Origin: a virus
Virus record (IMG/VR): IMGVR_UViG_3300036831_000092
Coordinates: 1 to 58,047 of that record
DNA length: 58,047 nucleotides
Direction: 5' to 3' (one strand)
Part shown: positions 1 through 58,047 of the stretch, piece by piece
Position numbering within the stretch: the first letter of the stretch is position 1
How the letters are laid out: each line of letters starts with the position of its first letter
The notes under the pieces: model-generated
What the model saw: the letters and a program-made list of their open reading frames with translations, nothing else
Databases searched by the model: none
What the model was told of the DNA's origin: nothing
Made by a program: the position numbers and the translations under genes

Positions 1-59
1 CTGGTAGTTACGTGACAATGCGACGCCCATCCCTCAAACGATTTCTTAAATCCTAGTAG

Positions 60-329
60 TCACGTCGTCACCTGCACCCAACTCCTAGTTAGTCCGTCTA
101 CCGCGCGTCTGACCGAAAACCTCACCGTGCGCCCCGCGGCGATTGAAAGAGTCCCGCCCGCAACGTGCCCGCTTGAGTCCGTCGCCAAATCCGGCAGAGC
201 AGTAGCACCGACGCCCGTCGTCGGGTCTGCACCAGTGATGTCATAGACCTTCACCGTCTCGGAAGCGACGGGGTAATCGGTTCCAGAGACGTTAGTCTTG
301 ACATCAAATCCGGGGTAGGTACTCGGCAT
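60..329 (-). CDS. Small phage structural-type protein, function unknown
   Basis: An 89-residue protein encoded just downstream of the tail hub gene in the late operon. It is rich in Thr, Val and Ala, has no signal peptide or TM segment, and looks like a single beta-rich domain (alternating V/T segments ending in RSWVQVTT). Its place after the hub suggests a tail-tip or adhesion accessory protein, but no family is recognised. About 50 nt separate it from the hub stop codon. Confidence 0.6.
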   Translation of the reverse strand: MPSTYPGFDVKTNVSGTDYPVASETVKVYDITGADPTTGVGATALPDLATDSSGHVAGGTLSIAAGRTVRFSVRRAVDGLTRSWVQVTT

Positions 330-380
330 CCTCTTCTCTCTAAAAACCGCTCACAGGGCGACTGTGGCTCAATGGCGGCC

Positions 381-2576
381 TCAGTAAGCGCTCACGGCAA
401 ACTGCCCCTCTATCCTGTCACCTGTGTGGGCGAAGGAGACGGGCAGGATAGGCTCTGGAATGTCGCCGGGCCTTCCACCCGGATTTGGATTTCCGCCCGG
501 TACGAAGAGGGGCGGCGGCACGGTTATGTCTTCCATCGTGTTATAGAAATCCTGTGGATAGACCTGAGCCGTAATCTCTACCTTCAGGTCGCCTTTTCTG
601 ACTATTTTCTTCACCCTGAAATACTGATAGGCCGTGCCCAGATTGAGGAGAGCGAAGCGTTGCATCTTCGCGTTTGTGACCTTGATGAGTGAGTACATCC
701 GCACGAAGAGGGCCGAGGCGTACCACGCCGTAAATTTGATTTCTAAATTGTTCTTAATCCCACCCGCATCATTCGGGCCTAAATAGAGCAATAGATTTCC
801 CAGGCGAGCCGCCTCAGAGAAGTTAGTGATTCCGAAGGCGGGTTGCGATTTATTGACGACGCGGATTGAGAGATCGCCGTAAGCTCGTCCGGCCCTGAGC
901 TGCTGCGCCTGATCTCCGAAGATCAACTGTGTTTCGGTTCCACCATTTGCAGCGTCGTCGAAGTTCAAAGTCCACTGGTTCGGCAGGTCGGCATCCGCGG
1001 TCTGCGACCACGTAAGAGTCGAAAGGTTCTTGTCTCTAGTGATGTTTCTATCCGTGCCTTCATCGGTGAAGACCGGGATTAAAGGGTCGGTGATGTCCTC
1101 CTTTTTGATGGGCACGAATACGTCCTTACCCTGAAACTCGAAAGGGACGCCGATTCTCCCGGCGGTGCATAAATCACCGATCTGCTGCTGCGCGGCCCTG
1201 CCCGTGAGTTCCACGTTGCAGGTAGAACGAGTCCCGGTCAGGAGGTTGCCCGCAGGGTCGTGCATCGCTACCGTCTGGTCGCACCATACGCGTGTATCAA
1301 CCACGGATTGCAAATCGTAGCGGGAATAATCATTCCCCAAGCCCCAACGTGGATTAGTGCAGCATTCGAGAATCGCATCCATCCGGTTTGTCGAATACTG
1401 CTTGACGTAAGCAGTAGGACTCGAATAGGTGCGGATATTCTTTAACCCCTGACACTGAATCTGCCCGGTGAGAGAGGCCGCCTGATTATCATTGAAACTC
1501 CCTTGAATGCGCCCGAAGACGTGGGCCGTACCTGAAAATGAGTTGATATTTGGAGAGAAGAAGGTCGGCGACTGACCTAAATCTCCTAGTCTGTAATTAC
1601 TGTGGTCGCTCGTCACATAGACGCCGTTCATATAGAAGTTCCAGAGAGCGACCACCGGCCCCTCGCATACTTCAAAGACCCCGGCCCCGAACCCCTTATC
1701 CGGGTGATTAGTGTTCGTCTCATTGCGATAGGCGAGTAGGGCCAGGGACTTAACGTAGCGAGTGCCGATAACGACGCGAACCGGGTCGGCCAGGTTGGAG
1801 GCGTTCCCCTGTGCCGTCGCCAGCAGGTTCGGCCCCCGCGTCTGATTGTTCTGAATGGGGTCGGGGCGGACATCGAAGCCCGGCCAGTAGTTTTTGGTGA
1901 CGAGGCGGGCGGAGCAGTCGGAGACTTTTGAGCGCGGGCAGGAGGTGAAGCCGGGGACACCGGTACTACCGCCCAGATGGGCGTTATACGGACACCCGCG
2001 AAAATAATCTATCTGCGCCTGAGAAGAGAGCAGAGCGCCGAAGATGAAGACGCAGGAAGTAGCGTGGGGACGGCGAGGCAAGCTCAAATTCGGGCTTCTG
2101 AATCCGGTTGAGCAGGAGAGTTTCAGTGTGGCCTGACTCATCTCCTTCGGCGCTTTGGTGAGACCACGCCACAGACTGAGTAGTAAATCAACCTTCGGCC
2201 AGTAGCCGAAGACCTCGGCGCGGACTCCTTCGCCGTAAGTGGCGACTAACCGGGAGATTTCGCCGTCAATATCGGAGAAAGTAAAGTCAACCGCATCATC
2301 CGCGATGGAAGCCGAGCGGGGCTGCTCGGAAAAAGGCGTGTTCTTAGTGGGGATGAGTGAGACGATGAGTGAAGCATTGAAACCGAGTTGCGCCGTGAGC
2401 GCGGCTGAAAGATTCTCAAACCCCGGCCACGCATCGTAAGGGGCGACTGCATAGACTTTAGTGAGGTCGGGTGAGCCGAAATAGAGCGCCAGCACTTCAG
2501 AGGGACGCCGCTCCGCCGGCGAGAGAGCGGCGAGCGCCGTGAGTTTGGTCTTAATCTGGTCGCTGTAGTCGGGCAT
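381..2576 (-). CDS. Tail hub / tail-tip protein (lambda J-like core)
   Basis: A 731-residue protein, the last large gene of the tail module. The central segment (about residues 380-440) reads RMDAILECCTNPRWGLG, the pattern seen around 'D-LL-NPRYGLG' in phage tail-tip/hub proteins of the J type. The N-terminal third holds several Cys residues (CPYN...SCPRSK...CSARL) resembling DUF2163/hub N-termini. The C-terminus is Pro/Gly-rich (about 690-715). Its start directly abuts the stop of the minor tail gene, as expected for a tail operon. It probably closes the tail tube and binds receptor-recognition proteins. The family is fairly secure, the host-range role is inferred. Confidence 0.75.
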   Translation of the reverse strand: MPDYSDQIKTKLTALAALSPAERRPSEVLALYFGSPDLTKVYAVAPYDAWPGFENLSAALTAQLGFNASLIVSLIPTKNTPFSEQPRSASIADDAVDFTFSDIDGEISRLVATYGEGVRAEVFGYWPKVDLLLSLWRGLTKAPKEMSQATLKLSCSTGFRSPNLSLPRRPHATSCVFIFGALLSSQAQIDYFRGCPYNAHLGGSTGVPGFTSCPRSKVSDCSARLVTKNYWPGFDVRPDPIQNNQTRGPNLLATAQGNASNLADPVRVVIGTRYVKSLALLAYRNETNTNHPDKGFGAGVFEVCEGPVVALWNFYMNGVYVTSDHSNYRLGDLGQSPTFFSPNINSFSGTAHVFGRIQGSFNDNQAASLTGQIQCQGLKNIRTYSSPTAYVKQYSTNRMDAILECCTNPRWGLGNDYSRYDLQSVVDTRVWCDQTVAMHDPAGNLLTGTRSTCNVELTGRAAQQQIGDLCTAGRIGVPFEFQGKDVFVPIKKEDITDPLIPVFTDEGTDRNITRDKNLSTLTWSQTADADLPNQWTLNFDDAANGGTETQLIFGDQAQQLRAGRAYGDLSIRVVNKSQPAFGITNFSEAARLGNLLLYLGPNDAGGIKNNLEIKFTAWYASALFVRMYSLIKVTNAKMQRFALLNLGTAYQYFRVKKIVRKGDLKVEITAQVYPQDFYNTMEDITVPPPLFVPGGNPNPGGRPGDIPEPILPVSFAHTGDRIEGQFAVSAY

Positions 2577-3041
2577 CTATACTCGCGCCGGGTTCAAATC
2601 CGCATCCCCTATTGAGCCGTCGGGCAGGAAATTCATCTGTTTGACATAGACCTGTCTGATGGATAGCCCCGTCGTGGCTAAAAACCTGTTTACGGCGGTT
2701 AAGTCCAGCGTGTCGTCTGTGAACTCCCACACGTAGAGTTTTTCAGGGAGCGGGGGCGGGACTCTCATCACGAAAGGACGCCGCCCCGCGTCCATCGCCG
2801 AACGATAAAACGTCCAGATATAGGTGAGCCGATCAACAGGCACGCCGTTCTCGCCTGCGGTGTTCACCCGGCTATGAAGCGCCGGGTAATTAAGCTTGGC
2901 CGTCATCAGGCCGGGGAAAATTACCTCAGTCTCCGAGTATCCTCCACCATATTCAGCACGAAGGTATGAGGCTGAATAATCAACCCCGATGGTGACACCG
3001 AAATTTCCTCTGTACCGGAGTTCAGGGAATGGGTAGCTCAT
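2577..3041 (-). CDS. Minor tail / distal tail-type protein
   Basis: A 154-residue protein between tape measure and hub, the usual place of lambda M/L-type or Dit-type proteins. Its start overlaps the tape-measure stop by 4 nt. Visible features are GGGYSETEVIFPG (about 33-45), similar to the 'GYSxR' motif of gpM-like proteins, and aromatic beta-strand residues (YIWTFYRSA, LYVWEFTDD). It probably forms the ring that joins tail tube to hub. The assignment rests mainly on synteny. Confidence 0.6.
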   Translation of the reverse strand: MSYPFPELRYRGNFGVTIGVDYSASYLRAEYGGGYSETEVIFPGLMTAKLNYPALHSRVNTAGENGVPVDRLTYIWTFYRSAMDAGRRPFVMRVPPPLPEKLYVWEFTDDTLDLTAVNRFLATTGLSIRQVYVKQMNFLPDGSIGDADLNPARV

Positions 3042-6000
3042 TGCGCGAATCCGTAATTTCTCAGCATCGTCTGGTTAAAATCGTGATTCTCACCCGAATG
3101 ACTAACGACCGCGGCACCAATCGCCTCTCGCGCATCATGCGCGCCGACGGTGACGACATCCCCTGCGGGCATGGATTGAAGGCGACCGACTGCGGCGGTG
3201 TTGCGCTCCAGCGCCATGATGAGTTTCGTGTTCATCAGGCCGATGCCGGATGAGCCGGTGCCTTGATTTTGGTTGTAAACAAAGGGCGCATATTGCGGTG
3301 CGGTCGGTTGATTCTGTCCGCCGCCGCTTGCATAACTTCCTGCTCCCTGCGACTGCCCCGCCGAGTTAAGAGCACCGCCAAAAGCCGCCCGCCCCACTAA
3401 AGCGCCACCTGCTGAGACTGCGGCAACGATTCCATAAAAATGCGCCGCGGCAAAATGTAACGCTGCGGTGGCCGGGTCTAATGCTGCCAAAGAAGCGTAC
3501 CCGGCTGCCGTTTCCATTAACGCTTTAACGAATGCTTCAGCCGCAAGATGAGCGAGAGTAGCGATGAGCATCTGTTCTAGCGCCTTGACTGATAGACTAC
3601 CTGTCGTCAGGAAGGCTTCGAGCATGGAACCCAAGCCCTGCACGATATTGCCGAACGCGCCCGAAAGCATGGTATCCATGTTCCCGGCGCTCTCGCTCAT
3701 CTTCGAGAAAGCATCTTCGGCGGTGACTGCTACAGAATAGAGATGGGCCTTGAAATCTGTAATCGGCTTCCCGGCTTTTTCCGCTGCGTCTTTTATTGCG
3801 GTGAATGAGTCGGCGTACTTGTCGCCAAACCGCGAGCGCTGTGAAGATGGGTCGGCGCGGTCGAGCGTATCCTCTTCGTCATTTTTGGTCTTCTCTTTGG
3901 TCGCCCTGTAGTGAGCCTCCAGCGCGTCCAGTTGACGCTTTAAAGCTTTGATCTTCGTGTCAAGTTCGTCAGCCTGCTTCAGAAGTTCCTGAGCACCGGC
4001 GGTATCCCCGCGCTCCTCAAGCAGTTGGGCCTCTTCACGCAAAAACTTCCGTCGCGCTTCTAATAATCCTTTCTCGTTCTCAAGACCCCTCTTCGCCTGT
4101 TCGTAGCTCTGCGCTTCTGCCGCGCGCTGAATCTCAAACTGCTTCTTGATGATCTCTTCGCGTGTGGCTAAGAGGCGATTACTGCCGCTGATAATTACGG
4201 CCTCCTCTTTACTGGTCAGCTTGGCGAGGTTGTCCAAGTGCTCATTCGCTGCATCCGTATCTTTTTGGTCGGCCTCTTCGACTGCTGTACTAATACTGAG
4301 CTTGAGGTCACTCACCTTGTTATCAAGCTCTTTAATATGCGCCGTGGTTTCCCGTAGATGCTTATTCGCCTCAACTACGTTACTTTCACTGATACTAACC
4401 AAGTCGCGTAGCCCTGCCTGCTCCTCTTCCGGCTTCCCCTGTGCTTTCGCGTTGGCAAGGTCGCGCTGGTATCCTTCAAGTTTCGCCTGAAAATCTTTCA
4501 GATGGCCGCGCTCTACCTCCGCAAGTTGCTCCTCGCCGCGTCTCTCAAGATCAAGAAGCCCCAGCGCGTCGCGCTTTAGTTCCACGTTGTAGAAACGCTG
4601 GCGCTCTAACCTTTCCTCGACGAGTCGGTTTCTCTCAGCTTCGGCGCTTCGCTCAAACTCGACCTGAAGCTTAGTCAGGTCTTCAATGGTGGCCGCGCCT
4701 TTTTTCAGATCGTCGAAACGCTGCTTGATATTTGCCAGTTCTGCCGCTCGCCCCTGTTCCTGAAGTTTGTCAATCTCCTCTCGATACGCGCGCAGGTTTT
4801 CAATGTCCTTCAATCTGGCTTGTGACACTCGCCGGAAGGCGTCTTCCTCGAAAGAGACGCGCTCCTGTGCTTGTCTGGCTATCTTATCGTTGACCTTCTG
4901 CCGCTCCTCGGCGTTCTTTCCGGCTTGAGCCAATTCCGCCTGAAGAAGCTGGTCACGGCGATCCATCCCGGCACGCTCAATAGAAAGGACGGTGGATTCG
5001 GTCTGCTCGGCTGCCGCCACGCGCCCCTTTGCAGCATCCTGAATTGAGGCAATCAGAGCCTTGTCGCGAACGTCGTAAATATCCAGTAAGGCTTTATGAT
5101 GAGCGTCCAGAGCGTCGCGCTCTTTCTTCTGGGCCTCAAGATTTAATTGCTCAATGGTCTTATGAAAGACGGTATAAGCTTCACGCTGTTTGGCGAAGTT
5201 GTCGGCTAATTTGACCACCTTATCCCGGCCCGTCAGTTCGCTTTGGTCTATCTCGTCGCGCTCGGCCTGGAGGATTGAGAGTTGCGATTCAAGCAACTTC
5301 TGTGCGCTTCGCTGTTGTTCTGAAACAAACTCGCGGAGCGAAATTGTTCTGGCTTCATAGCTCCGCCGCTCATCGGCCTCCTGCTCCTGTAATGTGCGCT
5401 GCTGCTCGCGGGCGGTCGTGGTGAGCACTTGCAGGCGTGCTTTGGCATCCTCCTGCGCGTTTTTCAATGCCTCCTTTTCCGTTTTCTTTCTCTCTCGCTC
5501 ATCTGCCGCTGAAGTGTCTTGTGAGAGCGGGGCCAGTCGAGATCGTTGACGTGCTTTCTCTGCTGCGGCGTCCTTTCTTTGGCGTTCATCTGCCGCTAAA
5601 TCGCTCTCTAAGGTATGAGCAAAAGGACTTGCGCCGAACACACCGCCCAGTAAGTTGGCGGCCAAAAGTAAGGTGTCAACGTAGCTCGTTAACACCACGC
5701 GCGTTTTCTCAAGTTCCTCCCTGTAACGAGCCGTCGCGGCGGCTTCTTTTGGAGAGAAAAGGCTGGAGATTCCCTGCCAAATCAGTGTGATTACCTCGAC
5801 AAGGCTGTAGGCCAAATTGATGATCGGCGTGAGAAGCATCTGTATTAAGCCAAACGCACCGACCAGCACGCCGCCGATGAGGTCTGCAAGTCTTCGCGCA
5901 GAGTCTAAAATTATCTCTATCCATTCGACGACTCCGGGCGCGGAAGAGGCCACTTCTTCACGATTGTCTTTGACTGCTTTAGTTAAATTCTCAATCTGAT

Positions 6001-7123
6001 AAGTGACTTCCTCAAATAATTGTTTACCTATCGAAAGCTTCAGTCCTTCCCACGCAGTAGAGAGATCGGCTACGGAAACTTCCAAATCGTGGGCCTGCTT
6101 TGCCGTCTTCAAGTCCCACAACTCGCCTAATTCAGCGGCGCGCTTCATCACGTCGCCGAAACTTCCCTTTAGAGCATCAAGAACCGGAATAAGCTGATCG
6201 CCGCCCTTACCGAGTAGCGTTATCGCAACCTGGTTTCTGTCGGCGGTCGGGCCAATCTCACTCCACGCTTTGATGAGAGCTTCTACGGCAGCTTGAGGAT
6301 TGCCGCGAAGCTCTGACGCCTTGATACCCAGCTCCGATAATTCAAGTCTGAGCTTTTTGTTTCCAAGCGCCGCGTTATCTAGATTCTTCAGATAGCGATC
6401 AATGGCCGAGACGCCAACGCTAAACTCAACATGATTCTCTTTCATGGCGACCCGAATGCCGGAAAGAGATTCAGTTGAGAGTTGGGTCTTCAAATGCGCT
6501 CGGTAAATCTCATCGCCCCAACTCGCGGCGTCGGTGGTGAGTTTGACGAGTGCCGCTCCGGTAGCGATTGCGCCCCCAACGAGAATTGCCAGGCCCGCGA
6601 CAGCAGCTCCGATTGGGGCGACCATCGAAGAGAAACTTTCGCTCACGGCCTTCGACTGCTGCTCAAGGGCCGTGAGTTCCGTCCCCGCCTTCTTTAGTTC
6701 TGGAAAGAGCTGAGTACCGAGCGTAAAGCCGAACTCACCGATGGCAGCACGGAGCTTTTCGGCGTCAGTCTTAAGCGTATTGAAGCTCTTGGTAAAATCG
6801 ACGATCTCGGTCTTTGACTTGCCCGTCTGTGACGCCAGGCTCTCGACGGTCTTGCCAAGACTTTTCGCGGCGGCTTCCACCTCCAGGGCAGACGGCCTGA
6901 TGCTCAGGAGTGAGTTGACGAAAAGGCGCGTGGATTGTCCAGCGAGGCCGAAAGAGCTTGAGGCGCTGCGCTCTATCTGAGAAAAGGTGTTGCCGAACAG
7001 GGAGGAGAGTTGATTTATCTCGGCCCGCGTGGAAGCCCCGAACGAGGAGAGTGCGGAGCGCGCCGGCCCTGCGTCCGCCACCAGTCTGAACAGGAGTTCT
7101 ACAGTCGAGCCGGCCACACTCAC
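3038..7123 (-). CDS. Tail tape measure protein
   Basis: A 1361-residue protein with a GTG start preceded by a good ribosome-binding site (GAAGGAAGA). The N-terminus is Ala/Ser-rich. A hydrophobic stretch lies at about 160-195 and more hydrophobic segments at about 400-445. A very long Glu/Lys/Arg/Gln-rich coiled coil covers roughly 510-1090, and the C-terminus is Ala/Gly-rich with hydrophobic helices (about 1190-1280). This is the standard tape-measure architecture. At about 1.5 Angstrom per residue it predicts a tail near 200 nm. It is preceded by chaperone genes and followed by minor tail and hub genes. Confidence 0.9.
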   Translation of the reverse strand: MSVAGSTVELLFRLVADAGPARSALSSFGASTRAEINQLSSLFGNTFSQIERSASSSFGLAGQSTRLFVNSLLSIRPSALEVEAAAKSLGKTVESLASQTGKSKTEIVDFTKSFNTLKTDAEKLRAAIGEFGFTLGTQLFPELKKAGTELTALEQQSKAVSESFSSMVAPIGAAVAGLAILVGGAIATGAALVKLTTDAASWGDEIYRAHLKTQLSTESLSGIRVAMKENHVEFSVGVSAIDRYLKNLDNAALGNKKLRLELSELGIKASELRGNPQAAVEALIKAWSEIGPTADRNQVAITLLGKGGDQLIPVLDALKGSFGDVMKRAAELGELWDLKTAKQAHDLEVSVADLSTAWEGLKLSIGKQLFEEVTYQIENLTKAVKDNREEVASSAPGVVEWIEIILDSARRLADLIGGVLVGAFGLIQMLLTPIINLAYSLVEVITLIWQGISSLFSPKEAAATARYREELEKTRVVLTSYVDTLLLAANLLGGVFGASPFAHTLESDLAADERQRKDAAAEKARQRSRLAPLSQDTSAADERERKKTEKEALKNAQEDAKARLQVLTTTAREQQRTLQEQEADERRSYEARTISLREFVSEQQRSAQKLLESQLSILQAERDEIDQSELTGRDKVVKLADNFAKQREAYTVFHKTIEQLNLEAQKKERDALDAHHKALLDIYDVRDKALIASIQDAAKGRVAAAEQTESTVLSIERAGMDRRDQLLQAELAQAGKNAEERQKVNDKIARQAQERVSFEEDAFRRVSQARLKDIENLRAYREEIDKLQEQGRAAELANIKQRFDDLKKGAATIEDLTKLQVEFERSAEAERNRLVEERLERQRFYNVELKRDALGLLDLERRGEEQLAEVERGHLKDFQAKLEGYQRDLANAKAQGKPEEEQAGLRDLVSISESNVVEANKHLRETTAHIKELDNKVSDLKLSISTAVEEADQKDTDAANEHLDNLAKLTSKEEAVIISGSNRLLATREEIIKKQFEIQRAAEAQSYEQAKRGLENEKGLLEARRKFLREEAQLLEERGDTAGAQELLKQADELDTKIKALKRQLDALEAHYRATKEKTKNDEEDTLDRADPSSQRSRFGDKYADSFTAIKDAAEKAGKPITDFKAHLYSVAVTAEDAFSKMSESAGNMDTMLSGAFGNIVQGLGSMLEAFLTTGSLSVKALEQMLIATLAHLAAEAFVKALMETAAGYASLAALDPATAALHFAAAHFYGIVAAVSAGGALVGRAAFGGALNSAGQSQGAGSYASGGGQNQPTAPQYAPFVYNQNQGTGSSGIGLMNTKLIMALERNTAAVGRLQSMPAGDVVTVGAHDAREAIGAAVVSHSGENHDFNQTMLRNYGFAQ

Positions 7124-7278
7124 TCTTCCTTCTTCCCGAACGCCTCAAGCAATGCGCGGACGGGATGGGGGTCAACTATCCGAGCCACTTCATCGGCTGT
7201 AAGGTCTACGGCTAAAGCGATCACTTCATCGGCCAGCAGGAGCCTTGCGCTGACGCGCCCGCCGAGCCTTACTTCCAT
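7120..7278 (-). CDS. Small ORF overlapping tail chaperone and tape measure (frameshift partner candidate)
   Basis: A 52-residue ORF starting MEVRLGGRVSAR. It lies in the frame shifted +1 (equivalently -2) from the upstream chaperone gene, and its TGA overlaps the GTG start of the tape measure gene. The frame stays open upstream across the last third of the chaperone gene, so the segment could be made alone from its ATG or as a frameshifted extension, as with the G/GT-type chaperones of many phages. No ideal slippery heptamer was identified. A GGGAAAGGG run lies in the overlap. Confidence 0.45.
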   Translation of the reverse strand: MEVRLGGRVSARLLLADEVIALAVDLTADEVARIVDPHPVRALLEAFGKKEE

Positions 7279-7789
7279 TCTTGCCAGTGCCGCGAATGCG
7301 GGACTTAGAACGAAAGTTCTCGACGGTCGAAACCGTCGTCCCTTTCCCGTCCGTTGTCTTCACTGGCACGTTAGGGCAACCCGCTACCACCCACGCGACG
7401 ATGAATGAGAAGTCTTTTTCGGGTATGGCGGCGGGGCTGATCTCGTCGGGGTTGTTCGGGTCGGCGTCGAGCGTGATGCGCGGGTAAACGACGGCATACT
7501 GAACGGCGTTACGCATGAAGGTGAGTGCGCGCTGCATCTGCGCCGGGTCTTCGGTCAGGGCTTCGGCAACCGCCGCCTGCTTTTGCGCGGTCGTCCCTGC
7601 GCTGCCGAACGCCTCCTGCGCTTTGTTGATAAATTCAATCGGTATTGCGCCGGAAACAAGCCACATCTCAAGGGGCGGTCTGGTCGCCTTGACGACAAAG
7701 CCGGAAGGCAATTCAAGGTCAACGATGTCGGCCTCTTCAGGTTTATTTGCGAGCGCACGCCAGGCAGCGGCGTTGTTGGCTTGATTCAT
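7226..7789 (-). CDS. Tail assembly chaperone
   Basis: A 187-residue protein immediately upstream of the tape measure, the conserved place of gpG-type tail assembly chaperones. It has an N-terminal substrate-like beta segment (DIVDLELPSGFVVKATRPP, about 20-38), a helical core (INKAQEAFGSAG, AQMQRALTFMRNAV) and a basic tail (RARQRKAPAGR). Chaperones of this class keep the tape measure soluble during tail assembly. Identification is by position, size and composition. Confidence 0.65.
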   Translation of the reverse strand: MNQANNAAAWRALANKPEEADIVDLELPSGFVVKATRPPLEMWLVSGAIPIEFINKAQEAFGSAGTTAQKQAAVAEALTEDPAQMQRALTFMRNAVQYAVVYPRITLDADPNNPDEISPAAIPEKDFSFIVAWVVAGCPNVPVKTTDGKGTTVSTVENFRSKSRIRGTGKNGSKARRARQRKAPAGR

Positions 7790-7808
7790 GTTTCACTCCA
7801 AAATAGTA

Positions 7809-7850
7809 TAGGCCCGGCGCGCAGAACTTTCGTTCTACAAGCCGGGCCTA
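7809..7850 (-). terminator. Strong hairpin between moron and tail chaperone
   Basis: Perfect 10-bp outer arms (TAGGCCCGGC / GCCGGGCCTA) enclose a second 5-bp stem AGAAC-TTTC-GTTCT. On the minus strand it lies downstream of the secreted moron-like gene (ends 7929) and just before the chaperone start. No long T-tract follows, so it may be an attenuator or RNA-processing site rather than a full terminator. Confidence 0.5.
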
Positions 7851-7928
7851 CAAGAAGCCACGCTAGGGCTAAGGATTAAGTTTTACCGACGCGGGGAATT
7901 ATAGCACTTCTGGGTTAGAGCGCAATAA

Positions 7929-8585
7929 CTATTTCAGCACATCCGCCCCTTGTCGGTTGTCCATCTTTCTACTAATAAGTTGAATGAAGTCAATCTTGCC
8001 GGGGAACGATCCCGTATCGTCGCGCACGCCCATGCTTCCTTTCAAGGCAGCGCCTAAACTTACATTGCTCACCAGAGCGTCAACGCGGACGCGCTCTGTC
8101 ACGGCGATTAACTGATACACGCTGGGATAGGTTTTGGGGTACACCCTTCCCTGATTGCGTTCATAATCCTGCGGGGAGAAGGATTCGTCCAAACCGCTCA
8201 CCTTCGGCTGAAAGGTTAGCCCGTATATATTGCTTATTGCGTTCGCGGAAATACCCTTCTCTAAATTCAGTTGAATCAATAGAAGCTTGTCGCCAATGAA
8301 AGTAAGTTCAACCTTTTTCATTCCCGCCACATTCTTAAATGTAAGTTGGCGCGTTTCCTCTTTATTTAGCCTGTCGCTCGCCGCCCTGCCGACGTTGTAA
8401 ACGCGAAGGTGTCCAGACTTGTCGTTTGCGGGTGTTCCTAGTTCCTTGATGGCGTCATCCGGCGTGCTTTGATCGAGAATAAGGTTGTGCCACCTGTCGG
8501 GCTTAGGTGAGTCTTGGTCTTGTGCGTAAGCTGGAGCGGTGGCGAGAAGTGCAAGCGCGAGCAGTAAGGTTCTCATGCGCGGCAT
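7929..8585 (-). CDS. Secreted protein, moron-like
   Basis: A 218-residue protein with a clear Sec signal peptide (MRTLLLALALLATAPAYA, then QDQD) and a mature part containing DDAIKELGTPANDKSG and LTFIGDKLLLIQLNLEKG, suggesting a small periplasmic alpha/beta domain. No family is recognised. It interrupts the tail gene block and is flanked by hairpins on both sides, typical of an independently transcribed moron. A hairpin at 8577-8599 covers the first ATG, so the ATG at 8576 is an alternative start. The host-derived style of the leader suggests a lysogenic-conversion role, which is inferred. Confidence 0.6.
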   Translation of the reverse strand: MPRMRTLLLALALLATAPAYAQDQDSPKPDRWHNLILDQSTPDDAIKELGTPANDKSGHLRVYNVGRAASDRLNKEETRQLTFKNVAGMKKVELTFIGDKLLLIQLNLEKGISANAISNIYGLTFQPKVSGLDESFSPQDYERNQGRVYPKTYPSVYQLIAVTERVRVDALVSNVSLGAALKGSMGVRDDTGSFPGKIDFIQLISRKMDNRQGADVLK

Positions 8586-8599
8586 GGTAAGTGCCGCGC
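8577..8599. promoter_or_regulatory. Hairpin over the moron start codon
   Basis: GCGCGGCA-tggtaag-TGCCGCGC is a perfect 8-bp stem with a 7-nt loop. It places the first possible ATG of the secreted gene (8585) in the loop and lies directly before the second ATG (8576). It could control translation or end transcripts from the major-tail side. Confidence 0.35.
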
Positions 8600-8623
8600 C
8601 ACCATTACGTCAAGGTTTCGGCT

Positions 8624-8848
8624 TCAGTTGTCCCTTTCTTTCACCTTCCTGACGTAAGCAATCGCGACCTCCAGGGCTTCAATCGGTATGGCGTTCGGGT
8701 GCTTGCCCCCGCCATGCTTGGAGAGTGTCCGCAGTCCTTCGGCACTCAGAACATTAAAGGGTAGGTGGCAAAAGGCGCAGAGGAATTTGACCTCCGCGCC
8801 TTCTATTTGAAAAACAGAGCCGAAACAATCGTGAGCTTTTAGCTTCAA
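8624..8848 (-). CDS. Small CxxC protein in the tail module
   Basis: An ORF that could begin at a TTG (8848) overlapping the TGA of the upstream tail gene, giving 74 residues, or at an ATG at 8932 inside that gene. It contains FLCAFCHLPF, a CxxC that may be half of a zinc site, and a basic helix at the C-terminus (AIAYVRKVKERDN). Function unknown. Translational coupling to the major tail gene favours the TTG start. Confidence 0.45.
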   Translation of the reverse strand: MKLKAHDCFGSVFQIEGAEVKFLCAFCHLPFNVLSAEGLRTLSKHGGGKHPNAIPIEALEVAIAYVRKVKERDN

Positions 8849-9450
8849 GCCGTAGTCTCGTACACCATGAACGTTTTTCCGTCCGTGCGTCCAGCGGGTC
8901 GCGCCACCATGTCGAGGGCCGTCACGTTCCATTTCTTCGCCAGCGTCAGATCGAGCTTGCCGACGTTCTTCGCCGCATACACGATGATGACCTGAAACTT
9001 CGTGGCATCGTTAGGAAGGGGCGAGACAACGGCGACCGGGATGAGGATGTAAGATTGTACGGCACTGTCCGAAATACCCTTCCATCCAGTCCCCGCTTGC
9101 GCCGAGAGGCCGGGTGCGAGCGCGGCGAGGTTGTCGTAATCCCTCACCTGTAAAATCTTGGTGGTGAGATGCACGTCCTGCGTCAGGTAGGCGTCACCTA
9201 TCGGCTCAGACTCCTGGTCAACCGGCAGGTCTTCAAAGGTCGGCGTGCGTGAGAGCATGAAGCCGTCCTGACTGTAGCCGACGTTTCGCGCGTTCGGGTG
9301 AGGCGGCGTCACGCCGCTATTCAGGAGCGACCCATCGGGCTGGAGTGTAATCGTCCCGTCGGCGTTGATTGTCGGGCTAATCCAGAACTCGGCCTTGACG
9401 CCGCGCATCACCGCCGCGATGTTGTGGTTGATTCCGGTCGGAGCAGGCAT
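8845..9450 (-). CDS. Probable major tail (tube) protein
   Basis: A 201-residue, beta-rich protein (VKAEFWISPTINADGTITL, VTALDMVARPAGRTDGK) between the tail terminator-like gene and the chaperone/tape-measure pair, the expected location of the tube protein. Size and composition fit phage tail tube subunits, but no diagnostic motif is seen, so the call is mainly positional. An ATG with moderate spacing to a purine-rich RBS is used. Confidence 0.55.
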   Translation of the reverse strand: MPAPTGINHNIAAVMRGVKAEFWISPTINADGTITLQPDGSLLNSGVTPPHPNARNVGYSQDGFMLSRTPTFEDLPVDQESEPIGDAYLTQDVHLTTKILQVRDYDNLAALAPGLSAQAGTGWKGISDSAVQSYILIPVAVVSPLPNDATKFQVIIVYAAKNVGKLDLTLAKKWNVTALDMVARPAGRTDGKTFMVYETTA

Positions 9451-9494
9451 AGTATTTTCTCCTCGCTTTCAGGGCTTCACCCGCAGAGGCGGTT

Positions 9495-9737
9495 TTATTT
9501 ACTCAACTTCTTGGAATTGATTGCAGGGCGGTAGTTCGGCGTGGCCTTCAGATAGTTCACGTCATACCCGTTCTCTCCCGCCGCCTTCAACCACGTCTTC
9601 TCGTCAACCGCTTGACCATCCACGTAGAACTTCGGCTCGGCCTTGACCTGATCGGCCTTCGAGTCGGAATCAAGAGGTCGAGTCCCGCTCTGCCCGCCGC
9701 CCGCTGCACCTGTCTGATTTGTGTCGCCTTCCGCCAT
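9495..9737 (-). CDS. Small hypothetical protein of the head-tail region
   Basis: An 80-residue protein beginning MAEGDTNQTG. This start was chosen because a consensus GGAGG lies 9 nt upstream, inside the end of the preceding gene. The N-terminal half is Gly/Asp/Ser-rich and disordered. The C-terminal half (KFYVDGQAVDEKTWLKAAG) could fold. Function unknown. Confidence 0.6.
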   Translation of the reverse strand: MAEGDTNQTGAAGGGQSGTRPLDSDSKADQVKAEPKFYVDGQAVDEKTWLKAAGENGYDVNYLKATPNYRPAINSKKLSK

Positions 9738-9741
9738 GTTT

Positions 9742-10254
9742 CTAAGCCTCCGTCTGACTGAATACCAACGTGCCTCCCACCGCCCTGATGTTGCGCTGGC
9801 CGGTGAGGACGTTCCGACCTGGAACCCACTCCGGTATGTCAACGTCAACCAAACCCTGAACCTCCGGCGGGAATCCGTCGAGCAATGCCGCGCGATCTCC
9901 ACTCCCCCAAGTGGCCGCCGTGCGGATGATGGAGTCCACGACCCGGCTACGCTTAAAGAGCTTCTTCAAAAGCGCGTCGCGGTCGGGGTCTTCGTCCGCG
10001 ATGGCGATTAAGAACTCCGAAGACGAGTAGATCAGTTGTCCTTCCTCATTCTTTATCCCGTAGGTGCGCTTCCATTCGACTGTAAGACAGGCGAAATTCG
10101 CATCCGCGGGAACGGTCTGCGTGAAGTCCTCGAAAGGCGGGACGGCTTCACCCAAGACATCCTGCGAAGCCTCTACCCACCTTAGCTTGACGAGCGCCAA
10201 CACGTTCGCGGGCGCGGTCATCGCAAAGGTCGTGTCGAAGGCGGATTCAAACAT
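9742..10254 (-). CDS. Head-tail joining protein, possibly tail terminator
   Basis: A 170-residue protein placed between a gpG-like morphogenesis protein and the major tail gene, where phages encode tail terminator or completion proteins. It is acidic and mixed alpha/beta (FACLTVEWKRTYGIKNEEGQL; IIRTAATWGSGDRAALLDGF). The start overlaps the preceding stop by one base. Assigned by synteny only. Confidence 0.45.
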   Translation of the reverse strand: MFESAFDTTFAMTAPANVLALVKLRWVEASQDVLGEAVPPFEDFTQTVPADANFACLTVEWKRTYGIKNEEGQLIYSSSEFLIAIADEDPDRDALLKKLFKRSRVVDSIIRTAATWGSGDRAALLDGFPPEVQGLVDVDIPEWVPGRNVLTGQRNIRAVGGTLVFSQTEA

Positions 10255-10724
10255 CAGGCCGCGAGTCCCAGGTCTTTTGCGTAAGATGTCAACTCCGCGA
10301 CGAGTACATCACCGGCCACCCTCTGCGTCAGATCGTCGTAGATGATTCGTTGCGGCAGATTCCTTGACTCAACTCCCGTTTGGTGCGCGAGTGCATAAGG
10401 AAGCGTCGAACCCATCTCAAGAGATTCCGCGGACGGCTCCCAGATTGAGCCGTCCGCCCCCTCCTTAGTTAAGGACTCTTCCATCGCGCCGCTCGCGTGT
10501 AGAATCTTTGCGCCCGGATATTGCTTCGACTTGCGCGCCGCGTAACGCTCACTCAAGTCCGCCCAGCCCGGCCCCCCGGAGGAAAACTTTTCTGCCGTCA
10601 CCCGGCGAACCGCCTCTCCGACACCGGGCCACGCCGGGCGCAAGTCTGAGAGTCGCGCCAGCAGCGAGTCGAACGCCACGATCAAGGTCTCAAGTCCTTC
10701 GACTTCTATCCTTACTACGTCCAT
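10254..10724 (-). CDS. Phage virion morphogenesis protein (Mu gpG / tail completion type)
   Basis: 156 residues from the ATG at 10724 (MDVVRIEVEG). Features of the gpG/HK97 gp10-like family are the N-terminal helix, WADLSERYAARKSKQYPGAKIL in the middle, the LPYALAHQTG stretch and the LPQRIIYDDLTQRV segment, equivalent to the conserved LPxRxF of the family. It probably acts in head-tail joining. It overlaps the upstream gene by 10 nt. A TTG at 10757 is an alternative start. Confidence 0.7.
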   Translation of the reverse strand: MDVVRIEVEGLETLIVAFDSLLARLSDLRPAWPGVGEAVRRVTAEKFSSGGPGWADLSERYAARKSKQYPGAKILHASGAMEESLTKEGADGSIWEPSAESLEMGSTLPYALAHQTGVESRNLPQRIIYDDLTQRVAGDVLVAELTSYAKDLGLAA

Positions 10725-11101
10725 GTTTCGTTCGTCGCGTAGCCCCGAAGCTTCCAAACTAAGGGAGCTTTTATTGGCCGCTTCGTCTGGTCTGGCTCAA
10801 GTTTGTAAACCGTGCCGCCCAAAGAGAAGTGCGTCACCTCTCCTGAAGCCGGGTCGAGCAAAGCAGAAAGCGAGTTGTCAACATCTGCGATTTCAAGTGC
10901 GATAGTATCGGCCCCGTCCTGTCCTGTTGCCGTGTCCGCACCCCAACCCGTCGGCGTCGCCTTCACTTCAAACTGAGGCACGGCATCGCGCCCCAGGAAC
11001 TTCAAGAGCAGGAGGTTCCCGGCAGGCCCGAACACCCCTCTGACTTCATTCATCATGAGCGCGTGAGCTTGCGTTATCTCTTGTGCGACTGAATAGCTCA
11101 C
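10715..11101 (-). CDS. Head-tail connector-region hypothetical protein
   Basis: A 128-residue protein with an N-terminal helix (SVAQEITQAHALMMNEVRGVFG) and a beta-rich remainder (TIALEIADVDNSLSALLDP, GTVYKLEPDQTKRP). It overlaps neighbours at both ends, indicating coupled translation. Position suggests a head completion or stopper protein, with no family motif visible. Confidence 0.55.
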   Translation of the reverse strand: MSYSVAQEITQAHALMMNEVRGVFGPAGNLLLLKFLGRDAVPQFEVKATPTGWGADTATGQDGADTIALEIADVDNSLSALLDPASGEVTHFSLGGTVYKLEPDQTKRPIKAPLVWKLRGYATNETWT

Positions 11102-11415
11102 AACCCGGCCCTCGCCAGACCGAAAAACCCCGGTACGTCCGCCGAGTCTTTCAGTCCGAGAAGCGCCCGTGCCCTGCGGCGTAGTTCCCCCCGGTTGCGG
11201 TCGTAGTCAATGTCAACGCCCTGCGCTCCCGCCAGTCGGACGTGCCTGTCTTTGAGCGAGTTGTAAGAGTCAGCCACGTCCATTAGCTCGGCCTCGACTG
11301 CCGCAATAGCCGCCGAATCTAAAGAACCTTCTGCCATGGTGACGGCTTCGGCTACTCCGGTGTAAGCAGTCGCGAGCAGTTCGGCAAGCAGGGCGATTTG
11401 GGACGGGGCGAGCAT
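11098..11415 (-). CDS. Head-tail adaptor-like hypothetical protein
   Basis: A 105-residue, mostly helical, Ala-rich protein (LLAELLATAYTGVAEAVTMAEG; DSYNSLKDRHVRLAGAQGVD). Small helical proteins just after the capsid gene often serve as connector adaptors, and this is the inferred role. The start overlaps no gene. The stop region overlaps the next gene by 4 nt. Confidence 0.5.
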   Translation of the reverse strand: MLAPSQIALLAELLATAYTGVAEAVTMAEGSLDSAAIAAVEAELMDVADSYNSLKDRHVRLAGAQGVDIDYDRNRGELRRRARALLGLKDSADVPGFFGLARAGL

Positions 11416-11769
11416 TTACTTACCCTTCGTCGGCAGCACTGCCCCGCAGGATGGGCAGCGCCCCTCTTTGAGTGCGGCGTCGGCTTTCTTCTGCTGCTCG
11501 CGGTCGTAGGCGTCCCTTTCGGATTTGTCCACTTCGGCCAGCCTGCCATCGCGAATCGCCGCTGTGACTTCGGGCGTCAGTGCTACCTCGACGGGGGCGG
11601 GGCCGGCGACGTGTGCCTGCCCGCCCGGATGGTCGGGGTGCGCCTCGAAAAGCGCGGTCTTGTTCCCGCCGTCGGGCGACGTTTTGAGCGTGGACTTGAC
11701 GAAAACAGTCCTGGGCTTTTCCCCTTCGGTCTTCGTCTGTGGCGTCTCGGTGATCTTCTCGTCTCCCAT
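11416..11769 (-). CDS. Hypothetical protein with C-terminal CxxC
   Basis: A 117-residue, hydrophilic, low-complexity protein (Thr/Lys/Pro-rich N-terminus) ending in CPSCGAVLPTKGK, a single zinc-knuckle half. It lies directly downstream of the major capsid gene. Function unknown. Confidence 0.6.
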   Translation of the reverse strand: MGDEKITETPQTKTEGEKPRTVFVKSTLKTSPDGGNKTALFEAHPDHPGGQAHVAGPAPVEVALTPEVTAAIRDGRLAEVDKSERDAYDREQQKKADAALKEGRCPSCGAVLPTKGK

Positions 11770-11830
11770 GAATATCCTTTCCTTTAATCTGTTCCCGACC
11801 CTTCGGACGGTTTGCCCGCCTTATCTAAGC

Positions 11831-13054
11831 TCACGCATTAACATTGAGGATTTTCACCGCCGCCGGGTCGAGGATGTCGTAAGCCTCGGTTTCGGTCATG
11901 ATGAAGTATTCGACCTGGCGCGCGGCCCACTTCTCTACCTCCTGAATGCTCGCGCCGATCTCGTAAACCCGCTCGACGGCGAACCGCTTGTCGAGGGCGA
12001 CGATTTCAAGAGCGGGCGCATCCGCCGTCCACCCAACGGCCACGTTGTCAGCGAGTCCGGGGTTGATGGCGCGGAAGCCGCCGTAACCGCCCATCGCCGA
12101 GATGAAGAAGAGCGGGACGTTGGCTGAACCGGTGTTCAGGAGTTGCATCGAGAGGACGACGCCGGTTTGCGCGAGCGCCGTCGTCATCATGTACGGGTTG
12201 GCGAAGAGCATCTTGAAGGCGAGCCAGCCTTTGAGGGTGAGCGTCCCAGCGGTGGCCGCCGGGTCGAGCGCGGTCAGGTTATAGACCGTGCCCGCGGTGT
12301 TGGCATTCCCGTCGCCGGAGACGAGGATAGAGACGATTGTGGAAACCTTGTCGGCCTCCGCCTGAACTGCCATGCGCTGAATCTGGAAGGCTACGAGGTC
12401 AATCGGCATCTGCCTCAAGACCTCGTAAGAGGTTTCTAGTTTCCGCCCGTACTTGTGAAGCTGAATCATGTGATTCCCGCCCACGAGTTTCGCGGTCGGA
12501 ATCTCCCCGGCCTCGGCGACACGCTTCATGCGCTGGTTTTCGGCGTCGTTCGTCAGGTAGAACGCCTGATAGACGCGCTGTGAAATCCCGGTGTTGAAGG
12601 CGATCAACTCGGAGAGAGGGATGGCCGGGGCGATCTGCTGGAAGCGGGGCTGCGAGGCGTAGGCGTAGGGGTTGTACGCTGTTCCGGGCGGTTGATCCTG
12701 ACTCGTATAGACGGCGCGGGTGTTGTAGGACTTACCCGTCACCGCCGAGCGCCAGAACCGCGCGATGAGTTCGGGAATGAGGGCGCGCGCGTGCTCGTCA
12801 TCCTCCATCTTCTTCAGCGGGTCGGCCTGCACACCGGCCTCTTCGATTGACTTGACGCGGATTCCGCCTGCCCGTAGAAGGCGACCGAAAGCGTCGAGCT
12901 TGGTGTCGGGGTGGTCGGACGATGGGTCGAGGTCTTCGAGGTAGAGCGACGGATTTTTTCCGGCGGCCAGCGCGTCGCGGTAAAAGTTATTCGTGACGGC
13001 CCGCAGAAGTTCGCCGGGCCTGCTCTCCGGCGTGCTGGTGGCGAGTTGGGTCAT
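11831..13054 (-). CDS. Major capsid protein
   Basis: A 407-residue protein from the ATG at 13054, chosen because AAGGAGA lies 13 nt upstream. The next in-frame start (13084) would fall within the decoration gene and the RBS. Length, position after decoration and protease/scaffold genes, and an N-terminal helical region before a mixed alpha/beta core support an HK97-fold capsid subunit. There are several Ala/Thr/Tyr-rich stretches (TAYNPYAYASQPRF, GGYGGFRAINPG). It probably assembles on the scaffold encoded within the upstream protease gene. Confidence 0.8.
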   Translation of the reverse strand: MTQLATSTPESRPGELLRAVTNNFYRDALAAGKNPSLYLEDLDPSSDHPDTKLDAFGRLLRAGGIRVKSIEEAGVQADPLKKMEDDEHARALIPELIARFWRSAVTGKSYNTRAVYTSQDQPPGTAYNPYAYASQPRFQQIAPAIPLSELIAFNTGISQRVYQAFYLTNDAENQRMKRVAEAGEIPTAKLVGGNHMIQLHKYGRKLETSYEVLRQMPIDLVAFQIQRMAVQAEADKVSTIVSILVSGDGNANTAGTVYNLTALDPAATAGTLTLKGWLAFKMLFANPYMMTTALAQTGVVLSMQLLNTGSANVPLFFISAMGGYGGFRAINPGLADNVAVGWTADAPALEIVALDKRFAVERVYEIGASIQEVEKWAARQVEYFIMTETEAYDILDPAAVKILNVNA

Positions 13055-13073
13055 TTTCTTTCGGTCTCCTTCT

Positions 13074-13502
13074 TTAGAGGTCAACCACGACGTTCGTCGT
13101 GTCGCTCACGTCAACGATGCGGCCCCGGCACTTGATGAGTTCCGCGGCAGTGCCTGCCGCGGCAGAGCGGATGTAGCCGCGCGCCGAAGATGCGCCCAGC
13201 GCCCCGACGATCTTCGTGCCGCGAGTGAGCGTGGCCGACGCGCCGCCCGGTAGTTTCACGTAGCCCTCGACCTGGACTGACGCCTTGTTGTCGGACTCGA
13301 CGAGCAGAAGCTTGCCCTCCACGGCGTCGCTGTCCGCGGTCAGGGCCACCGTCCCGTCGCCGGAGAGCGTGACGGCGAGGCCGACCTGTGCAGAGCCTCC
13401 GGCCTTCGTGATGTCGTAAGTGATCGTTGAATTGTCGATGAGGTATGTGGCGACTTCCTCGCCGATGCCCTCGAATGCGACCGCGTTCCTGGGGTCTGCC
13501 AT
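13074..13502 (-). CDS. Capsid decoration-like protein
   Basis: A 142-residue, beta-rich, Gly/Ala/Val-rich protein with few aromatic residues (AVTLSGDGTVALTADSDAVEGKLLLVE). It resembles small head decoration or DUF2190-type proteins that sit between protease and capsid genes. Its stop is 20 nt before the capsid start. Function is from synteny and composition. Confidence 0.6.
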   Translation of the reverse strand: MADPRNAVAFEGIGEEVATYLIDNSTITYDITKAGGSAQVGLAVTLSGDGTVALTADSDAVEGKLLLVESDNKASVQVEGYVKLPGGASATLTRGTKIVGALGASSARGYIRSAAAGTAAELIKCRGRIVDVSDTTNVVVDL

Positions 13503-13514
13503 CTTTTATCTCCT

Positions 13515-13943
13515 TTAGGCGGCGAACGCCGCGTCGGGCGTGCCCGTGGTCTTCCTGGCCTCGGCGACCTGTTCCTCGCCGTCCTCCGTCTGTCGCCCAC
13601 CCGGAAACTTCTCCTTCGCGATGCGCGACCAGTCGCCTTTCATCGTGCGGATCGTGTCGAGCGGGAGACCCTGAAGGGTGCGCTCGTATTCCTCCGTCTT
13701 GAAATCCGCGCCGTTGGCCCTCACGCCCTCAGCGATGGCCTCCGTGATGAGTGATTTACGGTAAGCCCTGCCGTCTGCGGCCTGCTCCGCAAGTGCACGC
13801 AGGTTGGCGCTGATGTCGCCTTCCGCAAACCCGGCCTCCGTGAGAAGCGAGCGCACCTGCGCGGCGTCAACTTCCGGTTGCATTGCCGCCTGAGTCGCGC
13901 GCTCGGCGTTGGGCTTATTTTGGTCTTCTGCTGCTGTGCTCAT
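13515..13943 (-). CDS. Nested scaffold protein (internal in-frame start)
   Basis: In-frame internal ATG (MSTAAEDQNK) preceded by GGAGAAGGAAAAC, a near-ideal RBS with correct spacing. This gives a 142-residue acidic, helical protein identical to the C-terminus of the protease. Lambda C/Nu3 and related phages make their scaffold in the same way. The evidence is the RBS plus domain layout, not expression data. Confidence 0.55.
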   Translation of the reverse strand: MSTAAEDQNKPNAERATQAAMQPEVDAAQVRSLLTEAGFAEGDISANLRALAEQAADGRAYRKSLITEAIAEGVRANGADFKTEEYERTLQGLPLDTIRTMKGDWSRIAKEKFPGGRQTEDGEEQVAEARKTTGTPDAAFAA

Positions 13944-14738
13944 GTTTTCCTTCTCCGAATGGCCGGGCACACTCACGCGCTTCTCCGGCAGGTGAATCCT
14001 CAAGTGGCGCTCAAGGAATAATCTCGTCTTTGGCTCAAGGCTTCCGTCTTTCGCCTGCCTCGTTGCCTTCGCGATCATCGCGCCCGGCGTCGAGCCTTTA
14101 TAGACGCCACTAGCCTCCGCCAAATGCGCGTCCTCAACGTCAGCCGTACACATCTGCTCGCGGGTTTCGCCGTCGGCCTGAACCTTAGAGTTCATGCCCG
14201 GATAATGGCTGCACTCCTCCCACTCCCAAATGTCGTTTCCGCAGATAGAGCAAATCCACTCGCCGCCGTAGAAGCCGACGCTCACATCCGAGAGGACGCC
14301 GGAATCAATCGCGCGGATTATCTGGTCACTCTGAATTGTGCCGAGCTGAAGGCCGGTCACGACGTAGAAGTCCGCCAGCACACGCGCTACGCCATCGCCC
14401 TGCCCGCCGACGAATCGGCCCGACATCGAGCGCCCAACGATCTCCGCGCAATCGTGGGAGTAGAGGAATGAAACCCCGCCTTCCGCTTCCTGCGCATAGT
14501 TCTTAAGTGTTGACTGCGCCATGCGCGTGTAGTGGGAGTCGAGTCGGTTGTTGGAAATCTCCGCGGTGAAGAAGAACGGCTCATACTTCTGAAGCCCGGC
14601 CTCGTCGAAGGCGCGTCGCTCGACGGCGAGGGCGCGCAGTTCTTCGCGGGAGCGCACAAGGCCGCGCAAGTCGTCAGGGATGGTCGCCCCGATGATTGCC
14701 AGTGGGTATTGGAAGACTCGCTCTTGCGTATCGCCCAT
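13515..14738 (-). CDS. Prohead protease fused to scaffold region
   Basis: A 407-residue protein with an N-terminal protease-like domain (about 1-200). The stretch FLYSHDCAEIVGRSMSG and the later GVLSDVSVGFYGGEW match the conserved His and S-x-G-F regions of phage prohead proteases (XkdF/HK97-type). A small zinc site follows: CSICGNDIWEWEECSHYPG (about 163-181). The C-terminal third is helical and acidic, like a scaffold. A strong internal start at 13943 would produce that part alone. It is positioned upstream of decoration and capsid genes. The catalytic Ser was not fixed with certainty. Confidence 0.75.
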   Translation of the reverse strand: MGDTQERVFQYPLAIIGATIPDDLRGLVRSREELRALAVERRAFDEAGLQKYEPFFFTAEISNNRLDSHYTRMAQSTLKNYAQEAEGGVSFLYSHDCAEIVGRSMSGRFVGGQGDGVARVLADFYVVTGLQLGTIQSDQIIRAIDSGVLSDVSVGFYGGEWICSICGNDIWEWEECSHYPGMNSKVQADGETREQMCTADVEDAHLAEASGVYKGSTPGAMIAKATRQAKDGSLEPKTRLFLERHLRIHLPEKRVSVPGHSEKENMSTAAEDQNKPNAERATQAAMQPEVDAAQVRSLLTEAGFAEGDISANLRALAEQAADGRAYRKSLITEAIAEGVRANGADFKTEEYERTLQGLPLDTIRTMKGDWSRIAKEKFPGGRQTEDGEEQVAEARKTTGTPDAAFAA

Positions 14739-14740
14739 GA

Positions 14741-15226
14741 TTATCCGAGTGTGACGTTGCGGAGATTCCTGACGTACCAGACGCCGTTGTAAGCCTCAAC
14801 CTCGAAGCCGTCGCCGCGCGCTCCACCGAAAGTTCCCACGTCCGAAGCCGCGCCCCCGGCGTTGAAGCCCGACCCGGCAGCGTTTGAGACTGTGTGTGCG
14901 AAGGCCGTAGCCGAGACGATGAAGAGGCGGCAACCGTCATCCGTCCCGGCTGTCGGGTCTGCGAGCGTGAGTGCGGCGGCGCTCCCCTTCGTGATGACCA
15001 CCGTGCCGGTCTTGGCGGCAATCGCGCCGTCCGCGGAGGCGAGAGTCTGTTTGTGGCCGATGCCTATACCGCGAATCTCTTTGTTGGCGTCGAGGACGGC
15101 TGCGCTTGAAGACTTGGCGGTTCCCGGCACTACGCCGTCAAGGACGCCGATCTCCGTGCCGGAGATTTCCTTGCCGCCCATCTCAAGGTTTGCTGCGCCG
15201 ATGTTATCTAAATCAGTCTCGCCCAT
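14741..15226 (-). CDS. Head fibre/decoration-like protein
   Basis: A 161-residue protein with an N-terminal LDNIGAANLEMGGKEISGTEI repeat-like segment and a Gly/Ala/Thr-rich beta region (GTVVITKGSAAALTLADPTAG, GNGVWYVRN-like end). The pattern resembles phage head fibre or capsid surface proteins. It lies before the protease gene and ends only 2 nt from its start. Function inferred. Confidence 0.5.
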   Translation of the reverse strand: MGETDLDNIGAANLEMGGKEISGTEIGVLDGVVPGTAKSSSAAVLDANKEIRGIGIGHKQTLASADGAIAAKTGTVVITKGSAAALTLADPTAGTDDGCRLFIVSATAFAHTVSNAAGSGFNAGGAASDVGTFGGARGDGFEVEAYNGVWYVRNLRNVTLG

Positions 15227-15237
15227 CTCGCTTGTCC

Positions 15238-15459
15238 TTACTCGCCTGCGCGGGTGGCTTTGGTCGTGCCGCTGAAGAATGCCTTGGCCTCGTCAGAGGC
15301 GGGGATAGAGTTGAACTCGTCTTCGGTCATCCAAGCGTCTTCTATCCGCTTAACGCCGGGAAGAATGATGAGCTTCGACCTATCCGTTATGCGCGTGTAG
15401 AAAGTTTGGCCTGACTCGGTGGTGACTTTTGAGACTTCGATTCTCTCTTACTCCGACAT
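15238..15459 (-). pseudogene. Small phage gene with an in-frame TAA at codon 4
   Basis: A 70-residue open stretch reading ERIEVSKVTTESGQTFYTRI ... FFSGTTKATRAGE. Its only upstream ATG (15459) gives ATG TCG GAG TAA and then continues in frame. No ATG, GTG or TTG lies between that TAA and the first 38 or so codons. Either the gene carries a nonsense mutation, it starts at a rare codon such as AUC (a GGAG lies 8 nt upstream of that ATC), or the base is wrong. The next gene begins 12 nt after its stop. The sequence looks coding, with no known family. Confidence 0.4.
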
Positions 15460-15482
15460 CTATAAACCTCATCGCAAAAAGG

Positions 15483-15528
15483 AAAAGCCCCGCACGGGAA
15501 TCTCTTTTTCAAGAGTCCGTGCGGGGCT
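15483..15528 (-). terminator. Intrinsic terminator of the candidate ncRNA
   Basis: Twelve-bp perfect stem AGCCCCGCACGG / CCGTGCGGGGCT with a further CTCTT/AAGAG inner stem. On the minus strand it is followed directly by TTTTCC. It would stop minus-strand transcription before the capsid operon. Confidence 0.75.
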
Positions 15529-15672
15529 GCATCAGTGCCTCGCGGGTTGTACGGCCTATGGCCGCAACTGCCTAACTGTCAAGCCATGTTATCGGAGAGG
15601 AAGTAGCGTTTCCTCAGAACTCGCCCGTCGCCGGACGTTGCGGGTACGCTCTCGCGTCTGCCCTGCTGCCCC
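15483..15672 (-). ncRNA. Candidate ~190-nt structured RNA in a gene-free stretch
   Basis: The 280-nt interval between small-ORF and capsid blocks lacks convincing ORFs. On the minus strand a promoter-like pair (TTGTGT at 15703-15708, 18 bp, GATAAT at 15679-15684) precedes a GC-rich segment. This contains hairpins GAGGAA-N6-TTCCTC and CGGCC-tat-GGCCG and ends in the strong terminator at 15483-15528. The combination of promoter, stems and terminator supports a free-standing RNA. No known RNA class was recognised. Confidence 0.45.
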
Positions 15673-15740
15673 TCTCCAATTATCAATGGACAGCATCTTA
15701 ACACACAAAGTTCTTTTCCGCGCAATGAAATTTACAAAAT

Positions 15741-15986
15741 TTATTCGGGCGGTTGAAGTGGCCCGAAATATCGTCCAATCCTAGTCACGGCCCAATACTG
15801 CTCGCCCTGTTCGTCAACGTCATAGCACCTTAATTGCCATTGGTTGTCTTCGTCGGGATTCTGCTCAAACCAGCACTTAATAAGCGTTGTAGTTCCCAAC
15901 TCGCCCCAGCGCCGATACCAATAATAACCGGCCACGGTGGGCAGTTCGGCTGACCATGCGCGTTGATGTCTAACGGAGGCCAACAT
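15741..15986 (-). CDS. Small GYYWYR-motif protein
   Basis: An 81-residue protein with P-T-V-A-GYYWYRRWGE near the N-terminus and a C-terminal RYFGPLQPPE. The aromatic 'P..GYYWYR' signature also occurs in the 92-residue protein at 37482-37760, so the two are probably distant paralogues. Function unknown. It is the last gene of the small-ORF group after the portal. Confidence 0.55.
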   Translation of the reverse strand: MLASVRHQRAWSAELPTVAGYYWYRRWGELGTTTLIKCWFEQNPDEDNQWQLRCYDVDEQGEQYWAVTRIGRYFGPLQPPE

Positions 15987-15989
15987 AAA

Positions 15990-16259
15990 TCACACGTTCG
16001 GCTTTAAGGGGCTTGTGTAGTGGTTAGCGTATTGAGTCTCGCCAGACGGGCGCGTGCCTTTTATTAATGGTTGAGTGGCGGGACAAATAGAAACTTCCGT
16101 GATGTGGAACTTTCCTTCTGTATCCCATACACCGCCGAACTCAAAGGACACTAGCCCTCGCTCAAGTAGGTAGTTTAACTCGGCGGATTCATCCGTCAGT
16201 TTCAACACGCCGAGCGGATTCATGTAGTCGTGATTTAAAACAATTGGAATATCGCTCAC
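15990..16259 (-). CDS. Hypothetical small phage protein
   Basis: An 89-residue protein (MSDIPIVLNHDYMNPLGVLK...), mixed alpha/beta with no Cys pair, TM or signal. It begins ATG, 30 nt after the stop of the preceding mini-ORF, in a tightly packed minus-strand run. No family recognised. Confidence 0.55.
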   Translation of the reverse strand: MSDIPIVLNHDYMNPLGVLKLTDESAELNYLLERGLVSFEFGGVWDTEGKFHITEVSICPATQPLIKGTRPSGETQYANHYTSPLKPNV

Positions 16260-16289
16260 GATTGCTCCAACTTTATTCTGCTCACAACC

Positions 16290-16394
16290 TCAACCGGCTT
16301 GATTTAAGGCTTCTCTTGAGAAAATCGTGTGGTCTAGCCGCCGCTCACCCGCCTTCGCAAATAACGCCCTCCCTTTGGGCAACTGCTCGCTCAT
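16290..16394 (-). CDS. 34-residue mini-ORF
   Basis: MSEQLPKGRALFAKAGERRL..., whose ATG overlaps the stop of the upstream 58-residue gene in an ATGA junction, the classic sign of coupled translation. Too short for family assignment. Confidence 0.4.
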   Translation of the reverse strand: MSEQLPKGRALFAKAGERRLDHTIFSREALNQAG

Positions 16395-16567
16395 AGCCTG
16401 TCCCTCTTCTCCCTGCTCGGGTTGAGTGCCTTAAAGATGGCAGCCAATTCAAGGGTCGCGTTGAACGGCGAGCCTTTCCGTGAAGTAACACGGAGATTGC
16501 CCGGCTCGCTTAAGTCAACGCTTATTTCGCTGACAATATGGGCTTCAGCCGAAGAGTCTTTATCCAT
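16391..16567 (-). CDS. 58-residue hypothetical protein
   Basis: MDKDSSAEAHIVSEISVDLS... followed by LRVTSRKGSPFNATLELAAI and a basic end. Alternating residues suggest beta strands. The ATG lies in the compact minus-strand run and its TGA overlaps the next ATG. Function unknown. Confidence 0.5.
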   Translation of the reverse strand: MDKDSSAEAHIVSEISVDLSEPGNLRVTSRKGSPFNATLELAAIFKALNPSREKRDRL

Positions 16568-16594
16568 GCCGTCTATTATACCAGTTCCTGAAAT

Positions 16595-16762
16595 TTAAAA
16601 AACTATTTCCGTGCGTCTCTCCGGCTCCGGCGCAGTAGGCGGTCGCCACGTCACATTAAGCCCGCAGCGCGGACACTTCAGCTTGGCGAAGAGGAGCGAA
16701 TCCCTGCGCCCAAGTTCCGCGCCGCAGCGTCGGCAGTAAATCTTGTCGTCCGCTTTGCTCAC
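16595..16762 (-). CDS. 55-residue zinc ribbon protein
   Basis: GTG start overlapping the TGA of the upstream zinc-ribbon gene (GTGA). It has two CxxC knuckles, YCRRCGAEL and KCPRCGLNV, about 20 residues apart, and a Pro/Glu/Arg-rich tail. It is a com-like small zinc ribbon. In Mu-like phages such proteins (Com) can regulate translation, but no such role can be shown here. Confidence 0.6.
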   Translation of the reverse strand: MSKADDKIYCRRCGAELGRRDSLLFAKLKCPRCGLNVTWRPPTAPEPERRTEIVF

Positions 16763-16896
16763 AGGGGTCTCTTAATTCGCTTATCGTCTTTTGAATCCTT
16801 GCGGCGCGCGTCCAGCTTCTTCTCACAGACCGGGCACACGTTTTTCTTTAAATCAATCTCGTCAAGCTTGTAACCACAGCGGGCACATTTCTTCAT
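16759..16896 (-). CDS. 45-residue zinc ribbon protein
   Basis: From the ATG at 16896, chosen for a GGAGG 5 nt upstream. It has CARCGYKL and CPVCEKKL knuckles and a very basic C-terminus (KDSKDDKRIKRPL), suggesting nucleic-acid binding. Paired and coupled with the next zinc ribbon gene. Confidence 0.6.
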   Translation of the reverse strand: MKKCARCGYKLDEIDLKKNVCPVCEKKLDARRKDSKDDKRIKRPL

Positions 16897-17090
16897 AATT
16901 CCTCCGACAGTTCCGCCAATTTGTTCAAGACCTTCCTCACCTGACACGGCTTGCAGAGCGAGTCGTCTACCTCGGTCTTCACCAACTCCAACCGCGGGTC
17001 GCACTCGCACGGCTCGCCCGCCGCGTCAAGTACTGCCATGTAGTTTTCCCGCGATGGCTGACATTCAAGCGGTATGGTCATTTCAGACAT
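16893..17090 (-). CDS. 65-residue Cys-rich protein after portal
   Basis: MSEMTIPLECQPSREN..., with a start overlapping the portal stop by 8 nt. Four spaced cysteines (C, CxC, C-x2-C in CECDPRLELV and LCKPCQVRK) suggest metal binding. Function unknown. Confidence 0.55.
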   Translation of the reverse strand: MSEMTIPLECQPSRENYMAVLDAAGEPCECDPRLELVKTEVDDSLCKPCQVRKVLNKLAELSEEL

Positions 17091-18678
17091 TGGCGACTGA
17101 CTCACTTTCTTCGCGGATACGTTTCCACTCCCCGAACGGGACGGCGAAGATGGTCTTTCCGTTCTCCACAAACGCGGTCTCGCGTCTGTACTGGCCCCAC
17201 TCCGCGGCAACGCGAAACGCCCTCTCGCTGCCGGGGTCTGCCTTGATCCCCATTAACCCCGCGCCGCCCGAAATCGGCATCAAGTTGGATATAGGGTCTG
17301 CGACAGCGTTGTGACCGACGACCGCATTCGCAGCGTCGTCGTTCGTCTGCCAGCCTTCATCTCGCTTACGCGCCTCGTTTGCGATCAAGAGAGTCTGAGT
17401 CTGCGCGTCGCGCAGGAGTTCCGCCGCGCGAAGTTCAGCGAACCTAAACTCCACCTTCGCCGCTATCCCCTGCACCTGAAGCGCAATCGTCAGCAGGTTT
17501 TCCAGCAACGTTTCGCACTGATGCTGAAGCGCCTTTATACCAGCGGCGTGAATCTCCCACTGACGATTCGCGTTTGCTTCCGAAACGCCGTCAGTCGTCG
17601 CCATCAGAAGAGGCATGGTCTTCAAAGCTCTAGTGGACATCCGCTCAAGAGCTTTGATAAGGCCGTCAACGACGCCCAGGCCCGAAGCGTTCATTGTTCC
17701 CACGGGCTGTTTCGAGACCTCCACCGCATCGGGGTGAACGAATGCGTCATCCGGCTTTAACTGCCCGTACATCCGTCCGATGTCGTTAAAGGCGCTCTCA
17801 AGCCACGCTTTTCGGGACGCCGGGTCAGTGGCGTCCGCATCCGGCATCATCTTTACCAGCTCCTCAAACTTCACCGTAATGTCAGGCCGGGGCCAGCCCT
17901 GCTGCTGAACCACACGCTTGATGTCGTAGAGCATCGCCAGAAGAAAGAGCGTTGTAAACAGCGCAGGACTGGCGAGCGCACGCCCGTAAGGTTTGCCAGG
18001 CAAAGGCTGGAAAGGGATGTAAGCGACCGTCGGGCGGTCGAGAGGAACCAGCTCGCCCAACTGCTGCTGGCACAGCCGCCACACGACGCCGCGGGCCGCA
18101 TCCTCAGCACGGAGAAACTTCAGGTGGGCGGGATTGGGAGTTGCTATCTCAAGCGGGAGCCTGCCGTCTTCGCTCAAGACGAGTTCGGCGAAAAATCCAG
18201 TACTCAGGAATGGCTGAATGAAAAGAGAATTTATTACCACGTCCGTAGGAAGGGCGTTCGGCGGCGCGTAAGGGCCATGCAGGGACGAGAGAAAGCCGTC
18301 GAGCGCTTCCTGCGCGGCCTTGTCCTGCTTACCAGTACCCGGCTTTAAGGCTTTCGCAGTCCACCCTGGATTACACATCAAAAGATGGTCGTGGAGTGCA
18401 CGTGAGACTTCGGGACTCAAGTCGGCGAGTAAGGAGAGTAATTTTGCAGGAGGGAATCTGCGGAGCGTCTGCGCGTCGAACTCCACGCCCCGAATGGACT
18501 CGTCCGGGCTGAAGGCGAAGAGGTTGCCGAAGACGATCTGATTCGGATCGTCCATTGTAACGCGCCCGCCCGCAATTGCACGGCCTACGCCGACACCCGA
18601 TGCGACCGGCGCAGTCTGGGCACGTCTTTCTTCGGACTGCCAAAAGGAGCGCCAGATTTTCAGCGGATTGATTTCCAT
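17083..18678 (-). CDS. Portal protein (DUF935, Mu-like)
   Basis: A 531-residue protein directly downstream of the large terminase. Visible DUF935-type features are the WTAKALKP segment (about 105), FAELVLSEDGRLPLEI, a helix-rich clip/stem and the C-terminal GTMNASGLGVVDGLIKALERMSTRALKTMPLLM region. It forms the dodecameric DNA channel and terminase docking site at the capsid vertex. The pairing with a gpG-like morphogenesis protein also points to Mu-type head genes combined with a non-contractile tail. Confidence 0.8.
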   Translation of the reverse strand: MEINPLKIWRSFWQSEERRAQTAPVASGVGVGRAIAGGRVTMDDPNQIVFGNLFAFSPDESIRGVEFDAQTLRRFPPAKLLSLLADLSPEVSRALHDHLLMCNPGWTAKALKPGTGKQDKAAQEALDGFLSSLHGPYAPPNALPTDVVINSLFIQPFLSTGFFAELVLSEDGRLPLEIATPNPAHLKFLRAEDAARGVVWRLCQQQLGELVPLDRPTVAYIPFQPLPGKPYGRALASPALFTTLFLLAMLYDIKRVVQQQGWPRPDITVKFEELVKMMPDADATDPASRKAWLESAFNDIGRMYGQLKPDDAFVHPDAVEVSKQPVGTMNASGLGVVDGLIKALERMSTRALKTMPLLMATTDGVSEANANRQWEIHAAGIKALQHQCETLLENLLTIALQVQGIAAKVEFRFAELRAAELLRDAQTQTLLIANEARKRDEGWQTNDDAANAVVGHNAVADPISNLMPISGGAGLMGIKADPGSERAFRVAAEWGQYRRETAFVENGKTIFAVPFGEWKRIREESESVANV

Positions 18679-18679
18679 T

Positions 18680-20110
18680 TTATTCCATCTGCGTTTTGAC
18701 TGCCGAGAGCATGAGGCCGACGCCAGCTAAAGCGTTGCTCTTACCCGCCATCACGCCATATCTGAAATCATCGTATGCGTCATCTCCACCCTGCCCGTCC
18801 TCATCAACGTCAACCTTCAGCACGTCCTCCGGCCTGTGCGGGTCGTGCTGAAGCATGGGCAGGCACTCTATCAGCCGCGAGCACCTGTCAGAGATTTCGA
18901 CGCGCGGCTCGATGCCGTTATCCACATCGCCCAGGAGCATCAGAACTTCTGCTGCCCCGTTGACTCTATCCATGTTCGCGGGGGTAAGAATTATCCCCTG
19001 CTCTTTGTATTGATCCGCAATCGTCTTCCCCTTCTCGTCACCTTTATGGGCGAACACATCCACACCAGCGACGAACTCCCTAAGACGCGAAATGTTGACG
19101 CCGTGGCGCGTGAGCATCGCCTTTATTCCTTCGGCGTTCTGTGGAACTAGCTTCTTCGCCGCGTGGTACTCGTCAACAACTCTCTTTTTGCCGTCGAACT
19201 CGGTATACAGGTGGCAGCTCGTCGGGTGCGTGAAGCCGTAATCTAGGGAGGCCCACACGGGCCAGTGTGCGGGTATGTCGTCCAATTCCTTGTGGGCACG
19301 GACGTGTGCTTCGTGCCGCCACGTCGAGAAGAACTGTCCCGCCGCGATGTCCCAATCGCCGTCCCGCCATGCTGCCCGCTGCCAGCCCTTCAGGTTGTTA
19401 AGTGTCTGCTCGTACTCGTCATTGATGAAACGATTGTCCTGATAGTTGGCAAAGATGAACTTAGTGGCCGTCTCCGTCTCTTCCCGGTAAGGCTTAATGA
19501 ACTTCGTCTTCAGGTAGGCGTGTGCCACCCCTCCGGGATTGAACGTGTAATAGACGCGGGGGCGGAAGCCTTTAGACGAGCGGTTGCGCGTGCAGATGAG
19601 GTCAATCTTTTTCTCCGACAACTGCTCCGCCTGCTCTATCAGAATGATGTCGTATTCGAGTGAGAGATAGTTATCAATATCTTTCTCGTATTGGTAAGAG
19701 CCGACGATGATTCTTGATTCGTTCGGGTAATGAAGGACGTTATTTTTGAAATCATGGTTGACATGACGGAGCACGTTCCGACGCAAGTCTTCAAGGGATT
19801 CTTTCGCGTACTTGCCGACCTTTCGCAGGAAAAGAACTTTTAAATCTGGAAATCTCTGGCAGTCGTCAATTCCGATCTGGCCGAACGCGCAATGAGTCTT
19901 TCCACCAGCCAACGCCCCGCCGTAGCCGATATGCGTAGCCTCTCCCGGCTCGTCCGCACGGCGGCAGGCAGCGTGGAAAAGCATCTGCTTCGGCTGCGGC
20001 ACGTAGCCCGCCCGAAGGAATCTCTCAAGCGAGTCCTTCGGCACGCCCGCCGAGCGCGCGGTCTCGGCCATCCTCGTGACGGCCTCAGTCTGTCTCGCTG
20101 GCTGCGCCAT
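18680..20110 (-). CDS. Terminase large subunit
   Basis: A 476-residue packaging ATPase/nuclease. The Walker A-like GGALAGGKT is at about residues 64-72, and the Walker B-like YDIILIEQAEQ with acidic residues is near 150. The C-terminal RNase H-like nuclease starts with ASLDYGFTHPTSCHLY (about 290) and ends in the VDEDGQGGDDAYDDFRYG region, which supplies acidic metal ligands. It translocates DNA through the portal and cuts concatemers. It overlaps the small subunit by 26 nt. Confidence 0.9.
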   Translation of the reverse strand: MAQPARQTEAVTRMAETARSAGVPKDSLERFLRAGYVPQPKQMLFHAACRRADEPGEATHIGYGGALAGGKTHCAFGQIGIDDCQRFPDLKVLFLRKVGKYAKESLEDLRRNVLRHVNHDFKNNVLHYPNESRIIVGSYQYEKDIDNYLSLEYDIILIEQAEQLSEKKIDLICTRNRSSKGFRPRVYYTFNPGGVAHAYLKTKFIKPYREETETATKFIFANYQDNRFINDEYEQTLNNLKGWQRAAWRDGDWDIAAGQFFSTWRHEAHVRAHKELDDIPAHWPVWASLDYGFTHPTSCHLYTEFDGKKRVVDEYHAAKKLVPQNAEGIKAMLTRHGVNISRLREFVAGVDVFAHKGDEKGKTIADQYKEQGIILTPANMDRVNGAAEVLMLLGDVDNGIEPRVEISDRCSRLIECLPMLQHDPHRPEDVLKVDVDEDGQGGDDAYDDFRYGVMAGKSNALAGVGLMLSAVKTQME

Positions 20111-20582
20111 AGATTTTTTCGATTGCGTCCGCGACAGGCTGCATCAGGGGAGTGCCATCGGGGTTTGAATGTTCCACACGTTCTCTGTATTTCTCCGGTC
20201 TGTGCGCCTTTAGCAAAAGCGTCATCAGCGAATCGCTGTACTCGGTGATGACCTTCTCCGCCACCTTATCCCCCTGAAACATGATCGGCTCATGCCTCGT
20301 CACTCCGTCTCTGGCCCGCCGCCACGCCGCGGCCTCCAAAGAATCCACCGCCTCTTCTAATGCTTCGTCCCACTGACGGCTGAACTCTTCCGAGGCATCG
20401 CGCGCCTTGTAAGCCGTCGTCCTGTTAATTCCCGCCGCCTGACACGACGCCCGCACGTTCCCCGAATTTCTGAGGGCGTTCAAAAACAACGGCCTCCAAA
20501 TATCTGCCCTCACGCGCTTTTCCCGCGCGCGTTGGGGTGTCGAAAGTGTCGAATCCGGTTTTTCGTTAGATTTATTGCTCAT
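20085..20582 (-). CDS. Terminase small subunit-like DNA-binding protein
   Basis: A 165-residue protein whose N-terminal domain has a helix-turn-helix pattern (FLNALRNSGNVRASCQAAGINRTTAYKAR). The long helix after it is typical of phBC6A51-type small terminases. It is the first gene of the late minus-strand operon, overlapping the large subunit. It would recognise the packaging site. Purine-rich AACGAAGAA lies before the ATG. Confidence 0.7.
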   Translation of the reverse strand: MSNKSNEKPDSTLSTPQRAREKRVRADIWRPLFLNALRNSGNVRASCQAAGINRTTAYKARDASEEFSRQWDEALEEAVDSLEAAAWRRARDGVTRHEPIMFQGDKVAEKVITEYSDSLMTLLLKAHRPEKYRERVEHSNPDGTPLMQPVADAIEKIYGAASETD

Positions 20583-20629
20583 TTCTTCGTTAAATCATTG
20601 ATTTTGTTGGACTTGCAAGCATTTTTCTG

Positions 20630-20658
20630 TTGACAAGCATCACTCATCTGACTATACT
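20630..20658 (+). promoter_or_regulatory. Sigma70-type promoter for the radical SAM operon
   Basis: TTGACA (20630-20635), 17-bp spacer, TATACT (20653-20658). The near-repeats GTTGGACTTGCAAGC (about 20607) and GTTGAACTTGCAGGT (about 20674) flank it and could be regulator sites. Divergent from the terminase genes. Confidence 0.7.
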
Positions 20659-20708
20659 TAACTTGTTGATGGCGTTGAACTTGCAGGTTTCCCGGGAGAA
20701 TAAAAGTG

Positions 20709-20909
20709 ATGACAAACCAAAACGAGCGAGTCCAAACGATAGTGACCGAACGCACGGTCATCGAAGTGACACAATTGGGCCGAGGCTGCACAGGCAAAAT
20801 CGTTGACAGCACTTCCCCGCTCTTCGGGCAGGAAGTGTTCGGCGACCGCTGGTTCGTCATCGCGGAACTAGACTCCCGCGCGAAGGCGGAGCAGGGGGTG
20901 GCACTGTGA
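20709..20909 (+). CDS. 66-residue hypothetical protein
   Basis: First gene of the plus-strand radical SAM operon, MTNQNERVQTIVTERTV..., a small beta-rich protein (VIEVTQLGRGCTGKIV, RWFVIAELDSR). A GTG 3 nt upstream is an alternative start. CGGGAGAA provides the RBS. Its TGA overlaps the next start (GTGA). Function unknown. Confidence 0.6.
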   Translation: MTNQNERVQTIVTERTVIEVTQLGRGCTGKIVDSTSPLFGQEVFGDRWFVIAELDSRAKAEQGVAL

Positions 20910-21094
20910 AAATAATCAGCACCGCCAGCGGCGACGTGACGCTCAGGGAGTATGTGCGGGCGTGGCGCGCGGTCAAAGCCGCACCTTCCGGCACGGCCTT
21001 CAAGTCCTCTCTTTGCGGCTGGTGGCCGGCGTCGCGCGAAGAGATTCTGCGGCAGTTCATCGCCGGCCTCCACGACAGAATCAATAAACGCTGA
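20906..21094 (+). CDS. 62-residue hypothetical protein
   Basis: GTG start coupled to the previous gene. Basic and helical (LREYVRAWRAVKAAPSGTAF, REEILRQFIAGLHDRINKR). No motif recognised. It lies directly before the radical SAM gene. Confidence 0.55.
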   Translation: MKIISTASGDVTLREYVRAWRAVKAAPSGTAFKSSLCGWWPASREEILRQFIAGLHDRINKR

Positions 21095-21109
21095 AGAAAG
21101 GAACGAACG

Positions 21110-21940
21110 ATGAACAGACCAACTCTCAACCCCGACGGCCACTCCGTCAAAGGATGCTCCATCATTTACGCCCCAGCCGGTCAAGCCGGGGAATATGCCA
21201 AGCTCGCGGCAAATCCCTACAGAGGGTGCGGGCACGAATGCCTCTACTGCTACGTGCCGCTCGTCCTCAAGATGGATCGCAAACTCTTCGACGCCGGAGC
21301 AGTCCCGCGCGACGGGTTCGTTGGCAAACTCAGGAAGGACGCCGCGAAATACCGGGCACTCGGAATCACCGAGCAGGTCATGCTTTCCTTCACGACCGAC
21401 CCATATCATCCCGGCGACACGGCCTTGACTCGGCAGACGATTGAGACGCTGATCGAATACGGCCTCTCGTTCTGCACGCTCACCAAAGGCGGGACGCGCG
21501 CGCTCAGAGACATTGGCCTCTTCAGGCCAGAGCGCGACGCCTTCGCCTCGACGTTGACGAGTCTCGACGATTCCGTTTCGCTCAAGTGGGAGCGAAACGC
21601 CGCGCTGCCCGCAGACAGGATTGCGGCTCTGAGGGCTTTTCACGAACGAGGCATCTACACGTGGGTTTCGCTCGAACCCGTGTACGACACCGAGGCGACG
21701 CTGGAGATAATCAGAGCATGTGCCCCATTCGTGAATCTCTTCAAGTTGGGGCGCATCAACTACAATCCCATGACGAAGAGGATTGACTGGAAAGACTTCA
21801 CGGCGCGCGCCCTGGACGTGCTGAACGAGTGCGGCGCAGAGCACTACATCAAGCGCGACCTTCAGCCCTACCTTCCCGAAGAATACGAGAACGTGAAGTA
21901 CAGAAATCAATTCGCGCCCCTTTCGAGCCGAGCCGCGTAG
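21110..21940 (+). CDS. SPL-like radical SAM protein
   Basis: A 276-residue protein with the radical SAM cluster C40-x3-C44-x2-C47 (GCGHECLYCYVP), followed by the conserved SFTTDPYHPGD, LTKGG and TWVSLEPVYD segments typical of the spore-photoproduct-lyase-like subfamily. SPL itself reverses the UV-induced thymine dimer 5-thyminyl-5,6-dihydrothymine. Phage homologues are common, but their substrate is mostly unproven. It has a good RBS (GAAAGGAACGAACG). The 443-codon ORF on the opposite strand is a composition shadow. Confidence 0.8.
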   Translation: MNRPTLNPDGHSVKGCSIIYAPAGQAGEYAKLAANPYRGCGHECLYCYVPLVLKMDRKLFDAGAVPRDGFVGKLRKDAAKYRALGITEQVMLSFTTDPYHPGDTALTRQTIETLIEYGLSFCTLTKGGTRALRDIGLFRPERDAFASTLTSLDDSVSLKWERNAALPADRIAALRAFHERGIYTWVSLEPVYDTEATLEIIRACAPFVNLFKLGRINYNPMTKRIDWKDFTARALDVLNECGAEHYIKRDLQPYLPEEYENVKYRNQFAPLSSRAA

Positions 21941-22512
21941 TGGGCCATGTTCTGCTGAAAACCGCAGTAGTAGCCCCGAAAGCCTCTCAGGTCATAACCG
22001 ACCTGAGAGGCTTTCGCCTTTAGAAGTTCCTCACAGACACCCAAATAGCACCCGTACAGATCGTTCCCGTATGACGCGACCAGCGGCGCGAGTTGAGCTA
22101 TCTTCCATGCCGTCTTCATCTTTATATTCACTCTCAGGCCGTCGTTGACGACTATCCAAAGCTTCTCGGCCTTCGGCCTCTCGCTGAACAGGAAAGCATC
22201 AATCACATCCCACGGGCTGCCGTATGGATCACAGTCAAGCAGATTAACCGGCAGGTGTGCGCCCGCACCTTCCGCAATAGAGCGCGTAGAATCACATTCA
22301 TAGACACTCCACGTTTGGCGTTGGCGCGAAAGAAGCGACGCTTTTTCTGGGTTCTTCTCAAAAACCACCCCCTGCTTAATATCCGAGTAGCACGCCTGAT
22401 AAATCTTCCCCGCGCCGCCGTGCGTCTCTAGTACGACGGGCTGCGGGATTTCCTTCAGTGCCGAAAGTCTCAGCGCGACCTTGCGGTTAAATGTTTGGTT
22501 GTCCTTTTTCAC
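21907..22512 (-). CDS. SAM-dependent methyltransferase-like protein
   Basis: A 201-residue protein with a glycine-containing motif I (LETHGGAGK, 28-36) and the catalytic-type motif DCDPYGSP (93-100), like the DPFGSP of Trm1-family tRNA N2-guanine methyltransferases. FEKNP (51-55) fits the acidic SAM-ribose motif. Target unknown: DNA, RNA or protein are all possible. Its start overlaps the ParB-like gene, so the two are translationally linked. Its 3' end overlaps the convergent radical SAM gene by 34 nt. Confidence 0.6.
   Translation of the reverse strand: MKKDNQTFNRKVALRLSALKEIPQPVVLETHGGAGKIYQACYSDIKQGVVFEKNPEKASLLSRQRQTWSVYECDSTRSIAEGAGAHLPVNLLDCDPYGSPWDVIDAFLFSERPKAEKLWIVVNDGLRVNIKMKTAWKIAQLAPLVASYGNDLYGCYLGVCEELLKAKASQVGYDLRGFRGYYCGFQQNMAHYAARLERGAN
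21977..22016. terminator. Perfect 17-bp hairpin inside a methyltransferase gene
   Basis: CGAAAGCCTCTCAGGTC / its exact complement with a 6-nt loop ATAACC. It lies 37 nt past the radical SAM stop and within codons near the C-terminus of the convergent methyltransferase gene. It probably ends the plus-strand transcript. Confidence 0.6.
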
Positions 22513-23128
22513 TCAGGTAAAAAGTTGCCAGTTCCGCCAACGCGTCTCCGCGATTTTCATATCCCGTCTCGCGCAAAGCTCTTTCTATGACTGCCAGATT
22601 GTGAACCGCCACAACGACTTTCACGTCCGGCATCTTCTTTCTCGTCAGCCGCTCGCCCTCTTTTTCACCACCACCGTTCTCCGAAAAAGTCTCTGCCTCT
22701 ACGGAGAGCGTTTCGAGCATCAGAGACACGGCGTCATCTTCAGCCGATACGTCGCGCAACAAAATTTCAAGCGTTTCCGAGTCATGTACTGCCATCGCAC
22801 TTAGCGGGTCGTAAGTAGCAAGTAACAGCTTTTCCTCTTCCTCGCTCAAGTCCACCTGTACGCAGGGGATCGGCGTCAACTCGTCAGCCGACAGTGCTTC
22901 CTCAATTCGCAAGTGGCCGTCCAGGAGATTTCCCGTGCGGACGTTCTCAAGGACTGCACCAGCAAAACCTATTTCCGCGAGTACGCCCCTGAAAGCTTCG
23001 CGTTGCGCGTTCGGGTGACGACGGAAATTCAGGGCGTTCGCGGTGAATTGGTTGGCAGGTTTCTCTGTGAAGCCCACAACCCTATTGCGCCACGCTGAGC
23101 CACCAACTTTTCGCGTCGTCTTTTTCAC
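22487..23128 (-). CDS. ParB/Srx-like domain protein
   Basis: A 213-residue protein whose N-terminal half (NFRRHPNAQREAFRGVLAEIGF, then GNLLDGHLRIEEAL) matches the ParB-N fold: a Q/R helix followed by the G-x-x-DGH-R-x-E nucleotide-binding motif. The C-terminal half is not recognised. In many phages this domain is fused to a DNA methyltransferase. Here it overlaps a methyltransferase-like gene by 26 nt, so the pair may act together. GTG start coupled to the upstream mini-gene. Confidence 0.7.
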   Translation of the reverse strand: MKKTTRKVGGSAWRNRVVGFTEKPANQFTANALNFRRHPNAQREAFRGVLAEIGFAGAVLENVRTGNLLDGHLRIEEALSADELTPIPCVQVDLSEEEEKLLLATYDPLSAMAVHDSETLEILLRDVSAEDDAVSLMLETLSVEAETFSENGGGEKEGERLTRKKMPDVKVVVAVHNLAVIERALRETGYENRGDALAELATFYLSEKGQPNI

Positions 23129-23262
23129 TTCTTTGCCTCTCGCTCCCTCTGCTTCTTCTCAATCATCTTCACCAGCTCTTTATCCGACACCCTGGCAATC
23201 CTCAACCGTCCGTAGCGAGGTTGTTTGGCCTTTTGTTTGGCGCGCAGCTGCTTGGCGTTCAT
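23125..23262 (-). CDS. 45-residue very basic protein
   Basis: MNAKQLRAKQKAKQPRYGRL..., more than one third Lys/Arg, so possibly nucleic-acid binding. Its ATG overlaps the upstream TGA and its TGA overlaps the next GTG, so it sits in a fully coupled chain. Confidence 0.55.
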   Translation of the reverse strand: MNAKQLRAKQKAKQPRYGRLRIARVSDKELVKMIEKKQREREAKK

Positions 23263-23759
23263 CGCTCTCTACGCTCCTGGGTGACAGAAGTGTGAATCCC
23301 ATCCGGCAAGGCTAATTGGGCAAGCACGCGGTCTTCCTCGCCGCACAAATCATCGTAGTATTTGAATTCAAAAAGGGGCGGCTCAATTTTCGCGACGCTC
23401 ATAAGTGCGCGGAGTTTGCCGATGTGCGCTTGCAATTCCTGAACGTGCGCCAAGGCGTTATGCTTGCTGGCACGCACCAGAACCAACTGTTGCGCGGCGT
23501 AGTTGATGCGCTCTCTGAGAAAAGCACTCTCCCGGTCTTCGCTTCTGGCACGCCTGGAATTGACCTCTCGCAAGAGGCCGGGGAGCGCCGCGAAAAAGGC
23601 GGCCAGGACAGCAGAGACGAGTCCGATGGCCGCCACGTCAAGCGTGCGGTCTCCGATGAATTCCCCAATGAAAAACGTCATCCCTCCCGCGAAAGATGCT
23701 GCTTTCAGGAGCGGCGCGACCTTTAAGCTAACGGGGATATTTTGCACTCTCGCGGCCAT
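23259..23759 (-). CDS. Two-TM membrane protein with coiled coil
   Basis: A 166-residue protein with two hydrophobic segments (about 20-35 GMTFFIGEFIG and 42-64 VAAIGLVSAVLAAFFAALPGLL), followed by a charged helical domain (ERINYAAQQLVLVRASKHNALAHVQELQ). It could be holin-like or a membrane-anchored exclusion protein. Nothing decides between them. Confidence 0.55.
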   Translation of the reverse strand: MAARVQNIPVSLKVAPLLKAASFAGGMTFFIGEFIGDRTLDVAAIGLVSAVLAAFFAALPGLLREVNSRRARSEDRESAFLRERINYAAQQLVLVRASKHNALAHVQELQAHIGKLRALMSVAKIEPPLFEFKYYDDLCGEEDRVLAQLALPDGIHTSVTQERRER

Positions 23760-23761
23760 TC

Positions 23762-23881
23762 TCAGCCCTTGACATTCTCTTGCGCCCGCTTCTCTTCCTG
23801 CTCAGCCTCGGGCTTCACCTCGCCTCTTAGCTCGTCTTCGTCCAGTGGACGAACGCGCGGTGTTTCTTTCTCTTCAGTCAC
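23762..23881 (-). CDS. 39-residue acidic mini-protein
   Basis: GTG start with GGAGGG 6 nt upstream. Highly charged (TEEKETPRVRPLDEDELRGE...). First gene of the minus-strand ParB cluster, divergent from the operon beginning at 24028. Confidence 0.5.
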   Translation of the reverse strand: MTEEKETPRVRPLDEDELRGEVKPEAEQEEKRAQENVKG

Positions 23882-23928
23882 TCTTACCCTCCACAGACTT
23901 CCCGTATACGAAATGGTGTGCGAAAATA

Positions 23929-23980
23929 GTTGACGAACGTGAATAATTCTCTTGACAGAAATCGTTTACGAGCGTAAACT
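23929..23980 (+). promoter_or_regulatory. Promoter with palindromic operator over the -10
   Basis: TTGACA (23952-23957), 17 bp, TAAACT (23975-23980). The palindrome GTTTACG-AG-CGTAAAC (23964-23979) overlaps spacer and -10. A second, weaker copy GTTGACGAACGTGAA lies at 23929-23943, 35 bp upstream. The layout suggests a repressed early promoter for the 24.0-24.95 kb operon. Confidence 0.65.
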
Positions 23981-24027
23981 GATTCCACGCTCGATTGAGC
24001 GAATTTGAAGAGAAGAGGAAAAAGACA

Positions 24028-24378
24028 ATGGCGAGCAAATTTTTCAACACCCCGCACCAAACGACAAGACCGCAAGACTTGACGCGCGAAGACGAAACAA
24101 ACCGACGTGTCAAAGAGATTGCTGACGAGATAGTTGAACTGCGCCGCAAGGTGCGTGGTTTGAAGTTGGACGAACTCACAGAGCGCAATCCTTACGGGTT
24201 GGCGCTTGAGGACGAAACCTACAAAGCAGCGCGAGAGCTTGATTACGAGCGCGAGAACGTCGCAATCGCCGCACACGACGTTGACGAGGCGCTTTCTACT
24301 CTGAGCCAAATGCTGTGCGCTTTCGCGCGCGGCAGAGAACTCGAATTGAGCCTTAAAGAGAAAGAGGAGCAATCGTGA
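24028..24378 (+). CDS. Coiled-coil hypothetical protein
   Basis: 116 residues from the ATG at 24028, chosen for AAGAGGAAAAAG upstream. Strongly helical and charged (EIADEIVELRRKVRGLKLDEL, ENVAIAAHDVDEALSTLSQML). First gene of an early operon, overlapping the HTH gene by 4 nt. Function unknown. Confidence 0.6.
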   Translation: MASKFFNTPHQTTRPQDLTREDETNRRVKEIADEIVELRRKVRGLKLDELTERNPYGLALEDETYKAARELDYERENVAIAAHDVDEALSTLSQMLCAFARGRELELSLKEKEEQS

Positions 24379-24581
24379 AAAAAGAAGACCTGATGACGGT
24401 CGGCATGGTCGCGCGAGAGCTAGGAATCTCGCGCGAACGTGTCCATCACAAGCGGCGCGCGGGACACTTCCCCTCAGCTTTTCAGCTTGAGGACGGGACG
24501 TGGTTAATAGACAGGAAAGACCTCGCGCAAAATCGCCAGCCCAATCCGGTTGGGCGTCCGAAGAAAGAGGCAAAGAAGTGA
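24375..24581 (+). CDS. Helix-turn-helix protein (excisionase/MerR-like)
   Basis: A 68-residue winged-helix-type DNA-binding protein. MTVGMVARELGISRERVHHK forms the HTH and FQLEDGTWLIDRKDLAQ the wing, followed by a basic tail (GRPKKEAKK). Similar to excisionase-type small HTH proteins. It could be a directionality factor or transcription regulator. It overlaps both neighbours. Confidence 0.65.
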   Translation: MKKEDLMTVGMVARELGISRERVHHKRRAGHFPSAFQLEDGTWLIDRKDLAQNRQPNPVGRPKKEAKK

Positions 24582-24706
24582 CCTGCGAAGCCTGCGGCGG
24601 CAGATTGAAGCTCGACAAGCAAGTGTCCGACGGCGACCCGAACGGCACGACCGTGGAACAATACGAGTGCGAGGACTGCGGCGATTTATCGGTGGAGGAC
24701 TCGTGA
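24578..24706 (+). CDS. 42-residue zinc ribbon protein
   Basis: GTG start overlapping the HTH stop. Two CxxC knuckles (TCEACGGRL and ECEDCGDLS) about 28 residues apart form a minimal zinc ribbon. Its TGA overlaps the next GTG. Possible transcription cofactor, inferred only. Confidence 0.6.
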   Translation: MTCEACGGRLKLDKQVSDGDPNGTTVEQYECEDCGDLSVEDS

Positions 24707-24951
24707 CCTACGACCCCAAACCCGTCGAAGGACACCGCCTCGCCCTCACCCGCCGCGTCGTCCACCTGATCCGGCTCTTCGAGGCGGGCGACACGCTCTC
24801 GCAGTCTGAGCTGGCCCGCGCCTTCGAGGTCTCGCCCAAGACAGTTAATCGTTATTTGAAAGTCCTGCAAGAGTTCTACCCGATCAATCGTATCAAGCGC
24901 GGGCGCGAGGTCTTCTTCAGGCTTGAACGCCCGCGCAAAAGGCGCAAATGA
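24703..24951 (+). CDS. Winged-helix transcription regulator
   Basis: An 82-residue protein with GTG start coupled to the preceding gene. LVHLIRLFEAGD followed by SQSELARAFEVSPKTVNRYLKVLQEF is a clear HTH (HTH_11/DeoR-like), then a short wing and a very basic end (RPRKRRK). Probably an early regulator acting on nearby phage promoters. Confidence 0.65.
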   Translation: MTYDPKPVEGHRLALTRRVVHLIRLFEAGDTLSQSELARAFEVSPKTVNRYLKVLQEFYPINRIKRGREVFFRLERPRKRRK

Positions 24952-25032
24952 GATTCTGGGCCTCACCCTCTTATTACGCGCCCGCCGCATTCTCCTTTCG
25001 TAAAAATAAGTTTCTCCCCGCGAAAATAACTG

Positions 25033-25061
25033 TTGACAAGTTGGTTTCTTTGTGCGAAACT
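25033..25061 (+). promoter_or_regulatory. Promoter (extended -10 type)
   Basis: TTGACA (25033-25038), 17 bp, GAAACT (25056-25061) with a TGn extension just upstream. The preceding GCGAAAATAAC resembles GCGAAAATA upstream of the promoter at 23.95 kb, suggesting shared control. Confidence 0.55.
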
Positions 25062-25107
25062 CTTTCTTGTCAGGGCGAAAGCCAAACTTGAAAGAGGAGA
25101 AACGAAA

Positions 25108-25386
25108 ATGGCTAAGAAAGATTGGAATCAGGACGGCCCCGGCGCGGTTCACGTTTCGGATGGTACGGAAGGCTACTGGACAGACGATTTCGACCCCGAA
25201 ACCGAGTCTCTTAAGAGTCTCGCAGACGACTTCGCGGACGGCTACAACTTCAACGACTGGACGTGCGGCGCTGACGAAATCGCTCTTTCGGTCACGGTCA
25301 CGAATACGACGACGGGCGAGAGCGAGAGTTTTAATTATCGCGGCTCCTACTTCGGCATGAACGGAGGCGCGGAAGATGAGAATTAA
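25108..25386 (+). CDS. Acidic hypothetical protein
   Basis: A 92-residue strongly acidic protein (TEGYWTDDFDPETESLKS, DDFADGYNFNDWTCG), with AAAGAGGAGAAAC before the ATG. DNA mimicry is a possibility for small acidic phage proteins, but there is no direct evidence. It overlaps the HTH gene downstream by 11 nt. Confidence 0.55.
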   Translation: MAKKDWNQDGPGAVHVSDGTEGYWTDDFDPETESLKSLADDFADGYNFNDWTCGADEIALSVTVTNTTTGESESFNYRGSYFGMNGGAEDEN

Positions 25387-25579
25387 GACGGCTGAAACCG
25401 TAGCCGACGAGCTGGGGGTAACGCCCCAGCTCGTCAATAAGCTGATACGGAAATTGGGCATCACGCGCGCCGACTGCCCCTGTTGCGGGGCAAAAGAACG
25501 GGGCATCACTGATGCGGACGTGAAGAAAATCGAAAAGAGAAAGACCAGCAAAGGCCCGACGAAAGGAGCAAAGGAGTGA
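25376..25579 (+). CDS. Small HTH protein with CxxC
   Basis: A 67-residue protein. ETVADELGVTPQLVNKLIRK is an HTH. CPCCGAKE may bind zinc, followed by a basic tail (KKIEKRKTSKGPTKG). Likely a DNA-binding early regulator, coupled to both neighbours. Confidence 0.6.
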   Translation: MRIKTAETVADELGVTPQLVNKLIRKLGITRADCPCCGAKERGITDADVKKIEKRKTSKGPTKGAKE

Positions 25580-25806
25580 TAAACAAAGAACAATTTATCG
25601 AGGGCGAGGAGCGCGCGGAATGGTTCGGTCATAGACACGCGCACTCGTATGTTTTCCACAACGGCGCGTGGACGCGCGGACGCTGTATCCTGTACGGCGA
25701 CGGCACTTGCGATTCCATTTGGAATAGCAAAGAGTTTGCCGCCGCCGCGCCTCTCGCGCAGACGGCAGAGGAGTGGGAACGGGAAGTGCGGGCGCAACGC
25801 GCCTAA
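25576..25806 (+). CDS. 76-residue hypothetical protein
   Basis: GTG start overlapping the upstream TGA. Rich in Trp, His and Glu (WFGHRHAHSYVFHNGAWTRG). Last gene of the operon, followed 38 nt later by the convergent end of a minus-strand gene. Function unknown. Confidence 0.55.
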   Translation: MINKEQFIEGEERAEWFGHRHAHSYVFHNGAWTRGRCILYGDGTCDSIWNSKEFAAAAPLAQTAEEWEREVRAQRA

Positions 25807-25843
25807 AAAACAACCCATCTTCGTGAGCCTCACCCTCACTCTT

Positions 25844-25975
25844 CTACCCTTCCGCGTCCGCCGCCAAATCAGCCAATAGCTGAATCATGTTCGCCTTCTC
25901 CGTCTCACCAGCCTTCGCCGTCAACTCTTCATCCGACAAGCCGGAGGAAGCCTTGATTCTCGCGTAGAGATTCAC
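25844..25975 (-). CDS. 43-residue helical mini-protein
   Basis: From a GTG at 25975 (NLYARIKASSGLSDEELTAK...), just after the stop of the membrane gene upstream. Weak RBS. Last gene of the long minus-strand early region. Confidence 0.35.
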   Translation of the reverse strand: MNLYARIKASSGLSDEELTAKAGETEKANMIQLLADLAADAEG

Positions 25976-25988
25976 CGCCCCGCTCTGC

Positions 25989-26186
25989 TTATCCCTGACT
26001 CGTCGTGTCCGCGTGCGGCAGAGGCGGCGCAACGTCACCCGCCGGATGCTGCTCTGCCGGGTAGAGTTGATTGAGCGCGTCTCTCAAGGGCACGAGGTAC
26101 TGCTTCCATGCCGCGACGTGCTGCGGGTATCGTCCAGACAGAAGTGAGAGCACGAGAGCGACGACCATAGAAATGTAGATTTGCAT
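25989..26186 (-). CDS. Small N-terminally anchored membrane protein
   Basis: A 65-residue protein with one hydrophobic N-terminal segment (ISMVVALVLSLLSG) and a soluble tail rich in Pro, His and Ala. Following a holin-like gene, it could belong to a lysis cassette (spanin-like), but no lipobox or typical spanin coil is present. Confidence 0.5.
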   Translation of the reverse strand: MQIYISMVVALVLSLLSGRYPQHVAAWKQYLVPLRDALNQLYPAEQHPAGDVAPPLPHADTTSQG

Positions 26187-26196
26187 AACCTTCCTT

Positions 26197-26415
26197 TCAA
26201 GTGTTGATGTTCGTTTCCTTCGACTGCCCGACCGTAGCCTGCGAAGACTTCAGCAACCCGCCAAGCACGCCGATCATCACGAGCAGTATGTTTTCGAGGA
26301 ACTTGGTATCGAGTCCTTTAATCGCCAATGTTATGTAAGCGACCAAAAGGAGGAAGCAGAAGGCCGCCGCGATGTAGCGATCTTTGATGGAAAGGGTTGC
26401 CGAGTCGCCAGCCAT
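26197..26415 (-). CDS. Holin-like two-TM protein
   Basis: 72 residues from ATG 26415 (GAAGGTG before it). Two TM helices (about 15-33 and 41-57), short charged ends and a hydrophilic C-terminus fit class II holins. No endolysin gene is visible next to it, so the lysis role is tentative. Confidence 0.5.
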   Translation of the reverse strand: MAGDSATLSIKDRYIAAAFCFLLLVAYITLAIKGLDTKFLENILLVMIGVLGGLLKSSQATVGQSKETNINT

Positions 26416-26432
26416 CACCTTCACCACAAACG

Positions 26433-26490
26433 AAAAAAGCCCGCCCCGGAAGTCTTTCGACTTCGGAAGCGAGCTGGCCCCGAAGGGCGG
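26433..26490 (-). terminator. Terminator with T-tract
   Basis: CCGCCC pairs with GGGCGG as the outer stem. An inner hairpin GAAGTC-TTTC-GACTTC lies between, and TTTTTT follows on the minus strand. It lies after the structured segment at 26523-26606. Confidence 0.6.
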
Positions 26491-26522
26491 ACACTCGATA
26501 TTAGTTAGTAAAGAACAACCTC

Positions 26523-26606
26523 AAATCAGAATAAGCCGAAGCGGGCGATTAATCGGCTTTTCGTTCCCGCGACAGGTAATCCCGGCACTGTCGCTTATTC
26601 TGATTT
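26523..26606 (-). ncRNA. Three-way-junction structured element
   Basis: A perfect 14-bp closing stem AAATCAGAATAAGC / GCTTATTCTGATTT encloses two adjacent hairpins (GCGGG...CCCGC, then GACAG...CTGTC) that stack with no intervening base. The stop codon of the upstream 72-residue gene lies inside the closing stem. It may be a 3'UTR-derived RNA or a processing signal. No known RNA family was recognised. Confidence 0.45.
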
Positions 26607-26813
26607 CAAATTGTAACGACGTTTGATGTCGTCAATCATCCGCTGATGTTTCAAGATAACTTGCTGGCAGATGCCGATCAACCCGCGCGCGAACCTCTGC
26701 TCTTCCTCGGTTGGCGCGCGCTCTTCGGACTCTATTGTACTAGAGTCCGAGGGTTTGGGGGAAAGAATTTTGCGCTCGTCGGTCACAATTCTGTAGTTAT
26801 ACCTCTGTCGCAT
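26595..26813 (-). CDS. 72-residue hypothetical protein
   Basis: MRQRYNYRIVTDERKILSPK..., with a C-terminal amphipathic helix (EEQRFARGLIGICQQVILKHQRMIDDIKRRYN split by short breaks). Overlaps the upstream gene by 17 nt. Function unknown. Confidence 0.55.
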   Translation of the reverse strand: MRQRYNYRIVTDERKILSPKPSDSSTIESEERAPTEEEQRFARGLIGICQQVILKHQRMIDDIKRRYNLKSE

Positions 26814-27195
26814 TACGAACGCGACACTCGTATCCGCACTTTATGCAATAGCGAAACACTACCTCCGCATCACAACATTCCGACCGAAGTTTCGTAAGCT
26901 TGGTCAACTTCTCATCAAATCCCGGAAAGCGATTCCCCGGCTTCCAATCATTCGCCTTTAGCTCAATGAATCGCATCTCTGCGTCTGGAAAATGTTTCTT
27001 GATGGCAGCGATGATGCGCGCTTCCGCATCTTTATCGTCCGTGTCAATCACAGCGCAATATGATTCTTCATCGCGTCCGGTTTTCTTCGTATCCGTTCTG
27101 CCTCTGATTCCAGAACACCATGAGTCGAAGGGCGGTTTTGTGCATCCCTCGTCGGCGTAATTCCCTGACCACCAACTAACCCAAAATCGCGCCAT
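26797..27195 (-). CDS. Hypothetical protein with C-terminal zinc motif
   Basis: A 132-residue protein. The N-terminal half (FWVSWWSGNYADEGC, SYCAVIDTDDKDAEARIIAA) looks like an alpha/beta domain, and the C-terminus has SECCDAEVVFRYCIKCGYEC, a Cys-rich zinc-binding tail. The RBS AGGAAAAGG precedes the ATG. No family recognised. Confidence 0.55.
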   Translation of the reverse strand: MARFWVSWWSGNYADEGCTKPPFDSWCSGIRGRTDTKKTGRDEESYCAVIDTDDKDAEARIIAAIKKHFPDAEMRFIELKANDWKPGNRFPGFDEKLTKLTKLRSECCDAEVVFRYCIKCGYECRVRNATEV

Positions 27196-27225
27196 GACCT
27201 TTTCCTTTCGCTCGCATGTTCCTGC

Positions 27226-27537
27226 CTATCCGAAAAGTTGCTCCACCAAAGAACGGGCAGCCTCAATCGTCATGGGCTTATAATCTTTGACGTTCACATA
27301 GAACGCCGCCTCTCGTTCGGCCAACCTTGAGAACACCCGCTCCAACAGCGCGCACTTGTCACACAACAGGTATGAGCCGGCGGCGCAGTTTTCAAGATAG
27401 ATGCCCTGCACGATCTCAAGGGCTTCGCGCACAGCTTCTAGCTCTTTGTCCTCGCACCTCTCGCACGGATCGGACTCCGTAAATCCCAACCCCTCGCCGC
27501 AGACGGAGCAGGGCTTTCGTTGGTAGCCGTCAGCCAT
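27226..27537 (-). CDS. Zinc-knuckle hypothetical protein
   Basis: A 103-residue protein with CSVCGEGLGFTESDPCERC at the N-terminus (two CxxC) and a LLCDKCALLERVF knuckle later. The C-terminal helix ends EAARSLVEQLFG. Probably a small metal-binding protein, function unknown. Confidence 0.6.
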   Translation of the reverse strand: MADGYQRKPCSVCGEGLGFTESDPCERCEDKELEAVREALEIVQGIYLENCAAGSYLLCDKCALLERVFSRLAEREAAFYVNVKDYKPMTIEAARSLVEQLFG

Positions 27538-27581
27538 CTTGTGTCTCCACCTCCTTCGGCTCCGGTACGCTGAACAGGACG

Positions 27582-27821
27582 CTAGATTCGCTCGTGTTCA
27601 GGAATCTCAAAATACTTTTGCGAATGTCCGATATGCCAACGGTTACAGAATCCGCATTGATATTTATCGAATGGCTCACCTGTTTTCTTCTGCATTGAGA
27701 GTCGCGCCTTCTCTGCCGCTTCAGCGTTTGCGTGTGGTAATTTACCTATGCAACTTCTCGCCTCGTCACGCACAGCGTAATCGTATTCATCGTGATAGGT
27801 TCTAAACTTGACGGTTGCCAT
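27582..27821 (-). CDS. Small protein with CxxC-WH-H finger
   Basis: 79 residues from ATG 27821 (GGAAGTAAGTGCT before it). YQCGFCNRWHIGHSQ is a C-x2-C-x3-H-x2-H zinc finger, a recurrent pattern in small phage proteins. The N-terminal part is an Arg/Ala-rich helix (ANAEAAEKARLSMQKKTG). Confidence 0.65.
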   Translation of the reverse strand: MATVKFRTYHDEYDYAVRDEARSCIGKLPHANAEAAEKARLSMQKKTGEPFDKYQCGFCNRWHIGHSQKYFEIPEHERI

Positions 27822-27826
27822 AGCAC

Positions 27827-27943
27827 TTACTTCCCTCGCTTCCTCTCCGCCAATACTTCCGCCACAGCCTCCGCCCTGCATATACCCTTAGCGCAGTCCG
27901 GACAGACCGAGCCTAACTTGGCGTTAGCATCCGATTGACCACG
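27827..27943 (-). other. In-frame extension after a TAA stop
   Basis: Beyond the TAA of the 109-residue gene, the same frame continues RGQSDANAKLGSVCPDCAKG ICRAEAVAEVLAERKRGK to the next stop, without its own usable start codon. The CPDCAKGIC motif looks coding. It could be an old C-terminus cut by a nonsense change or a readthrough domain. Confidence 0.35.
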
Positions 27944-28273
27944 TTAGTTCTTAGCCTCGCCTTCAAGGAATCCCGACCGCATTGCACCTTCAACAGTCAT
28001 CGGAATATACCTACGGGGTCTGGCCTTTATCGGCACGACGGAAGGATGATTACCCTTCGCGTTTTCGCTCGTCAGAAGCGAGTCCATTCGACGCTTCCAA
28101 CGCCCAAGTTCGCCGTCGGGGTCGGGGTCAATCGGTTCTTCATTCGGGTGCAGTTCGTTCCAATACTTCGCGTCCACGAACATCTGCTTGATGTCATTCG
28201 AGATGCGCGCGGCATCGTTGATTATCTTCTGCCGTTCAGCGTCCATCTGCTCTAACCTCCCTCGCGCCTTCAT
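27944..28273 (-). CDS. 109-residue hypothetical protein
   Basis: Helical and charged (LEQMDAERQKIINDAARISN), with a PNEEPIDPDPDGELGRW loop. Its ATG overlaps the methyltransferase TGA (ATGA). The frame stays open beyond its stop (see 27827-27943). Function unknown. Confidence 0.6.
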   Translation of the reverse strand: MKARGRLEQMDAERQKIINDAARISNDIKQMFVDAKYWNELHPNEEPIDPDPDGELGRWKRRMDSLLTSENAKGNHPSVVPIKARPRRYIPMTVEGAMRSGFLEGEAKN

Positions 28274-28980
28274 CTCCCCTGACTGCCCTCCGCGAATAGG
28301 GGCGTCTCTATCTCGCGGCGGTGGAAGCGGGGGATGTCAACCGCTATTCCCTGCGCCCTTTGAATCCTCGCCTCCGCGACGCGGCAGTAGCCTTCGTCAA
28401 TCTCAACACCGATAAACTCATGTCCCTCAAGCACGGCGGCCACACCCGTAGAACCGCTGCCCATATATGGGTCGAGAATTGTTGAACGAGGCGGCAACCT
28501 CAATCGCCTGATAATCCAACGTATGAGTGCCACTGGTTTCTGCGTCGGATGGTAGTGTTCGTTAGTTTCTGAGGCGCGCGCGAAACCCGACCAGCAGTGC
28601 CCAAAGATGTAAACGCCGTGGCCGCGTGAGTACCACGCCACCTCTGCGTCGGAGAGAATCGTCCCACCTTTTGTCGTCCGCTTGTCCCAGACAAACCAGC
28701 TCCCGCATGGAAGGCGGTCGCTGAAGCAGTTGGCCCCGAAAAGCACGGCGCGGGGGAAGACGAGCCAAGGCGACGGGTCGAAGGGTTCGGCGTCTCCGCT
28801 AATCGCGTCGTGAGTCTTTCGCAGGTGTTCGTAACCTTTACCGCCCGAAAATCTTGTGTAATCTGTATCGTGGCCGACGCCGTATGGCGGGTCTGTCACG
28901 CACGCATCAACGACGACGCCCCGCTCGATAAGCCTCGGCATCAATGCCAAACAATCGTCGTTGTGAATCTCGTACTTCAT
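28270..28980 (-). CDS. DNA N6-adenine / N4-cytosine methyltransferase
   Basis: A 236-residue protein with the catalytic DPPYGVG at residues 30-36 and the SAM-binding LDPYMGSGSTGVAAVLEG near 185. In this order (catalytic motif first) it belongs to the beta class. It lacks a separate large target-recognition domain. Likely an orphan methylase protecting phage DNA or altering replication or expression. No restriction partner lies adjacent. A palindromic hairpin (28987-29006) lies directly upstream of its ATG. Confidence 0.85.
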   Translation of the reverse strand: MKYEIHNDDCLALMPRLIERGVVVDACVTDPPYGVGHDTDYTRFSGGKGYEHLRKTHDAISGDAEPFDPSPWLVFPRAVLFGANCFSDRLPCGSWFVWDKRTTKGGTILSDAEVAWYSRGHGVYIFGHCWSGFARASETNEHYHPTQKPVALIRWIIRRLRLPPRSTILDPYMGSGSTGVAAVLEGHEFIGVEIDEGYCRVAEARIQRAQGIAVDIPRFHRREIETPLFAEGSQGR

Positions 28981-29007
28981 ACAGTGGGCGGATTCTCAAA
29001 TCCGCCA
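28981..29007 (-). repeat. Palindromic leader element, copy 1
   Basis: GGCGGATT-CTCA-AATCCGCC hairpin with a conserved flank (TACAGTG on the plus strand), immediately before the methyltransferase start. The same hairpin plus flank occurs at 38231-38254 before another gene start. Confidence 0.55.
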
Positions 29008-29054
29008 CCCCTTAACTAACGCTTGCCGGTTCTTCTCCTCATCTCCCCAAATAC

Positions 29055-29126
29055 TTATCCAAACATCTCCCCCTGCCTCGGAGCGTGTGAGAGCAGCTCA
29101 TTTCGTAACTCACCCAGGTCAAGCAT
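29055..29126 (-). CDS. Possible 23-residue mini-ORF
   Basis: MLDLGELRNELLSHAPRQGE MFG, with GAGGT 8 nt upstream, just past the stop of the 117-residue gene. The rest of the 28981-29137 interval holds the leader hairpin and no convincing gene. Confidence 0.25.
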   Translation of the reverse strand: MLDLGELRNELLSHAPRQGEMFG

Positions 29127-29137
29127 GACCAATTACC

Positions 29138-29491
29138 TCAGTGCCAGTAGAGGGCTACCTTTGTTTTCGGCGGCAGATATTGCAGGTATGCCCAAATCGC
29201 CGATTCAATGTAGGATGGACTTTGCTCTAAAGGTATCTTGCAAAGGTCGCCTGCCAGCACGAACTCGACGGGTTCGCCGTATGGCGTCTCTTGAGTCTCC
29301 CCGTAGCAAGTCCCGTCGAACCCTTCTTGCCTTCCGCTAAAACTGTGAAAGATTTCAGGCACGGGCATCGAGCGCAACTTCCGTATCCTGTCGTGCAGGT
29401 CATAATTAGCGCCCAGTTCAAGAATGGTAAAAGAGAACGCCGAGTCTCCCCGGTCGTAATCGAACGGTAAGAGCCTCAGTTGGACACTCAT
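29138..29491 (-). CDS. Conserved phage hypothetical protein
   Basis: A 117-residue protein with FDYDRGDSAFSFTILELGAN near the N-terminus, TPYGEPVEFVLAGDLCKI in the centre and the C-terminal YLPPKTKVALYWH. This triad is typical of a widespread uncharacterised family of small phage proteins in replication regions. It overlaps the next upstream gene by 4 nt. Confidence 0.65.
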   Translation of the reverse strand: MSVQLRLLPFDYDRGDSAFSFTILELGANYDLHDRIRKLRSMPVPEIFHSFSGRQEGFDGTCYGETQETPYGEPVEFVLAGDLCKIPLEQSPSYIESAIWAYLQYLPPKTKVALYWH

Positions 29492-30261
29492 ATCTTTCTC
29501 AGCACCCCCTCGCAGAGTTTCGGCTCGCCCTCGCCACGGTTAAGCAGGTCGCTGCAAGTCTGGCCTTCCTCGAAACCGAAATAGGTTGATACTCGCCATC
29601 TGCACGCCGGGTTCGTGCAGATGAGCGGCGTTCCTTTCGGCTTCGGTTCGGGCACGTTCCTCGCGGGCCGGGGCGAGCCGATCTTCGACATGGCCTCGCG
29701 CAGCAGTTCGGTCTGACGCCTGACCTCCTCGCGTCTCTCATCTTCGGAGCGTGCGTACTCTTCCTCTTCACGTAGCGTCATTCCCTCGTGCGAACAGCCC
29801 GGCCTCACAGAACCGTCCGGCATCCTTCGGAAACCCGTCCCGAAGCAAGCTTGGCAGGCGTGGACGGCGTTCTCTGGTAGCAGCCGGGTCTTGTTCAACT
29901 CGGCGTGCATCGCCCTAACCCTGACCCATTCCGTAGCCAAGTCGTTGGCAGAGAGCGGCCCCAACTCTTCACCCCGCGCTCTGCGCTCAAGGCGGGTTTG
30001 AATCGCTGCCCGGTAACAGGCGTCGAACTGTTCTGCGGGAACCCCGGCGACGTGGAGGACTTCGAGCCACGCGGCGACCATCTGCGCGTGGTCAGCGTCG
30101 GGTAGGGGCTGCCAGCCCTGCGACGTTCGGTAGCGGTCGAGAATCTGGCCCATCGTCCTCGCCGCCGCCTCCGTCGCCCCCCCGTGCCCATGAGTAGTCC
30201 CGGTTGTTGATCGTGTCGGCGCGAGTCCGTTTTGCGGGTTGCGGTTGATTTCGTTTGTCAT
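29488..30261 (-). CDS. Zinc-containing protein next to the replication initiator
   Basis: A 257-residue protein with a helical N-terminal half (ILDRYRTSQGWQPLPDADHA, AEQFDACYRAAIQTRLER) followed by CQACFGTGF...PGCSH and later CTNPACRW, which suggest two metal sites. Position and layout resemble helicase-loader-type partners of phage initiators, but no ATPase motif is present. Its first 170 nt overlap the 3' end of the initiator gene in another frame. Confidence 0.5.
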   Translation of the reverse strand: MTNEINRNPQNGLAPTRSTTGTTHGHGGATEAAARTMGQILDRYRTSQGWQPLPDADHAQMVAAWLEVLHVAGVPAEQFDACYRAAIQTRLERRARGEELGPLSANDLATEWVRVRAMHAELNKTRLLPENAVHACQACFGTGFRRMPDGSVRPGCSHEGMTLREEEEYARSEDERREEVRRQTELLREAMSKIGSPRPARNVPEPKPKGTPLICTNPACRWRVSTYFGFEEGQTCSDLLNRGEGEPKLCEGVLRKI

Positions 30262-31027
30262 TTCCGTTTCCCTTCGCCCTGGCTATCTTTTCGAGCCGCC
30301 CCATGCGCTCCGCGTTTTTGAAAATGAACTGAATCGAGTTGTTGAATTTCCTATCGGGCCAGTCGTCCAAAGCGCACCCGTCTATCACTTTTTTGCAGTA
30401 GGCGACCCCCTTTTCGCCGACCGCGCGGTTGAGCGTTCCCCTGGCCGCTGAGTCAAGCGGGACAGTCTCCACCGCCGCGCAGTAGTGCGCGTGAACCTCC
30501 CGGATTTCCGCCTCCCGTTCCGGCGAGAGGTCGGGCAACCTGCGCGGTTGCGGCGTGTGTATGGCTTTTTGCTGGTTAATTGGGCTGGTTAATTGGGCTG
30601 GTTCAGCCTTTATATGGGACTTGCTATTTTCGCAACTTTGACTTGCTGTTTTCGCAACTTTGACTTGCTGTTTTCGCAACTTTTGCGGCGGGCGTGACTT
30701 GCTATTTTCGCAACTTTGACTTGCTATTTTCGCAACTTCACTCACCAATTTCTGCGCCCCTTCTGTGTACTCCTCAATGCCTTTCAGGAGGTAAGTAACG
30801 CCCCCGTGGAGCAATATCCAGCCCTCTGCTATCAACTCTTTTCGGAGCCGCGTCAGGTAGGTGTAATCGCGCTTCAAATCCCGCGCTGCCGTTCCGAGTG
30901 AGGCTGTACACGTCGGGTTGTCGCGCCCCCCGAATTTGCAGTAGTAGCAGAACAGCACGTAGGCAGACGTACTGATTTCGTGAGAGTCCAGTATGGCCCT
31001 GTCAGCCTGAAACATCAGTTCTCCCAC
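30092..31027 (-). CDS. Replication initiator with internal iterons
   Basis: A 311-residue protein with an N-terminal winged-helix domain (ISTSAYVLFCYYCKFGGRDN, TASLGTAARDLKRDYTYLTR LRKELIAEGW), as in HTH_36/lambda O-type initiators. A low-complexity middle (VAKIASQSCENSKS repeats) is encoded by the DNA iterons, and the C-terminal domain starts near 170 (ERQAEIREVHAHYCAAVE-like). It ends in a Gly/Asp/Arg-rich tail. As in lambdoid phages, the origin appears to lie inside the initiator gene. Confidence 0.7.
   Translation of the reverse strand: MGELMFQADRAILDSHEISTSAYVLFCYYCKFGGRDNPTCTASLGTAARDLKRDYTYLTRLRKELIAEGWILLHGGVTYLLKGIEEYTEGAQKLVSEVAKIASQSCENSKSRPPQKLRKQQVKVAKTASQSCENSKSHIKAEPAQLTSPINQQKAIHTPQPRRLPDLSPEREAEIREVHAHYCAAVETVPLDSAARGTLNRAVGEKGVAYCKKVIDGCALDDWPDRKFNNSIQFIFKNAERMGRLEKIARAKGNGNDKRNQPQPAKRTRADTINNRDYSWARGGDGGGGEDDGPDSRPLPNVAGLAAPTRR
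30571..30606. repeat. 13-mer AT-containing repeats, possible unwinding element
   Basis: GCTGGTTAATTGG is present twice head-to-tail (30571-30583, 30584-30596), followed by a partial third copy. It lies 12-20 bp from the iteron array, so it may be the duplex-unwinding part of the origin. Confidence 0.5.
30618..30738. repeat. Five 21-bp iterons: probable phage origin
   Basis: Five copies of GACTTGCT(A/G)TTTT-CGCAACTT at 30618, 30640, 30662, 30696 and 30718. The pitch is 22, 22, 34 and 22 bp, about two helical turns. Because 22 is not a multiple of 3, the copies are read in all three frames of the initiator gene, so conservation is at DNA level. Confidence 0.8.
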
Positions 31028-31566
31028 CCCACGTCAAGCACGTAGAACTCTTCGGCGACCTTCCGCCCCGCCGCCAGCCCGTCGCAGTAAGAAAGTGACT
31101 CCTTGAGATCGGACGCGCGTCGGCCCGTGTAGAGTTCCGTCTTATCGAAACCGTGAATGAAGCCAATAACCCAGTAGTGATCTACACCTAAGATTGACGC
31201 GAAATCAGCGATGGGGTTGAAGTGTGAAGGCAGACCATTGAGGAGCGGCGCGAGCGGGCAGCAATGCTTTTGAGTCTGATACGTGCCGGACAAAGCTCCC
31301 CACTCGGTCTCGTATCGCTTCGATCTTTCGTTGTACCTCTTGCCTAAATTCTCGCGCGTGGGGTTGACTGTCTTCACCCCGAAATGGCAGCGGACGAGCA
31401 CGCCCCCTTGTGTCTGCCAGTCGGCGCAGGCGGCAATGATGCGCCCTATTAAATCCTCGTCCGGGATTGAAGAGACGACGGCCTGCTCGCCCTCGTACCA
31501 GTCGAAGAAGGGCGCGAAGTCTCCCGCGCCTGTTTTCGATTTGCGCGCGAGCTGATGACGGCTCAC
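31015..31566 (-). CDS. Hypothetical early protein
   Basis: A 183-residue protein (MSRHQLARKSKTGAGDFAPF...), with IIAACADWQTQGGVLVRCHFGVK and a central QKHCCPLAPLLNG segment. No known family. It is coupled by overlap to the annealing-like gene upstream and the initiator downstream, so it is probably part of replication or recombination. Confidence 0.5.
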   Translation of the reverse strand: MSRHQLARKSKTGAGDFAPFFDWYEGEQAVVSSIPDEDLIGRIIAACADWQTQGGVLVRCHFGVKTVNPTRENLGKRYNERSKRYETEWGALSGTYQTQKHCCPLAPLLNGLPSHFNPIADFASILGVDHYWVIGFIHGFDKTELYTGRRASDLKESLSYCDGLAAGRKVAEEFYVLDVGWEN

Positions 31567-32300
31567 TTGACCTCCATGTCGGAGGCCATGCGCCTCAGTT
31601 CGGCGAGCGCCATGTCTTTAGGCTCTTTGCCCTCATAGTTCTTTCTGAGGAAGCCCGCGATCTCCGCGTCCGTTTTGTAGAGCTCGTTCAACTCGCGGTA
31701 GATGGCCGCCGCCAGGTAGCTGCGCTCCTTCTCATCATCGGGGCCAAGTGCGGAAGCGTCCTCTTTCTTCCGAGCAAGTAGCTTTTCCAGAGACGGGATG
31801 ACCGACCTGCGTAGCTCATCATCCGACTTCTTCGCCGTCCTTGACAGCGCCTCCGCGGTCTTCGCCACGTCGTAGCCTAGAAGCGTGCAAAGCTCCTGCA
31901 CGCGATCTGTCAACTTCCGCCGCTCAGGGCCGTAAGATTTCTCCTGCGGCACGGGGCGCGGCCCCGGAGACACGTCCTCACGGCTCGCTATCCCTTCTTT
32001 GACCTCGTAGCCGAGGAAGGCGAGCGCGCGGCCCACCGCAGCCGTCTCGACTTTTTCAAGGGTGGAGTTGCCCCGCCCGCCCATCCCGCCCGACTCGTCG
32101 GCCATGCCCGAAGAAGTGGGCACGCCGGAGTCGTTCCCGTCGAGGTAGATTTCGCACCTGACCGTCAAAGGCTCGTCCTTGACGACGACCGTGGTGAGCC
32201 TTGCCGTCGGGTGGTCAAGGCGGAACTTCTCGACTCTGGTGTGGACGCCGACGTATGAGTCCAGGTTTCTGTTTCCGCCCCGTTGTGGCTGTGCGCTCAT
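31563..32300 (-). CDS. Putative single-strand annealing / recombination protein
   Basis: A 245-residue protein. The YVGVHTRVEKFRLDHPTARL start and STLEKVETAAVGRALAFLGY (about 80-99) match the 'ET-A-GRALA-GY' pattern found in phage ERF/Rad52-like annealing proteins and their relatives. The C-terminal half is helical and charged. It lies upstream of the replication genes, consistent with recombination-dependent replication. Moderate certainty. Confidence 0.5.
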   Translation of the reverse strand: MSAQPQRGGNRNLDSYVGVHTRVEKFRLDHPTARLTTVVVKDEPLTVRCEIYLDGNDSGVPTSSGMADESGGMGGRGNSTLEKVETAAVGRALAFLGYEVKEGIASREDVSPGPRPVPQEKSYGPERRKLTDRVQELCTLLGYDVAKTAEALSRTAKKSDDELRRSVIPSLEKLLARKKEDASALGPDDEKERSYLAAAIYRELNELYKTDAEIAGFLRKNYEGKEPKDMALAELRRMASDMEVK

Positions 32301-32660
32301 CTATTTGCCCTCGCGGTTCTCGTAAAATGAAATCCCAGCCCGTGTGATGCGGTATGAATAGACGATTGAGTTCGTCAGCTTTGATGGGCCAACTCTCCGC
32401 TCGCCTTTTTCAACGTAGCCCATTCTTTCAAGCTCGCCCCTGCGTTTTCCAACGGAAGTTTGTTTGATCCCCGTCAACTCGCTCAATTGAAAATCGTCCA
32501 AGCCTTCTGGGTGCTCGTAGTGACATTTGAGTGCGAGCATCCGCCCCGTGGAGACGTGCGGCGCAATCTTCTCAGCGGCCATCAACGACGTGACAGGATC
32601 GGTAGCCCTGACCGCCTCGCGGACGTTGAAGTCTAAGGATGGTTGAGATATGAACGCCAT
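32301..32660 (-). CDS. Winged-helix DNA-binding protein
   Basis: 119 residues from ATG 32660 (MAFISQPSLDFNV). This start is used because longer versions run into the upstream gene. DFQLSELTGIKQTSVGKRRG forms a clear HTH, followed by LERMGYVEKGERRVG as wing. This pattern is common in phage replication regions. GAGAGGAAGT precedes the ATG. Confidence 0.65.
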   Translation of the reverse strand: MAFISQPSLDFNVREAVRATDPVTSLMAAEKIAPHVSTGRMLALKCHYEHPEGLDDFQLSELTGIKQTSVGKRRGELERMGYVEKGERRVGPSKLTNSIVYSYRITRAGISFYENREGK

Positions 32661-32668
32661 ACTTCCTC

Positions 32669-32848
32669 TCACGCGCGAACACGACTCCAAACACGCCTTG
32701 CCCTTCTGTTCCTCTCGTACTCGGCCAGTGCAAACTCCATCTCTTCCCATGTCCTCGTATGGAAGAGGTGGGAGCGGCCTAAGAGGTATGCAAATATGGA
32801 ACGGTAGGCGAGCCAGCCCGAAGGGGCGATGATGATGTATGGTTTCAT
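32669..32848 (-). CDS. 59-residue hypothetical protein
   Basis: MKPYIIIAPSGWLAYRSIFA..., with an N-terminal hydrophobic/aromatic stretch, then FHTRTWEEMEFALAEYERNR and a basic tail. It may be peripherally membrane-associated. It ends 8 nt before the next start. Confidence 0.5.
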   Translation of the reverse strand: MKPYIIIAPSGWLAYRSIFAYLLGRSHLFHTRTWEEMEFALAEYERNRRARRVWSRVRA

Positions 32849-32908
32849 AGGTAAAACCTCTGCATTAGTCAGCGCGTGGCCCCCTTCGTCTCAACTCCGC
32901 TCTCCGTG

Positions 32909-33769
32909 TTATCTCGTCACTGCGAATACAGTTTCGCGCGGCGGAAGAAGTGGCTTGTCCTCCGGCCCTTTCACGTATGAGTCAACGAATGTCACCCGTG
33001 CGCCGTCCTTCTTCCGCGGCTGATTCAATCGCCGCCAGTGGCCCTTTACAATCCATCGGTGGTGATACTCGCGCTCCGCGTTTGTATGCCAGTCGGAAGG
33101 CTCGCGGCGGCGCAGGTGAATGATGTTAATTTCAGGGACAGGCTTGCCTTCGCGTTGCAGGCGGCGGCGGTCAGGACGCGGTAGCTGCACAGGCTCTTTC
33201 GTGGCGAGTTGCAGCCGCATAAACAACAATCCCGTCAAAAGGCATAAATCCCCGCCCTTTAACTGCTCATTCGGCCTTAACAAAGCAACCGGTCGTAGAT
33301 AGGGAATAGCACGCCCTTCAATCCGGTAATCAAAAACGCCTCCAATAGTAGGTGCGCCGTTTTTGGCATGGGAGAAAACTAATAAAGTGTCAGACTTTGA
33401 ATCCTTCGGCAGTTGCATCCAATTATCATAATCGTGTAGCCCAAAACCCCCATCAGCCACGTACCACAGTTGAGTCAAAGGCCGTTCAGCAATCCCATCG
33501 AACAGCGAGACGGGCGGTGTCGCCCCTGCGAACGCTTCATTCGCACCGCGTACCGCTGTGTTCAACATCTCTTGCGTCCAAATCACAATCTCTGCCCTGC
33601 CAAGCAATCGGGGCATTCGGGCAACAACAACCTCACACATTTCCAGTGCAAATTCGCTAAACGACATTCGGAGCGCTGTGCCTTTAATATCCGAAAGACA
33701 ATGACGCGTCAGGTCGTCGCGTATGACCAAAGCCTCTCTGGCTGCCTCTTGAATGTCCATAACATTCAA
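32909..33769 (-). CDS. Conserved hypothetical protein with HHRWIVKGHWR motif
   Basis: A 286-residue protein. The C-terminal EYHHRWIVKGHWRRLNQPRK and the following VDSYVKGPEDKPLLPP form a recognisable motif shared by uncharacterised actinobacterial and phage proteins. The N-terminal part is helical (EFALEMCEVVVARMPRLLGR). Function unknown. It is followed by about 60 nt without a gene. Confidence 0.55.
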   Translation of the reverse strand: MNVMDIQEAAREALVIRDDLTRHCLSDIKGTALRMSFSEFALEMCEVVVARMPRLLGRAEIVIWTQEMLNTAVRGANEAFAGATPPVSLFDGIAERPLTQLWYVADGGFGLHDYDNWMQLPKDSKSDTLLVFSHAKNGAPTIGGVFDYRIEGRAIPYLRPVALLRPNEQLKGGDLCLLTGLLFMRLQLATKEPVQLPRPDRRRLQREGKPVPEINIIHLRRREPSDWHTNAEREYHHRWIVKGHWRRLNQPRKKDGARVTFVDSYVKGPEDKPLLPPRETVFAVTR

Positions 33770-33797
33770 CCTCCATCTTCACCACAGGGGCGCGCGA

Positions 33798-34004
33798 CTA
33801 ACGCGCGGAGTCCGCCGGATTCTGCGGAAGAGTGTTTTGCCCCATTTCCACAATCTCAAACGTCACCGGCTCGGCTTCTGAGAGTCCCGCCAGCCGCGAC
33901 TCGAAGTAGAGTGCTCGACAGTTCGCGCAGATTCGCGTCCAGACGTTTTCCGGCTCCCGCTCGGCCTCGGCTATCCGCGCAACTAGCAATTCAAGGTCAC
34001 TCAT
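33798..34004 (-). CDS. 68-residue hypothetical protein with CxxC
   Basis: MSDLELLVARIAEAEREPEN followed by RICANCRALYFESRLAG. One CxxC at about 26-29 and an acidic end. In many phages such small proteins lie between larger early genes. Function unknown. Confidence 0.5.
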   Translation of the reverse strand: MSDLELLVARIAEAEREPENVWTRICANCRALYFESRLAGLSEAEPVTFEIVEMGQNTLPQNPADSAR

Positions 34005-34093
34005 AAGTGTTTAACGGGGACGGCGGCCAGAAACCCCCCTTTCCGACGTGCGCGCGGTAAAGCGTCTCGCGCATCTGCGCCGCCCCCGAAGCG

Positions 34094-34498
34094 TTACTCC
34101 TCGATGCAATGGATTTCCCATTCGAGTCTTCGTGAAACGCTGTCAGGATGCCAGCGTGGACTTTCTTTCACTTTCCGAACAATGTCTTTTGCGAGTAGCT
34201 TATAACCCGCGTGAAAGGCCGACGCCGCATACTCCAAAGCCGCCGTCTGTGCAAGCGGGTCGTGTGTTATATCCAGCACATACAACTCACAATGCTCATG
34301 CTTGCCGCCAACGTCGTCTGCGCCATCCGTGCGTTCGATTCGATACTTCTCTATCCAACCAACTTTCTTTTTGTCGTAGCTCATAATTACCTCGCAAAAG
34401 AAGTCTTCTGCGTTTTCAACGCGGGGAGCCTGCACCGGGAAACTCCTGAAGTAGATGAGCGGGGCGCTCGGAATAACGCCCCGCCCGGCGTCTATCAC
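34094..34498 (-). CDS. Hypothetical early protein
   Basis: 134 residues from a GTG (34498) that overlaps the TGA of the upstream gene. An ATG at 34384 would give a 96-residue form, but the beta-rich sequence before it (FFCEVIMSYDKKKVGWIEKY) reads as one continuous domain. Acidic, no family recognised. Confidence 0.5.
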   Translation of the reverse strand: MIDAGRGVIPSAPLIYFRSFPVQAPRVENAEDFFCEVIMSYDKKKVGWIEKYRIERTDGADDVGGKHEHCELYVLDITHDPLAQTAALEYAASAFHAGYKLLAKDIVRKVKESPRWHPDSVSRRLEWEIHCIEE

Positions 34499-34650
34499 TC
34501 GCCCGATTTCGGGATGTTGCGAAGACACGCCATCGCGTTAGCCGCGTTGCACGCCGCCTGCGAAAACTGCAGGGCGTCGTTTGAATCTTCAGCCTCCGCA
34601 GCCTTCTTCACCAACGATTCAACTTCTTTACTAACATCTATGTTTTCCAT
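34495..34650 (-). CDS. 51-residue helical protein
   Basis: MENIDVSKEVESLVKKAAEA..., an alpha-helical protein with Ala/Asn/Cys-rich second half, a type often found in early phage regions. Coupled to the downstream gene by GTGA. Confidence 0.5.
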   Translation of the reverse strand: MENIDVSKEVESLVKKAAEAEDSNDALQFSQAACNAANAMACLRNIPKSGE

Positions 34651-34706
34651 CGGGTTCTACCTCCGAAAAGAAGCGCCGCATTGAACGGGAGCGGCGGTTG
34701 CCCGTG

Positions 34707-35054
34707 TTAGCTAGACGCCTCACCCGGCGCGGAACTGGAAGCCGCCGATTCGACGCCGATGGTCGCCGAGTCGGAGACGAGCGCCTTGATGCGGTCTATC
34801 TCGGCGGTCAAGTCCGGCCCTGCCGCCGGATGCGCCTTCAGGTCTTCGAGTGCTTGAATGATTGCCGCGTCCCTCTGCTTGGCCGACGCCTCGGCCTGCT
34901 CCTCTTGGGTGATTACGTCGTCCAACTGCTGCTTCTGATCTTGCTGGTTTGCCGACATTCTTTTGATCTCCTTTGAAATTGAATTTAGTTTGGCAACCGC
35001 GTAAGCGAGTGCCGCGAAGGTTGCGAGTGCCGCCAGTGTTTTTAGTGGCTTCAT
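34707..35054 (-). CDS. Membrane-anchored coiled-coil protein
   Basis: 115 residues from ATG 35054. One N-terminal TM helix (TLAALATFAALAYAVA), then a Gln/Glu/Lys-rich coiled coil (ISKEIKRMSANQQDQKQQLD...) and an Ala/Ser-rich tail. Looks like a small anchored protein, perhaps holin- or exclusion-related. Confidence 0.5.
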   Translation of the reverse strand: MKPLKTLAALATFAALAYAVAKLNSISKEIKRMSANQQDQKQQLDDVITQEEQAEASAKQRDAAIIQALEDLKAHPAAGPDLTAEIDRIKALVSDSATIGVESAASSSAPGEASS

Positions 35055-35073
35055 AAAAATAGGCGCGGACGCC

Positions 35074-35727
35074 CTACCGTTTCTCATCCGGCGTAAAGCG
35101 AACGCCCGCGCCGCCTACAGGAGAAGAAAGTTTCTCGTAAACCTGACGTAGCGAGTCAGCCCAAGCCTTTTGTGCTTCCGCGATTGACTCCCTCACGTCT
35201 ATCTCCAGCCTCACGTCCTGAAGTGAAAGGGCCACGTCTAAAGCTCTGTTCAGAGGCTCTAGGGCATCTTCAGGTCTTCCGGCTGCCGTGAGGACTCGTC
35301 CGACGTTGTTGTCCACCTCGGCGGCAAGCAATAAATTGCCCTTCTGCTCGTGGTAGAACCTTGAAGCCGTGTAGTGTCCTAAAGCTTTGTCCGTCTTGCC
35401 GAGCAGTTCGTATGTGCGACCCATACCGCACTCGAACTTTGCCGTCAGGGTGTCCCCATACCTGATTGCGGCGGTGTAGTGGGAGGCGAGGAGGTTCAGG
35501 GCGTCACCGGGCCGACCCGAAAGCCTCGGACTCACCGCGAGGTCTTTGACCCACCGGAGTCTCAGCCGCTCACCATTCACGGATAGCAGCCTCTCACGGC
35601 AGAACTCGGCGGCCTCGTCGTATTCCCCCTGAAGGATGAATGTCTCCCACCGCATCCACTCCGCGAGGTATTCCGCGTTACAATCTTCCGGGCAGGAAGG
35701 CGCGCGCCTTCCCACGTAGTCAACCAC
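35074..35727 (-). CDS. TPR-repeat protein
   Basis: About 217 residues if started at GTG 35727 (ATG 35655 is an alternative). Helical repeats such as ALNLLASHYTAAIRYGDTLT, GRTYELLGKTDKALGHYTAS and EVDNNVGRVLTAAGRPEDAL fit TPRs, a protein-protein interaction scaffold. Longer in-frame extension to 36114 runs antisense to two other genes and is rejected. The partner is unknown. Confidence 0.55.
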   Translation of the reverse strand: MVDYVGRRAPSCPEDCNAEYLAEWMRWETFILQGEYDEAAEFCRERLLSVNGERLRLRWVKDLAVSPRLSGRPGDALNLLASHYTAAIRYGDTLTAKFECGMGRTYELLGKTDKALGHYTASRFYHEQKGNLLLAAEVDNNVGRVLTAAGRPEDALEPLNRALDVALSLQDVRLEIDVRESIAEAQKAWADSLRQVYEKLSSPVGGAGVRFTPDEKR

Positions 35728-35749
35728 TTGAATTGAAGGAGAAAACCGA

Positions 35750-35956
35750 ATGAGACGATTACTTTCAACTGCGATACTCGTGTGTGCGCTATCAGCCATT
35801 ACACTGGCCGACGGCGGATCGGAGCAGGGCGGCAAGGCGTGCGACCCGGCCACGCAGGTCTGCACGTCCTCGACCAACACGGTTTCGGTCGCGGACGTGA
35901 TTCGCGCGGAGGTCAATGCTCTGTTGGCTTCGCTCGGCATAAGAATTAAGAAGTAA
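35750..35956 (+). CDS. Small secreted protein, opposite to its neighbours
   Basis: A 68-residue protein with a Sec signal peptide (MRRLLSTAILVCALSAITLA) and a short mature part with two Cys (KACDPATQVCTSS) that could form a disulfide. Strong RBS (GAAGGAGAAAACCG). It is the only plus-strand gene in the 26-40 kb early region, so it probably has its own promoter and may be expressed in lysogeny. Confidence 0.55.
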   Translation: MRRLLSTAILVCALSAITLADGGSEQGGKACDPATQVCTSSTNTVSVADVIRAEVNALLASLGIRIKK

Positions 35957-36037
35957 CTGGCCGGTCGGTACGCGCGAGGTGTCCCCGCTCTTTCCCCAAA
36001 GCAGAAACTCACTTCGACCGCGCGCCCGACCGAGAAA

Positions 36038-36850
36038 TCAAACGCCGCACATACCTTCACACTCGTTATTGAACATATTGATTTGCCCGCGATCCTCTGC
36101 CGTCGAAAGATCAACCTCTGGCAGAGGTACTAAAGAGCGGTGCAAAAAAGCCTCGCAATCAACGCCCCTTAGTCCCGTGCGGATCATTGCGTCAAACTCA
36201 ACGGCCTCCGCCCATGCCTCTGGTGCGTTGTCTTTCAGGTCGCGCCAGTATTTGTTGTCGTGATAGGGGCAAGCGACGCAGGCCGACTTCTTCGGGACGC
36301 GGTAGCCGTGAGACTCAAGCCAACGGATGCAGTCCGCGCGGCTCATACGCTTCTCAATAAGCGGGTAGCGGTTCAGTTGCCACTTGTGATTCGCGTCCCT
36401 CATGCGCGACGCTTCGTCGGTAGAAATACCTATCCACACTTCAACGGCGTCACCCTTCGGAACTCTCTCGCCTTTAGAGACTCCGAGGAGGCCGCGCAGC
36501 GCGGCCTCAAGGGGCTGAATCTTGAACTCGCGCGTACATTGTCGGCGCAGCATCGCGCCCTTCCCCTGTGGGTTGCGGACGTGGGCCGGAAGGGAGGCGA
36601 ATCGCCTCCCTTCCGTGATGGATTTGATGGTGTGAAGTTTCAGGCTACCGATGCCGACCGTCTCAATGGGGATGATGTGGTTGCCGATGTCTTTCAGATA
36701 TTCGAGGTGTTCATAAACCCACTTCGGTTCAAATTTGGTATCGGCAAAGAAGGCGCATTCCGGCACTTCATTGAAAACGCCATCAACCGCCATCAAGTAG
36801 ACGGTTGATGATTGGACGCCCGCACCTAAACTGATTGCCGTTTTCTTCAT
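36038..36850 (-). CDS. PP-loop ATPase / PAPS reductase-like protein
   Basis: A 270-residue protein with an N-terminal PP-loop variant (SLGAGVQSSTVYLM), an ADTKFEPKWVYEHLEYL region and RRQCTREFKIQPL as in phosphoadenosine phosphosulfate reductase-like phage proteins. SACVACPYHDNKYW and the final NECEGMCGV add cysteines that could hold an Fe-S cluster. Sulfur transfer to nucleic acid (thio-modification) or nucleotide metabolism are possible. The substrate is unknown. Confidence 0.65.
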   Translation of the reverse strand: MKKTAISLGAGVQSSTVYLMAVDGVFNEVPECAFFADTKFEPKWVYEHLEYLKDIGNHIIPIETVGIGSLKLHTIKSITEGRRFASLPAHVRNPQGKGAMLRRQCTREFKIQPLEAALRGLLGVSKGERVPKGDAVEVWIGISTDEASRMRDANHKWQLNRYPLIEKRMSRADCIRWLESHGYRVPKKSACVACPYHDNKYWRDLKDNAPEAWAEAVEFDAMIRTGLRGVDCEAFLHRSLVPLPEVDLSTAEDRGQINMFNNECEGMCGV

Positions 36851-37299
36851 CCGCTGTTCCTCAACTCGCTCTCAACGTCCCTTCGACCAATCGGCACCAC
36901 TTCCGCCCCGGCCACACTCAGGCGTGACGAGAGCGCCGCATGTAGTTTCACCATCGCGGAGTCGGCGTCCTCCTCCGTCCCGTTGACGAAGGTGTTAATC
37001 AGGCCGTGGCAGAGGCGAGTGAGGGCTGCTTTGTCAGGCGTCTTACCCTTTCTACCTTTACCCGCGATGAGGCCCGCGTCCGATTCGAGGAGCGAGCGGA
37101 AGCCCGCGGAAGATTCAGGTTTGTGGATGCAAAGTCCCCGGTGAATGTCTCTGGCGTAGTCGAGATGGTCGGGGTGAGTCCCGGCCAGCATTCCGTAGAC
37201 GTAGGAGAGGGAGAAGCCGGTCACTTCGGCCAGTTGCTTCTGAACGCCGTCAAGGGCTTGCTGCGTGAACTCCGAAGTTGGTTTTTTAGGCTCGAACAT
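36847..37299 (-). CDS. CII-like / HTH regulatory protein candidate
   Basis: 150 residues from ATG 37299. LAEVTGFSLSYVYGMLAGTH resembles an HTH of CII-type phage regulators. The rest is helical. It overlaps the PP-loop gene by 4 nt. The role in the lysis/lysogeny decision is inferred. Confidence 0.4.
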   Translation of the reverse strand: MFEPKKPTSEFTQQALDGVQKQLAEVTGFSLSYVYGMLAGTHPDHLDYARDIHRGLCIHKPESSAGFRSLLESDAGLIAGKGRKGKTPDKAALTRLCHGLINTFVNGTEEDADSAMVKLHAALSSRLSVAGAEVVPIGRRDVESELRNSG

Positions 37300-37481
37300 T
37301 GTTGGAATCTTTTCTCGTTTTTCTACTAGAGGGCGGAAATCGCTTTTTGCTACCTTCTCTCTCGCCGGGGAAGTCCGGCACGAACCCAAAAGGGTTTAAG
37401 CGCCCGTCGGCGTCTGGGGGAGGGGGCGGGGAGCCTCGCCCCTTACCAGAACAGGTGTTTGACAAGTTAATAAAGAACAGA

Positions 37482-37760
37482 CTAGAGAGCGTTGGCGGGT
37501 TGCGCGCGTTCGTCGCGCGTACAGTCGTTTGGCGGCACGACCTTCTGCCACTCGCCTTTCATCTTCGAGGCGTCGAACTCGCAGAAAGGTTCGGCTATGT
37601 CGTCCACACGCATACTCCCGTCCGCAGGGTCTTTTGAGAGCGCGAGCATCTTCGGCTCGTAGAGTTCTTCCGGTAGGCCGGGGTAGATGTCTCTGCTGTG
37701 CCTGTACCAGTACCAGCCCGATTCTTGCGGAGTCTCTTTCGACCACAGATATTTGCTCAT
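37482..37760 (-). CDS. Small GWYWYR-motif protein
   Basis: A 92-residue protein with KETPQESGWYWYRHSRDIYP at the N-terminus and WQKVVPPNDC near the end. It shares the aromatic 'P..GWYWYR' signature with 15741-15986. The gap 37300-37481 before the next gene holds a GC-rich hairpin (GGGGCG/CGCCCC) and no clear gene. Confidence 0.55.
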   Translation of the reverse strand: MSKYLWSKETPQESGWYWYRHSRDIYPGLPEELYEPKMLALSKDPADGSMRVDDIAEPFCEFDASKMKGEWQKVVPPNDCTRDERAQPANAL

Positions 37761-37794
37761 CGCTTCTCCTTCCCGCTCCGGGGGTAAAAAGGTT

Positions 37795-38223
37795 TCAGGG
37801 GTGATGAAGAACAGAACCGACTAGCGAAACTCCTGAATCCCGCGCGGTCACGCGCGACACTGTTTTGAGTGCGGCGAGGCAGATTGCTAAGGGCGCGGTG
37901 TCGGCCCTAGCCTTTGCCAGCGCATTGCACCACTCGGGCTTGCCGTGCGGCGTGAACGTAGCGTGATAATTGTCCACGGCGTCGTATGGCGTCAGTAGCG
38001 TCAGCCAAAGCCCGCGCGCCGCCATGTGCTTTACCACTTCCCACGCGGCCTTGATGTCGGTCGAGTATTCGGGCACGGGAGAAGTCCAGCGACCGCCATA
38101 CTGTTCGCGGAGAGTTTCGTTGTAGAAGCGATAGTGTTCGCCACGCCGTTCTACCGTCATGTTGAAGAGTCGGCGCTGTATCCAGGCGTCGAGTTTTCTA
38201 CCGACTTTGAGTTCTTCGCTCAT
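37795..38223 (-). CDS. Phage ABA-sandwich-type protein
   Basis: A 142-residue protein. VPEYSTDIKAAWEVVKHMAA and the C-terminal APLAICLAALKTVSRVTA match the phage 'ABA sandwich' family (YSTDI-AW...A.CRAAL). Function in the family unknown. A palindromic hairpin (38238-38253) lies just upstream of the ATG. Confidence 0.65.
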   Translation of the reverse strand: MSEELKVGRKLDAWIQRRLFNMTVERRGEHYRFYNETLREQYGGRWTSPVPEYSTDIKAAWEVVKHMAARGLWLTLLTPYDAVDNYHATFTPHGKPEWCNALAKARADTAPLAICLAALKTVSRVTARDSGVSLVGSVLHHP

Positions 38224-38230
38224 GGCTCTT

Positions 38231-38254
38231 TACAGTGGGCGGATGAATCCGCCA
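38231..38254 (-). repeat. Palindromic leader element, copy 2
   Basis: GGCGGA-TGAA-TCCGCC hairpin with the same TACAGTG flank as copy 1 at 28981-29007. In both cases the element sits directly 5' of a start codon. Confidence 0.55.
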
Positions 38255-38259
38255 GTCCG

Positions 38260-38574
38260 TCAGCGGTCAGATTTCGAGGAGGTCACGTGCGCTCCGCCGT
38301 GTTCTTTGAGAAACGCTTTGAGCGTGTCGAGAGGGATGCGCGTTTCAACGTTCGTGAAACCGCCGTCACAAACGACGCGGAGGTAGCCGTCGCCCATCAG
38401 AAGTTTGATGAACTCGTTGTAGTAGGTCTCTACAACGTGGCCCTCGACGATGCCGTTCCCGTCAACGCCCTCTTCGATGTTGTCGGGAAGTTCGGGCGAG
38501 TCGTCGGGTGTGATGATTAGGCCATCGCCGCCCATGAGTACGTTCATTCTGGTGATGTTTTGCGGTTTGCCCAT
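38260..38574 (-). CDS. Acidic hypothetical protein
   Basis: 104 residues from ATG 38574 with a strong AAGGAGAAGTG. GDGLIITPDDSPELPDNIEE and a C-terminal beta/helix region (YLRVVCDGGFTNVETRIPLD). No family recognised. Confidence 0.55.
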   Translation of the reverse strand: MGKPQNITRMNVLMGGDGLIITPDDSPELPDNIEEGVDGNGIVEGHVVETYYNEFIKLLMGDGYLRVVCDGGFTNVETRIPLDTLKAFLKEHGGAHVTSSKSDR

Positions 38575-38617
38575 CACTTCTCCTTTAGTCCGGTGTCCGA
38601 GCGAATACGCGCGGAGT

Positions 38618-38905
38618 TCAAAACTGACGGGTGAAAGGTTTTGTCTTCGTCACCCCTGACATCTCTTGCTTCTGCCCGATGTCGAAAATGTTGATGTGGT
38701 GTCGGGCGCGCAGTTCGGCCATAAGTCGCATGTGCTCGGCCCAAACGTCCCCGGTACACTCCTTAACGTGGTGGTCTAAACAGTGCAGACAGATGTCACA
38801 CTTACGAATTGAGTCACAGCGGCAGCGCGGCCCCAAGACGCAGCCCGAATTACTTTCCGGCTCGCCGCAGCAGGGGCAATTTATGTCGCCGCTGATTCTG
38901 CTCAT
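38618..38905 (-). CDS. Cys-rich zinc protein
   Basis: A 95-residue protein with CPCCGEPE, CVLGPRCRC, KCDICLHCLDHH: eleven Cys/His in about 50 residues, enough for two zinc sites. The C-terminal helix follows. Start coupled (ATGA) to a 38-residue ORF. Unknown role. Confidence 0.6.
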   Translation of the reverse strand: MSRISGDINCPCCGEPESNSGCVLGPRCRCDSIRKCDICLHCLDHHVKECTGDVWAEHMRLMAELRARHHINIFDIGQKQEMSGVTKTKPFTRQF

Positions 38906-39018
38906 TTCCCTAAATTCTTTTCCTCTCCCTTTCGGGTGTCGGGAGAGAGTTCAAGTTCGGTGGTGGATTCGCGGGGAGTCGTCCAGCACGCAGGCCCGAA
39001 GGTTTGCGCCGCAGGCAT
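38902..39018 (-). CDS. Possible 38-residue ORF
   Basis: MPAAQTFGPACWTTPREST..., whose TGA overlaps the next ATG. Its own RBS is poor, so the evidence is only coupling and gap filling (38906-39052 otherwise has no gene). Confidence 0.3.
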   Translation of the reverse strand: MPAAQTFGPACWTTPRESTTELELSPDTRKGEEKNLGK

Positions 39019-39052
39019 CCTTACGGGTAGCCCACTCCCCGCGAAGGTTGAA

Positions 39053-39541
39053 TCATGCTTCCGCCTTCGGAGCGATGGGCTTGCGACTCTTCGCTTGCTT
39101 CTTGGGCTTCGCCCGTTGCACGGTCTTGCTGTCGCCGAACCCGAGTTCGATTTGTACGCCGCAGCGTTTGAGGCAAGCGACCTGCATCCTCTTGGCCTCG
39201 CCCTTGTGGTAGTCGGACCGTTGGACGTGGTAGCCGATGACCTGCCGATAGTCTTCTTTGTTGAAGAGGACTTCCTGCTTATAAACGCGAACGGTGTCGC
39301 CGTCGCTGTTGACGTTCTCAATACTGTGAAAGACGCGCTCGCCGTTCTTGTCTTTGGCCTCGCGCGCGAACTTTCGCGCAAGAGATTTCTTGGCCTCGAA
39401 GATGGCACTCTCAAGAAATTCATCAGTCCAGAAATCTCCCGCGTCGAGACGCGCGACGATCTCTTCAATCGAGAGAAAGCCTTTCGATTTCGTCAGCCGA
39501 AGGAACAGGCTACGCAACTTTTCTTTTTGCTTGTCGGTCAT
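39053..39541 (-). CDS. Hypothetical basic protein
   Basis: A 162-residue helical N-terminus (KEKLRSLFLRLTKSKGFLSI, LDAGDFWTDEFLESAIFEAK) and a highly basic C-terminus (KPKKQAKSRKPIAPKAEA), suggesting nucleic-acid binding. Overlaps the ParB-like gene by 32 nt. Confidence 0.55.
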   Translation of the reverse strand: MTDKQKEKLRSLFLRLTKSKGFLSIEEIVARLDAGDFWTDEFLESAIFEAKKSLARKFAREAKDKNGERVFHSIENVNSDGDTVRVYKQEVLFNKEDYRQVIGYHVQRSDYHKGEAKRMQVACLKRCGVQIELGFGDSKTVQRAKPKKQAKSRKPIAPKAEA

Positions 39542-40394
39542 GCTTTACTCCGTTCAAGGCAGTTTCAATCTGCCTCAGTTCGTCAATCATTTCGCGCACT
39601 TGGGCGAGGTAGGCTTTCCTCTCTTGGGCGCTCCATGACTGTGTTAGCTCGACTACCCCGCCGAGAGAATGAATGCTGTTGAACATCTTTAAGATTTCGT
39701 ATGCGACCTTCCCCCACTTTTCGCCGGGAGTTTTCTTCGGGCGGACGAGTCTCGGCTTTTCGGCTAAGTCGGCTAGAACGTCTTGATCGTTTTCGGCGAG
39801 GGCCTTGCGTGCTTCCTTCTGTTCCGGTTCTGGAAGCTTCTCAAGATTCTTGGCGACGGTGAGCGCGTCCTTTTGCGTTGGGATGATGGCGATTTCGGGA
39901 AACTTCTCGACGGCGGCGACGTGCTCTTTCGCGCGATGAATAGTCGTGACAGGGGTATTAATTCGTTCAGAGGTTTTGGCTAAGTTGCCTGCCGTTGCGG
40001 GGCGACCGCCCTTCTTAGTTTTTTCCACGGCGGAAAAAACCTCGCCCTCTTTAGCGGTGATTCGCTCTGCTGTCTCTACGAGTTCAACTAAAACGCGCGA
40101 GCGTTCATAAGCCGAGAGGTCTTTGCGCCGGATGTTCTCTTCAAGCTCAAGTTCCCTGCGCTCGTCCTCGGAAAGTTCGGAGTAGAAGCGGGCGTCAATC
40201 TCGTCACGCCCCAACTTCTGAAAGGCTTTGACGCGGCGACCGCCCGCGATGAGGTTTAAGTCGGCGTCAACGACTATCGGCTGAATCAGCCCAAACTGAC
40301 TGATGCTGTCGGCCAGAGCGTCTATGTCGCCGTAGTCTTCACGGCGGCGGATGCCGATCTTGATTTCATCAATGAAGACTGATTGGACTTTCAT
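39510..40394 (-). CDS. ParB-like nuclease-domain protein
   Basis: A 294-residue ParB-N domain protein. YGDIDALADSISQFGLIQPI, then DADLNLIAGGRRVKAFQKLG (GERR-like box) and LELEENIRRKDLSAYERS match boxes I-III of ParB. A central HTH follows (about 130-160, SERINTPVTTIHRAKEHV). As no ParA is nearby, it may be a regulator or modification accessory rather than a partition protein. Confidence 0.7.
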   Translation of the reverse strand: MKVQSVFIDEIKIGIRRREDYGDIDALADSISQFGLIQPIVVDADLNLIAGGRRVKAFQKLGRDEIDARFYSELSEDERRELELEENIRRKDLSAYERSRVLVELVETAERITAKEGEVFSAVEKTKKGGRPATAGNLAKTSERINTPVTTIHRAKEHVAAVEKFPEIAIIPTQKDALTVAKNLEKLPEPEQKEARKALAENDQDVLADLAEKPRLVRPKKTPGEKWGKVAYEILKMFNSIHSLGGVVELTQSWSAQERKAYLAQVREMIDELRQIETALNGVKHDRQAKRKVA

Positions 40395-40434
40395 GCCGCA
40401 GCCTCTTGTGGTTGGTCACGCTGGAATTGGAGTT

Positions 40435-40683
40435 TCATGCTGCTTCGACTTCGCGCGAGTATTTAGACTTGGGGCTGGCTGAAGGCTCGCGCCCGACCTT
40501 GTTGACGGACACTCCGAGATATTCGGCCAACTTCACCCTGATTTCCGGGTAAACGTGATAGCCCCTGCGGTGGATGACACGGGAGACGACTTCGGGAGTG
40601 ACCCCCCACAGCCGAGCAAGCCCTGCGATGGTGTCGCCCCTTTTCAGTATCTTGACCTTGATTTCTAAAGGCGAAAGTGACAT
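40435..40683 (-). CDS. Cro/Ner-like HTH regulator
   Basis: 82 residues from ATG 40683 (AAAGGAAAAC upstream). GDTIAGLARLWGVTPEVVSR is an HTH and the sequence resembles Ner/XRE-type small repressors. First gene of the leftward early operon, transcribed from the operator-containing promoter at 40726-40755, divergent from the repressor candidate. Confidence 0.65.
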   Translation of the reverse strand: MSLSPLEIKVKILKRGDTIAGLARLWGVTPEVVSRVIHRRGYHVYPEIRVKLAEYLGVSVNKVGREPSASPKSKYSREVEAA

Positions 40684-40696
40684 TGTTTTCCTTTGT

Positions 40697-40755
40697 GTGT
40701 CTTGTTCATGCAAGACACGAGAAGGAGTATATGGTTATTAAATAACCAATGTCAA
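40697..40755 (-). promoter_or_regulatory. Leftward early promoter with two operators
   Basis: Minus-strand TTGACA (40755-40750), 18 bp, TATACT (40731-40726). The spacer contains the 17-bp palindrome TGGTTATTAAATAACCA (40732-40748). Downstream, in the leader, is GTGTCTTG-ttcatg-CAAGACAC (40697-40718). Both sites recur at 42.78 kb. Confidence 0.75.
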
Positions 40756-40764
40756 GAAGAAAAT

Positions 40765-41406
40765 ATGTCCTGGAAATCCCTAGAAGAAAAAAAGAGGTCA
40801 AAAGAAATCGCCGATAAGGTGAGCGGGGTGGTGGAAGACTATCAAAAACAATATTTTGCGGAGAATCATATTCGCATATCAGTTCGCGAACTAGAAAGGC
40901 GAATGGACATGACTCACCCCATGTTAGATAACATAATGAAAAATAAGAATAATCTGCTTGATGACCGCTCTAGATGGTCTTTAATTAAGATTGGCGAATA
41001 TTTCGGAACATATTTTGACGAGGAAGAACTAAAGCCTTATATAGATACTTCAAAGGCGAGAGCGCGGGAGACCAAATCCGAAAAACCGCCTTTACCTGAG
41101 GCGAAAGAGGAGTCGAAAGATAAACTCGGAATTACCCGCAGCGATGTTAAGGGAGTTGCCGATGTCCAGGTGATTGGCAGACCTGTTGTACGCGCTTTGG
41201 TAAAAGAGCAAAATGAGGGGCTTGGGATCACAATAAGAACGGCGTCCGTCATTACTTTCATTAAAGCAATGGCTAACGAAAGGGGCGAGTCGATTGATAA
41301 TATAGGCGAAACACTTATGCTGCGTGGAATGCGAATTTTCCAGCAACAGGCGCAAATAGACAAACTGCGTAAACCCAAGAAGCCGCCTAAATCTAAAAGG
41401 AAGTGA
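40765..41406 (+). CDS. Prophage repressor candidate (CI-like, no peptidase domain)
   Basis: 213 residues from ATG 40765. The N-terminal half has an HTH pattern (RISVRELERRMDMTHPMLDN), followed by an acidic linker and a C-terminal helical domain (ASVITFIKAMANERGESIDN IGETL). No LexA-type Ala-Gly/Ser-Lys pair is seen, so it is not a self-cleaving repressor. It overlaps the operator region and is divergent from the Cro-like gene, the usual immunity layout. It is followed by the PYP-like gene after 9 nt. Confidence 0.6.
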   Translation: MSWKSLEEKKRSKEIADKVSGVVEDYQKQYFAENHIRISVRELERRMDMTHPMLDNIMKNKNNLLDDRSRWSLIKIGEYFGTYFDEEELKPYIDTSKARARETKSEKPPLPEAKEESKDKLGITRSDVKGVADVQVIGRPVVRALVKEQNEGLGITIRTASVITFIKAMANERGESIDNIGETLMLRGMRIFQQQAQIDKLRKPKKPPKSKRK

Positions 41407-41415
41407 GGTTAGTCC

Positions 41416-41832
41416 ATGAACTCTTGCCCCTGGTGTGGCAGACCCTCCCGTCGGCCATACAAACTGTGCGATGATTGTTACCAAAGAGCCATAAGCTTGC
41501 CTACGGTACCCGTGGAGGAGTTCGACCGTTTGCCATATGGCATTATTGAGTTGGACGCATCTGGCAAGGTACTGGCATTCAACCGTTTTGAGGCAACCCG
41601 TTCCTGTTGCCGGCCTCAAGATGTTATCGGCAAAAACTTCTTCCGCGACATTGCGCCCTGCACTAACGTACAAGAGTACGAAGGGCGATTCAGAAGCTTT
41701 CTCAGTTCCGATGAGGTCGAGGAAGAGTTTGATTTTACCTACCCCTTTGAGCCAGACACAGTGGTGCACATCGTTTTCGTCAAGGTGCTCGACAGTTGTG
41801 TGCTGATAGTCAGTAAAGAAAAGGTGGCCTGA
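41416..41832 (+). CDS. Zinc-knuckle protein with photoactive-yellow-protein-like PAS domain
   Basis: A 138-residue protein. An N-terminal C4-x2-C7...C18-x2-C21 knuckle is followed by a PAS domain. Residues about 41-83 read as photoactive yellow protein: YGIIELDASGKVLAFN, then DVIGKNFFRDIAPCT. Aligned to the Halorhodospira protein, C82 matches the chromophore cysteine C69, E59 matches E46 and F55 replaces Y42. Spacing between these positions is identical. The C-terminal strand is VVHIVFVKVLDSCVLIVSK. It is probably co-transcribed with the repressor. A light-sensing role would need p-coumaric acid, and no gene for its synthesis is here. Confidence 0.75.
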   Translation: MNSCPWCGRPSRRPYKLCDDCYQRAISLPTVPVEEFDRLPYGIIELDASGKVLAFNRFEATRSCCRPQDVIGKNFFRDIAPCTNVQEYEGRFRSFLSSDEVEEEFDFTYPFEPDTVVHIVFVKVLDSCVLIVSKEKVA

Positions 41833-41851
41833 AAGGAGACTCCATGCAGCC

Positions 41852-42157
41852 ATGAGCACATCAAGTCGCTATCCCCTCTTAGAAATAATTGCTTTCATAT
41901 TGCAGATTGTCTCCGCGTTGACGGTCGTTGCGGCTCTGACTTTGGCGGTAAAGACTTACATGGACGTAGAAGATCATACTACGCCCGCATTTATTTACTC
42001 TGTCGGCGTTACTCTCTTAATGGGAGTCGTCGTCGCAACGGTCGTGTGGGTAGTCGCCGGCGTTCTCCTTATATTGATTCACATCGAAGAAAACACACGC
42101 CAGTTAGCCGAGTCGTTGAAGCTACGGGATGAAATCGCGGGCGCGTTGAAGGGATAA
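41852..42157 (+). CDS. Two-TM membrane protein
   Basis: A 101-residue protein with TM helices at about 11-34 and 50-75 and a soluble C-terminal helix (RQLAESLKLRDEIAGALKG). The RBS AAGGAGA precedes a three-codon ORF (ATG CAG CCA TGA, 41844) whose stop overlaps this start, so translation may be coupled. It could be a lysogenic-conversion or superinfection-exclusion protein. Confidence 0.55.
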   Translation: MSTSSRYPLLEIIAFILQIVSALTVVAALTLAVKTYMDVEDHTTPAFIYSVGVTLLMGVVVATVVWVVAGVLLILIHIEENTRQLAESLKLRDEIAGALKG

Positions 42158-42214
42158 ATGAGGTGCGGGCGAGTTAAAGTGTACGAAGCTTATAAGGTGT
42201 GAAAAGGAAAATCT

Positions 42215-42640
42215 ATGTCGGATGAAGTTAAAGGCGTTGTGGAGTTTTCTGAGGTCGTAGATGTTGCCATCAGAGAAGACGGCGAGGAAGTCAAACTCAC
42301 CTGTAAGGGCGACGACGGCCTGCTGTTCGATATGCTCATACCGGTGGATGCCGTCGTCCCTCTCAGTAAGCGTCTTCTGGAAATCGGACGTTCTGCGCGC
42401 ATCAGCAAGATGGCCTCGCGCCCCGTCATCTTCCGCCAGCCGCAATTCACGACGCCGCCCCCGCTCTTTCTAGTTACCGGACTATCCGGCGTCGTGTACC
42501 CCGAATCAGGGCAAATTGATTTACAGATAACACCGATGCGTGGGCCGGACATTCAACTGAGCCTGCCAGCCGAGAACGCGAAAGCACTTTTTGACCTTCT
42601 GCTTCAGGTTTATAACCTTGACGACCAAAAGCCGAGTTGA
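42215..42640 (+). CDS. Hypothetical protein of the lysogeny region
   Basis: A 141-residue beta-rich protein (VEFSEVVDVAIREDGEEVKL, GLSGVVYPESGQIDLQITPM), with AAAAGGAAAATCT before the ATG. No family recognised. An opposite-strand ORF (42474-42707) with a good RBS overlaps it but is judged a shadow. Confidence 0.55.
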   Translation: MSDEVKGVVEFSEVVDVAIREDGEEVKLTCKGDDGLLFDMLIPVDAVVPLSKRLLEIGRSARISKMASRPVIFRQPQFTTPPPLFLVTGLSGVVYPESGQIDLQITPMRGPDIQLSLPAENAKALFDLLLQVYNLDDQKPS

Positions 42641-42777
42641 AATGCGCGTCCAGTTCCCCTGCCTCGCTCTCGCTTAACTTGACGTAGCTGACCTCTAATT
42701 CCGCCACAATCCACCTCCCCTAACTAGCCCTTAAATCCGAGAGCAAAAATTCTTTTCAGAGGATAGCATTTTTCTGC

Positions 42778-42830
42778 TTGACGTGGTTATTAAATAACCA
42801 TATAATATTTTTGTCTTGCAAGGGCAAGAC
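42778..42830 (+). promoter_or_regulatory. Rightward promoter with palindrome filling the spacer
   Basis: TTGACG (42778-42783), then the palindrome TGGTTATTAAATAACCA as the exact 17-bp spacer (42784-42800), then TATAAT (42801-42806). Downstream is GTCTTG-N6-CAAGAC (42813-42830). The same two sites in the same order occur at the leftward promoter (40697-40755). Confidence 0.85.
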
Positions 42831-42864
42831 AGGCGGGGGCCGAACACTTAGAGAGGTGACGAAG

Positions 42865-43110
42865 ATGACCGGCACATTCAAAGGCTCATACAGATTCAAG
42901 CCCGAAGGTCGCCAGTGGGAAGTAATGAGTGAGAGCGGCAACAGCTACACCGTGACCATCTGGGTTGACCCTCAGTTCGGACGCCTCGCGCTCTGTTCAT
43001 GCCGCGCATCCGAGTTCGACCGCCCTTGCCGTCACCTTCAATTCATCGGCTGCGCCGACGCGGTTCTATTTGACGCCCCGGTTCGTGAGATTCAGCCCAT
43101 CGCAGCCTAG
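42865..43110 (+). CDS. SWIM-type zinc-finger protein
   Basis: An 81-residue protein with LCSCRASEFDRPCRHLQFIG, a CxCx(n)CxH SWIM-like zinc finger, and a C-terminal PVREIQPIAA. First gene of the operator-controlled accessory operon (GAGAGGTGAC RBS). SWIM fingers bind DNA or proteins. No target can be named. Confidence 0.65.
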   Translation: MTGTFKGSYRFKPEGRQWEVMSESGNSYTVTIWVDPQFGRLALCSCRASEFDRPCRHLQFIGCADAVLFDAPVREIQPIAA

Positions 43111-43123
43111 AAGGAGAAAAGTC

Positions 43124-43687
43124 ATGGCGGTCGAGAAAAGCGAATGCTTTCTGTGTGACGAGCAATGGCCGATGTCGCGCGACGAGCCGGGGGAACATGA
43201 CATCGAGGCGGATGGAATTTACAGCACCGCCCCATGTCACAAGCCGGAAGAGTATGCGAAGTATCAGGCACGCGCCGAGAGAGATGCGGCGGTCACGGTC
43301 TTGTGGGTGAAAGCCTGTGAGCGTTGGCCTCGTTACCCGATGATGCGCGACTCGTATTTTCGAGACCTGTTGAATGAGCGAGGCATCCAGTTCGGCCAGA
43401 TGTTCCGAGTACTCCCGGAAGTGGGCGAGGTGGATGTGAGGCGGGCAAGCTTCGGTTGGTATGGCGAGCTGATGACTGCCGAGTTCGGCTTGGTTGGTGA
43501 GTACGGAAAGAGTCCGGAAGAAGCGGCGAGCAAGGCGCAGGCGCGGTACGAAGAATTGAAGAAAGGTGCAGCGTCCTGCCCGCTCTGCGCGGAACCGTTA
43601 GCTGGCGAGCAATACTTCCATCTGGCGTGCGCCCAACGCGAGAACGCCGATGATGACAACGCCGATTGGAACGCTTGGGAGGTCTAA
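43124..43687 (+). CDS. Hypothetical protein with two CxxC knuckles
   Basis: A 187-residue protein with ECFLCDEQWP at the N-terminus and SCPLCAEPLAGEQYFHLAC at the C-terminus, with a helical middle region (AAVTVLWVKACERWPRYPMM). Strong AAGGAGAAAA RBS. Unknown function. Confidence 0.6.
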   Translation: MAVEKSECFLCDEQWPMSRDEPGEHDIEADGIYSTAPCHKPEEYAKYQARAERDAAVTVLWVKACERWPRYPMMRDSYFRDLLNERGIQFGQMFRVLPEVGEVDVRRASFGWYGELMTAEFGLVGEYGKSPEEAASKAQARYEELKKGAASCPLCAEPLAGEQYFHLACAQRENADDDNADWNAWEV

Positions 43688-43723
43688 GTGCCCGTCCGTG
43701 AGATTCAGCCAATAGCAGCATAG
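43688..43723 (+). pseudogene. Duplicated 3' end of the SWIM gene
   Basis: GTG CCC GTC CGT ... TAG encodes PVREIQPIAA, identical to the last ten residues of the gene at 42865-43110, with synonymous changes. It is a remnant of a tandem duplication or recombination in this cassette. Confidence 0.6.
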
Positions 43724-43738
43724 GTGTTGAGATTTGAT

Positions 43739-43990
43739 ATGCGAGCCGATAGTTACCGATTCTTAAAACGCTTGGGCGACGGGCTTGTGGTACTCGACTG
43801 CGGAGAATACGGCGAGCAGCTTTGGTCACAAACGAAAACTCGCAAGCCTTTCAGGTGCGCCCTTTGTAACAAAGACGGCAAGAGCGGCGATGAAGCTTTC
43901 CGCCCGCTGACCAACGCGCACAACCGCATGGAGCGCATCCATACTACCTGCCTCAGGCCTATCATTGAGGCATTTAAGGGTGAACAGTGA
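43739..43990 (+). CDS. Hypothetical protein with CxxC and HxxC
   Basis: 83 residues from ATG 43739 with AGGTGTTGAG upstream. FRCALCNKDGKSGDEAF and ERIHTTCLRPII form a C-x2-C...H-x2-C zinc site typical of small treble-clef modules. Stop overlaps the next start. Confidence 0.6.
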   Translation: MRADSYRFLKRLGDGLVVLDCGEYGEQLWSQTKTRKPFRCALCNKDGKSGDEAFRPLTNAHNRMERIHTTCLRPIIEAFKGEQ

Positions 43991-44238
43991 TGACTCAACC
44001 ACTACCCAAAGAACAACCCGAATCTTCCGTGCTCACCCTGCGCGATCTTGCCCGGAGGGTGACGGTCTATCCGGCACTCGGCAACCGCTTCCGCGTCATT
44101 CTCGGTTCGGGCAGGGTCACGTGGGCTACCGCACGTTGGCAGAACGGTGAGCCGGTTGTCGAGTGTGTCAACGTGGTGGCGAAACTGGCTGTTGAAATTC
44201 ACGAAAGGGCAAGAGCGGCCCGCTCTCAAGGGCTGTGA
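43990..44238 (+). CDS. Hypothetical 82-residue protein
   Basis: MTQPLPKEQPESSVLTLRDL..., with a beta-rich centre (FRVILGSGRVTWATARWQNG). No Cys motif, unlike its neighbours. Coupled to the previous gene by TGATG overlap. Confidence 0.5.
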   Translation: MTQPLPKEQPESSVLTLRDLARRVTVYPALGNRFRVILGSGRVTWATARWQNGEPVVECVNVVAKLAVEIHERARAARSQGL

Positions 44239-44276
44239 GCGTTAAGGGGCGAGGTCTGCCCGGAAGGAGAGAAGCG

Positions 44277-44726
44277 ATGAGCGACACTTTTGAGAGACGG
44301 CATACGGGCGAGATGCGGGCACGAATAGAAGCTCTCTTCCAGATGGCTCGCCCCTGGCAGGTCTTGAACCTCATGTCGCGCCACTGGCAGGAAATTCTCA
44401 ACTCCGGCCCGACGTTGGAGGCCGAACGTGCAGAGGCACTGTTTTGCGCCTCGCACTTCCGCTGGATGTGCGACGAACTACGCGCCCTGGATACGGCTGA
44501 GTCAGCCGAAGAAGATCGGAAGGAAGAGGCCGGGGAGTACGACGTAATCCACGCGGGCGTGGCTGAAATCGCCAAGACCTATCAGCCCAAGCCCCGTACC
44601 TTTCCGCACCGCTACGACAGTCAGGACGGGAGGTGTGTTTACTGCGGCCAGATTGAACATTTACCCAGCGAGGACTGTGTAGTACTCCGCCAGGCTGCGG
44701 AGTCATTGAGAAAGTCAGCTGCCTAA
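44277..44726 (+). CDS. Hypothetical protein with C-terminal CxxC
   Basis: 149 residues from ATG 44277 (GGAAGGAGAGAAG). Helical N-terminus (EMRARIEALFQMARPWQVLN) and C-terminal HRYDSQDGRCVYCGQIEHLP with a zinc knuckle. Unknown function. Confidence 0.6.
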   Translation: MSDTFERRHTGEMRARIEALFQMARPWQVLNLMSRHWQEILNSGPTLEAERAEALFCASHFRWMCDELRALDTAESAEEDRKEEAGEYDVIHAGVAEIAKTYQPKPRTFPHRYDSQDGRCVYCGQIEHLPSEDCVVLRQAAESLRKSAA

Positions 44727-44768
44727 AACCTACCCCGCCGGGGTGTATTCCGTGGCGAAGGAGGAGAC

Positions 44769-45026
44769 GTGACGACTCAAAGACTAGTCAGCGCCCGCAG
44801 CAACTTCAACCTCGAAACCGTCACCAAGTCCGGCAAGTGTCGCGGCTGCAAGACGAAGATCGAGGCCGGGGAAAAGGTGTACGTCTCGCGCTTCACCAAC
44901 CCGCACAACAAAAGGCAGAACTGTGTGGCATACCTGTGCAACCTTGAAAGCTGCTGGGAAGACTACGACGAGCAACTATTCCCGCAGATGGCAGAGCACT
45001 TCGACGGAGAAAGGACAAACGTCTAA
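44769..45026 (+). CDS. PARP-type/zinc-finger-like small protein
   Basis: An 85-residue protein, GTG start behind AAGGAGGAG. SGKCRGCKTKIEAGEKVYVS resembles the start of PARP-type zinc fingers; CVAYLCNLESCWEDYDEQLF supplies further Cys. Likely a small DNA- or protein-binding zinc domain. Confidence 0.6.
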   Translation: MTTQRLVSARSNFNLETVTKSGKCRGCKTKIEAGEKVYVSRFTNPHNKRQNCVAYLCNLESCWEDYDEQLFPQMAEHFDGERTNV

Positions 45027-45253
45027 TGGGCGCACGTATCGTCAACGACGTGGACGAACGGGGCAGGCCACGCACAACCATTTATTGTTCGCGCGACCGC
45101 CGCCCGAAGGTCTGCTATGCGTGCGGCAATCCCGCCGTGCGGTTGTGCGACTTCAAGGTTGAAACTGGAACGTGCGACAGGTCGCTTTGCGTTGACCACT
45201 TTAAGCGCGTCGCCTTCCAGACCGACTATTGCATTGAGCACTCGGAAGTTTGA
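45026..45253 (+). CDS. Zinc-binding hypothetical protein
   Basis: A 75-residue protein. CYACGNPAVRLCDFKVETGT and CDRSLCVDHF...YCIEH form a B-box/RING-like array of Cys and His (about nine ligands). Overlaps the previous stop (TAATG). Confidence 0.6.
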   Translation: MGARIVNDVDERGRPRTTIYCSRDRRPKVCYACGNPAVRLCDFKVETGTCDRSLCVDHFKRVAFQTDYCIEHSEV

Positions 45254-45306
45254 GACTCAAGCAAACCTGAGTCGAGGCTCCCCAGCAGACAAGGAGATGA
45301 GAGTAC

Positions 45307-45495
45307 ATGGCAATGCTCAACGAAGAGGCCGATGCTCAGGCAGAGGAAATAGCCTTCCGCTTCTTTGCTGCGGCACACCCGCATGAAGCCCACGCGGATC
45401 AACCTGAAAGGTTCTGGCATTTCTTCAGTGAGGAATGTCCGCGCGTGAGCCGCGAGGTGATGGAGAAACTGCTGGACACGGAGATCAACCCTTGA
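45307..45495 (+). CDS. 62-residue hypothetical protein
   Basis: MAMLNEEADAQAEEIAFRFF..., helical and rich in His, Glu and Phe (ERFWHFFSEECPRVSREVME). AAGGAGATGAG RBS. Unknown. Confidence 0.5.
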   Translation: MAMLNEEADAQAEEIAFRFFAAAHPHEAHADQPERFWHFFSEECPRVSREVMEKLLDTEINP

Positions 45496-45719
45496 GCGCA
45501 CAACCCAAGAGGATACATAAGTGTACCGAATGCGGGGCTGAGATTATCGCCATCCTGCCCACACTTGCGCCAGCCAGTGCAGATGTTATCTGCCTTGAAT
45601 GTTCGGGCGCATCCATTGACGATTTCTTTGACGATGGCACATCCCCTTTTGAGCCGCGCCGTTGTTATGGATGCGGCGACTACAAGGACGAAGAAATGTG
45701 CCCTAACTGCGATTACTGA
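45492..45719 (+). CDS. Cys-rich double zinc ribbon protein
   Basis: 75 residues from a TTG overlapping the upstream TGA. KCTECGAEIIA, ICLECSGAS, RCYGCGDYKDEEMCPNC: four CxxC knuckles, enough for two zinc ribbons. Unknown function. Confidence 0.55.
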   Translation: MSAQPKRIHKCTECGAEIIAILPTLAPASADVICLECSGASIDDFFDDGTSPFEPRRCYGCGDYKDEEMCPNCDY

Positions 45720-45732
45720 TTGCGAGGCATGT

Positions 45733-45909
45733 ATGTCAGAACCGACAACGTGTGGCCTGTCCATCTCCGAGTTGATTGCCGAACACGGTCTTGAGTGTGG
45801 CAACTGCGGGAAGTGGCGAATAATTTCCGCCGAGGGTGACGTGGAAGATTGCCCCTGCGGAGACGAAGGCTGGAATCTGTACGACAAGGCAGACGTTATC
45901 GTGCCTTGA
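45733..45909 (+). CDS. 58-residue zinc-binding protein
   Basis: From ATG 45733 (GCGAGG upstream). LECGNCGKWRIISAEGDVED CPCGDEGW gives a C-x2-C...C-x-C site, reminiscent of zf-CW-like motifs. Confidence 0.5.
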   Translation: MSEPTTCGLSISELIAEHGLECGNCGKWRIISAEGDVEDCPCGDEGWNLYDKADVIVP

Positions 45910-45927
45910 ATAGTTACTAGATAAATC

Positions 45928-46149
45928 ATGGGACTCATTCTCGACAACGAAACTACCGCTCAGCCCAAAGCTTCTTACGCCCACATCCGCGCTGAAGGGG
46001 CATCAGTAGCACTGTGCGGGTCAAGATGGGGCTGGCCCGCCAACATGCTGGACGAAGTAAATCTTGATGACGCCTGGCCCTATGATTCTTATTGTGAGAT
46101 TTGCAGGGCGGTGTATGAGAGGGAGAGGGCGGATAGCTCCCGGCGTTAA
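45928..46149 (+). CDS. 73-residue hypothetical protein
   Basis: MGLILDNETTAQPKASYAHI..., with YCEICRAVYERERA near the end. Unknown. Continues the cassette of small Cys-motif genes. Confidence 0.5.
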   Translation: MGLILDNETTAQPKASYAHIRAEGASVALCGSRWGWPANMLDEVNLDDAWPYDSYCEICRAVYERERADSSRR

Positions 46150-46176
46150 AAACGCGGGCGGCTTCTTTGGTTGATT

Positions 46177-46539
46177 ATGTCTCGGCCAACTCCGACAACA
46201 AATCTAAAAGGTGCTGCATTCGGATTCTTGAGTCCGCGCGGCTCTTTTTACCCTTGTAAGTATTGGGGACACTTTGAATTAGCTACAAAGTTGGCGCGTC
46301 ACTGGCAACCCGGCTCACTCGGAGATGTGCGCCCTGATGGCTCAATGTTAACCCGTGCAACCCCTGACCAATATTTGCTTGAACATGGGTGGTTGCGACT
46401 GAGCGATTACCAATGGCTTGGCTATCAGCCGTTAAAGCAACGCCAAATTGATGCTTTATGGGATTGGTGCCAAGCAAACAATAAAGCTTTCCCGCCGTCG
46501 GGCGTGGATATAGCGGAGGGCACTTCCTCCGCGCCATAG
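46177..46539 (+). CDS. 120-residue hypothetical protein
   Basis: Aromatic-rich protein (SPRGSFYPCKYWGHFELATK, YQWLGYQPLKQRQIDALWDW). RBS weak. The TTG 6 nt upstream is an alternative start. No family recognised. Confidence 0.45.
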   Translation: MSRPTPTTNLKGAAFGFLSPRGSFYPCKYWGHFELATKLARHWQPGSLGDVRPDGSMLTRATPDQYLLEHGWLRLSDYQWLGYQPLKQRQIDALWDWCQANNKAFPPSGVDIAEGTSSAP

Positions 46540-46564
46540 CCTTAAACGTGCTTAGGGATTGACG

Positions 46565-46690
46565 ATGGGGCGCGGGGACTACCGCAAGCACTTCAGCCGG
46601 GAGGCTGATGAGGCGATGGAGGATAAAGAGGAATGGGTGACGAGTTGCAGGGAATGGACAAAATACACAACATCTGCGCCGACACGTTGA
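46565..46690 (+). CDS. 41-residue ORF
   Basis: MGRGDYRKHFSREADEAMED..., with AGGGA at correct spacing. Overlaps the next ORF by 58 nt in another frame, so only one may be real. Confidence 0.3.
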   Translation: MGRGDYRKHFSREADEAMEDKEEWVTSCREWTKYTTSAPTR

Positions 46691-46878
46691 ACGCGCGCAT
46701 GACAGAGGCGAGGGAGTTGATTGACTCGGCTGCTGAGTGCCTGTTCAGGCACGACTACACACAGGCGGCGGTCAGGCTTGAAGGGCTAAAGAGACTCGGC
46801 ACGTTTAGTCCGTTGGAGTTCAGTATCTTCGATGCCGCTTCAGGAGACGCCTCACGGGAGGGTCACTTGTCTGTCTGA
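46633..46878 (+). CDS. 81-residue helical protein
   Basis: DKIHNICADTLNARMTEARE LIDSAAECLF... , helical throughout. An internal ATG at 46654 is an alternative start. Immediately before the excisionase-like gene. Confidence 0.4.
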   Translation: MGDELQGMDKIHNICADTLNARMTEARELIDSAAECLFRHDYTQAAVRLEGLKRLGTFSPLEFSIFDAASGDASREGHLSV

Positions 46879-46895
46879 CCAGGGGGATAGATGGT

Positions 46896-47108
46896 ATGCG
46901 AGAGGAAAGAAAAAGACTGAGTACAGCCAAAGAGATCGCGGAGTTGCTTAACACTTCGCGCCGGATGGTTCACTACTTCCGAAAGCGCCACGGTATGCCC
47001 GCCTGTCGGTTCGGCCCGCGCACCTATCGGTTCGACAGGGATGATGTTCTCCGCTGGAGCGAGAACTTCAACACGAAAGGCTCGCGGCCTGACCTCCGGG
47101 CGGTGTAG
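46896..47108 (+). CDS. Excisionase-like HTH protein
   Basis: A 70-residue protein. STAKEIAELLNTSRRMVHYF is an HTH of the excisionase (MerR-like) type; RTYRFDRDDVLRWSENFNTK supplies the wing. AGGGGGA precedes the ATG. Directly upstream of the integrase, it is the best candidate for directionality factor. Confidence 0.65.
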   Translation: MREERKRLSTAKEIAELLNTSRRMVHYFRKRHGMPACRFGPRTYRFDRDDVLRWSENFNTKGSRPDLRAV

Positions 47109-47154
47109 GATAGCGCCCTCCGGCAGCACCGGGGCGCGGGAAAGGACTACCCGC

Positions 47155-48210
47155 ATGGCAGTCAAAGAGCGACCGTTCAAGGGAAGCGGGCACTGGCATT
47201 TTGATTTTCGGGTGTCAGGCGCGCGCTACCGCGGCACGATACCGGAAGCCCGCACTAAGCCTCAAGCTAAACAGGCTGAGGCGAAACTGCGGACTCTCAT
47301 CTTCGAGGGCAAGTACGAGAAGGCCGCAAAGCCCATGACCTTCTCGGAATTTTTGGAAGGGCACTACAAAGACTACTGCAAGACGCACGTCAAGGCGTGG
47401 CGGCAGATGTTTAATTGCGCCGCGTTAGCCTGCGATTTCTTCGCGGGCAAACACCTCTCGGAAATCTCGGCCTTCCACGTAGAGAAGTACAAGGTCGAGC
47501 GAATAAGGACGCCGACCATAAAGGGCACGACACGCAAGGCCAACACCCTGAACCACGAACTGATGGCGCTCTCGCACGCTTTGAACCTGGCCGTCAGGCT
47601 CGGATTCTTAAAGGCCAATCCCGCGTCGCGGGTCAGGCGTCCGAAGTGGGAGCGCAGGGAGAGGTATTTGACTGCGGAGGAAGAAAGCCGACTCCGCGAA
47701 GTGATTAACGCGGGCCGCGACCCGTGGATCGGCGACCTGACTCTCTTCGCTTTAAACACCGGCATGAGGCAGTCGGAGATACTTCAACTTGAATGGTCGC
47801 GCGTTGACTTCTCCAGAGGGGTAGTTAAGGTTACACAGACCAAGACCTGCACCGCCAGAGAAGTACCCTTAAATGCCGAAGCCCGGAGCGTGCTGGAGGC
47901 GCGTGAAGGTGGAATAAGGTTCGTCTTCGCCGAATGCGGAATGTTGTTGCACCGGGCGACCCTTAGTCGGAGGTTTAAGGCTTTGAAGAAAGAGGCCGAG
48001 ATAGAGGACTTCCACTTCCACGATCTTCGTCACACCACCGCGACCAAGATGCTTGACGCCGGAATCAGGGAGAGTGTTATCGCCAGAGTTTTGGGCCACT
48101 CATCAACGGCAATGACGGCCATTTACGCCCACGTCAAGGACGAACAGACGAAGGCCGCCGTGGAATCTCTTGGTCACGTTCCGGTCACAGCGGAAAGAAA
48201 AACCGCTTGA
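47155..48210 (+). CDS. Tyrosine integrase of the large prophage
   Basis: 351 residues from ATG 47155 (GGGAAAGGAC RBS). N-terminal arm/SAM-like domain, then the catalytic domain with Arg in NTGMRQSEIL, HDLRHTTATK (H-x-x-R), LGHSSTAM (second His) and the nucleophile in TAIYAHVKDE. It catalyses site-specific integration and excision. Followed by a hairpin and then host DNA, so an attachment site is expected close to 48.2-48.35 kb. Confidence 0.85.
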   Translation: MAVKERPFKGSGHWHFDFRVSGARYRGTIPEARTKPQAKQAEAKLRTLIFEGKYEKAAKPMTFSEFLEGHYKDYCKTHVKAWRQMFNCAALACDFFAGKHLSEISAFHVEKYKVERIRTPTIKGTTRKANTLNHELMALSHALNLAVRLGFLKANPASRVRRPKWERRERYLTAEEESRLREVINAGRDPWIGDLTLFALNTGMRQSEILQLEWSRVDFSRGVVKVTQTKTCTAREVPLNAEARSVLEAREGGIRFVFAECGMLLHRATLSRRFKALKKEAEIEDFHFHDLRHTTATKMLDAGIRESVIARVLGHSSTAMTAIYAHVKDEQTKAAVESLGHVPVTAERKTA

Positions 48211-48217
48211 TTTCTTG

Positions 48218-48243
48218 GAGAAGTTGCTAAGCGCAACATTCTC
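48218..48243 (+). terminator. Hairpin after the integrase
   Basis: GAGAAGTTGC-taagc-GCAAC-a-TTCTC forms a 10-bp stem with one bulge, 8 nt past the integrase stop. Likely terminator; no clear T-tract. The remaining stretch to the hpt start holds no gene and may contain the attachment site. Confidence 0.4.
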
Positions 48244-48343
48244 TCATAGTATGTCGCACCACGAAGGCGCGCGCAAATCGGTCGGCGCGGGCGCGTTCGT
48301 CGCACGGAAGTTCAGCGAATCTTATTTCCACGGGAGGCCGCCC

Positions 48344-48907
48344 TTGTCTTCTTCCGCCATCGCCCCTTCGGAGTTCAGCAACCCCAACCTCGAACCGCTC
48401 TTCACGGCGGAGCAGATTCAGGCGCGCGTCGCGGAGATGGGTGCAGCGATAGCGCGCGACTACGCGGGCGGGACGCCGCTTCTGGTCGGCGTGCTCAAAG
48501 GCGCGTGCATCTTCCTGAGCGACCTGGTGCGCGCCACAGACCTGCGGCTCGGCGTCGAGTTCATGGCGATTTCAAGCTACGGCATGGGCATGCGCTCGTC
48601 GGGCGAGGTGAGAATCGTGAAGGACTTGGACGTGCCGGTCGAGGGGCGCGACATCCTCATCGTCGAGGACATCGTGGACACAGGGCTGACGCTCTCCTAC
48701 CTGATCGCCAGCCTCCACGGGCGCGGCGCGAAGAGCGTCAAACTTGCCGCCCTGCTCGACAAGTGGGAGCGGCGCGAGCGCGAGGTGACGATTGATTACT
48801 GCGGCTTCCGCATCCCGGACGCCTTCGTCGTCGGCTACGGGCTGGACTTCGCCGAGCGCTACCGCAACCTGCCATATATCGCCATTCTAAAAGACCCGAA
48901 CGCGTAA
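48344..48907 (+). CDS. hpt: Hypoxanthine phosphoribosyltransferase
   Basis: 187 residues from a TTG with GGGAGG upstream; this length is normal for the family. LVGVLKGACIFLSDL, the flexible-loop region VEFMAISSYGMGMRSSG, the PRPP-binding EDIVDTGLTL and the WERREREVTIDYCGFRIPDAFVVGYGLD purine-binding region (in two pieces) are all present. It converts hypoxanthine and guanine with PRPP to IMP and GMP. Host gene, directly next to the prophage end; an in-frame ATG at 48251 would add a non-conserved extension. Confidence 0.9.
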   Translation: MSSSAIAPSEFSNPNLEPLFTAEQIQARVAEMGAAIARDYAGGTPLLVGVLKGACIFLSDLVRATDLRLGVEFMAISSYGMGMRSSGEVRIVKDLDVPVEGRDILIVEDIVDTGLTLSYLIASLHGRGAKSVKLAALLDKWERREREVTIDYCGFRIPDAFVVGYGLDFAERYRNLPYIAILKDPNA

Positions 48908-48908
48908 A

Positions 48909-49015
48909 TCGTCAATCGTCAAACGTGAATAGCAGTCGAGCGGCGCACGCAGCCTGCGTGGTAAGCCGTGGGCGGCGACTTTTTCCGTTTACGATTGGTG
49001 ATTGACGATTGACGA
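48909..49015. repeat. Inverted repeat between convergent host genes
   Basis: TCGTCAATCGTCAA (48909-48922) and its perfect complement TTGACGATTGACGA (49002-49015) flank the 79-nt interval between hpt and deoB. The right arm overlaps the last codons of deoB. Confidence 0.55.
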
Positions 49016-50185
49016 AAGGAAACTTTCGCCCGCGCCGAGCTTGAGGCCGAAGTTGTCGGCGATGGTCTGGCCGATGTCGGAGAGCGAGGCGCGGTCGCCG
49101 AGGTTGACTCCGGCGCGTGCGCTCTTGCCGTAGACGAGGAGCGGGGCGTACTCGCGCGTGTGGTCGGTGCCGCGGTAGGTTGGGTCGTTGCCGTGGTCGG
49201 CTGTGATGACGAGGAGGTCTGTGTCGTTCATCACCGCTTCGATTTCGGGGAGGCGCGCGTCGAAGTGCTCCAGCGCGCGGGCGTAGCCTTCCGTGTCGCG
49301 GCGGTGGCCGTAGAGCATGTCGAAGTCAACGAGGTTCGAGAAGACGAGGCCGCGCGTTTGGCCTTGAAGCGCGGCGATAGTCTCGTCAATGGATTGATCG
49401 TTGTTCTTGCCGGGCAGTTCCCTCGTGACGCCCGCGGCGTCGTAGATGGAACTTATCTTGCCGACGGCGACAACGTCTAACCCCGCGCCGGAGAGCACGG
49501 GCAGGAGCATTTCGCGCGGCGGCGCGACCGCGTAGTCGTGCCGGTTCTCAGTCCGCCGAAAAGCGCCCGGCTCTCCGACGAAAGGGCGCGCGATGACGCG
49601 GCCCACCTCGTGCTCGCCGCGCAGAATGTTTCGCGCCGTCTCGCAAATCTCGTAGAGACGCCTGAGGGGCACGACCTCTTCGTGCGCGGCGATCTGAAAG
49701 ACCGAGTCGGCGGACGTGTAGATGATGGGCTTGCCCGTGCGGACGTGCTCCGCGCCGAGTTCCTTGATGATCTCCGTGCCCGACGCAGGCGTGTTGCCGA
49801 GGACGCCGGGCACGCCCGTCTCACTGACGAAGCGTTCGATGATCTCCGCGGGGAAGCCTTCGGGGTAGGTCGGGAAGGCGCGCTCCAGAATGATGCCGGC
49901 CATCTCCCAGTGGCCCGTCGTCGTGTCCTTGCCGTTCGAGCGCAGGGCGCAGCGACCGAACGAGCCGCGCGGCGCGGCCACGGGCGGCACGCCCGCGAGC
50001 GTGCGGATGTTGCCCAGACCCCAGCTTCGCAGGTTCGGCAACTTCACTTCGCGCGACTCAAGGACGTGGCCGAGCGTGTCCGCGCCCGCGTCGCCCCACG
50101 CGGCTGCGTCCGGCATCTCGCCAATGCCGAGGCTGTCGAGGACGATCAGAGCGATGCGCTCGAAGGCGCGTTTGTCGTTCGTCAT
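48989..50185 (-). CDS. deoB: Phosphopentomutase
   Basis: A 398-residue alkaline-phosphatase-superfamily enzyme. DSLGIGEMPDA (metal Asp), NGKDTTTGHWEM (phosphothreonine site), TSADSVFQIAAHE, NLVDFDMLYGHRRD and the C-terminal TADHGNDPTYRGTDHTREYAPLL are all conserved. It interconverts ribose/deoxyribose 1- and 5-phosphates in nucleoside salvage, matching the hpt neighbour. Its last residues (SSIVNHQS) come from the inverted-repeat DNA. Confidence 0.95.
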   Translation of the reverse strand: MTNDKRAFERIALIVLDSLGIGEMPDAAAWGDAGADTLGHVLESREVKLPNLRSWGLGNIRTLAGVPPVAAPRGSFGRCALRSNGKDTTTGHWEMAGIILERAFPTYPEGFPAEIIERFVSETGVPGVLGNTPASGTEIIKELGAEHVRTGKPIIYTSADSVFQIAAHEEVVPLRRLYEICETARNILRGEHEVGRVIARPFVGEPGAFRRTENRHDYAVAPPREMLLPVLSGAGLDVVAVGKISSIYDAAGVTRELPGKNNDQSIDETIAALQGQTRGLVFSNLVDFDMLYGHRRDTEGYARALEHFDARLPEIEAVMNDTDLLVITADHGNDPTYRGTDHTREYAPLLVYGKSARAGVNLGDRASLSDIGQTIADNFGLKLGAGESFLSSIVNHQS

Positions 50186-50212
50186 TTTTTCTTCGTTGTC
50201 CTTCTGAAGCGG

Positions 50213-51454
50213 TCAACCCCGCGGCGCGCGGTAGCCGTCGCGCGCGCGCACCTGCGCGTCACGCACGCCGCGCACGGTGACGCGGATGTTGCGGAAAGCG
50301 CCGTCGCGCGTCTTGTTGGTCGGGTAGTAGCCGAGGCTGTACTGCGTGCCGATGTCTTCGGCGACATGACGGAAGGCGCGCTGCGCGTCGCGGAGGTCGG
50401 CGACGGGGAAGGTCTTGCCGCCGGACTCGCGCGCAAGCTGGTTCATCTCCTGTCGCGCGATTTGATAGAGAGTGCGGCTCGCGTGCATGCGCTCGAACTG
50501 ACCCATCCGGCAGAAGTCGGAGAAGTCTGCGGCGTCCGCGCCCGGCGCGATAACGCGCCGGTAGCGTTCGAGCTGCGCGTGCGAAAGCCGCAAAGCGCCG
50601 TCGTCCTGGCAGTCTTCCATCAAACGATCTTCGACGTACTCCTCCGTGTTGACCTCGACGAAGTAAGAGACCAGCCCGGCGCGCTTCAACATCTCCCGCG
50701 CGCTCTCGAAGTCCGACTCGCTCGTCGAGTCAACGCCGTCCGTGAGCGCGACGAGCGCGCGACGACCGCGCAGCGCATCTCTCGGCCCGTCGCGGAAGAC
50801 TTCCTTTGTGACCCTTTCGAGGCTGTCGTAGAAGGGCGTGCCGTTGGACGCGCCGATGTTCTCGATGGCCTCCTGCAACTCCTTGCGGTCGTCGGTGAGC
50901 GGCGTTTTGACTTCGACGGTGGCGAGTTTCTCGCTCCCGTCCTGCTTGGTGTCGAAGGCGAGGACGGCGACGCGGTCGCCGGGCCGGAGCGCCTCGACGA
51001 AGGCGAGCGCGGCGCGGCGTATGAGTCCCACCTCCTCGCGCGTCGAACCCGACGTGTCCAGAAGCAGCGCGACCTCGAAGGGCGCTTCGGTCGTCGCGAA
51101 GTTGGCGATCTTTTGCGGTCGCCCGTCCTCGAATATCTGGAAGTCTTCGGCGCGCAGGCCCGTCAGGGGCCGCCCCGCCCCGTCCGTGACGACCGCCGGG
51201 ACGGAGACGAGTTGCGTCTCGACGCGCACCACGTCGCCCTCGTCAATCTCCTCGCCCGCGCCGTCCGCGCCCTTCGCGGAAGACTGTTTGGCGGCGGGCG
51301 TGGGCGTCGCGTCGGGCTGCTGCTGCGCGCCGACCCTGCGCGGGCGCTGATGCGTCTCGTCCTGCGCAATGCCGCCCGGCGCAGCGGCGAAGATGACGAG
51401 GACGATGAGCGAAGTGAGCGCGCAGGCTTTTGCGCTTGCCGGAAACTTCAGCAC
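50213..51454 (-). CDS. Secreted VWFA-domain protein (acidobacterial type)
   Basis: A 413-residue protein. A signal peptide (ALTSLIVLVIFAAAPGGIAQ) is followed by a disordered Arg/Pro/Gln region. An N-terminal beta module comes next (VPAVVTDGAGRPLTGLRAED FQIFEDGRP), then the VWFA domain with MIDAS DTSGSTREE at about 130-140 and ALVALTDGVDSTSE. This combination is the family frequently expanded in Acidobacteriota. Function unknown. It starts a minus-strand pair with deoB 27 nt downstream. Confidence 0.85.
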   Translation of the reverse strand: MLKFPASAKACALTSLIVLVIFAAAPGGIAQDETHQRPRRVGAQQQPDATPTPAAKQSSAKGADGAGEEIDEGDVVRVETQLVSVPAVVTDGAGRPLTGLRAEDFQIFEDGRPQKIANFATTEAPFEVALLLDTSGSTREEVGLIRRAALAFVEALRPGDRVAVLAFDTKQDGSEKLATVEVKTPLTDDRKELQEAIENIGASNGTPFYDSLERVTKEVFRDGPRDALRGRRALVALTDGVDSTSESDFESAREMLKRAGLVSYFVEVNTEEYVEDRLMEDCQDDGALRLSHAQLERYRRVIAPGADAADFSDFCRMGQFERMHASRTLYQIARQEMNQLARESGGKTFPVADLRDAQRAFRHVAEDIGTQYSLGYYPTNKTRDGAFRNIRVTVRGVRDAQVRARDGYRAPRG

Positions 51455-51530
51455 GGTCTTACACTCTCGTTAACGAAACTTCAACGTCAAATATAGCCGC
51501 AAACGCGCGCGGACGGAAAGGGCGGAGGCG

Positions 51531-51722
51531 ATGCCCGTCATCGGGAGACTGGACAAGCAGGTTGACGAACTAATCATCTCCCCTGTCTCGAAGAGGCGGC
51601 GCGACGAAGAGCTGCCACCGGAACGGCAACGCGGCGAAGACTCGCCCGCGGCTTCAACACACACGCCGTCGGAAGGTGAGAGTTCCGCGAAGACGGACGA
51701 GTTGCCCGTCTGGCTTTTATAG
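51531..51722 (+). CDS. Small hydrophilic hypothetical protein
   Basis: A 63-residue protein (MPVIGRLDKQVDELIISPVS KRRR...), with an ordered N-terminus and charged, Pro/Ser/Thr-rich tail ending LPVWLL. Divergent from the VWFA gene. The 51723-51947 interval beyond holds no clear gene. Confidence 0.45.
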   Translation: MPVIGRLDKQVDELIISPVSKRRRDEELPPERQRGEDSPAASTHTPSEGESSAKTDELPVWLL

Positions 51723-51947
51723 AAGAATGAAGGCGAAAGGATGAGGCGAACCAGATTGCGTTCCTTCATCCTTGCCGCGCGGGTCTATCTTGTCAGGCAC
51801 GTCGGCGCGAGACACAGACGATTCATCTCATCCCCGGCCACTCCTCCCCGCAGCGCGCCTTCGGATCATCCGGTGCTCACCTTGTCCCGCACGCTTGACA
51901 CTTCGGCGCGCTTCTCTTAAATTGTGACTTCGGTTGCGGTTCTTTTC

Positions 51948-52022
<75 letters not shown>

Positions 52023-52055
52023 GACATACCCACGGTTTGAAAATTTAAGGTTCTC

Positions 52056-53300
<1,245 letters not shown>

Positions 53301-53427
53301 AATTCACTGATAATACAATATTTCACTCTTGGGATAAAGACTTTTTCTATCCTAGTAGGGCTTTGCCGATGTGATGAATAACGTAGCTGACAATGAATTC
53401 TGCCCTTTTCCAAATTCGTTTAAGCAC

Positions 53428-53727
53428 CTAATCGAGTTTAATGATCTCACCTTCCTCAACTACCATTCTTTCGCGCATAGGCTTGTCTTTGAGCGGCGCA
53501 TAAGCACCTTGTTCCCTTGCCACGCTCATAAGCCTTTCCTGAAGGTTTTCTAGTTGCCTCTTAACGTCCAAGTATTTGTTTAGGAGGGAGACTGGAACCG
53601 TAAAGGTTTTTCTATTGTTGTTAGCGGGCGTCCGGTTGATACTGAACGTCTTGTAGCCTTCATTGATGACTGCTAATTCAACTTTTTCTTCCGTATGTTC
53701 TTCTTCCCTTCGCGGTAATGACGACAT
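53428..53727 (-). CDS. 99-residue helical protein
   Basis: N-terminal acidic tail, beta segment (KTFSINRTPANNNRKTFTVP), then a helix (LLNKYLDVKRQLENLQERLM) and charged C-terminus. Overlaps the DUF1064-like gene by 50 nt. The 53301-53427 interval before it holds only the integrase promoter region. Confidence 0.5.
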   Translation of the reverse strand: MSSLPRREEEHTEEKVELAVINEGYKTFSINRTPANNNRKTFTVPVSLLNKYLDVKRQLENLQERLMSVAREQGAYAPLKDKPMRERMVVEEGEIIKLD

Positions 53728-54043
53728 AAGTGATGAATGGATAATTATCTACAAACAGCTTGAGCTTTAATCTCCATATCGGGGTAGCGAAGCCCTTATA
53801 TTCCCAAACCTGTTCCGTTCCGTTTTTCAGCTTTACGAAGAAATCAACTTTGTGATTGCAGATTTGAGCACCATGCAGGCCATATAGCGGAAAGTTTTTT
53901 TGTGGCTCTACCTTGAGAAGTTTGCCCGACTTAATAAGCAGATCAATTTCTTGTGCAAGACCCGCCTCGCCCTTACTGTCATAGAGTCGGCCATTGTACT
54001 CAGTTCTCTTATTGAAGAATTTAGTGCGTCGTTGGTAAGACAA
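53678..54043 (-). CDS. DUF1064-type putative endonuclease
   Basis: A 121-residue protein. YDSKGEAGLAQEIDLLIKSG, NHKVDFFVKLKNGTEQVWEY KGF and VVITAKGRRT match the phage DUF1064 family, with E...D...E-x-K nuclease-type residues (PD-(D/E)xK). Likely a small nuclease involved in recombination of the mobile element. Confidence 0.65.
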   Translation of the reverse strand: MSYQRRTKFFNKRTEYNGRLYDSKGEAGLAQEIDLLIKSGKLLKVEPQKNFPLYGLHGAQICNHKVDFFVKLKNGTEQVWEYKGFATPIWRLKLKLFVDNYPFITYVVITAKGRRTYGRKS

Positions 54044-54054
54044 ACGTGTGAGGG

Positions 54055-54387
54055 TTAATTATTTTCTTCGGTTACATTTCCGTCCAGTGTGCCGTTCTCG
54101 ATGCTGACAGATCCACACTCCGGGCATTGAGCATCAATTAAGGCGAGATTGGATTTGAACGAGTGGCGGCAGTCGGTACAAAGATAATCTCTTACCTTTC
54201 TTGGCCGCCCCTTGGCCTTCACTTTGATTGTGTATAGGCTTTTCCCCTTCTTCCGGCCCCTGCGCTTTTTAACAGGCTCCGGGGCTTCTTCAATCAATCG
54301 CCCCCCGACGAGATTTAAGAGCTGCGATTCGAGGGATTCCAACTGCCTGCACAAATCGCGCACCATCTCAACTTTTGTTTTGTCCAT
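54055..54387 (-). CDS. Zinc-ribbon hypothetical protein
   Basis: A 110-residue protein with N-terminal coiled-coil helix (VEMVRDLCRQLESLESQLLN), a Lys/Arg-rich linker (KKRRGRKKGK) and a C-terminal zinc ribbon (CTDCRHSFKSN ... CPECGSVSI). Possibly DNA-binding. Overlaps the next gene by one base. Confidence 0.55.
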   Translation of the reverse strand: MDKTKVEMVRDLCRQLESLESQLLNLVGGRLIEEAPEPVKKRRGRKKGKSLYTIKVKAKGRPRKVRDYLCTDCRHSFKSNLALIDAQCPECGSVSIENGTLDGNVTEENN

Positions 54388-54839
54388 TATTGAGTTGTTA
54401 ATACTTTGAACTTATGAACAAAGGACTGACTTAAAAAGACGTGTTTGGGAACTAAGGCGGCAGGTATCTTGAATTCTCCGACAAGCTTCTTTACTGGATA
54501 GCCATCAGCGAACGGTAGGAGGTCTTTAAGAAACATGGAGTATAAGCTTACGTCACCGTTTTCTGGCAGGCCGTATATCCAAATGGGAGAGATGGATTGA
54601 TGGAGTGCGGCCGGTTCAATACACACGTTGCCGGTCGCCTCAGAAAGCTCGTCATACTTCATTTCGAGCTTACAGAGTTCGCCGTTGATCCGAACTTCCC
54701 TATCCCAGCCTTTCTTATCTCGGTACTTCAGGTTGTCGCTATCAATAACCTCGCAGCCTTTTTCTTTAAGCACCTTTTCAACCTCACTTTCAAACCACCT
54801 CCCTACTTTTTTTCTATCTTTGAAATAGGCCGACTCCAT
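54387..54839 (-). CDS. PD-(D/E)xK nuclease-like protein
   Basis: A 150-residue protein with VGRWFESEVEKVLKEKGCEV at the N-terminus, KLEMKYDELSEATGNVCIEP (E-x-K plus downstream glutamate) and LHQSISPIWIYGLP. This order fits a small restriction-endonuclease-fold protein. The role is inferred. Confidence 0.5.
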   Translation of the reverse strand: MESAYFKDRKKVGRWFESEVEKVLKEKGCEVIDSDNLKYRDKKGWDREVRINGELCKLEMKYDELSEATGNVCIEPAALHQSISPIWIYGLPENGDVSLYSMFLKDLLPFADGYPVKKLVGEFKIPAALVPKHVFLSQSFVHKFKVLTTQ

Positions 54840-54849
54840 AGTTCATTTG

Positions 54850-55098
54850 TTATTTATTACCTCTCCTCTTCCCATACTCTGAATAGTTGTGCTTAGTGAT
54901 CCGCGAGGACGTTCCATAAGCCCATCCGATTTCCCATCCGTTCTTGTTTAAGGTTCTCTTGTGAACCGGGCAGCGCAGGCGTTCTAGCCTGTTCCTGTTT
55001 GGCTTCTTGCCGGTATAGCGATAGCAAACAGTAAGCGGCTTGCCGCACTTCTTGGGATGATGAAACTTTGGGTGTTTGTATTCTTCTTCTGGGGTCAA
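54850..55098 (-). CDS. Basic zinc protein
   Basis: 82 residues from TTG 55098 (TPEEEYKHPKFHHPKKCGKP). Cys/His (KKCGK, TVCYRY, RLRCPVHKR) suggest zinc binding, and the protein is strongly basic. Longer starts would lie inside the adjacent tRNA-like gene. Confidence 0.45.
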   Translation of the reverse strand: MTPEEEYKHPKFHHPKKCGKPLTVCYRYTGKKPNRNRLERLRCPVHKRTLNKNGWEIGWAYGTSSRITKHNYSEYGKRRGNK

Positions 55099-55118
55099 AG
55101 AAGGCGGGTGGTTACTCG

Positions 55119-55194
55119 TGGCGGGTGGTTTGGGAATCGAACCCAACGCGGCTGCTTTTGGAGAGCGGCCAGCCTATCCTTGGCGTTCCCACCC
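55119..55194 (-). tRNA. tRNA-Trp-like (anticodon CCA), degenerate
   Basis: 76-nt cloverleaf: acceptor GGGTGGG / ACCACCC (6 of 7 pairs), D arm GCC-AAGGATA-GGC, anticodon arm CCGCT-CTCCAAA-AGCAG (4 of 5 pairs), T arm TTGGG-TTCGATT-CCCAA, discriminator G and CCA. Position 8 is A rather than U, so function is uncertain. Carried by the second element. Confidence 0.6.
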
Positions 55195-55264
55195 TTTATT
55201 ACAGGATAGCAAGCCTATTAGAATGGTCAATGCCAGTTATCCACAGCCTTATGGAAGAATGATT

Positions 55265-55822
55265 ATGAGAATAAGTAATGATGCTAAAGAGCTAGCCAAG
55301 CTGAAATACATTCGAGGCGCGCAAGAGATTTCAAGCAAGCACTACGCGAATATTGAGCGATTTGAACGGACGATGCCGCGAGGTGGCATGATGAAAGGCG
55401 CGATAGACAAAGAGCATTTGCAGATGATCCAAGAACTAGCTGACTTATATTTGGAAGCCCACCTTGAAATGTTTGTAGCTGAAGGGATATTGCCCGATAC
55501 AAACGATATGAGGGAGTTCCGGGCCGAGATTGAAAATATAGTCAGCCGCAGATCAGGCGGTGAATTTTGGAGTCCGAGGCCATCAACTAACTCAACTCTG
55601 TCTTTCCTTCCACAAAGCATCTATATCAACTTCGCCAACAGGGTAAAGCAAATGGAGCTTGAAGCCAGGGTACACAAGGCCGCGCCAGAGCAACCGGCAA
55701 GCACCAGCTATAACACAACGATTCATGGCCCCAATTACGGTAACATTCAGCAGGGGGGTCAAGGTAATACTCAATCTGTAACCCGCGCCGGGTCAGAAGA
55801 GGAAGGCGATGAGGAAAATTGA
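55265..55822 (+). CDS. IQQGG-array protein 1
   Basis: A 185-residue protein whose start (MRISNDAKELAKLK) was chosen by homology with the third and fourth copies (MKLSEDA...). Helical N-terminal domain (about 1-140), linker with Pro/Ser/Ala, and C-terminal motif TTIHGPNYGNIQQGGQGNTQ. Its stop overlaps the next ATG (ATGAGG). The motif resembles bacterial amyloid signalling sequences (I-Q-x-G core). Function inferred as signalling or defence. Confidence 0.6.
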   Translation: MRISNDAKELAKLKYIRGAQEISSKHYANIERFERTMPRGGMMKGAIDKEHLQMIQELADLYLEAHLEMFVAEGILPDTNDMREFRAEIENIVSRRSGGEFWSPRPSTNSTLSFLPQSIYINFANRVKQMELEARVHKAAPEQPASTSYNTTIHGPNYGNIQQGGQGNTQSVTRAGSEEEGDEEN

Positions 55823-56369
55823 TTTAAGAATTAGCGCAGCCAGGAAGAAGCTGGCAGACAGCGAGTATAAGAAACAGGCTATCGAGATTGATAGGCGTTA
55901 TTCGCACATCAAGCTTAATGATATTACCTTTCACATGATGCGCGAAAAGGAGAGCCGTCAATATTTTCAAATCTACGCAGAGTGGATGAAGATAAAAGTG
56001 CGTGCAAGGCTACAAACCTACTTAGAAGCTTTCAAGGAAGAAGGGGTAATACCGGACGATGCTGACCTAAGCAATATGAGCTGGGCTTTTCAGGGCGTGA
56101 TAGAAGACTTTACCGCTTCCCTCCCTCAAGAATTAAGCTCAGCATTGCAGCAGCTTGGGAGAATGCAGGTAATCGAGGACGCCCGGAGAGATATTGACAT
56201 CTTTGCCCAAAAGATGAGCATTGAACAAATGAGGGCAGAGGCCCAGAAGCCCCAGCCGCCGCATGGGAATATCTACAATATGTACATAGGAGAAAATCGC
56301 GGGCCTATCCAGCAGGGCGGCAGCAGCAACACCCAAAGCACCAGCGGGAGCAATGATGAAACTAAGTGA
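55809..56369 (+). CDS. IQQGG-array protein 2
   Basis: A 186-residue paralogue: RISAARKKLADSEYKKQAIE at the N-terminus, a helical core with EEGVIPDDADLSNMSWAF, and the C-terminal motif MYIGENRGPIQQGGSSNTQ. The ATG lies within the end of gene 1 and its stop overlaps the start of gene 3. More diverged in the core than genes 3 and 4. Confidence 0.6.
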   Translation: MRKIDLRISAARKKLADSEYKKQAIEIDRRYSHIKLNDITFHMMREKESRQYFQIYAEWMKIKVRARLQTYLEAFKEEGVIPDDADLSNMSWAFQGVIEDFTASLPQELSSALQQLGRMQVIEDARRDIDIFAQKMSIEQMRAEAQKPQPPHGNIYNMYIGENRGPIQQGGSSNTQSTSGSNDETK

Positions 56370-56939
56370 AGATGCGAAGAAATTAGCTGAAGCCCTAATG
56401 AGCAAAGACCATTATCAGGTAGCTCTTTGGGCAGAAGAAGACATCAGAAGAGTGAGAGCCGCGAGAACACAATCAAACCCGCAATTCAATCAATTAATCG
56501 CCCATCACGAGGAGAGTATTAGAAGGACTTTCAAATACATAATTAACGCTTACGTTGAAGGTTACAAGATGGACAACTCGTTGATGGACGATGAAGATAG
56601 ACATGAAATTATTGAGTTCATTAGAAGCATGATTAATCGGCGGCTCGAACATATTACCAACTCAGTGGTGGGCCGTGACTTTATCATCCATATACCGGCG
56701 AAAAAATCCCTAACCTAGACGCTCAATTGGCTGGTCACTTCGACAGGTTGGTAGGAGAGGCAGCGGTAGAATTAAACTTGGTTCAGAACCAAATGGTAAT
56801 GGATCAGAAACGACGAGAGCGTGAAGAAAGATTAAGGGCTAACCAAATAAACATCTACGGCCACAACTACGGCAATATCCAACAGGGCGGCAGCGGTAAT
56901 ACTCAAAGTACCAGCGAGGGCGGCGATGAAGTTAAGTGA
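56356..56939 (+). pseudogene. IQQGG-array protein 3, frameshifted at an A6 run
   Basis: MKLSEDAKKLAEALMSKDHY... reads to IHIPAKKSLT and a TAG at 56716. After a -1 shift at GAAAAAAT (about 56699) the frame continues IPNLDAQLAGHFDRLVGEAA... to INIYGHNYGNIQQGGSGNTQ and stop 56939, matching copy 4 (LIPNMESYMTARLERILGEA). The combined length (194 residues) equals its relatives. Either a frameshift mutation, an assembly error or programmed -1 frameshifting. Confidence 0.6.
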
Positions 56940-57504
56940 AGATGCGAGTAAGTACGCGGAATCAATTTACAGAAAAGTTTTTACGCAATGCGCTATTGAT
57001 GGCGAAACAGAGCGTCGGAAAATCCGGGCGACTGCGACCCCAAGTAATCCTAATATCCCACAGATGTCAGATCACTTCGTTAGCCTCACAAAGCGGCTGG
57101 TTGATGCGCGGCTTGATTCTTACGTCCAAGCATACAAGCAGGACGGCCTGCTCATTGACGAAGAAGACAAGGACGAAATTATCGAGGCGCTTAGGAAGAT
57201 CATCAAAAACAATATAATGTGGGTAACTACTGACTCCACTCTCCGAGAATTCAGACTGCCCAATACCGGCCAGCTTATCCCCAACATGGAGTCCTACATG
57301 ACCGCCCGCCTTGAAAGAATACTTGGGGAAGCTGCGGTTGATTTAGATTTAGCCAGGAATCAAATGGTAATGGAGCGGAAGAATAGGAAAACTGAACTGC
57401 CGCCCACCCATTACAACATTCATGTCTATGGAGATAATCACGGCAATATTCAACAAGGCGGAGAGAATAACAGTCAGACCATTAACCCCAAGGAGGACGA
57501 GTAA
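56926..57504 (+). CDS. IQQGG-array protein 4
   Basis: A 192-residue paralogue (MKLSEDASKYAESIYRK...), with a conserved acidic stretch LLIDEEDKDEIIEALRKIIK and the C-terminal IHVYGDNHGNIQQGGENNSQ. It overlaps gene 3 by 14 nt in the same way as the other junctions. It ends 6 nt before the convergent CHAT-like fragment. Confidence 0.65.
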   Translation: MKLSEDASKYAESIYRKVFTQCAIDGETERRKIRATATPSNPNIPQMSDHFVSLTKRLVDARLDSYVQAYKQDGLLIDEEDKDEIIEALRKIIKNNIMWVTTDSTLREFRLPNTGQLIPNMESYMTARLERILGEAAVDLDLARNQMVMERKNRKTELPPTHYNIHVYGDNHGNIQQGGENNSQTINPKEDE

Positions 57505-57510
57505 CTTCCG

Positions 57511-57951
57511 TTAGGTCAAGCTACCGATGAACTGCCAAAACTGATTCCATTCAGTATTGCGTCTTGAACACTGCAAGATCACACCGCCAGTCTTAAAGAA
57601 ATTCAACAGGCTACCCATCTGTATAATGTCGTTATCTAGCTTCTTAGCAAGCAATAGGTACGGCACAAGGAGCTTGATTACTTCGGCGTGCGCCAGCGAG
57701 GTTTTTAACGGTGAGGCGTAAATCTTATTAAGCTTCGGAATCTCATCAAACAGCGTCCGGGTAGCCGGAAACTGTCCGGCCTCACACGCTATAAAAATCA
57801 TCTTCTGCGGATTGAAGGGTAAGACCCAATGCGCGAAGGCTTCCCACGTCAGAAGCATATCAGGCGCTATGCTGATGACCTCGCGGTTGCTGTGCGCTAT
57901 AACGACAACAAGCTTGATGGAACTGTATTTGCCTTTGTAGTCACCAAACCA
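57511..57951 (-). pseudogene. CHAT/caspase-like protease fragment, 5' end missing
   Basis: The open frame runs from TGG 57951 to the stop at 57511 (about 146 codons). No start codon exists upstream of ATG 57858. KLVVVIAHSN (His) and MIFIACEAGQFP (Cys) are spaced as in CHAT-type proteases (His...AC-x-x-G). A TAG at the edge of the hairpin cluster closes the 5' side. Probably a remnant cut by that insertion, or the N-terminus lies in a different reading. Enzyme class is inferred from these motifs only. Confidence 0.5.
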
Positions 57952-58047
57952 CTATGCACTGAAAGTGCATAGGTTGCCGTGGGACTGAAAGTCCCACATC
58001 ATTCGAGGATGAACCGGTCGCTTTCACGGTTCATCCTCGAATGATGT
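57952..58047. repeat. Cluster of three perfect hairpins
   Basis: CTATGCACT-gaa-AGTGCATAG (57952-57972), GTGGGACT-gaa-AGTCCCAC (57979-57997), then a 21-bp perfect inverted repeat with a 10-nt loop (57996-58047). The first two share the ACTGAAAGT centre. They abut the truncated CHAT-like frame, suggesting a palindromic insertion or the end of a mobile unit. Confidence 0.65.

What the first reader, a model, noticed from the sequence alone, without database searches (positions are those of the whole stretch)
55265..57504. Tandem array of four overlapping paralogues ending in a shared IQQGG amyloid-like motif
Seen: four adjacent genes of about 185-194 residues, each with a helical N-terminal domain and a C-terminal YGxNxGNIQQGGxxNTQ-type motif, joined by identical stop/start overlaps. 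Known: bacterial amyloid signalling sequences and RHIM-like motifs use an I/V-Q-x-G core and often sit at protein ends in immune systems. Inference: the array is an undescribed signalling or defence module of the tRNA-Asp element, with the paralogues co-assembling through the motif.
Basis: partly seen in the sequence, partly recalled or inferred. Interest (0 to 1): 0.88.

Follow-up and report, generated by a model that had tools for sequence, protein, structure and literature searches.

The report
Prophage helix-bundle array with RHIM-like tails
A prophage in an acidobacterium carries four tandem sister genes, each a soluble four-helix domain ending in the same short 'IQQGG' motif that resembles the amyloid-forming RHIM motif of cell-death pathways; related arrays elsewhere sit beside known anti-phage genes and include a probable killer domain, so this is most likely a multi-part phage-defence signalling module.

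Summary
The array is real: four tandem, divergent paralogues (A-D, 55265-57504), each a confidently predicted four-helix bundle (modelled for D and an A homologue) plus a flexible IQQGG tail, joined by 14-nt overlaps. Correction: gene C is frameshifted. No Pfam, NCBIfam, PHROGs or PADLOC family fits A-D. Homologues occur in a few other Blastocatellia genomes (8 of 162 hit). Two other arrays (G001, G137) keep the same main paralogue types in another order; there the A-type gene continues into an AbiTi/PDC-M14B-like helical tail. The domain is also fused to TIR/bSEFIR and to a deaminase; neighbours include IetAS, Tn7-like genes and SIR2. The motif profile finds essentially only these clusters, with no NLR partner. 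The element is the left end of a tRNA-Asp prophage; a complete 42.8-kb sister prophage carries the deaminase fusion. Best explanation: a new adaptor domain in an NLR-independent, RHIM/BASS-like homotypic-motif defence module, with an AbiTi-type executor in relatives. The window copy lacks an executor tail and has one broken gene, so it may be incomplete, partner-dependent, or a decoy. Fibre formation and phage protection are untested.

The parts
52058..52134 (+). tRNA-Asp(GTC), attachment site of the element; the 49 nt at 52088-52136 recur as the distal direct repeat of the sister prophage in G157
   Evidence: ARAGORN, Rfam, DNA search, blastn
52077..53300 (-). tyrosine integrase of the prophage; 66% identical to the G157 prophage integrase; its ORF reads antisense into the tRNA-Asp
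   Evidence: Pfam 9.7e-23, PHROG integrase 4e-59, BLASTP
55207..55230 (+). 24-nt element TAGCAAGCCTATTAGAATGGTCAA, identical upstream of the G137 array; 34-35 nt before the first start codon in both; likely promoter or operator
   Evidence: (one hit each in G000 and G137, none in 11 other genomes)
55265..55822 (+). Gene A (P0001, 185 aa): helix-bundle domain plus motif (55730-55780); 54% identical to G001 P0008 but without its AbiTi-like tail
55809..56369 (+). Gene B (P0002, 186 aa): divergent helix-bundle domain plus motif (56292-56342)
56356..56939 (+). Gene C, frameshifted: N-terminal frame 56356-56718, second frame with motif to 56939 (motif 56862-56912)
56926..57504 (+). Gene D (P0005, 192 aa): AF2 four-helix bundle at residues 5-156, disordered motif tail (57433-57483); 77% identical orthologue in G001
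55809..55822 (+). 14-nt stop/start overlap A-B
56356..56369 (+). 14-nt stop/start overlap B-C
56926..56939 (+). 14-nt stop/start overlap C-D

Best explanation
The array encodes the adaptor/sensor side of a prophage-borne, abortive-infection-type defence module. Shown: each protein is a predicted soluble helix bundle with a flexible C-terminal RHIM-like motif; the motif is shared among co-encoded proteins of the same locus and almost nowhere else in 162 genomes; in two other arrays the A-type member also carries an AbiTi/PDC-M14B-like four-helix tail after the motif, and elsewhere the same motif-tail unit follows wHTH domains. Inferred: infection changes or clusters the bundles, the motifs stack by homotypic templating as in RHIM/BASS signalosomes, and this clusters motif-bearing executors (AbiTi-like tail; in fusions TIR or deaminase) to stop or kill the cell. 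In the window copy no executor tail is present. It must use a motif-bearing partner elsewhere (the contig ends about 540 bp later), be decayed, or work by assembly alone.
For: Four-helix bundle with disordered motif tail, pLDDT mostly >90 for residues 1-155; P0008 is bundle - disordered motif - second four-helix domain. AbiTi match of the P0008 tail at 1.6e-4; P0008 and wHTH protein P0013 share the tail region (E 3e-18); other wHTH-motif-tail proteins match PDC-M14B. bSEFIR 8.5e-32 / TIR_2 5.4e-18 and deaminase 2.5e-14 fusions of the same domain. IetA 4e-147 and IetS E=0 in the same gene row as the G118 motif proteins; SIR2 and Tn7-like genes near the G137 array. Motif hits confined to the clusters of G001, G118 and G137 apart from three weak hits. 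Conserved paralogue types in three arrays. C. catus AbiTi was toxic in E. coli (PMC3985639). Prophage location; protein-level selection.
Against: No executor in the window; gene C frameshifted; no NLR or recognised sensor; AbiTi/M14B matches are weak; defence context is guilt by association in few genomes; window motifs have one residue more (IQQGGxxN) than RHIM spacing (IQxGxxN); no amyloid assay or predictor was run.
Confidence: 0.55

Rival explanations
1. Decoy: the tail-less motif proteins of this prophage cap or poison a host AbiTi/BASS-like signalosome, as herpesvirus RHIM proteins do in animal cells. The array would be counter-defence rather than defence.
For: All window members lack an executor tail; the element is a prophage; a viral RHIM decoy precedent exists (VZV ORF20, title and abstract of PMC7375649).
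Against: In G001 and G137 the same paralogue types are co-encoded with the executor tail; the same domain is fused to TIR and deaminase effectors, which looks like defence.
Confidence: 0.15
2. Decayed remnant: formerly a three-part system like G137; the A gene lost its tail during rearrangement and C was frameshifted, so the copy is no longer functional.
For: A lacks the tail present in both A-type homologues; C is frameshifted; order is permuted.
Against: Frames A, B and D are intact; D has been under strong purifying selection since the split from G001; all overlaps and the upstream element are intact; the frameshift could be a metagenome assembly error.
Confidence: 0.2
3. Non-immune scaffold or filament, or phage morphogenesis/regulatory protein, with the motif as a self-assembly tag unrelated to cell death.
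For: No direct functional evidence; a soluble helix bundle with a sticky tail would suit a scaffold.
Against: Fusions to TIR/bSEFIR and deaminase, AbiTi-like tails and defence neighbours; no phage family match; no significant viral fold match.
Confidence: 0.1

Closest known systems
BASS motifs with Bell-domain effectors and NLRs (Dyrka 2020, as summarised in PMC7889193)
   Same: Short RHIM-like motif at the C-terminus of a small helical domain, shared between proteins of adjacent overlapping genes
   Different: No NLR partner found; the domain has no hydrophobic transmembrane helix; three or four paralogues instead of an effector-receptor pair; the executor-like tail lies after the motif
RHIM (RIPK1/RIPK3/ZBP1) and BASS3
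   Same: [IVA]-Q-x-G-x-x-N core with exact spacing in the G137 and G118 relatives (e.g. GGIQQGAGNTQ, GGAQVGPNNTQ)
   Different: Window and G001 versions are IQQGGxxN, one residue longer; homology cannot be shown for so short a motif
AbiT (AbiTi) and PADLOC candidate PDC-M14B
   Same: P0008-type tails and the wHTH-motif-tail relatives match these profiles
   Different: Window proteins lack the tail; the N-terminal four-helix domain is not matched by those profiles; three or four paralogues per locus
[quoted passage not shown] PMC8195603)
   Same: Small helical non-catalytic domain coupled to varied effectors (TIR, deaminase, helical tail)
   Different: No Pfam match to any domain of that kind; larger (about 150 aa); carries the RHIM-like tail
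bSEFIR
   Same: G161 homologue has a TIR/SEFIR domain matching bSEFIR at 8.5e-32
   Different: There the helix-bundle domain precedes the SEFIR; the window proteins have no SEFIR

Membership tests
BASS/Bell-NLR amyloid signalosome | Same motif at the N-terminus of an adjacent NLR | tested here: not met
   Motif profile over 162 genomes finds the array and wHTH-tail proteins only, plus three weak hits (E 0.002-0.045) that lie in unrelated-looking proteins; the window is truncated at 58047, so absence there is not proof
BASS/Bell-NLR amyloid signalosome | Bell domain: helical bundle with hydrophobic transmembrane helix | tested here: not met
   Helical bundle yes; highest 19-residue hydropathy in window proteins only 0.47-0.99
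BASS/Bell-NLR amyloid signalosome | Motif shared between proteins of adjacent or overlapping genes | tested here: met
RHIM / BASS3 | [IV]-Q-[IVL]-G-x-x-N spacing | tested here: inconclusive
   Met closely in G137 and G118 relatives; window has one extra residue
RHIM / BASS3 | Amyloid fibre formation and cross-seeding | not testable with these tools
   Needs peptide assay
AbiT / PDC-M14B | AbiTi-like C-terminal helical domain | tested here: not met
   Absent from all window members; weakly present in P0008 (1.6e-4) and in wHTH-motif-tail relatives
EAD | Match to a described effector-associated domain | tested here: not met
   No Pfam family above cut-off in the helix-bundle domain of any member
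EAD | Coupled to diverse effector domains | tested here: met
   TIR/bSEFIR, deaminase, AbiTi-like tail
Prophage cargo | Related integrase at same tRNA, att repeats and virion genes in a sister element | tested here: met
   66% integrase; 49-nt repeats 42.8 kb apart in G157; terminase and major head protein; the window itself shows only the left end

The most novel reading that the evidence does not exclude
A previously undescribed adaptor domain family drives NLR-independent, RHIM-like homotypic signalling through a fixed set of three or four co-encoded paralogues, and prophages carry executor-less versions that either tap into or block the host's motif-matched killers, a bacterial counterpart of viral RHIM decoys.
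Probability: 0.2. Interest if true: 0.85.

Novelty: new variant of a known kind. Interest (0 to 1): 0.62.

Why it matters
The Prion review PMC7889193 lists as open whether signalling amyloids exist in bacteria outside NLR pathways, and what triggers them. This family gives small, soluble, NLR-free candidates whose motif matches within a locus, whose paralogue set is conserved, and whose executor tail is present in some arrays and absent in others: a natural set for testing templated assembly, motif specificity and phage-encoded interference. It also adds an uncatalogued adaptor domain with which TIR/bSEFIR, deaminase and AbiTi-like effectors can be mined.

Tried and rejected
Pfam, NCBIfam, PHROGs and PADLOC scans of A-D gave nothing above cut-off; the sub-threshold hits point to unrelated families and were treated as chance. 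tblastn in phage and plasmid records: none. Foldseek against PDB and viral models: nothing significant, so HeLo/MLKL homology is not supported. Programmed frameshifting in gene C was considered and judged unlikely, because the two frames match homologues on either side of a simple one-base register change. The executor tail was sought in the window and not found. The 22-nt upstream pattern as a dispersed repeat: rejected, it is unique in each genome.

Full report
OBSERVATION. The window holds four tandem same-strand ORFs (A-D) at 55265-57504. A, B and D are intact (185, 186, 192 aa). C is broken: the N-terminal frame (56356-56718) and a second frame (to 56939) both match the G137 homologue, 49% and 38% identity, so a one-base frameshift near 56685-56700 separates them. 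Whether it is real or an assembly error cannot be told. All four share G-x-N-x-G-[NP]-IQQGG-x-x-N-[ST]-Q near the end. Junctions are 14-nt overlaps in one register; the G001 array shows overlaps of the same length (ATGAAGTTAAGTGA, ATGAGAATAAGTAG). Shuffled proteins rarely contain the core (6 of 8000), the chromosomal part of the window has none, and D against its G001 orthologue shows dN 0.13 with saturated dS.

ELEMENT. The integrase (52077-53300, minus) reads into tRNA-Asp (52058-52134). In genome G157 the same tRNA is followed by a 66%-identical integrase, and 49 nt of the tRNA end recur 42.8 kb away. Between them lie a terminase large subunit (2e-26) and a major head protein (2.5e-29). The window therefore most likely shows the left end of a prophage of this family. 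The rest of the record to its left looks like host chromosome; its phosphopentomutase is 91% identical to that of G130, a genome of the same class as Chloracidobacterium sp. UBA6041, i.e. Blastocatellia. The G157 prophage carries, between integrase and structural genes, the same helix-bundle domain fused to a cytidine-deaminase-like domain (2.5e-14).

PROTEINS. AlphaFold with 15 aligned sequences gives D a four-helix bundle (5-35, 44-73, 79-102, 121-156; pLDDT mostly >90) and a disordered motif tail. P0008, the A-type protein of G001, is the same bundle, a disordered motif, then a second four-helix domain at 170-253. Neither matches a solved fold significantly. Window members have no transmembrane-like stretch. 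A, B and C were not modelled separately.

RELATIVES. One genome contigs locus (L006, Chloracidobacterium sp. UBA6041, G001) and a class-wide search (8 of 162 genomes at E<=0.01, including G001 and one marginal hit, G123, that I did not count) plus a phylum sample (adding G390) give all relatives. Arrays: G001 (P0006, P0007, P0008) and G137 (P0011, P0010, P0009). The tree gives an A clade (96/95) and a C/D clade (99/98), each represented in all three arrays; the third members are too divergent to place. Order differs: A-B-C-D in the window, X-D-A in G001, B'-C'-A' in G137. In G001 and G137 the A-type gene is last and carries the extra tail; in the window it is first and tail-less. Recombination through the shared motif DNA is a plausible cause (inference). 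A 24-nt element upstream of the first gene is identical in window and G137, 34-35 nt before the start codon, and unique in each genome: probably the promoter or operator.

EXECUTOR AND CONTEXT. The P0008 tail matches PADLOC AbiTi (1.6e-4) and aligns with the tail of P0013, a wHTH-type protein in G118 (3e-18). wHTH-motif-tail proteins in G118 and G137 match PDC-M14B (about 1e-5). In G118 the row of motif proteins is followed by IetA and IetS. In G137 the array lies beside tnsA of a Tn7-like transposon, with a SIR2 protein nearby; whether it is inside that transposon was not resolved. In G161 the bundle is fused to TIR/bSEFIR plus wHTH. In G346, found only in the phylum sample, another N-terminal domain precedes motif and a similar tail. 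A C. catus AbiTi was toxic in E. coli (PMC3985639).

MOTIF. Aligned across 13 proteins, one G, Q, G and Q column each are invariant. G137 and G118 versions have RHIM spacing (IQQGAGN, AQVGPNN); window and G001 have one more residue. The motif profile finds, in 162 genomes, the clusters of G001 (3), G118 (2) and G137 (4), and three weak hits. So it is locus-bound and shared between adaptors and executor-like proteins. No NLR was found to bear it. A PDC-M14B-type protein in G151 (L029) does sit next to an NB-ARC-like gene with a similar glycine-rich stretch, by eye only.

MECHANISM. Shown: architecture, motif sharing, selection, context. Inferred: sensing, templated assembly, killing. Most likely this is the adaptor side of an abortive-infection module carried by a prophage, probably against competing phages. 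In this copy no executor is seen and C is broken, so decay or decoy function remain open.

NOVELTY. Works like BASS/RHIM signalling, but membership in BASS/Bell-NLR fails on two tested features (NLR partner, transmembrane helix). The domain is not in the libraries searched. Rated a new variant of a known kind.

Noticed in passing
window 55119-55194, minus strand: tRNA-like remnant (apparent CCA anticodon loop, good T-arm and acceptor) just upstream of the array; ARAGORN misses it, Rfam tRNA-Sec model 23.8 bits, below threshold.
   Followed up: partly
window 57940-58047: Perfect 21-bp inverted repeat at the contig end (57996-58016/58027-58047) preceded by two short hairpins sharing ACTGAAAGT; possible repeat element that ended the assembly.
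   Followed up: partly
window 57511-57939, minus strand: 5'-truncated ORF converging on the array (VVVIAHSNREV...FIACEAGQFP), no Pfam match; faintly CHAT-like by eye.
   Followed up: partly
window 1-51900: Appears to be host chromosome (phosphopentomutase, VWA-like protein and tRNA-Val seen near its right end) although the record is filed as a virus.
   Followed up: partly
L012:24-887 (P0013, G118): wHTH-type protein with a weak z-alpha match (8e-4, just below cut-off), an array-type motif region and AbiTi-like tail: a layout reminiscent of ZBP1 (Z-alpha plus RHIM).
   Followed up: no
L036:6824-8245 (G157): Helix-bundle domain fused to an APOBEC/cytidine-deaminase-like domain inside an otherwise complete tRNA-Asp prophage.
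   Followed up: partly
L072 (G131:C67:42871-56606): A second tRNA-Asp insertion, about 13.7 kb, bounded by a 45-nt repeat in a near relative of the host, with a remnant of a similar integrase (62%) and very different cargo.
   Followed up: partly
L006 and L033 arrays: Gene order of conserved paralogue types is permuted between arrays, suggesting cassette shuffling through the motif-coding DNA.
   Followed up: partly
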